This document shows positions 1-21,110 of a stretch of 21,110 nucleotides of DNA, one piece after another (positions within the stretch are counted from its first letter, which is position 1; every line of letters starts with the position of its first letter). The stretch is from a virus: the IMG/VR virus record IMGVR_UViG_3300029913_000810, positions 1 through 21,110 of that record. One strand, given 5' to 3'. Both the position numbers and the translations under genes were made by a program. The notes under the pieces are model-generated. The model was not told where the DNA came from and made no database searches. It worked only from the letters and a program-made list of their open reading frames with translations.

Positions 1-25
1 GGTCGTTCGTTTAGCGGGCATACCT

Positions 26-31
26 TATAAT
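26..31 (+). promoter_or_regulatory. Possible -10 box TATAAT
   Basis: A consensus TATAAT lies at 26-31. The -35 position (about 3-8) does not match TTGACA, and the upstream context is cut by the window edge. A transcript would start near 38 and run directly into the stem-loops described below. This rests on one hexamer only. Confidence 0.25.
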
Positions 32-38
32 GTACCAT

Positions 39-70
39 CGTGTGAGACTTATTTTCACACACGTTTTTCA
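39..70 (+). terminator. Imperfect stem-loop followed by T-run
   Basis: TGTGA (41-45) pairs with TCACA (55-59), with CG/CG pairing beyond a 2-nt bulge, and TTTTT follows at 64-68. It could be a weak intrinsic terminator for a gene to the left of the window, or an attenuator just downstream of the TATAAT at 26. Confidence 0.35.
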
Positions 71-93
71 ACATATTGAAACTAAAGGATTAT

Positions 94-387
94 ATGACTT
101 CAGCAAATTCTGCGCTTCAAAAACAGTCAGCCTTTGTTTTCTTCATCTTGCTGAAAACAAAAGCTTGCAAAACGCACAAAACGTATAAATTCGACTCATT
201 TTCGCACGTTCGCACACAGGTCGGTAAGCTCCGCCAGAGTGCGCGTGGGCCCTTCACCCGTGTAGCATTCTTCGATATGCTTTCAAATGATTACACGGGT
301 CGGGAAGTCCGGACACGCTCCCGCCTCCGACCGCTTGGTGGGGCAAAGTACTCTGTGGCTATCGCTCTAGTACTTTGCCCAGCGTGA
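94..387 (+). CDS. Doubtful small ORF, 97 aa
   Basis: The ATG at 94 is preceded by AAAGGA at a short spacing and lies about 60 bp after a TATAAT box, which is why I list it. The protein has no recognisable domain. Its N-terminal part is hydrophobic (residues 14-21), while its C-terminal part is read through two perfect inverted repeats (256-300, 341-380) and looks compositionally random. More likely this is a transcribed but structured non-coding segment. Confidence 0.2.
   Translation: MTSANSALQKQSAFVFFILLKTKACKTHKTYKFDSFSHVRTQVGKLRQSARGPFTRVAFFDMLSNDYTGREVRTRSRLRPLGGAKYSVAIALVLCPA
133..161. repeat. Inverted repeat, 9-bp arms
   Basis: TTTGTTTTC at 133-141 is the exact reverse complement of 153-161, with an 11-nt loop. 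It is the second of four stem-loops in the first 400 bases. Confidence 0.7.
256..300. repeat. Inverted repeat, 9-bp arms with a nested hairpin
   Basis: ACCCGTGTA at 256-264 is perfectly complementary to TACACGGGT at 292-300. Inside the 27-nt spacer, GCAT (265-268) can pair with ATGC (277-280). No T-run follows, so an intrinsic terminator is unlikely. Confidence 0.7.
341..380. repeat. Inverted repeat, 12-bp arms
   Basis: GGGCAAAGTACT at 341-352 is perfectly complementary to AGTACTTTGCCC at 369-380, with a 16-nt loop. There is no T-run on either side. It may be a structured RNA element or a protein-binding site. Confidence 0.75.
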
Positions 388-609
388 TATCGGGGTGGGG
401 TGCTGGGATGTCCAGCGTGTCGCATCTCATGGATGGAGGCTGGTGGACTCGCTCTCTCACGTCTCAGCGCGTGAGGCGATACAACCGGCTGCATAGCGCG
501 GCGCGGCTCTGTAATGGGAGTGGTGGTCGAACCAGAAAAATCTCAAAAAATGTGAAACGGCCCGGATCGCGGTTAGGCGTCCGGTCCGTGGTATCGGTGG
601 TCGGTGCGA

Positions 610-837
610 TCACTGAACAGATGCGGCGATAGGGGGGGCGCTGCGGATGATTTCGTGTATCGCGGCGGCCTTACTTTCGCGGTGGCTTCGTATATCGGCT
701 TTTAGCTGGTCAGACGCAATTTTCTCTTCTTCGCGGTCCCGCAAGCCTTTGTGTCGCCAGTAGTTTACCGCGAGTCTGATTTCCACGGGGTCGGTGAGTT
801 GCTTGAAGGCGGACTTTGTTTGTTTTTTGGTTGTCAC
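610..837 (-). CDS. Small hypothetical protein, 75 aa
   Basis: This ORF begins with GTG at 837 and encodes a charged, apparently helical protein without a recognised domain. A run rich in Arg, Glu and Lys (roughly residues 28-60) suggests a helical, possibly nucleic-acid-binding or coiled segment. Codon third positions are GC-rich like those of the recognisable genes, which is my main reason for accepting it. No clear Shine-Dalgarno precedes the GTG, so the start is uncertain. It is transcribed divergently from the gene at 954. I do not recognise the family. Confidence 0.5.
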   Translation of the reverse strand: MTTKKQTKSAFKQLTDPVEIRLAVNYWRHKGLRDREEEKIASDQLKADIRSHRESKAAAIHEIIRSAPPIAASVQ

Positions 838-911
838 AATAATAGGGTGGCGCGGCGGAAAGAAAAGTCTCAGTCTGATCTACCAAGTTGTCCAGACATT
901 CTGACGGCTCA

Positions 912-926
912 GGGACCGGCGCGGCT
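912..926. repeat. 15-bp direct repeat, copy 1 (GGGACCGGCGCGGCT)
   Basis: The same 15 bases recur at 1408-1422, and a partial form, CCACCGGCGCGGC, lies near 2532. Copy 1 sits just upstream of the gene at 954 and copy 2 just downstream of it, so the gene is bracketed. Confidence 0.65.
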
Positions 927-953
927 AATGTAAGATACAAAAGAGGTGAAAAG

Positions 954-1373
954 ATGTCATCTTCTACCGGGGCCGCACCGTGGCGCGAAAATTTGACATG
1001 GGAAATAGCGACGGGCAAACCGTCTTATCCTGCCCGACTGACCAAGGCGTCCGCCTTCTTGAGGAACGACCAACCCGCTGGGTTTGGCGTCATACTAGAC
1101 GTTCTGGACGCTGAGGCGGAACATGCTTTATTTTTGGCTTTCGAGGGCTACCGAAAAGGGTGGGACACCCACCCAAAACAACACGAAGCGATCCTTTCCA
1201 GCTACGAAGCGCAGGTTGAGGATTTTGCCCGTCGCCCGCTAGCCGAAAAACAGGGCGCGGACCCTGGGCTTGGCTCAATCATCGTGTTGAACATGGTCTG
1301 GCTTGTGTGGGCGGGGCGTATACCGAATGATAATTTCAACGGCACTCAATTCATCTGGGAAGCTGTGCGGTAA
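954..1373 (+). CDS. Hypothetical protein, 139 aa
   Basis: I choose the ATG at 954 because GAGGTG lies about 6 nt upstream; the reading frame extends further upstream but that part lacks a ribosome site. The protein is soluble, with a Trp-rich start and no signal peptide. It has a helical middle (around residues 45-90) and a hydrophobic stretch near residues 110-123 ending in a WLVWAG-like motif, too short to be a confident membrane helix. I do not recognise a family. It is flanked by copies of a 15-bp repeat and followed by the first copy of a duplicated hairpin (1433-1491), so it may be a mobile accessory (moron-like) gene. That last point is inference. Confidence 0.7.
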   Translation: MSSSTGAAPWRENLTWEIATGKPSYPARLTKASAFLRNDQPAGFGVILDVLDAEAEHALFLAFEGYRKGWDTHPKQHEAILSSYEAQVEDFARRPLAEKQGADPGLGSIIVLNMVWLVWAGRIPNDNFNGTQFIWEAVR

Positions 1374-1407
1374 GACGCGCAAAACGCCCCGCCCGCGCTT
1401 CACAAAG

Positions 1408-1422
1408 GGGACCGGCGCGGCT
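1408..1422. repeat. 15-bp direct repeat, copy 2
   Basis: This is identical to 912-926 (GGGACCGGCGCGGCT). It lies 35 bp after the stop codon of the 139-aa gene. Confidence 0.65.
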
Positions 1423-1432
1423 GAACACACCT

Positions 1433-1491
1433 CCACCCTCCCAGGCTGGCTGCCGCCACGCACAACTCTACTGTGTGTCGTCGCGGCGCGT
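1433..1491. repeat. Duplicated hairpin element, copy A
   Basis: It shares a conserved left shell (CCACCCTCCC, two variable bases, GCTGGCTGCCGC) and right shell (CGCGGCGCGT) with 1910-1967. The 24-25 nt between the shells differ, yet in both copies they can extend the stem (here CGCACA against TGTGTG). GCCGC pairs with GCGGC across the loop. It follows the end of the gene at 954-1373. Confidence 0.7.
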
Positions 1492-1555
1492 TATTGACTG
1501 GGAATTCAAACGGCGGAATGCGGAGCGGCGACGGCAGAAGGGATGAACCGGCACT

Positions 1556-1843
1556 TCATCTCAATCGGCTCAGTCGGCAGCCGCTAAAATAAATTTGGTC
1601 CGTAGGCGCAATTGGTGTACGTCTCGCGCCTCTACGACGCTCTCCGACACGCGGCGTCCACCCGGCAACCGGCTGAATGACCCGCGTAAAAGCCGCAAGA
1701 AATCCTCCCGGGTAACCCGCAGCGCGTAGGTCGCGTTTATGGAGGAGTTGTTTGCGGCCTTTCCATGGTGGGAGATAGGTGTCGCGCCACGTCGTGGCTA
1801 TTGGCTTGGTTGGAGCGGTGAGTTCAATTTCTTGGGTGGGCAT
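1556..1843 (-). CDS. Small hypothetical protein, 95 aa
   Basis: The ATG at 1843 opens a basic protein with no recognised domain. The N-terminal half has coding-like codon use; the C-terminal half is very Arg-rich and less convincing. Support comes mainly from a promoter-like twin element (1866-1887) placed 23 bp before the start. The same element precedes the minus-strand gene at 2448 at nearly the same distance. No Shine-Dalgarno is seen, as at 2448. A C-terminal frameshift or degeneration is possible. Confidence 0.4.
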   Translation of the reverse strand: MPTQEIELTAPTKPIATTWRDTYLPPWKGRKQLLHKRDLRAAGYPGGFLAAFTRVIQPVAGWTPRVGERRRGARRTPIAPTDQIYFSGCRLSRLR

Positions 1844-1865
1844 ATTTAGGAGTCGGCGGCGGGCA

Positions 1866-1887
1866 GGGAAATTCTCAGGAGATTTTT
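1866..1887 (-). promoter_or_regulatory. Twin upstream element, copy 1
   Basis: On the minus strand this reads AAAAATCTC, two bases, GAGAATTTCCC. The near-identical copy at 2472-2494 has a 3-base spacer. It is an imperfect dyad (ATCTC/GAGAA(T)). Both copies end 23-24 bp before an ATG on the minus strand, which argues for a shared promoter or operator. Confidence 0.5.
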
Positions 1888-1909
1888 ACGCGGCGTCCGC
1901 AAAGACACC

Positions 1910-1967
1910 CCACCCTCCCGCGCTGGCTGCCGCGCGACACACATCTCCTGCATGTCTCGCGGCGCGT
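1910..1967. repeat. Duplicated hairpin element, copy B
   Basis: This is the second copy of the element at 1433-1491, with the same shells and a diverged core. Here CCGCG pairs with CGCGG, and CGACA pairs with TGTC plus a bulge, so the fold is kept although the core sequence changed. Confidence 0.7.
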
Positions 1968-2058
1968 CAAAGTGGGTGAGGTGTCGTGGCTGAAATAGAA
2001 GCGGCCACCCGGCTTGGCAACGGCGGATTATTTGCGCGATCCTCTCCTCCGTCTCAAG

Positions 2059-2448
2059 CTAGTCGGTGGATCGCGCAGAAGGCCAAAGCGCATCAAGCAG
2101 ACTGGTATCGATTTCGCCGCTTTCAAATTGTTCGCCAGAGCCGTCCGGGGGGTTACCCGGCCAATCGGCGAAGTCCATCAGCGGACTGTCTAGCGCCAGA
2201 TCAATTGAGTAGAGCAACTCATAATTGCGGCCATACGGCGGGATAGCCTCTATTTCGAGTTCTGCGGATTTTGCGTTGCCCACATTATAGTCAACGGCGC
2301 TATCGTACACCTTCTCGATCCGGCCCACCAACCCCAGGCAACCCTCACGCTTTTTTGCGTAGGCGTCGGCATCGTCGCCTTCGACGACCGACATAGCGGC
2401 GGTGAATTGTTTGAGCTTGTCGTCAGAAATGGCAGTATGAGTATTCAT
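2059..2448 (-). CDS. Acidic hypothetical protein, 129 aa
   Basis: The start is taken as the ATG at 2448; the frame runs further upstream but only through the twin element at 2472-2494. The protein is acidic, with many Asp and Glu residues, especially in the last 60 residues, and no transmembrane segment. I do not recognise a family; small acidic phage proteins of this kind sometimes mimic DNA or bind host factors, but nothing here proves that. The start codon lies inside one arm of the near-palindrome CATACCAATTTGGTATG (2446-2462), so a protein bound there would block translation or transcription start. No Shine-Dalgarno is visible. The overlapping plus-strand frame at 1986-2246 is its shadow. 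Confidence 0.65.
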   Translation of the reverse strand: MNTHTAISDDKLKQFTAAMSVVEGDDADAYAKKREGCLGLVGRIEKVYDSAVDYNVGNAKSAELEIEAIPPYGRNYELLYSIDLALDSPLMDFADWPGNPPDGSGEQFESGEIDTSLLDALWPSARSTD

Positions 2449-2462
2449 ACCAATTTGGTATG
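2446..2462. promoter_or_regulatory. 17-bp palindrome over the start codon
   Basis: CATACCAA, one T, TTGGTATG is a perfect dyad around a central base. It overlaps the ATG of the minus-strand gene at 2448, as an autoregulatory operator would. It is the first of a series of palindromes running to 2755. Confidence 0.5.
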
Positions 2463-2471
2463 GGCAAGGTC

Positions 2472-2494
2472 GGGAAATTCTCAAAGAGATTTTT
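2472..2494 (-). promoter_or_regulatory. Twin upstream element, copy 2
   Basis: On the minus strand: AAAAATCTC, three bases, GAGAATTTCCC. It ends 24 bp upstream of the ATG at 2448; see the copy at 1866-1887. Confidence 0.5.
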
Positions 2495-2495
2495 C

Positions 2496-2522
2496 AGCTA
2501 GTTGCACACTGTGCAACTAGCT
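2496..2522. repeat. Perfect inverted repeat, 12-bp arms, 3-bp spacer
   Basis: AGCTAGTTGCAC at 2496-2507 and GTGCAACTAGCT at 2511-2522 are exact reverse complements around ACT. No T-run follows on either strand, so this is not an intrinsic terminator. It sits in the divergent intergenic region between 2448 (minus) and 2565/2756 (plus). Confidence 0.85.
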
Positions 2523-2564
2523 CGCCCTCGGTCCACCGGCGCGGCGCGGAAAGGCGCGGTAACC

Positions 2565-2744
2565 ATGTCACTCCACGATTACTACTTGAGAAAGCCGGAA
2601 CACCTTTCGCCGATATCGGCGAAAGGTGTTCCGGCTTCAGCAAATCTGACGGTCGGACGAAACGGCAAAGTCGTCTATATCGGCGACTCGCCAGCATACA
2701 GCCACTCGCGACTCGCGAATACAAAGACGTTAGCGACTCGCTAG
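2565..2744 (+). CDS. Possible small protein, 59 aa
   Basis: The ATG at 2565 follows a purine-rich stretch with only a weak ribosome site. The middle (residues 28-39, NLTVGRNGKVVYIG) looks protein-like, perhaps a beta hairpin. However the ORF is read straight through the 46-bp palindrome and the 25-bp-spaced repeats, so it may be open by chance. If real it would be a short DNA-associated protein encoded within its own cis elements. No family recognised. Confidence 0.35.
   Translation: MSLHDYYLRKPEHLSPISAKGVPASANLTVGRNGKVVYIGDSPAYSHSRLANTKTLATR
2592..2637. repeat. Perfect 46-bp palindrome with no spacer
   Basis: The left half (2592-2614, beginning AAGCCGGAACACC) is the exact reverse complement of the right half (2615-2637). 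The axis is in the centre of GATATC. The next bases outward (2591 A, 2638 C) break the symmetry. The 10-mer ATATCGGCGA of its right half recurs at 2677-2686 in the first 25-bp repeat. There is no T-run. The size and perfection exceed a typical operator; replication origins and protelomerase sites are known to carry such palindromes, but no protelomerase gene is visible in this window. Confidence 0.95.
2682..2743. repeat. Three palindromic repeats at exact 25-bp spacing
   Basis: The core GCGACTCGC occurs at 2683-2691, 2708-2716 and 2733-2741, an exact 25-bp period. Each core is extended symmetrically by different but complementary bases: G...C (2682-2692), C...G (2707-2717), TA...TA (2731-2743). 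The dyad is therefore conserved where the sequence is not. AT-rich segments of 7-9 bp follow each core. The arrangement resembles iterons or a cooperative operator array, directly upstream of the gene at 2756. Confidence 0.85.
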
Positions 2745-2755
2745 CATTATGCTAG
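2741..2755. repeat. 15-bp inverted repeat abutting a start codon
   Basis: CTAGCAT, T, ATGCTAG is a perfect dyad that ends one base before the ATG at 2756 and overlaps the third 25-bp repeat. It would be well placed as an operator or as an RNA hairpin controlling translation. Confidence 0.7.
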
Positions 2756-3718
2756 ATGTTAGGAATGGCCCGACGATCCACCGTTGCGCAAATCATGACG
2801 AAGGCGCGTAACATTAACCACAAAGCCCTCAGGGGCTTGAGCCTCCACTATCAACATCCTGATTATTCCTGGCAGCAGAAGTTACTCCGCTTAGCCAACG
2901 ATGAACGGCTTACAAAGCGGAAGCTCTGGCCGCGCCTGCCCGATTCGGTTGAGGCGCTACTCCAGCTTTCTTACTTGGATAACGATCAGTTTGATGAGGC
3001 GATGCAAGAGAAAGACGGACACGGCAATTACCTCATAAATAAGAAAACGGAACTGGCGACAGTGAAGGCGCTCCGCAAGTCCATCGAAGAGGGGGAGGAA
3101 TTAGACCTCTCCATTACCGGACCTCCAGTTTTCCTGTTCTGTCAAACGAGAAATGTGGGGAACTGGTTGAAGCGTGCGCAGTACCTATTCTACGAAAATA
3201 AACGGAAGAGCACATACCAAAACGTCTTCAACGGAACAGCTTTTTATCTGACACGGCCTCTAGCCGCGCAGCCAGTGCTTCATGACCTTACCGACAAGCA
3301 AGCGCAACTCATACTGGGCAAGCTGAAAGACGCCAACATAACATTAGATGCAGTAACAGTCGGCAAGAACTTCACGGTATCGGAAGAACCGGGCAAATAC
3401 ATCGATTTTCACTTTTCAAAAGAAACGAGTAAAAACGGCGTCGTGATCCATGAGCATGGGCGTACATACAGAAAATTTATCACCCCTGAACATGCAGAGA
3501 CGGTGCTTTACTACGCGGATGGAAGTCCGGTAAAGGGTGTTGAAGTCGGTTATTATAAGCCGTCGCGGCGTCAGGCAAACCACCTTGGGTCGTTACCCCT
3601 CTGGGAGATGACGGATGTTCTACCCGATGCGATTGTGCGTTACGCGGAGCGGCGAAGATTCTTTCCGAAGCCTGCGGCAGAGGAGCCGTTCCGCTACACG
3701 ACGTCCGCGTCCGCTTAA
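2756..3718 (+). CDS. Protein of unknown function, 320 aa
   Basis: A long frame with coding-like codon use, reading from ATG 2756 (alternatives: ATG 2765 and ATG 2795; none has a good Shine-Dalgarno). The N-terminus is basic, so DNA or RNA binding is possible. A Lys/Arg-rich segment lies near residues 137-152, and a His/Tyr-rich segment (HFSKETS, HEHGRTYRKF) near residues 222-245. I recognise no family and no catalytic motif. It is the only gene placed directly behind the palindrome and 25-bp repeat array. A protein that acts on that array (initiator, resolvase-like or regulator) is therefore a fair hypothesis, but only from position. Its stop codon overlaps that of the convergent AP2 gene. 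Confidence 0.85.
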   Translation: MLGMARRSTVAQIMTKARNINHKALRGLSLHYQHPDYSWQQKLLRLANDERLTKRKLWPRLPDSVEALLQLSYLDNDQFDEAMQEKDGHGNYLINKKTELATVKALRKSIEEGEELDLSITGPPVFLFCQTRNVGNWLKRAQYLFYENKRKSTYQNVFNGTAFYLTRPLAAQPVLHDLTDKQAQLILGKLKDANITLDAVTVGKNFTVSEEPGKYIDFHFSKETSKNGVVIHEHGRTYRKFITPEHAETVLYYADGSPVKGVEVGYYKPSRRQANHLGSLPLWEMTDVLPDAIVRYAERRRFFPKPAAEEPFRYTTSASA

Positions 3719-4728
3719 CCCAGCAACAAATCCAGCGCATCGACGCCTAAGGTCACGCTTACCGCTCCCCGGCTCCGTGCCGCGTCGATGGATTGGCGTA
3801 CGAGTGTGGCTACGTCCGGCACTATGAACGTGTTTGCGGGGCAGGGAATTGTTGGCACCACCGGCGATGCAATGGGCTCCACCGGCTCCACCGGCTCCAC
3901 CGGCACCGGCATTACGGGCGTAACGATGGGCTCAACGATCTCCCGCAGCGCAGCCTTGGGCGCTGGGGCAGCGGCGGGGATAACCGGGGGCGGGTGCTTG
4001 GGTCCCGGCTTCGCGTGCGGTTTAGCGCCGGTGCCTTTCGGCGGGCCGGTTATTGCGAAGTAGTCGCTCTGATTCTTCTCGCCATCTCGCGGAAAGTTGT
4101 ATCTCCTGCTGGCTGGATCGGCAGCTTGGGTGCGCATACACGAATCGTAATGTTGCGCCGCTTCCAGTTCGGTCGGGAAGGTTTGCATTCTGATCATCTG
4201 GCCGTTGCCTAGCGAACCTTGCACCATCCACGACTTACCCTTCTTGGATACGCCAAGGTATTGGCTCGACCTTGGCTTACCTAGCGGTGCGATCACCGGC
4301 TTCGCTTTGGGCGGCGGCTCACCTGCCCAACGCTCGACGTACTCCGGGTCGAGTGTGCCGCCATCATCTTGAAGCTCCCGCGCTAACTCTTCCTGGTCCT
4401 CTTCCGATAGCGGCTCATCGTCATCTTCATCGGCTTCTACGGCTCTATCATCCTCACTCTCTTCCGGGTCGGATGTGATGATTTCGGCGTTCACTGTGGC
4501 GTCGGCAGCTTCCCTATCGCCGTCTATTTCAGCGCGGAGTTCATTGGATAACACATAGAGTGGTCCCTTCCGCTTGATCAAGCCCTCGTTCGATAGCGAG
4601 TCAAGATACACGCCCAAGTCCTTCTTTGGTAAGCTGGAGACCGCCTGGAGCCGTGACTCGCTCAAGCCGTCGCTTGCGCCGGTCAGAGCCTTTACGATTG
4701 CCGCTTCATGACGATCACTAAAGAACAT
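3715..4728 (-). CDS. Winged-helix / AP2-domain fusion protein, 337 aa
   Basis: Residues 1-60 look like a winged helix (a LSESRLQAVSSLPKKDLGVY recognition region followed by GLIKRKGPLYVLS). Residues 80-125 are a strongly acidic linker. Residues 154-213 match the AP2 DNA-binding domain: S-Q-YLGVSKKGKSW at the start, TFPTELEAAQHYD in the middle and RRYNFPRD at the end. Residues 225-305 are rich in Pro, Ala and Val and include a VEP repeat encoded by a 9-bp tandem repeat. AP2 domains in phages usually accompany HNH homing nucleases; here there is no nuclease, so a regulator or DNA-organising protein is more likely. GGAG precedes the ATG, which lies 2 bp after the upstream gene's stop, so it is operonic with it. 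It is the last gene of the minus-strand replication operon. Confidence 0.9.
   Translation of the reverse strand: MFFSDRHEAAIVKALTGASDGLSESRLQAVSSLPKKDLGVYLDSLSNEGLIKRKGPLYVLSNELRAEIDGDREAADATVNAEIITSDPEESEDDRAVEADEDDDEPLSEEDQEELARELQDDGGTLDPEYVERWAGEPPPKAKPVIAPLGKPRSSQYLGVSKKGKSWMVQGSLGNGQMIRMQTFPTELEAAQHYDSCMRTQAADPASRRYNFPRDGEKNQSDYFAITGPPKGTGAKPHAKPGPKHPPPVIPAAAPAPKAALREIVEPIVTPVMPVPVEPVEPVEPIASPVVPTIPCPANTFIVPDVATLVRQSIDAARSRGAVSVTLGVDALDLLLG
3875..3901. repeat. 9-bp tandem repeat inside the AP2 gene
   Basis: GGCTCCACC occurs three times in tandem (3875, 3884, 3893) and is followed by a degenerate copy. It keeps frame and encodes the PVEPVEPVEP run of the C-terminal Pro-rich segment. Confidence 0.8.
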
Positions 4729-4730
4729 GG

Positions 4731-4976
4731 TTAGGCTCCCTGTTGCTGTTGTTTAGGTGCGTTTACCCTGGCACTGTAGACAGGTTCACCGCCCTCTATG
4801 ATGGACTCCACTAGCACTCGCGCCTTGGTTAGGAACTTCACGCTGGTCCTGACTAATGGCAACGTCCGGTAACCGGTGAGCTTTTGAATCTGGGCGAGGG
4901 TCAATGGCTCCAGGCTGTGGGCTACCACGTTTTTCACAAACCGTTCGCAGGGCGTCAAATCTTTTATGCTGTTCAT
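4731..4976 (-). CDS. Small winged-helix protein, 81 aa
   Basis: The pattern is that of a compact winged helix: a first helix at residues 9-20 and a helix-turn-helix around residues 24-50 (LTLAQIQKLTGYRTLPLVRT). The wing ends in GGEPVYSARVN and a Gln-rich tail follows. The layout resembles the first 60 residues of the next gene, so the two may be paralogous DNA-binding modules. The start ATG overlaps the TGA of the 16-aa ORF upstream (ATGA), and no independent Shine-Dalgarno is seen, so translation is probably coupled. It likely regulates or assists the replication operon in which it lies. Confidence 0.85.
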   Translation of the reverse strand: MNSIKDLTPCERFVKNVVAHSLEPLTLAQIQKLTGYRTLPLVRTSVKFLTKARVLVESIIEGGEPVYSARVNAPKQQQQGA

Positions 4977-5023
4977 TGGTCGTCCGGGTCGAGGAGGATG
5001 TCGTCGGGGTCATTGCTTCTCAT
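4973..5023 (-). CDS. Tiny 16-aa acidic ORF, translationally coupled
   Basis: ATG at 5023 is preceded by AAGGAG at ideal spacing, the best ribosome site in this operon. It encodes MRSNDPDDILLDPDDQ and ends at TGA 4975-4973, overlapping the ATG of the winged-helix gene. The repeated DPDD motif and strong acidity are notable. It may be a real micropeptide or simply a leader that loads ribosomes for the downstream gene. Confidence 0.55.
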   Translation of the reverse strand: MRSNDPDDILLDPDDQ

Positions 5024-5044
5024 GGGTTGTTTTCTCCTTGGTTG

Positions 5045-5072
5045 GGCGGGGCCATGTTTGGGTGGCCCCGCC
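5045..5072 (-). promoter_or_regulatory. Strong GC hairpin between SSB gene and 16-aa ORF
   Basis: GGCGGGGCCA and TGGCCCCGCC form a perfect 10-bp stem with an 8-nt loop, starting 9 nt after the SSB stop codon. The minus-strand transcript has no U-run after it, so it is not a classical terminator. An mRNA-stability or processing hairpin that separates SSB from downstream gene levels is likely. Confidence 0.7.
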
Positions 5073-5081
5073 GAATCCTTG

Positions 5082-5702
5082 TTAGAACGGCACATCGTCA
5101 TCGACGAAGTAATCCGTGGCCGCTTGCTCTAGCTCGGCGGCTTTGGCGGGTGATACCAGATCGGCGGGCAATTCCGTCGTATCTGGCTTGTGAGAGACAC
5201 CGCTGCCGTTGGTGTAAGCGCCGTTGGTGTAAGCAACGCCGTTGACGACGGGGGCGGGAGCCGGAGCGGAAGCGGGGGCGGGGGTTGTCGCGGGTTGAGG
5301 TTTCAGCAAACCCTCCCGTTCCATATCCGCACGTGTCATATAGGTGATGGCGTGCTGGAGGCCGGGGTACTTGTCGTTTGTACTTTCCCGGTGTTTGATC
5401 TCCAGATAGCCTGTCGTGTTGACAGCGGCGCGGGCAGTGAGTTCACCGTTGAGCGGTAACCCCGCTGCTTCGCAAAACTGGGTGGCTTTGATGTCGCCAT
5501 ATTCCCATGCACCAATCCAGTCCTTTATCGTGGCACTGTACTTGGCGTTTACGACGATCATGGCCAGGGTAACCATATCGTCTTTGTTCTTTTTACTTTT
5601 CCCGTCAACCGCCTTGGTGACGCGAAATTTGTAGAAGCCTTCAGGCACCAGGGGAGGTGCTTTAAAGCCACTGTTAGGATTCGAGTTCGGGGTGAACTTC
5701 AT
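5082..5702 (-). CDS. ssb: Single-stranded DNA-binding protein, phage type
   Basis: 206 aa from ATG 5702, preceded by AAAAAAGG; a TTG start at 5747 would add 15 basic residues but has no ribosome site. The N-terminal 130 residues look like a beta-rich OB-like domain (YKFRVTKAVDGKSKKNKDD, then alternating hydrophobic strands). An Ala/Pro/Asn-rich linker follows (about 140-180). The protein ends in DYFVDDDVPF, an acidic tip like the DDDIPF tail of E. coli SSB that recruits replication proteins. That tail and its place beside the polymerase gene support the call. The domain itself could equally be assigned to a phage DUF669-like ssDNA-binding family. It would coat ssDNA at the phage fork in the cytoplasm. 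Confidence 0.82.
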   Translation of the reverse strand: MKFTPNSNPNSGFKAPPLVPEGFYKFRVTKAVDGKSKKNKDDMVTLAMIVVNAKYSATIKDWIGAWEYGDIKATQFCEAAGLPLNGELTARAAVNTTGYLEIKHRESTNDKYPGLQHAITYMTRADMEREGLLKPQPATTPAPASAPAPAPVVNGVAYTNGAYTNGSGVSHKPDTTELPADLVSPAKAAELEQAATDYFVDDDVPF

Positions 5703-5776
5703 ATGACTTCTATCTACCTTTTTTCTTTTGAAAATTGACCGGCTCAATCACTTTCGTTTTCTTGCCTGCCTAAGTG

Positions 5777-5786
5777 TGAATACCCG
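5777..5786 (-). promoter_or_regulatory. CGGGTATTCA element, copy upstream of ssb
   Basis: On the minus strand CGGGTATTCA lies 75 bp before the ssb ATG, between polA and ssb, within a longer match GGACGGGTATTCA shared with the polA copy. Confidence 0.55.
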
Positions 5787-5825
5787 TCCAAAAGGGGAGG
5801 GCGACCGGTTATTTTGAACTTTTTT

Positions 5826-8021
5826 TTACGGATTTTTCTTAACCTTGGGCTCTTTGCGGTAGAAATCGGAAATGTAGGCTTCCGCGCCTACTATAAGGTT
5901 GGGGTTCCAGCTTGGCGGCGTACACATGATGTCCTGTAGCTGTTGTCTTACCGCTTCACCATCACTACGGTTAGCTTCAACGACCAGTTCATCATGTATG
6001 TGAGTGACTACCTTCAGACCAGCAGCTAAGGCTCTGGTCATCCCATCCGCCAGGATGCACCGGGCATAAGCTTGGTTCACGTTCTCGGTTAGCTTGCCTG
6101 GGTACGTATCTGTGAACCCATACGGTACTCCCGGCTTACGCCTGTTGTTAACCTTCTCCACCTCGCCATCAGCCGGTTTGTATTGATGTTGGGTACGATA
6201 GACGATCATCGGCACCATACCGCCCCACTCCTCTTTGTGGACCAGAATGATATGCGCGTCACGGTAGTAAAGCTTCCGGCCTGAAGGTAACGTAACGCTC
6301 ATGAAGCGTTCATCACGAGCATCGAACACTAGCTTGTCATCCAGTTCAATAATCTCTTTAAGCTGTAGCGCCTGCATAGCGGCGGCGTGGCAATCCTTCC
6401 AAAATTGTTGTATCTCATGGTACGTGTCCCTATAGAGTGTGACCAGCCTTTGAGCCTCTTCTATGGTGATGTCATGATCTATGGTGATGTCATGACCGAA
6501 GGACTTACAGTAGCTTTGGAACCGGGCAGCGCCCATCTGGTAGCCGCAGCCGAGGATCGGCACCTTAGCAAAGTCACGCTGCTTCTTTGTGACTTCCTCA
6601 TACAATATGTTGAATATGATCGCTCCGAAGTGCTTATAGACATCCTCGCCGTTACGGAAGGCGTCTAACATAACCTTGCATCCGCTGAGATCGGCTAACG
6701 TTCTGACCTCAATCATGCTGTAATCGGCAATGACCAGCACCTTGTCGCTTCCAGGGCGGAATGATGACCGGATCGTGGATGTCACAGCGCTTACCGGGTC
6801 TATGTCATCAGGCGTGTGACCGGCGCGAATGCAATTCGTGATTTCCTCTACCCGGTCCTTAATGGCGTCTTCCGGCTTCGGTAGGTTCTGCGGTTGTACC
6901 GACCGGCCTGACCACCTACCTGTTGCGCTGGCTCCATAGTGAACGTGTTGTCCTCTTAACCGGCCATCCGATGACATGTTGTTTAAGATCGCCTTCAGCT
7001 TTTTGGGCCCCGCGCCGCTCATCAGTTTCCGTAGAGCCAACACTTCTTTAACCTCACCGGGCGTATCGGGATTGATCAGGGACGCTTCTACACAGTCAGC
7101 GGCCACCGATACCATCGGGTAGTCGTGATCAGCCAACCACTTCTTGATTTGGTGGTCGGAATTCGGGTTCTTCATCCCCGTCTTATCAATAAGCTGCTGC
7201 CTTACACGGGCGTCCTCTTCATTCATCAGACGGTTAGCGTTCTCTACGAACGCCCGGTCTATCGGGATACCAGTCTCATTGATGGCTTGATCCGCTAACC
7301 ATATAAGGCGCTCGCTGTCCGGCAGTGTTGTGATCGACTCCATCAGGCGCGTGGCGTCACGCATGGCTACCACGTCCTGGACGCAATAGGCGATGAATTG
7401 GGCCCATTGCTCGGGGTGTGAATGCCGGTCCTTATAGTAGATGGGCGGCTGGCCCTTTTTGATATTCGCTTGCGTAGTCTTACTGGCTTTACAGAAGAGG
7501 GCGATCAGCTTGGTACCGGCGCTGTCCTTACCATCGGTTCCCATATCCAGGCTCCGGCACGCTTCACTGAGTTTCCCTGGATGCGTCAGATACCGGCTTA
7601 ATGAGGATGGATCGAAGAAGCGCTCTGCCGGTAGATCGATGCGGTAACAGTAGCGCAGCACTTTCCGCTCGAAGGATGCGTTCCACGCGCAGATGGTGGT
7701 CTCAGGATTCAATATCGCTTCCAGCAGGTAATCCGGCAATGTGGGGTTTACAGTTAGGTCTATCGGCTGTATAAACGAATCATCCGCGCCGAACGCCACC
7801 AGTAGGGGCTTCGTCGCCGGGTGACTCAAGAAGTTGTCGGCACCAACCTTCTTTAGATCGAGGGGACCGGCTAATTCCCAATCGATCCACAGCCGCTTGA
7901 CCGTTACAGGCAGGGTTTTTCTTATGGGGGCCGCTGGCGGCTTTTCGGCTTCAGCTTCATCCTTGATGCGTTTGAGAAAGGCGAGAGCGGCCTGCGGTTG
8001 ACGGGCTTTATTGTATTTCAC
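5826..8021 (-). CDS. polA: DNA polymerase I (family A) with 3'-5' exonuclease
   Basis: 731 aa, the phage replicative polymerase. Exonuclease residues are present: Asp47 and Glu49 (IDWE), NASFE at 114-118 and YCVQD at 212-216, so proofreading is probably active. Polymerase motifs follow: TGRWSGR near 368-373, motif A DYSMIEVR (433-440), motif B with Arg482, Lys486 and Tyr494, and motif C HDE (676-678). There is no 5'-3' exonuclease domain, as usual for phage enzymes. The GTG start at 8021 has AAAGAG directly against it, too close for a normal Shine-Dalgarno; a leaderless or different start is possible. A 6-residue tandem duplication lies at about 509-520. It heads the minus-strand replication operon and is divergent from the primase-helicase gene. 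Confidence 0.97.
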   Translation of the reverse strand: MKYNKARQPQAALAFLKRIKDEAEAEKPPAAPIRKTLPVTVKRLWIDWELAGPLDLKKVGADNFLSHPATKPLLVAFGADDSFIQPIDLTVNPTLPDYLLEAILNPETTICAWNASFERKVLRYCYRIDLPAERFFDPSSLSRYLTHPGKLSEACRSLDMGTDGKDSAGTKLIALFCKASKTTQANIKKGQPPIYYKDRHSHPEQWAQFIAYCVQDVVAMRDATRLMESITTLPDSERLIWLADQAINETGIPIDRAFVENANRLMNEEDARVRQQLIDKTGMKNPNSDHQIKKWLADHDYPMVSVAADCVEASLINPDTPGEVKEVLALRKLMSGAGPKKLKAILNNMSSDGRLRGQHVHYGASATGRWSGRSVQPQNLPKPEDAIKDRVEEITNCIRAGHTPDDIDPVSAVTSTIRSSFRPGSDKVLVIADYSMIEVRTLADLSGCKVMLDAFRNGEDVYKHFGAIIFNILYEEVTKKQRDFAKVPILGCGYQMGAARFQSYCKSFGHDITIDHDITIEEAQRLVTLYRDTYHEIQQFWKDCHAAAMQALQLKEIIELDDKLVFDARDERFMSVTLPSGRKLYYRDAHIILVHKEEWGGMVPMIVYRTQHQYKPADGEVEKVNNRRKPGVPYGFTDTYPGKLTENVNQAYARCILADGMTRALAAGLKVVTHIHDELVVEANRSDGEAVRQQLQDIMCTPPSWNPNLIVGAEAYISDFYRKEPKVKKNP
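6461..6495. repeat. In-frame 18-bp tandem duplication in polA
   Basis: CTATGGTGATGTCATGA occurs at 6461-6477 and again at 6479-6495, a period of 18 bp. It duplicates the hexapeptide HDITI(D/E) between polymerase motifs B and C without breaking frame. Confidence 0.85.
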
Positions 8022-8144
8022 CTCTTTGAATACCCGTCCGCGCGAGATGGCCGCTGAAAATTATTTAAAGTTTGAGGAATTTCCGGTTGAACCGGCTTCA
8101 GCGCGGGTATTCACTAGGGAACCCCTATAAGGAGAGGTTTTTAA
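8022..8144. promoter_or_regulatory. Divergent control region between polA and the primase-helicase gene
   Basis: This 123-bp region holds TGAATACCCG (8027-8036) facing polA and CGGGTATTCA (8104-8113) facing the plus-strand gene, so the same element addresses both. Between them lie an AT-rich patch (8058-8072) and the perfect dyad CCGGTTGAACCGG (8083-8095). The likely role is a shared, coordinately regulated divergent promoter. Confidence 0.6.
8104..8113 (+). promoter_or_regulatory. CGGGTATTCA element upstream of the primase-helicase gene
   Basis: It lies 31 bp before the ATG at 8145 and 10-20 bp upstream of the ribosome site AAGGAG. A polA-facing copy is at 8027-8036 on the minus strand. Confidence 0.55.
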
Positions 8145-10313
8145 ATGTTTGATGGCGACCGCATTGCTGACGAATTAGATTCCTATATGGCTGAGGCTGA
8201 CGCCGAAGACGCCGCGACTTGGGCGGAGCCACCCGATCCACACTTCACCAACCCCAAATACTTGGGTGCCCTGGTTCTGGCCGAACAGGGTTACCACGTC
8301 ATTCCTTTGAACGACAGTGTGGCTATCCTGAAGGACTGGCCCGCGCTGGCGTCTACCGATCCTGAAGTGATATCCAATTGGTGGCGCGACTTCCCGGAAG
8401 CCAACATCGGCATCGCCACCGGCCACAAGGTGGTGGTGATCGATCAGGACCCGCGCCACGGGGGAGTGGCTAGCTTGGCGAAGCTGGAAGCCCAGTACGG
8501 CAAGCTGCCGGTCACCCTGACTGTGGTAACACCGGGCGGTGGCCGTCACTATTACTTCCAGCAACCCGTAAACTTCAAGATCAAGAACTCCATCGGCGGG
8601 TTGGCTGAAGGCATCGATGTGAAGGGTTACCACGGATATGTGGGCGCTCCACCTTCTGTCCGTGTGGCGACCGGCAAAGTCTATAGTTTTGAGGTGCACC
8701 CTAGCGTTGACTGGACCACGGTGCCCATCGCCCCATTACCGGTGTCGTGGAAGGCGGCGATCAGTAAGGCGAAGGGCCACAACGCCAAGATCAAAGCTTA
8801 TAAGAGGGTGAAGCCGGGTGAAGTCGTTCCTGAAGGGTCTCGCCATGAAGCGATGCTCGGCTACGCGATGGGTCTGCGTAAGATGGGTGGCGACTCGATA
8901 TCCATCTACCGGGACCTGAAAAAGTGGGCTGATGAGCATTGCCCCGGCCATGATGACCGCCACTGTTTCCAGATGTCGGAATCGATGATGAATTACCTCA
9001 CGCTGGATGAACAGGCCGAAGAGCGGAAAGAGAAGGCTAACACCAGCTTCATAACAGCATCCCCTGAAGAGGAAGGGCCCGATCCAGACTACATCGACAA
9101 GCTGGATTGCTCTGAAACGGGTGTTATGAAGACGATTAAGAACGTTCACTGTATCCTCAATACTTCTCCCCAGTGGCATGGCGTGATTTCCTACGATGAC
9201 TTCGCTCATCGCGCCATCGTTATGCGGGATCTTGGCTCCGAACTCTTTACGAAGGGCGCTGAAGTGGAAGACGCCCACGTGACGAAGATCCGGTTAGCGC
9301 TCAATCGCGCGGTTGGTGTTGATTTCGGGACGCCGCTGATCTACGACAGTATGCTCTCCGTCGCCGAAGAGCATCGCTTCCATCCGGTGCGTGATTACCT
9401 GGATAACCTGACATGGGATGGTACGAAACGGGTGGGGAAGTGGCTGAACACTTATATGGGTGCGCCCGACGACGATTACACATCGGCGGTCGGTCAAGCT
9501 TTCCTCATCTCCGCGATAGCGCGGGTCATGAGTCCTGGTTGCGAAGTGGACGGTTGTTTGGTGTTTGAAGGCGATCAAAATCTGGGTAAGAATTCAGCCG
9601 TCAATGCGCTCATGCCGGTGGTGAAATGGCGCGGCGTGTTAGGTGCGGATCTGGCTCGGCCCGATACCAAGCTGGATATCCACGGTACGTGGTTCGTGGA
9701 GCTTCAAGAGATGGTGCACACGAGAAAGGCAGCGGTCGATGAACTGAAGGCGTTCCTGACCGAGACGGCGGATCGGGTACGCTCCCCCTATGGACGCATT
9801 AACAAGCGCTACCCGCGCCAGTCCGTCTTCTTTGGCTCCACGGACAACGATTGCTATCTCAAGGACACAACCGGCAACAGGCGCTTTTGGCCGGTGGCTT
9901 GTAAGCCGGTGGTCACTAACATTGAAGGTTCCTTCACTGATCGTGACGCGCTAGCGCGTGACCGGGACCAGATATGGGCGGAAGCCCGTGACTTGTTCCT
10001 GGCGGGGGTGAGTTGGAAACTGACCGCCGTGGTGAAGGCGCTGGCTAAAGAAGAGGCCGAAGAACGTATGCTGCCCGATACGTGGGACGATACGGTTTCG
10101 GAAATGCTGGAAGGGAAGACGGAGGTTACAATCACCGAGATTCTGGTGCAACTGAATCTTGAGATCGGAAAAACCGGCCATCTGGACGGCACACGTCTCG
10201 CCGACATATTGCGGCGCTTAAAGTGGCGGCGCTTCAAGAAACGGTTAAGCCCGACAAAGAGGGCAATGGTGTGGCGTCCACCCCCTGTTGAGAAGAAGGA
10301 AGGGGCCGTGTAG
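8145..10313 (+). CDS. Prim-Pol primase / VapE-like helicase fusion
   Basis: 722 aa with AAGGAG upstream of ATG 8145. Residues 38-200 match the bifunctional primase-polymerase N-terminal domain: VVIDQDP gives the Asp100/Asp102 metal pair, TPGGGRHYYF (129-138) carries the conserved His135, and GIDVKG (156-161) gives a third acidic residue. Residues 410-600 match the VirE/VapE-type P-loop domain: a Walker A variant EGDQNLGKNS (475-484), Walker B-like WFVELQE (516-522), and GNRRFWPV (577-584), typical of this family. It should prime and unwind DNA at the phage fork for the divergently encoded polymerase. The last 90 residues look like a winged helix (MLEGKTEVTITEILVQLN onwards), often seen at the end of such proteins. 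Confidence 0.95.
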   Translation: MFDGDRIADELDSYMAEADAEDAATWAEPPDPHFTNPKYLGALVLAEQGYHVIPLNDSVAILKDWPALASTDPEVISNWWRDFPEANIGIATGHKVVVIDQDPRHGGVASLAKLEAQYGKLPVTLTVVTPGGGRHYYFQQPVNFKIKNSIGGLAEGIDVKGYHGYVGAPPSVRVATGKVYSFEVHPSVDWTTVPIAPLPVSWKAAISKAKGHNAKIKAYKRVKPGEVVPEGSRHEAMLGYAMGLRKMGGDSISIYRDLKKWADEHCPGHDDRHCFQMSESMMNYLTLDEQAEERKEKANTSFITASPEEEGPDPDYIDKLDCSETGVMKTIKNVHCILNTSPQWHGVISYDDFAHRAIVMRDLGSELFTKGAEVEDAHVTKIRLALNRAVGVDFGTPLIYDSMLSVAEEHRFHPVRDYLDNLTWDGTKRVGKWLNTYMGAPDDDYTSAVGQAFLISAIARVMSPGCEVDGCLVFEGDQNLGKNSAVNALMPVVKWRGVLGADLARPDTKLDIHGTWFVELQEMVHTRKAAVDELKAFLTETADRVRSPYGRINKRYPRQSVFFGSTDNDCYLKDTTGNRRFWPVACKPVVTNIEGSFTDRDALARDRDQIWAEARDLFLAGVSWKLTAVVKALAKEEAEERMLPDTWDDTVSEMLEGKTEVTITEILVQLNLEIGKTGHLDGTRLADILRRLKWRRFKKRLSPTKRAMVWRPPPVEKKEGAV

Positions 10314-10320
10314 CGTCTGA

Positions 10321-10359
10321 GGGGTGGACCGGAAAGCGTGAAGAGGACCGGTCTACCCC
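10321..10359 (+). terminator. Stem-loop 8 bp after the primase-helicase gene
   Basis: GGGGTGGACCGG (10321-10332) pairs with CCGGTCTACCCC (10348-10359) over 12 bp with one G-U pair and a 15-nt loop. The position suggests termination, but the following CTTAGTTA is a poor U-run, so it may instead protect the mRNA 3' end. Confidence 0.5.
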
Positions 10360-10428
10360 CTTAGTTACGATAGGATGGACCGCCCGTCAGTGAAATCGTG
10401 GGTGGTTTTTGTTGGGTTTTGGTGCGGT

Positions 10429-10455
10429 GGGGTGTGGTGGGTGGGTGAAAAGGGG
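10429..10455 (+). other. G-quadruplex motif
   Basis: Four G-runs of 3-4 (10429-10432, 10439-10441, 10443-10445, 10452-10455) are separated by loops of 6, 1 and 6 nt, which satisfies the usual G3+N1-7 rule. The whole 10400-10455 segment is strongly G/T-skewed on the plus strand. Confidence 0.7.
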
Positions 10456-10489
10456 TCAAGGGTCCAGTGGTCCACCGTATATTTGTGTG

Positions 10490-10521
10490 TTGTAAAGGTA
10501 TCAACAGACTTTTTTTATATA
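10490..10521 (+). promoter_or_regulatory. Possible promoter for the methyltransferase transcript
   Basis: TTGTAA (10490-10495) and TATATA (10516-10521) resemble -35 and -10 boxes but with a long spacer (20; 18 if TTTATA at 10514 is used). A T7 tract and AT-rich DNA lie between. Weak evidence. Confidence 0.25.
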
Positions 10522-10523
10522 AG

Positions 10524-10548
10524 CACAGCACAGCACACCACACCACAT
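10524..10548. repeat. CACAN minisatellite, five units
   Basis: The units are CACAG, CACAG, CACAC, CACAC, CACAT. The tract is partly complementary to the G/T-rich segment about 100 bp upstream, so the two could pair in single-stranded DNA or RNA. Confidence 0.8.
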
Positions 10549-10580
10549 CATACGGTGTTCTCCCCCCGGAGGTTACAAAG

Positions 10581-10622
10581 GTGAAAGGTCTACCCGCCCC
10601 GGTGTACCGGGTGGCCCTTTAA
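10581..10622 (+). CDS. Possible 13-aa leader peptide
   Basis: GTG at 10581 follows a strong GGAGG with about 8 nt spacing, and the frame closes at TAA 10620 after MKGLPAPVYRVAL. The coding stretch contains the dyad CCCGGTGTACCGGG (10598-10611), which could fold in the mRNA and be opened by a translating ribosome. The next large gene starts 226 bp later. It may be a regulatory upstream ORF, or the ribosome site may be fortuitous. Confidence 0.35.
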   Translation: MKGLPAPVYRVAL

Positions 10623-10740
10623 GTTTAAAATGGACTATGGCTGAAGAAAAAACCACGGATCAGGCTGGAATTGCCGAACCGTTTTATAGTCCGGCATCCT
10701 GCACCGCTTTCCCCGCCGCCGTTCTCGGAAGTAACGTATC

Positions 10741-10799
10741 TGTGCGAACACTTTCGTCTCAAACTGTTCGCACATTTTGGTATCGAATCTGTGCGAACA
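10741..10799. repeat. Three TGTGCGAACA repeats in alternating orientation
   Basis: Direct copies are at 10741-10750 and 10790-10799, with an inverted copy (TGTTCGCACA) at 10765-10774; starts are 24 and 25 bp apart. All lie 50-110 bp before the methyltransferase ATG. They look like an operator array. A related GTTCGCACA is at 208-216. Confidence 0.75.
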
Positions 10800-10847
10800 T
10801 TTTGATCCCCAGCGATTCCACGCTTCTCAACTTCCCTCGATCTGGTT

Positions 10848-12086
10848 ATGAACCGATTTCATGCCAGTCTAGGCAAAGCGAAAGCAGCCAAGCAGGACGA
10901 GTTCTACACCCAGTACGTCGATATTCAAAAAGAGGTCGAGGCTTACCTCGAATTCGACCCAGACACCTTCCGTAGCAAGATCGTCTACTGCAACTGCGAC
11001 GACCCGTTTGAGAGCAACTTCTTCAAGTATTTCGCCGCCAACTTCAACAGGCTTGGACTCAAGAAACTCATCACCACCAGCTACAACGGATCTCCCGTTG
11101 CTGGTCAGGGCACCTTGTTTCCCGAATACAACGAGGGGAATGGCAAGCGCAAGAAGCCAAAGGCGATTGCCGTCATCGTTGACCATGTGAAGGACGAGGA
11201 CGGCGACGGCGCGGTGAACATAAACGACGTGAAGCTCTTCCTCAACCGCAACAAGGCCGCTCGGGTTGCCTTGAAAGGAGACGATAAGTACGCCGGTGGG
11301 GATTTCCGCAGCGCTGATTGCATCGCGCTTTTGAAACAGTCCGACATCGTCATCACCAACCCGCCCTTCTCCCTATTCCGTGAGTATGTAGCCCAACTCG
11401 CGGAGCACGGCAAGAAGTTCCTGATCATAGCAAACAAGAACGCGATCACGTATAAGGAGATCTTCCCACTCATCAAGGCCAATAAGCTGTGGATGGGCGT
11501 CACCCCAATGGGAACCGATATGCTCTTCGACCTTCCGCCTAAACAAGCGAAGGTCATGCTTGAGTCCGGGAGGAAGGGAAGCAACTACAGGATAGTCAAC
11601 GGCAGGGTCATGGGTCGATCTAGTTCGGTTTGGTTCACCAATTTGGACCATGGTCGCCGACACCCGAAGCTGCCGCTGATGACCATGGAAGACAACCTCC
11701 GGTTCAGCAAGCACAAGGAAATGAACGGCAAGGCGGCATACGACCCGTACGACAATTTCAACGCGATTGAAGTGCCGTTCACCGACGCGATCCCCGGCGA
11801 CTATGACGGCGTCATGGGCGTCCCTATCTCTTTCCTTGATAAGTACAACCCCGCGCAGTTCGAACTTGTCGGCTACGAATACAGTGACGAGTTGCGCACC
11901 AGGACCTACCCGGTGCAAATTCAGGTCGATAAGAAAGGTACGAGGAGCAACGTAACAAAGCTGAACGACGTCTGCGCTCTTCGAGTAGACGTGGCACCAA
12001 TGAGCGGGACGACCTACTACATCGTGAACGGCGAGTATTTCGTCGCACCGTACAAGCGGCTTTTCATCCGCCGCCGCGAACGGTAG
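10848..12086 (+). CDS. EcoRI-type adenine-specific DNA methyltransferase
   Basis: 412 aa. The N-terminus (AKAAKQDEFYTQYVDIQKE, residues 11-29) and the segment VYCNCDDPFESNFFKYF (47-62) are hallmarks of the M.EcoRI family, and NPPF at 171-174 is catalytic motif IV of an N6-adenine methylase. The product would transfer a methyl group from S-adenosylmethionine to adenine in DNA. It is longer than M.EcoRI (about 326 aa). No restriction nuclease is adjacent, so it is an orphan that probably protects phage DNA. At least seven GAATTC sites occur in the window, one inside this gene (10950), so that sequence is not avoided; the true specificity cannot be read from sequence. No Shine-Dalgarno is visible at ATG 10848, but no other start fits. 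Confidence 0.93.
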   Translation: MNRFHASLGKAKAAKQDEFYTQYVDIQKEVEAYLEFDPDTFRSKIVYCNCDDPFESNFFKYFAANFNRLGLKKLITTSYNGSPVAGQGTLFPEYNEGNGKRKKPKAIAVIVDHVKDEDGDGAVNINDVKLFLNRNKAARVALKGDDKYAGGDFRSADCIALLKQSDIVITNPPFSLFREYVAQLAEHGKKFLIIANKNAITYKEIFPLIKANKLWMGVTPMGTDMLFDLPPKQAKVMLESGRKGSNYRIVNGRVMGRSSSVWFTNLDHGRRHPKLPLMTMEDNLRFSKHKEMNGKAAYDPYDNFNAIEVPFTDAIPGDYDGVMGVPISFLDKYNPAQFELVGYEYSDELRTRTYPVQIQVDKKGTRSNVTKLNDVCALRVDVAPMSGTTYYIVNGEYFVAPYKRLFIRRRER

Positions 12087-12232
12087 ATGGCGCTCCGCTG
12101 TAAATCTCTCCTAAGACTTCGTGGGTGTGCCGCTCAGACAAATCTTAACTAACAAACCTATAAGCAGGTGAGACGCGGCACGCTTCGCTTACTCCTTTCG
12201 CGCCGCGCGGCGACAACATGGTACGAATCAAG

Positions 12233-12314
12233 GCATGTGATTTGTACCCGCCCACCTTCCCACATAAGCGACTTCCGCCCGCCTTTATGTGGCGCGCCAA
12301 TCAAATTACATTGC
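12233..12314. other. Nested stem-loop region
   Basis: An outer imperfect stem pairs GCATGTGATTTG (12233-12244) with CAAATTACATTGC (12302-12314). An inner perfect 8-bp stem pairs CCACATAA (12260-12267) with TTATGTGG (12285-12292). Just upstream is the 12-bp palindrome CGCCGCGCGGCG (12201-12212). It may be a structured RNA or regulatory element between the methyltransferase and DUF2513 genes. Confidence 0.45.
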
Positions 12315-12414
12315 ACTAGCTGAGAAGCGAATCGCGGCGCATGCGGTGACGGTTGCCGCAGCGTACCGGGTCATGCAGACGTTTATCGTAGATCATACGG
12401 CGGTGGTGGCTTAG
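12289..12414 (+). CDS. Tiny ORF, 41 aa, overlapping the DUF2513 gene start
   Basis: A GTG at 12289 opens a frame ending at TAG 12412-12414, whose last G is the first base of the next gene's GTG (TAGTG). It carries the segment RIAAHAVTVAAA, also found at the C-terminus of the tiny ORF at 12789-12905. No Shine-Dalgarno precedes it and it starts inside a hairpin, so the start is uncertain. The stop/start overlap favours real, coupled translation. No family recognised. Confidence 0.4.
   Translation: MARQSNYIALAEKRIAAHAVTVAAAYRVMQTFIVDHTAVVA
12326..12362. repeat. 37-bp direct repeat, copy 1
   Basis: It matches 12865-12901 with one mismatch (G 12351 against A 12890); copies are 539 bp apart. Homology stops abruptly at both ends. 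Both copies lie in small ORFs in the same frame relative to the repeat. Confidence 0.9.
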
Positions 12415-12785
12415 TGATCTACGATAACAACGTGCAACGGAACACGGAGCTTATACGCGCGATCTTGTTCAAGATCGAAGCGTCACCGCTGGACGGGCTT
12501 ATCGACATTGAAGTACCCGGTTCTACGGATGAAGAAGTCTCTTACCATGTGATGTTACTTCACAAGGCAGGATTGATTGAAGCAACTGACTGCTCAAGCC
12601 TACAGGGGCACTCCTGGAAGGCTACAAGCCTGACCTGGGAAGGTCATGAGTTTATCGACGCCATACGCAGCGATACCGTGTGGAACAAGACGAAGGAGTT
12701 CGTCGTTGCGAAGACCGGGACTCTGACAATCGAAGCTATAAAAGCCGCTCTGCCAATCGTATTGAAGATGATGCTGGGGGTGTAG
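12414..12785 (+). CDS. DUF2513-like protein, 123 aa
   Basis: Starts at GTG 12414, overlapping the previous stop by one base. The pattern fits DUF2513: RNTELIRAILFKIEASP at the start, YHVMLLHKAGLIEA (about 44-57), then LTWEGHEFIDAIRSDTVWNKTKE (about 73-95), the family's most recognisable stretch. The fold is probably a winged helix in the first 70 residues. DUF2513 proteins are common in phages and mobile elements, and their role is unknown. It is flanked by two tiny ORFs with a shared tail, so the three may work as one unit. Confidence 0.85.
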   Translation: MIYDNNVQRNTELIRAILFKIEASPLDGLIDIEVPGSTDEEVSYHVMLLHKAGLIEATDCSSLQGHSWKATSLTWEGHEFIDAIRSDTVWNKTKEFVVAKTGTLTIEAIKAALPIVLKMMLGV

Positions 12786-12788
12786 CCG

Positions 12789-12905
12789 ATGCCGGACGGT
12801 TCTTATTGCGTGCTGGATTACATCGGCTTCGAGACGGACGCCGGTTATTACGAGACGGCGTTGGAGCGAATCGCGGCGCATGCGGTGACAGTTGCCGCAG
12901 CTTAG
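12789..12905 (+). CDS. Tiny ORF, 38 aa, with duplicated tail
   Basis: ATG 12789 follows GGGGGTG at good spacing, only 3 bp after the DUF2513 stop codon. The sequence reads like a real protein (MPDGSYCVLDYIGFETDAG then YYETALERIAAHAVTVAAA). Its last 12 residues are shared with the ORF at 12289. It overlaps the HNH gene start by 14 bp, so ribosomes may pass from one to the other. No family recognised. Confidence 0.55.
   Translation: MPDGSYCVLDYIGFETDAGYYETALERIAAHAVTVAAA
12865..12901. repeat. 37-bp direct repeat, copy 2
   Basis: Partner of 12326-12362. This copy contains the presumed TTG start (12892) of the HNH gene. Confidence 0.9.
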
Positions 12906-13206
12906 CCTCAAACCTTGCGCGATGCCGCAATGCGGCGCGTTGGTGGCTAATGGCTACTGCCCTGATCATCAGCAACGCAGCACCACGACTGAGCGACTTT
13001 ACGGCTGGAAGTGGCAGAAATTTCGTCGTTGGTATTTCATGCATCCGGACAACGTGATGTGCAAGACTGCCGGTTGCAACAAAGTGGCGGAACACCTTCA
13101 CCATTTGATTAAGTTGCGACTCCGTCCAGATCTTCAGTATGTTCTTTCAAATCTAGAGGGTCATTGCGCCGAACACCATAACGCTTTGACGGCAGCCGGG
13201 TTTTAA
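12892..13206 (+). CDS. HNH endonuclease, 104 aa
   Basis: TTG 12892 gives the N-terminus MPQLSLKPCAMPQCGALV, which suits the usual start of phage HNH proteins with a Cys pair; ATG 12922 is an alternative. Two zinc-ligand pairs are visible (CAMPQC near residue 9, CKTAGC near 57), then HLHHL (68-72) as the first HNH His pair, an Asn in LSNLEGHC and a final EHHN. Such enzymes next to terminase genes stimulate TerL in cos-packaging phages (HK97 gp74). Its place just ahead of the packaging genes fits that role. A domesticated homing nuclease is the alternative. Confidence 0.9.
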   Translation: MPQLSLKPCAMPQCGALVANGYCPDHQQRSTTTERLYGWKWQKFRRWYFMHPDNVMCKTAGCNKVAEHLHHLIKLRLRPDLQYVLSNLEGHCAEHHNALTAAGF

Positions 13207-13431
13207 TTTCACACGCGGACCTAATGCGGCAAGAGGTAGAGGTAAGTAACAAGACATGTTCTGGGACTCGAAATAACGAGTAAGTTGCCACTGACAAGTA
13301 AGTAGCAATGTTACCAAAGGGATAGGGGGATGTCTTTTGTTTTCAACGACTTACGCCTGACCCGACGTGGGTCAACTTTTATACATGCGAAATGAACCTT
13401 AGGGGTATCGACTTTCGCGCAGCCTATGTAG
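13207..13431. other. Intergenic region ahead of the packaging block
   Basis: No gene is visible. The region holds ACTCG/CGAGT around a 6-nt spacer (13266-13281), repeats of GTAAGTARCAA (13242, 13296) and a stronger dyad at 13358-13374. If the phage uses a cos or pac site, it could lie here or within terS; nothing specific is recognisable. Confidence 0.4.
13358..13374 (+). promoter_or_regulatory. Dyad TGACCC-GACGT-GGGTCA
   Basis: A perfect 6-bp-arm inverted repeat with a 5-bp spacer followed by ACTTTTAT. It may be a weak terminator for the HNH transcript or an operator about 58 bp before the ParB-methyltransferase start. Confidence 0.4.
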
Positions 13432-14829
13432 ATGACCATCAACGAACTGATTCCAGACCCCAAAAACGCCAATAAAGGCACAAAGCGCGGTAACCAGTTG
13501 GTAGAGCGGAGCCTCCGGGAGTATGGCGCAGGCCGATCAATCCTTATCGACAAGCACGGCACGATTATCGCCGGGAACAAGACGGTGGCCAACGCTCAGG
13601 CCGCTGGGCTTGAGGATGTCATGGTGATCCAGAGCGATGGGACGAAGCTTATCGCGGTCCAGCGTACCGACCTTGATATGGCGACCGACAGCAAAGCAAA
13701 AGCGCTGGCAATCGCCGATAACAGGACGGCTGAAATCGGCCTTGATTGGGACTCGGCAATCTTAGGTGAGCTTGCCGGTGAGATGGACTTACAACCGTTC
13801 TTCACTGATAAAGAATTGAGCGAGCTTTTGCCGGAAACCGACATTGGCAACCTATCCGAGTACGCCCATCCAATCAGCGACGACCGAATCATTGACGCAG
13901 CATTCAATCACTTTCGAGCGACTGGCTTTCCATACCGCAATCTGCCGTTACACGTTTCGATGCAGGAGTTGAACCAGCTTGCGACCACCGACCCGGAATC
14001 GCTCATAGGAACGAATGCCGGATACCAGATCGCAGATACGTACCATCCTCACCGACTCCTTGCCGCTGCTACGAAGATGAAATCCCCGTTCGAAAGTTTC
14101 GGAAATGACAAGCTGTTACGCCGAGCGATCAAACAGGAACTTGAATCCGGCAAGGTCCCGGCAGGATATTTCGGTTTCTTGAGCTTCGTTTCCGGCACAC
14201 AAGCCTGTTCAAACTTCCGGCCTGGGTTCGCTTGCCACCTGTACCGAACATATTGCAAACCGGGCGCGGTCGTCCTCGATACTTCAACCGGATACGGCGG
14301 AAGACTGATCGGATTCCTTGCATCTGGACTCGCTGGCAAGTACATCGGCATTGACCCGAACACCTTGACCCATGCAGGTAACGCCAAGCTCGCGTCTGAC
14401 CTTGGCTTTCAGGACGATGTTGAACTGTACAACTTGCCCGCCGAAGATGTTGACATCGAGCTAGTCAGGAATCGTTGCGACTTTGCTTTCACGTCCCCGC
14501 CATACTTCTGCAAAGAAATCTATTCATCCGAAGGGACGCAATCCTGTAACCGCTATTCGACTGGTGAAGATTGGCGCATCGGCTTCTTAGTTCCGATGCT
14601 CAGACTCCAGTTCGCCGCGTTGAAAGCTGGCGCAACATCAATCATCAACATCGCGGATGTGAACATAGGCAGCGCAACCTACCCACTCGCTGAATGGACT
14701 CGGAGCGCGGCCAAAGAAGTCGGCTTCCAGTACATCAAGACCGACGAATTTCCGATGCAGCACCGAGTCGGCGCTGGTATGGGCGACGAAGTAGCAACTG
14801 AGCCGGTGATTGTGCTGGTGAAGCCATGA
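13432..14829 (+). CDS. ParB-like domain / DNA methyltransferase fusion
   Basis: 465 aa. Residues 1-105 match the phage ParB/sulfiredoxin-like domain: LIPDPKNANKG at the start, IIAGNKTVANAQAAG (45-59) and the ALAIADNRTAEIGLDWD ending typical of ParB-methylase fusions. Residues 215-465 are a methyltransferase: motif I DTSTGYGGR (283-291), IDPN (307-310) and catalytic TSPPYF (354-359). SPPY is more usual in N4-cytosine enzymes, though N6-adenine cannot be excluded. ParB-methyltransferase fusions next to terminase genes are common and may mark DNA for packaging or resist restriction. ATG 13432 has no clear Shine-Dalgarno and follows an ATGTAG. The stop overlaps the terS start. Confidence 0.9.
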   Translation: MTINELIPDPKNANKGTKRGNQLVERSLREYGAGRSILIDKHGTIIAGNKTVANAQAAGLEDVMVIQSDGTKLIAVQRTDLDMATDSKAKALAIADNRTAEIGLDWDSAILGELAGEMDLQPFFTDKELSELLPETDIGNLSEYAHPISDDRIIDAAFNHFRATGFPYRNLPLHVSMQELNQLATTDPESLIGTNAGYQIADTYHPHRLLAAATKMKSPFESFGNDKLLRRAIKQELESGKVPAGYFGFLSFVSGTQACSNFRPGFACHLYRTYCKPGAVVLDTSTGYGGRLIGFLASGLAGKYIGIDPNTLTHAGNAKLASDLGFQDDVELYNLPAEDVDIELVRNRCDFAFTSPPYFCKEIYSSEGTQSCNRYSTGEDWRIGFLVPMLRLQFAALKAGATSIINIADVNIGSATYPLAEWTRSAAKEVGFQYIKTDEFPMQHRVGAGMGDEVATEPVIVLVKP

Positions 14830-15404
14830 GCGTAGGACGCCGACCAAAGCCAACCGCGCTCAAACGCGCGCAGGGGAATCCTGGAGGGAGACCGCTTTCA
14901 AAGAATGAGCCTAAGCCGGGAGGTACGCCAACCTGTCCGAAGCATTTGGATAAGAACGCCAAAGCAGAGTGGAAGCGCATCTCAAAAGAACTGACAAGCC
15001 TCGGCCTGCTTACCAATGTTGATCGCGCGGCCCTTGCCGCCTACTGCCAGTGTTGGAGCCGGTGGGTGAGCGCGGAGGAAGGTATCGCCAAGTTTGGCAC
15101 GATTTTAAAAAGTCCCAAGAGTGGGTTCCCCATTCAGAATCCGCACGTAAGTATCGCAAATACCGCCTTGGATTTACTCCGCAAGTTTATGGTTGAGTTC
15201 GGCCTTACTCCAAGTAGCAGAAGCCGCCTCACGACCGGTACGGCGGAACCTACCGATAGCTTCGCGGAATTCATGGCCGGGTTAACAGCGGAAGAACTAG
15301 GCGCGGACGCCCCGCAGATGGGTATTACCTTACATGAGCCTATTGGGGCTGGTCCCACAAAGATGCAATCTTTACACCTTCCCGTAAAAGGGTCGCGTGA
15401 ATAA
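14826..15404 (+). CDS. terS: Terminase small subunit, P27 family
   Basis: 192 aa. The N-terminus RRPKPTALKRAQGNPGGRPL is the signature of the P27/phiC31-type small terminases, and PKHLDKNAKAEWKRISKEL (about 37-56) is the conserved helix that follows. It recognises the packaging start site and brings TerL to the DNA. The ATG overlaps the upstream stop (ATGA) and the gene overlaps terL by 8 bp, so the three are translated as a unit. Confidence 0.95.
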   Translation: MSVGRRPKPTALKRAQGNPGGRPLSKNEPKPGGTPTCPKHLDKNAKAEWKRISKELTSLGLLTNVDRAALAAYCQCWSRWVSAEEGIAKFGTILKSPKSGFPIQNPHVSIANTALDLLRKFMVEFGLTPSSRSRLTTGTAEPTDSFAEFMAGLTAEELGADAPQMGITLHEPIGAGPTKMQSLHLPVKGSRE

Positions 15405-17055
15405 GGCTTTATCGTACATCGACGACGTTTTAGCGGGCCGTGTTGTCGCAAGCAAGCTTGTCCGCCTGACCATTGAACGCCACCAACGTGATCTTGCGAA
15501 CGGCCACGAACGCGGTCTAACCTTCAACCCGAAGAAGGCCCAGCACATTATCACGTTCATTCAAACCTTCTGCCATCACTCGGTTGGACAATGGGCTGGT
15601 CAAAAGCTAAAGCTTGAACCGTGGCAGCAGGCACTCCTATGGATTCTTTTTGGCTGGCAGTTCACCGACACCGGATACAGGCGCTTCAAGTTTGCTTACA
15701 TCGAATTGGGGCGCGGCAACGGTAAGAGTATGATCGCCTCCTGCGTGGCTCTTTATGAGCTTCTAGGCAGCGGCGAACCCGGCGCGGAATGTTTCAGTAT
15801 TGCTACGCGCAAAGAACAAGCCAAAATCGTTTTCGATGAAGCTTGCCGGATTATAAAGCAGTCGCCCGTCTTGAAGAAACGAGTAAAGAACTACCGCGAT
15901 TCGCTATTCATCCCGGACACCGCCAGCAAGTTCCAGCCGCTTGCCAGCGATGAAGATAGCCTCGATGGCCTGCGGCCTCAATGCATTATTGCCGATGAGT
16001 TAGCGGCCTGGTCTACCAGTGGTAGGAAGCTGTGGGACGTTTTAGTTTCCGCGCTTGGCAAGCGTAGAAGTCCGCTCTTCTTTGCCATCACTACAGCAGG
16101 CTCAGACCGTAACAGTGTGTGTTGGCAACAAAGATCTTACGTGGCTAACGTCTTGAACGGCATCTTTGAGGATGATCGTTGGTATGGGTGGATTGCCGGA
16201 TTAGACGAGGGGGATGATTACGAGGACCCTGAAACATGGGTCAAGGCCAACCCGAATCTTGATGTCTCAGTTAGCCGCTCAGACTTGGCGGACGCGGTAC
16301 GGAAAGCAAAGAACGACCCGGCCAGCCTCAACGGTGTACTCAGGCTTCGCCTGGGCGTTTGGACCACGAATAGCACTCAATGGATGCCGATGGATAAATG
16401 GGACGCCTGCAACGGTGAGGTAGACCGCGAAGCGCTCAAAGGACGCCCTTGTTACTCTGGCCTTGATCTTTCCACCTCCATCGACATCTCAGCCTTCGTA
16501 ATGCTCTTCCCGCCCCACGGCAGCGATACCAAATGGCGCGTTCTTTGTGAATTCTTCCTGCCCGGTGACAACCTACCGGCAAGAGTGAAGCGGGATAGAG
16601 TTCCCTACGATGTATGGAATAGGCAAGGGCTTTTCAATCTAACTGAGGGAACAGTTATTGACTACGATGTAATCCGCAACCGGATAAAAGCATTTGGCAA
16701 GCTCTACAACATTCGTGAGATAGCCTTCGACCGCTGGGGCGCTCAGCAGATATGCACGCAACTCACCGGCGACGGCTTCCAGATGGTGGAATTCGGCCAA
16801 GGCTTCGCAAGCATGGGCGCACCCACCAAACGGCTTATGGAGCTTGTTCTTTCCGGCGAACTCGCTCACGGCGGTAACCCGGTATTACGTTGGATGGCGT
16901 CTAACACGATGGTTGAGATTGACCCGGCTGGCAACATCAAGCCAAGTAAGAGCAAGAGCCGGGAGAAGATAGACGGCATCGTTTCACTTTGCATGGCGAT
17001 AGCACGCGGCAACGCGGCTACGGCTACGATACGGCCAAACATACGTTTGCTTTAA
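15397..17055 (+). CDS. terL: Terminase large subunit
   Basis: 552 aa from GTG 15397, which AAAAGGG precedes at good spacing. ATPase: GRGNGKS Walker A at 105-111 and IIADE Walker B at 197-201. Nuclease: GLDLSTS with Asp357, and a C-terminal acidic residue in KIDGIVSLCMA. It belongs to the Terminase_1 group that works with P27 TerS and HK97 heads. It translocates DNA into the prohead through the portal and cuts it into genome lengths. Confidence 0.97.
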   Translation: MNKALSYIDDVLAGRVVASKLVRLTIERHQRDLANGHERGLTFNPKKAQHIITFIQTFCHHSVGQWAGQKLKLEPWQQALLWILFGWQFTDTGYRRFKFAYIELGRGNGKSMIASCVALYELLGSGEPGAECFSIATRKEQAKIVFDEACRIIKQSPVLKKRVKNYRDSLFIPDTASKFQPLASDEDSLDGLRPQCIIADELAAWSTSGRKLWDVLVSALGKRRSPLFFAITTAGSDRNSVCWQQRSYVANVLNGIFEDDRWYGWIAGLDEGDDYEDPETWVKANPNLDVSVSRSDLADAVRKAKNDPASLNGVLRLRLGVWTTNSTQWMPMDKWDACNGEVDREALKGRPCYSGLDLSTSIDISAFVMLFPPHGSDTKWRVLCEFFLPGDNLPARVKRDRVPYDVWNRQGLFNLTEGTVIDYDVIRNRIKAFGKLYNIREIAFDRWGAQQICTQLTGDGFQMVEFGQGFASMGAPTKRLMELVLSGELAHGGNPVLRWMASNTMVEIDPAGNIKPSKSKSREKIDGIVSLCMAIARGNAATATIRPNIRLL

Positions 17056-17063
17056 GCCGGTAG

Positions 17064-17107
17064 AGGTTGACGGCCCGGTGGTGGAGCGATGCCGATAGGT
17101 TGACGGC
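17064..17107. repeat. AGGTTGACGGC direct repeat
   Basis: The 11-mer occurs at 17064-17074 and 17097-17107, exactly 33 bp (three minisatellite units) apart. A degenerate minisatellite unit (GGTGGTGGAGC) lies at 17077-17087, so an older 33-bp duplication probably started the array. Confidence 0.7.
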
Positions 17108-17573
17108 TGGTGGCGGAGCGGTGGCGGAGCGGTGGCGAAGCGGTGGCGAAGCGGTGGCGGAGCGGTGGCGAAGCGGTGGCGAAGCGGTGGCGGAGCGGTG
17201 GCGGAGCGGTGACGCCCTAGCGACCTACGCGCTTTCGCGAAGCCCAACTTCCCACCCGTCTCCAACTAAATCAAACTATCTGTTCCTTGTATTGAGCATC
17301 AGCACGCCATGGCTGGCGCTCTACCTCTACTTGGCCGGTTCCTTCCTGTTTCCGGCCAAGTTCTTTTTGGAGCTTATGGAGCAGAAGAAGACAAGCAAGC
17401 ATCCGCGCTTTTCAACAATCGACTGGTTATTGCTGGTCGGAATAACTGCAATCGTCGGCGGCGTTGCCGGGTTTAACGTCTTCGCTGCGTTGATAGTCCT
17501 GGGCGCTCTATTGCTTCTCACCGCCTACGGCCTTGCAAGGCACCAGCAGCCGGGTAGTGAGGGCAAGGTATGA
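17067..17573 (+). CDS. Small membrane protein with repeat-encoded N-terminus
   Basis: The frame from TTG 17067 encodes 168 aa. Residues 17-49 are three copies of an 11-residue repeat (ERWRSGGEAVA) read from the 11-bp minisatellite. Residues 70-95, 118-136 and 138-156 are hydrophobic and look like membrane helices, with a basic loop (KKTSKHPR) between the first two. The start may be TTG 17292 or ATG 17376 (GGAG just upstream, short spacing), in which case the repeats are untranslated. The stop overlaps the portal ATG (ATGA), which strongly supports the C-terminal part as a real coupled gene. The function is unknown; a membrane protein between terL and portal is unusual and might be a lysis or superinfection-exclusion gene, which is speculation. 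Confidence 0.55.
   Translation: MTARWWSDADRLTAGGGAVAERWRSGGEAVAERWRSGGEAVAERWRSGDALATYALSRSPTSHPSPTKSNYLFLVLSISTPWLALYLYLAGSFLFPAKFFLELMEQKKTSKHPRFSTIDWLLLVGITAIVGGVAGFNVFAALIVLGALLLLTAYGLARHQQPGSEGKV
17109..17207. repeat. 11-bp minisatellite, nine units
   Basis: Nine tandem GGTGGCGRAGC units and a partial tenth. Base R runs G,G,A,A,G,A,A,G,G, a mirror-symmetric order. Three units make 33 bp, so the array stays open in frame in either direction and encodes 11-residue repeats on both strands. Confidence 0.95.
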
Positions 17574-18835
17574 GCTTCTTAAGCAGGTCCCTCCAATCGT
17601 TTACCAACTTCAATCTCGAAGATCCTTCCTCACCGTTGGTCCCGGAGTCATTCGCCGAAGAACTCTTCGGTGGGCGCGGCAATGATGCAGGCGTCACCGT
17701 TACTGAGAAGACGGCGATCACGCTCAGCGCCGTCTACAGCGCCATCAAAGCTATCAGCGAAGACCTTGCCAGCTTGCCGCTCGTGACGTATTCAATCGGC
17801 CCGGATGGATCGCTGACGCCCGCCAAAGATAAGGCAATCTACGGCATCCTTCATGATGCCCCCAACGAATTTCAAACCGCTTCCACCTTTCGCGGCGCGT
17901 TACTCGCGAACTGCCTTTCCCACGGCGCAGGCTTCGCGTTGATAAAGCGAGACAAGGCCGCGCGTGTAGTAAGCCTCCACATTTTGTCTTCGTCCAAAAC
18001 GGCACCCGTGATGCGGGATGGCAAGCTTATGTTTGCTAGCACTCAGACCGACACCGGCGCGGCTACCCTGATTGATCCTGAGAATGTTTTACATATCGTC
18101 GGGACGACGTTAGACGGCATCACCGGCCTGAGTCCGATTACTTGTTGTAAGAATGCCATTGGTGTCAGCCTTGCTGCCGAATCATATGCCGCAAGCTACT
18201 GGAAAAACTCTTCACGAGCCTCTGGCGTATTCACGGTGCCCGGAATATTAGATGCCGAAGCCTACGAACGCCTAAAGAAGGCCGTCGAAACACAAGCTAG
18301 CGGAAAGAACGCCCACAAACCGTTGTTACTCGAAGCGGGTACCAGTTGGAGCCAAACGAGTATTTCAAATGAGGCGGCGGAATTTATAGCCTCACGTAGT
18401 TTTCAGATACAAGAAATAGCGAGGCTCTTCAGAATCCCCCTTCATATGTTGTCTTCGCTCGAGCGCTCCACCCACAGTAACATCGAACAGCAGTCAATTG
18501 AGTACCGCACGTTCACTTTAACCCCCTGGGCGGTCAGGATCGAACAGGAATTTAGCCGCAAGCTTCTCCCCACTAACTCAAACCTAGCCATAGAGCACGA
18601 CTTCGCGTCCCTTGTTAGAGCCGACTTTACAGCGCTAACGGCGGGAATGAATATCCTCAGGAACACTGGGGCCTATAGCGCGAACGACATCCGCAAGCAG
18701 TTGCGCATGAATCCGATCTCCGACGAGGACGGCGGTAATTTAAAGCTCGCGCCGGTGAATTATATTTCTCTGTCGCGACTCACAGATCCGAATTACGTTC
18801 CAGCCGGTGAGCAAGGGAGACCACCAACCAAATGA
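17570..18835 (+). CDS. Phage portal protein, HK97 family
   Basis: 421 aa. The pattern KTAITLSAVYSAIKAISEDLASLPL (about 45-69) and the late segment RSFQIQEIARLFRIPLHML (about 271-290), followed by NIEQQSIEYRTFTLTPWAVRIEQE, are hallmarks of HK97-type portals. It forms the dodecameric ring at one capsid vertex through which TerL pumps DNA. AAGG precedes ATG 17570, and its stop overlaps the protease start (ATGA). Confidence 0.96.
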   Translation: MSFLSRSLQSFTNFNLEDPSSPLVPESFAEELFGGRGNDAGVTVTEKTAITLSAVYSAIKAISEDLASLPLVTYSIGPDGSLTPAKDKAIYGILHDAPNEFQTASTFRGALLANCLSHGAGFALIKRDKAARVVSLHILSSSKTAPVMRDGKLMFASTQTDTGAATLIDPENVLHIVGTTLDGITGLSPITCCKNAIGVSLAAESYAASYWKNSSRASGVFTVPGILDAEAYERLKKAVETQASGKNAHKPLLLEAGTSWSQTSISNEAAEFIASRSFQIQEIARLFRIPLHMLSSLERSTHSNIEQQSIEYRTFTLTPWAVRIEQEFSRKLLPTNSNLAIEHDFASLVRADFTALTAGMNILRNTGAYSANDIRKQLRMNPISDEDGGNLKLAPVNYISLSRLTDPNYVPAGEQGRPPTK

Positions 18836-19602
18836 CAAAGACACCTAAGTTCCGAGCCGCAGCGACCGGCGACACACTCACCCTCACCTGCTACGACGTC
18901 ATTGGCGAGAACTGGGATGGGTCCGGCATCACGGCAGAGAACTTCAAAGCCGCCATCGACGCTAACCCGGCAGCCTCTAACATCACACTCCGGGTAAACA
19001 GCCCCGGCGGCGATGCCTTCTCTGGTATCGCCATCTACAACCTGTTGAAGTCCTACGGTAAGCCAATCGCCGTTTACGTTGACGGCCTAGCGGCCTCCGC
19101 CGCCTCCATCGTTGCGATGTCAGCAAGCCCCGGCAAGCTCACCATGGGCGCGGGAAGCATGGCGATGATTCACAACGCTACCACCTTTACTTACGGTTCC
19201 GCCGACGACTTACGGCGCGACGCGTGCGTCCTGGACCAGCTTTCCGACTCCATTGCCGACATCTACGTTTCCAGAACTGGACTTTCAAAGTCTTCAGTAA
19301 GCGGCTATATGAGCGCGGAAACCTGGTTCACCGCCGATGAATGGGTCACCGCTGGATTTGCCGACAAGTTAGTTGAAGATGACGACGACGACGAAGACGA
19401 AGACGATGGAATGCCGAATGCCTCTAACAAGGCGTTCAGCAAAGTTTTGAAGAGTTACAAGAATTTACCGGAAGCCTTAAAGCATCCGGGCAAGAGAACG
19501 GCCACTAAGAGGGCCGCCGATATCCCGGAGCCGGTTGCAAAGCCGGAGCCCAACAATTTAACCCTTTATGCGGCCAAAGCGAAACTTCGCCGGACCAAGT
19601 AA
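18832..19602 (+). CDS. ClpP-type head maturation protease
   Basis: 256 aa. VNSPGGDAFSG (55-65) is the oxyanion loop, GLAASAAS (85-92) carries the catalytic Ser89, and MIHNA (112-116) gives His114. It should cut the delta domain from the major capsid protein and allow head expansion. After the protease domain comes a poly-acidic run (about 182-192) and a Lys/Arg-rich C-terminal tail, which may act as a scaffolding-like part. Gene order portal-protease-capsid fits HK97. Confidence 0.95.
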   Translation: MTKTPKFRAAATGDTLTLTCYDVIGENWDGSGITAENFKAAIDANPAASNITLRVNSPGGDAFSGIAIYNLLKSYGKPIAVYVDGLAASAASIVAMSASPGKLTMGAGSMAMIHNATTFTYGSADDLRRDACVLDQLSDSIADIYVSRTGLSKSSVSGYMSAETWFTADEWVTAGFADKLVEDDDDDEDEDDGMPNASNKAFSKVLKSYKNLPEALKHPGKRTATKRAADIPEPVAKPEPNNLTLYAAKAKLRRTK

Positions 19603-19628
19603 AGCAACCGCATTTTAAGGAGTCACCT

Positions 19629-20894
19629 ATGGCCTACGCCAAGCAGTTACGCGAACAGTTGAGCACTGTATCAACACTCATGAATGGCATCGTCAAGAAA
19701 GCCGAAACTGAAGGCAATCGCGGCCTCACCAACGAAGAAGCCACCCAGTTCGACAACGCGACGACCCACTACGATCAGCTTGAGGCGTCCATCGCCCGCG
19801 CTGAACGCGCGGAGACGATCAGCAATGACCTGAGCAAGGTGAGCAAGGATCAGCTTATCGAACTGTTCCCCGCCGACAACGCGAAGGCCAATCGTGAGCT
19901 TGAAGTCAGCGCGCACGCCAAGGCGTTCGGCAACTATCTCCGTCACGGTCGTACCGGCATCAGCGCGGAAGACGCGGCTGTTCTGGCTAAGTTCCGCAAC
20001 GCTACATTGATGTCCACCACGACAAATAGCCAAGGCGGCTACATCGTCCCCATAGGCTTCAGCGACAAACTCGAAGTCGCAACCAAGTGGTACGGCGGCG
20101 CTGATGTTTGCGGCTCCTTCTCCACGGAAACCGGTAACATCCTGAACTGGCCGACTGTCAATGACACGACCAACATGGGACGTATCATCGGCCAGAACGT
20201 GCAGATGACCACGACGGCCTTAGTTTTCGGCGAAGTGGTCTTCTCCAGCTTCATATTTAGTTCGGATATTGTGTTGATTCCGGACGCTTTGATGACGGAC
20301 TCGGCATTCGACTTAGACGGCTTGTTAGCCAACTTACTCGGCATCCGCATGGGTCGGCTGAAAAACAACAAGTTCACGGTCGGCGTTGGCACCACGGAGC
20401 CGCTGGGCATCGTTACCGCCGCCGTAGCTGCCGGGAACACCGTGGCAAGCGGCACCGGCGCAACGATTGTTTTTGACGATCTGACCAATCTCGAACACGC
20501 GGTCGATCCGTCCTACCGTAGCAGCCCGAATGCGAAGTACATGTTCGCAGACACAACCTTGAAAGGTCTGAAGAAGCTAAAGGACAGCGCTAATCGTCCA
20601 ATCTGGACGCCACAAGCGCTCGCCGGTCAAACCCTGCTCGGTAATGAGTCGATGATTAACGGGCACCCGTACGTCATTAACCAAGACATGGCCGCAGTAG
20701 CCGCTGGCGCGGATGCGGTGCTCTTCGGCGATCTCAGCAAGTTCATGATTCGCAAAGTGGCTGGCGGCCCTGTCGTTAAGCGGCTCGATGAGCGGTTTGC
20801 CGACAGCTTACAAGTTGCGTTCCTCGCATTTGACCGCGCGGATAGCCAGTTACTCGACGCCGGAACCCACCCGATTGCAATCTTGACGACTTAG
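19629..20894 (+). CDS. Major capsid protein, HK97 fold
   Basis: 421 aa with AAGGAG upstream of ATG 19629. Residues 1-90 are helical and coiled-coil-like (LREQLSTVSTLMNGIVKKAE onwards), as in the HK97 delta domain that is removed by the protease. The mature part begins near residues 123-141 (LMSTTTNSQGGYIVP), the classic start of this family. The C-terminus (VKRLDERFADSLQVAFLAFDRAD) is also typical. It forms the icosahedral shell. Confidence 0.97.
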   Translation: MAYAKQLREQLSTVSTLMNGIVKKAETEGNRGLTNEEATQFDNATTHYDQLEASIARAERAETISNDLSKVSKDQLIELFPADNAKANRELEVSAHAKAFGNYLRHGRTGISAEDAAVLAKFRNATLMSTTTNSQGGYIVPIGFSDKLEVATKWYGGADVCGSFSTETGNILNWPTVNDTTNMGRIIGQNVQMTTTALVFGEVVFSSFIFSSDIVLIPDALMTDSAFDLDGLLANLLGIRMGRLKNNKFTVGVGTTEPLGIVTAAVAAGNTVASGTGATIVFDDLTNLEHAVDPSYRSSPNAKYMFADTTLKGLKKLKDSANRPIWTPQALAGQTLLGNESMINGHPYVINQDMAAVAAGADAVLFGDLSKFMIRKVAGGPVVKRLDERFADSLQVAFLAFDRADSQLLDAGTHPIAILTT

Positions 20895-20912
20895 TAACAT
20901 CGTCTGAATCGC

Positions 20913-20945
20913 GGGGTCTGGGTGTAACAGCCTGGACCCCTTTTT
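20913..20945 (+). terminator. Intrinsic terminator after the capsid gene
   Basis: GGGGTC (20913-20918) pairs with GACCCC (20935-20940), extended inward by G-C and G-U pairs, and TTTTT follows at once. Position just after the capsid stop fits a partial terminator that keeps capsid transcripts above those of the downstream tail genes. Confidence 0.85.
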
Positions 20946-20962
20946 AACATCCGGCAACCTCT

Positions 20963-21110
20963 ATGAGCTTCACTGTCAGAACCATCGCCGCGCCATCCCA
21001 AGAGCCAGTAAGCCTTGCCGACCTGAGAGACTTTCTGCGAATCGACATCGGAGACACTTCCAATGATTCTCTACTCACCGGCCTCCTTTCCTCAGCCCGC
21101 ACCTGGGCGG
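20963..21110 (+). CDS. Head-tail connector, gp6-like, partial
   Basis: The first 49 codons from ATG 20963 are in the window; the gene runs off the right edge. VSLADLRDFLRIDIGDTSNDSLLTG and the following helix with SSARTWA are typical of gp6-like head-tail connectors (DNA-packaging adaptor), which sit under the portal. The ribosome site is weak. Confidence 0.85.
   Translation, partial: MSFTVRTIAAPSQEPVSLADLRDFLRIDIGDTSNDSLLTGLLSSARTWA

Follow-up and report, generated by a model that had tools for sequence, protein, structure and literature searches.

In the phages lambda and N15, three related operators lie between divergent genes (PMC4488713), and the telomere site of N15 has a palindromic core of 56 bp flanked by repeats (PMC12624138). 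These two systems and the long bidirectional terminator hairpins are the described arrangements closest to the locus reported here, in which a perfect palindrome of 46 bp stands beside three short dyads between two divergent ORFs. Like the lambda/N15-type immunity region (OR1-OR3), the locus places a set of three short, related dyads, here spaced by exactly 25 bp, between divergent genes; unlike that region, it has no recognised CI/Cro homologue and carries the 46-bp palindrome upstream in addition. The telomere resolution sites of N15, PY54 and phiKO2 share with it a long palindrome of similar size and repeats close by (PMC12624138), but here an integrase is found, with no resolvase in the sequenced part and no sequence match to known phages. 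Long bidirectional terminator hairpins also have a long near-perfect stem, and similar-looking stems were seen in the loci L108 and L136; here, however, there is no T-run on either side and no loop spacer, and the genes are divergent, not convergent.

The window, by which we mean the whole stretch of 21,110 nucleotides analysed (IMG/VR record IMGVR_UViG_3300029913_000810), encodes a polymerase, a primase/helicase, a terminase, a portal, a protease, a major head protein and an SSB-like protein. A gene for a 415-aa tyrosine integrase begins at position 21 on the minus strand and lies mostly outside the window; it corresponds to positions 9443-10690 of a second contig (L002, IMGVR_UViG_3300029922_001273, hereafter the sister contig), which extends 2.5 kb further left. 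Since a tyrosine integrase at this edge points to a temperate phage that integrates, the source is apparently an integrating temperate tailed phage. No DNA match to the window was obtained among known phage records, and when 388 genomes from the phylum of a Verrucomicrobia MAG were searched for the integrase, only weak matches came up. The window also encodes an EcoRI-type adenine methylase (10848-12086, Pfam E 1e-115). Next to it no gene for a restriction enzyme was noticed, so the methylase possibly serves as protection against host restriction.

The first-pass annotation had described a perfect 46-bp palindrome without spacer, longer than expected by chance in 21 kb, in a divergent intergenic region, and the analysis agreed with it on all three points. 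Each of the two arms (2592-2614 and 2615-2637) has 23 nt; they are 100% complementary with 0 nt separating them, and on folding, one strand forms a 21-pair stem with an ATAT loop. By our estimate the chance of such a palindrome in the window is about 21,110 x 4^-23, roughly 3e-10. The longest palindrome in 60 first-order Markov simulations of the window with the same dinucleotide make-up did not exceed 20 bp, and the longest perfect spacerless palindrome in 1.78 Mb of other loci was 34 bp. The palindrome occurs once in its own record. The location is divergent and intergenic, since the palindrome lies between a leftward ORF starting at 2448 and a rightward ORF starting at 2756 or 2765, with the caveat that an open frame of 59 codons (2565-2744) passes through it. 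The palindrome is thus real and far above chance expectation.

That it might be an assembly fold-back artefact, a condition which the first-pass annotation had named as refuting, was made unlikely by the sister contig, which comes from a different data set and reads through the same 46 bp, base for base, into the same unique flanks. The two contigs show no difference in at least the first 9.7 kb; across 17.2 kb their identity is 99.88%, the differences being 18 mismatches and two gaps, which indicates that the sister contig is a separate assembly; unique sequence on both sides of the palindrome in two assemblies argues against a fold-back. A third near-identical contig stops short of the palindrome region. 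The proposed search of related phages was successful only in part: the palindrome was found in the sister contig, but no diverged relative carrying it was obtained. Among viral contigs, searches with the exact 34-bp core, the 17-mer arm and a gapped arm pattern returned the sister contig as the only relative with the palindrome. An alignment search with the polymerase yielded distant relatives only (the closest 33% identical), and the palindrome is present in none of them.

The gap between the two ORFs (2449-2755, 307 bp) is rich in dyads in addition to the palindrome (Table 1). The sequence GCGACTCGC is found three times in the window, at 2683, 2708 and 2733, all in this gap, upstream of the rightward ORF and with a period of exactly 25 bp; every copy forms a dyad of its own that extends over 11 or 13 bp. 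None of 100 simulated windows contained a 9-mer triplet as dense as this one. With a period of 25 bp, successive copies fall in different reading frames, so the repeats act at the level of DNA or RNA and not of protein. The link between palindrome and repeat array drawn by the first-pass annotation was confirmed: ATATCGGCGA, present in the palindrome at 2613-2622, recurs 40 bp to its right at 2677-2686, and the chance of sharing any 10-mer with that flank is about 0.004.

Table 1. Coordinates of the features in and around the divergent gap
Feature	Position	Strand	Remarks
Leftward 129-aa ORF	2059..2448	-	Good coding score; no family match
17-bp dyad CATACCAATTTGGTATG	2446..2462	no strand	Overlaps start codon of leftward 129-aa ORF
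Second long dyad, 27 bp	2496..2522	no strand	13-bp arms, 1-bp centre
Open 59-codon frame through palindrome	2565..2744	+	Ends 11 nt upstream of 320-aa ORF
46-bp spacerless perfect palindrome	2592..2637	no strand	Arm comparison, folding, simulations
10-mer ATATCGGCGA	2677..2686	+	Common with palindrome 2613-2622; runs into dyad 1
Operator-like dyad 1, GGCGACTCGCC	2682..2692	no strand	Centre 2687
Operator-like dyad 2, TCGCGACTCGCGA	2706..2718	no strand	Centre 2712
Operator-like dyad 3, TAGCGACTCGCTA	2731..2743	no strand	Centre 2737
15-bp dyad CTAGCATTATGCTAG	2741..2755	no strand	Directly upstream of 320-aa ORF start
Rightward 320-aa orphan ORF	2756..3718 (start 2756 or 2765)	+	No relative found

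We considered that the palindrome most probably belongs to an ordinary class of regulatory sites, here in a phage not studied before, and our preferred, still tentative, reading is that it forms one element of a cis-regulatory DNA region between the two divergent genes. This reading is favoured by the occurrence of palindrome and dyads together in a single divergent gap of 307 bp, by the exact 25-bp spacing of three GCGACTCGC copies confined to this gap, by the 10-mer that joins the palindrome to dyad 1 at a chance of about 0.004, by the tyrosine integrase, which implies a temperate phage, and by the plan of three operators between divergent genes in lambda and N15 (PMC4488713). What the sequence shows directly is the palindrome, the dyads with their spacing, the shared 10-mer, the divergent genes and the integrase; that the dyads are operators, which protein binds them and what the symmetry is for are inferred. 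The three GCGACTCGC dyads are likely to be tandem operators for a dimeric phage repressor controlling the rightward 320-aa gene. The palindrome, with ATATCGGCGA at its centre, is likely to be an upstream site for this repressor or for a protein that cooperates with it, which, when bound there, would help to repress or shape the divergent promoters.

Several observations stand against the operator reading. No repressor gene was recognised, and neither the 129-aa nor the 320-aa ORF gave a match to a DNA-binding family; a simple sigma-70 scan, whose consensus may not be the host's, showed no promoter between 2300 and 2900. Moreover, 46 bp exceeds the need of a dimer operator, the outer 15 bp of each palindrome arm share nothing with the three dyads, and no diverged relative was found to reveal conserved bases. 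Selection on all 46 bases does not follow from the perfect symmetry, as imperfect dyads are known to be made perfect by template switching (PMC7202029); here too, the symmetry may have been completed by template-switch repair of a dyad that was imperfect at first, and not by selection on each base. If the gap is an operator region, it would be the switch of a phage group without a relative among known phages, and it would combine an unusually long perfect dyad with adjoining ordinary operators.

A less likely possibility is that the palindrome acts as RNA, being transcribed as a 21-pair stem either as part of the 320-aa gene's leader or antisense from the leftward operon, where it might be an RNase III site, a stability element or a means of translation control. 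The + strand of 2560-2770 folds with a z-score of -7.55 (0 of 200 shuffles as good), the palindrome forming the long stem, but every perfect palindrome folds in this way, so the z-score is forced and is no test of function. The end of the 59-codon frame 11 nt ahead of the 320-aa ORF also counts in favour of the RNA reading. Against the RNA reading, no Rfam match was obtained and no promoter is mapped. The mean codon score of the 59-codon frame (-0.03) falls slightly short of the 5th percentile for coding stretches (0.035) and ranks within the 75th-95th percentile of non-coding frames; no other evidence speaks for its being coding. A 45% match to this frame in the locus L021 was taken as chance, as it spans 31 residues and no related gene is nearby. 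The palindrome was rejected as an intrinsic terminator: as the first-pass annotation had argued, no T-run follows the stem, and this applies to both strands, which continue with CTTCAGC (+) and CTTTCTC (-), so the canonical form of a terminator is absent; nor was the palindrome listed by a terminator scan.

It is unlikely, though somewhat in keeping with the layout of the gap, that the region is a replication origin in which the three repeats are iterons, the palindrome is a cruciform or nicking site and the 320-aa protein is the initiator. Three equally spaced repeats with a 25-bp period adjoin a long dyad and an orphan gene, and the phage brings genes for a polymerase, an SSB-like protein and a primase/helicase of its own. 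On the other side, there is no AT-rich stretch (2638-2755 is 47% AT), no match to the DnaA-box consensus TTATNCACA and no clear skew turning point, and the 320-aa protein has no match to an initiator family. A region at about 10470-10848 looks more origin-like: this gap after the primase/helicase gene contains an AT-rich stretch and three CTGTGCGAACA-type repeats, one of them inverted, about 25 bp apart, and we regard it as a candidate replication origin. Of the hairpin-origin use suggested in the first-pass annotation, the equally spaced repeats are in agreement, but the AT-rich stretch and DnaA box are wanting and the better candidate lies elsewhere.

A bolder proposal, to which we give little credence, is that the palindrome, the three dyads and the 320-aa protein make up a self-contained system, the protein recognising or processing the palindrome; it is just as improbable that such a system would serve hairpin-based replication initiation or end formation. 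If the orphan protein did act on the palindrome, the two would constitute a module of a new kind for phage replication or end processing, but the evidence favours the ordinary, regulatory case. For the 320-aa ORF no relative was found among families, phages, PDB entries or genomes, and the sister contig was the only viral contig in which it turned up; searches in phages, in bacterial genome contigs and in two genome samples around Planctomycetes/Verrucomicrobia contigs were likewise empty, and these empty searches have little weight, since they had no positive control. A single-sequence structure prediction of the protein gave a pLDDT of 32.

Equally improbable is that the palindrome is the remnant of a mobile element that has lost its interior, so that two 23-bp terminal repeats abut head to head. 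Perfect arms without a spacer would suit such an origin, but the flanks show no target-site duplication, the window holds no second copy, and arms 0-20 bp apart occur among viral contigs only in the sister contig; elsewhere the 17-mer arm was found only in three unrelated viral contigs, without the dyad or a related gene. Slightly less probable still is that the palindrome is attP or another site of recombination by the integrase encoded at the left edge of the window. An attP is expected next to its integrase gene, and here that gene starts 2.6 kb away with other ORFs between, so that the recombination-site use suggested by the first-pass annotation is weak. In addition, a fully symmetric core gives integration by a tyrosine recombinase no orientation, which would apply to this palindrome too. 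Neither the remnant nor the attP reading has positive evidence in its favour.

The gene of a telomere resolvase is normally adjacent to an N15-type target site. The least probable of all the readings, also raised by the first-pass annotation, is that the palindrome is a protelomerase target, cut and sealed into hairpin telomeres of a prophage maintained as a linear plasmid: its size and symmetry resemble N15-type sites, whose palindromes measure about 40-60 bp (46 bp here against the 56 bp of the N15 core), but none of the three records (window, sister contig and third contig) gave a hit to the ResT/TelK catalytic domain (PF16684) at E <= 1, an absence that is not absolute since all three are fragments, no recombinase match was obtained for the 320-aa ORF next to it, and the conventional tyrosine integrase points to integration.

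Some other repeats were observed in the window. An element of the form GGGAAATTCTCA...GAGATTTTT is common to 1866-1888 and 2472-2493, in each case about 24 bp upstream of the start of a leftward ORF, and is a possible promoter or operator. A 68-bp direct repeat (1424-1491 and 1902-1967, 79% identical) lies in a stretch without clear genes, and each copy contains an internal inverted sequence. A 40-bp direct repeat, 95% identical, is located on either side of the DUF2513 ORF (12326-12365 and 12865-12904). Between the terminase and portal genes, an 11-bp tandem repeat, GGTGGCGGAGC, is present in 9.4 copies (17109-17211); the alignments to the two near-identical contigs break and overlap at this place, which suggests that the length of the array differs between them.
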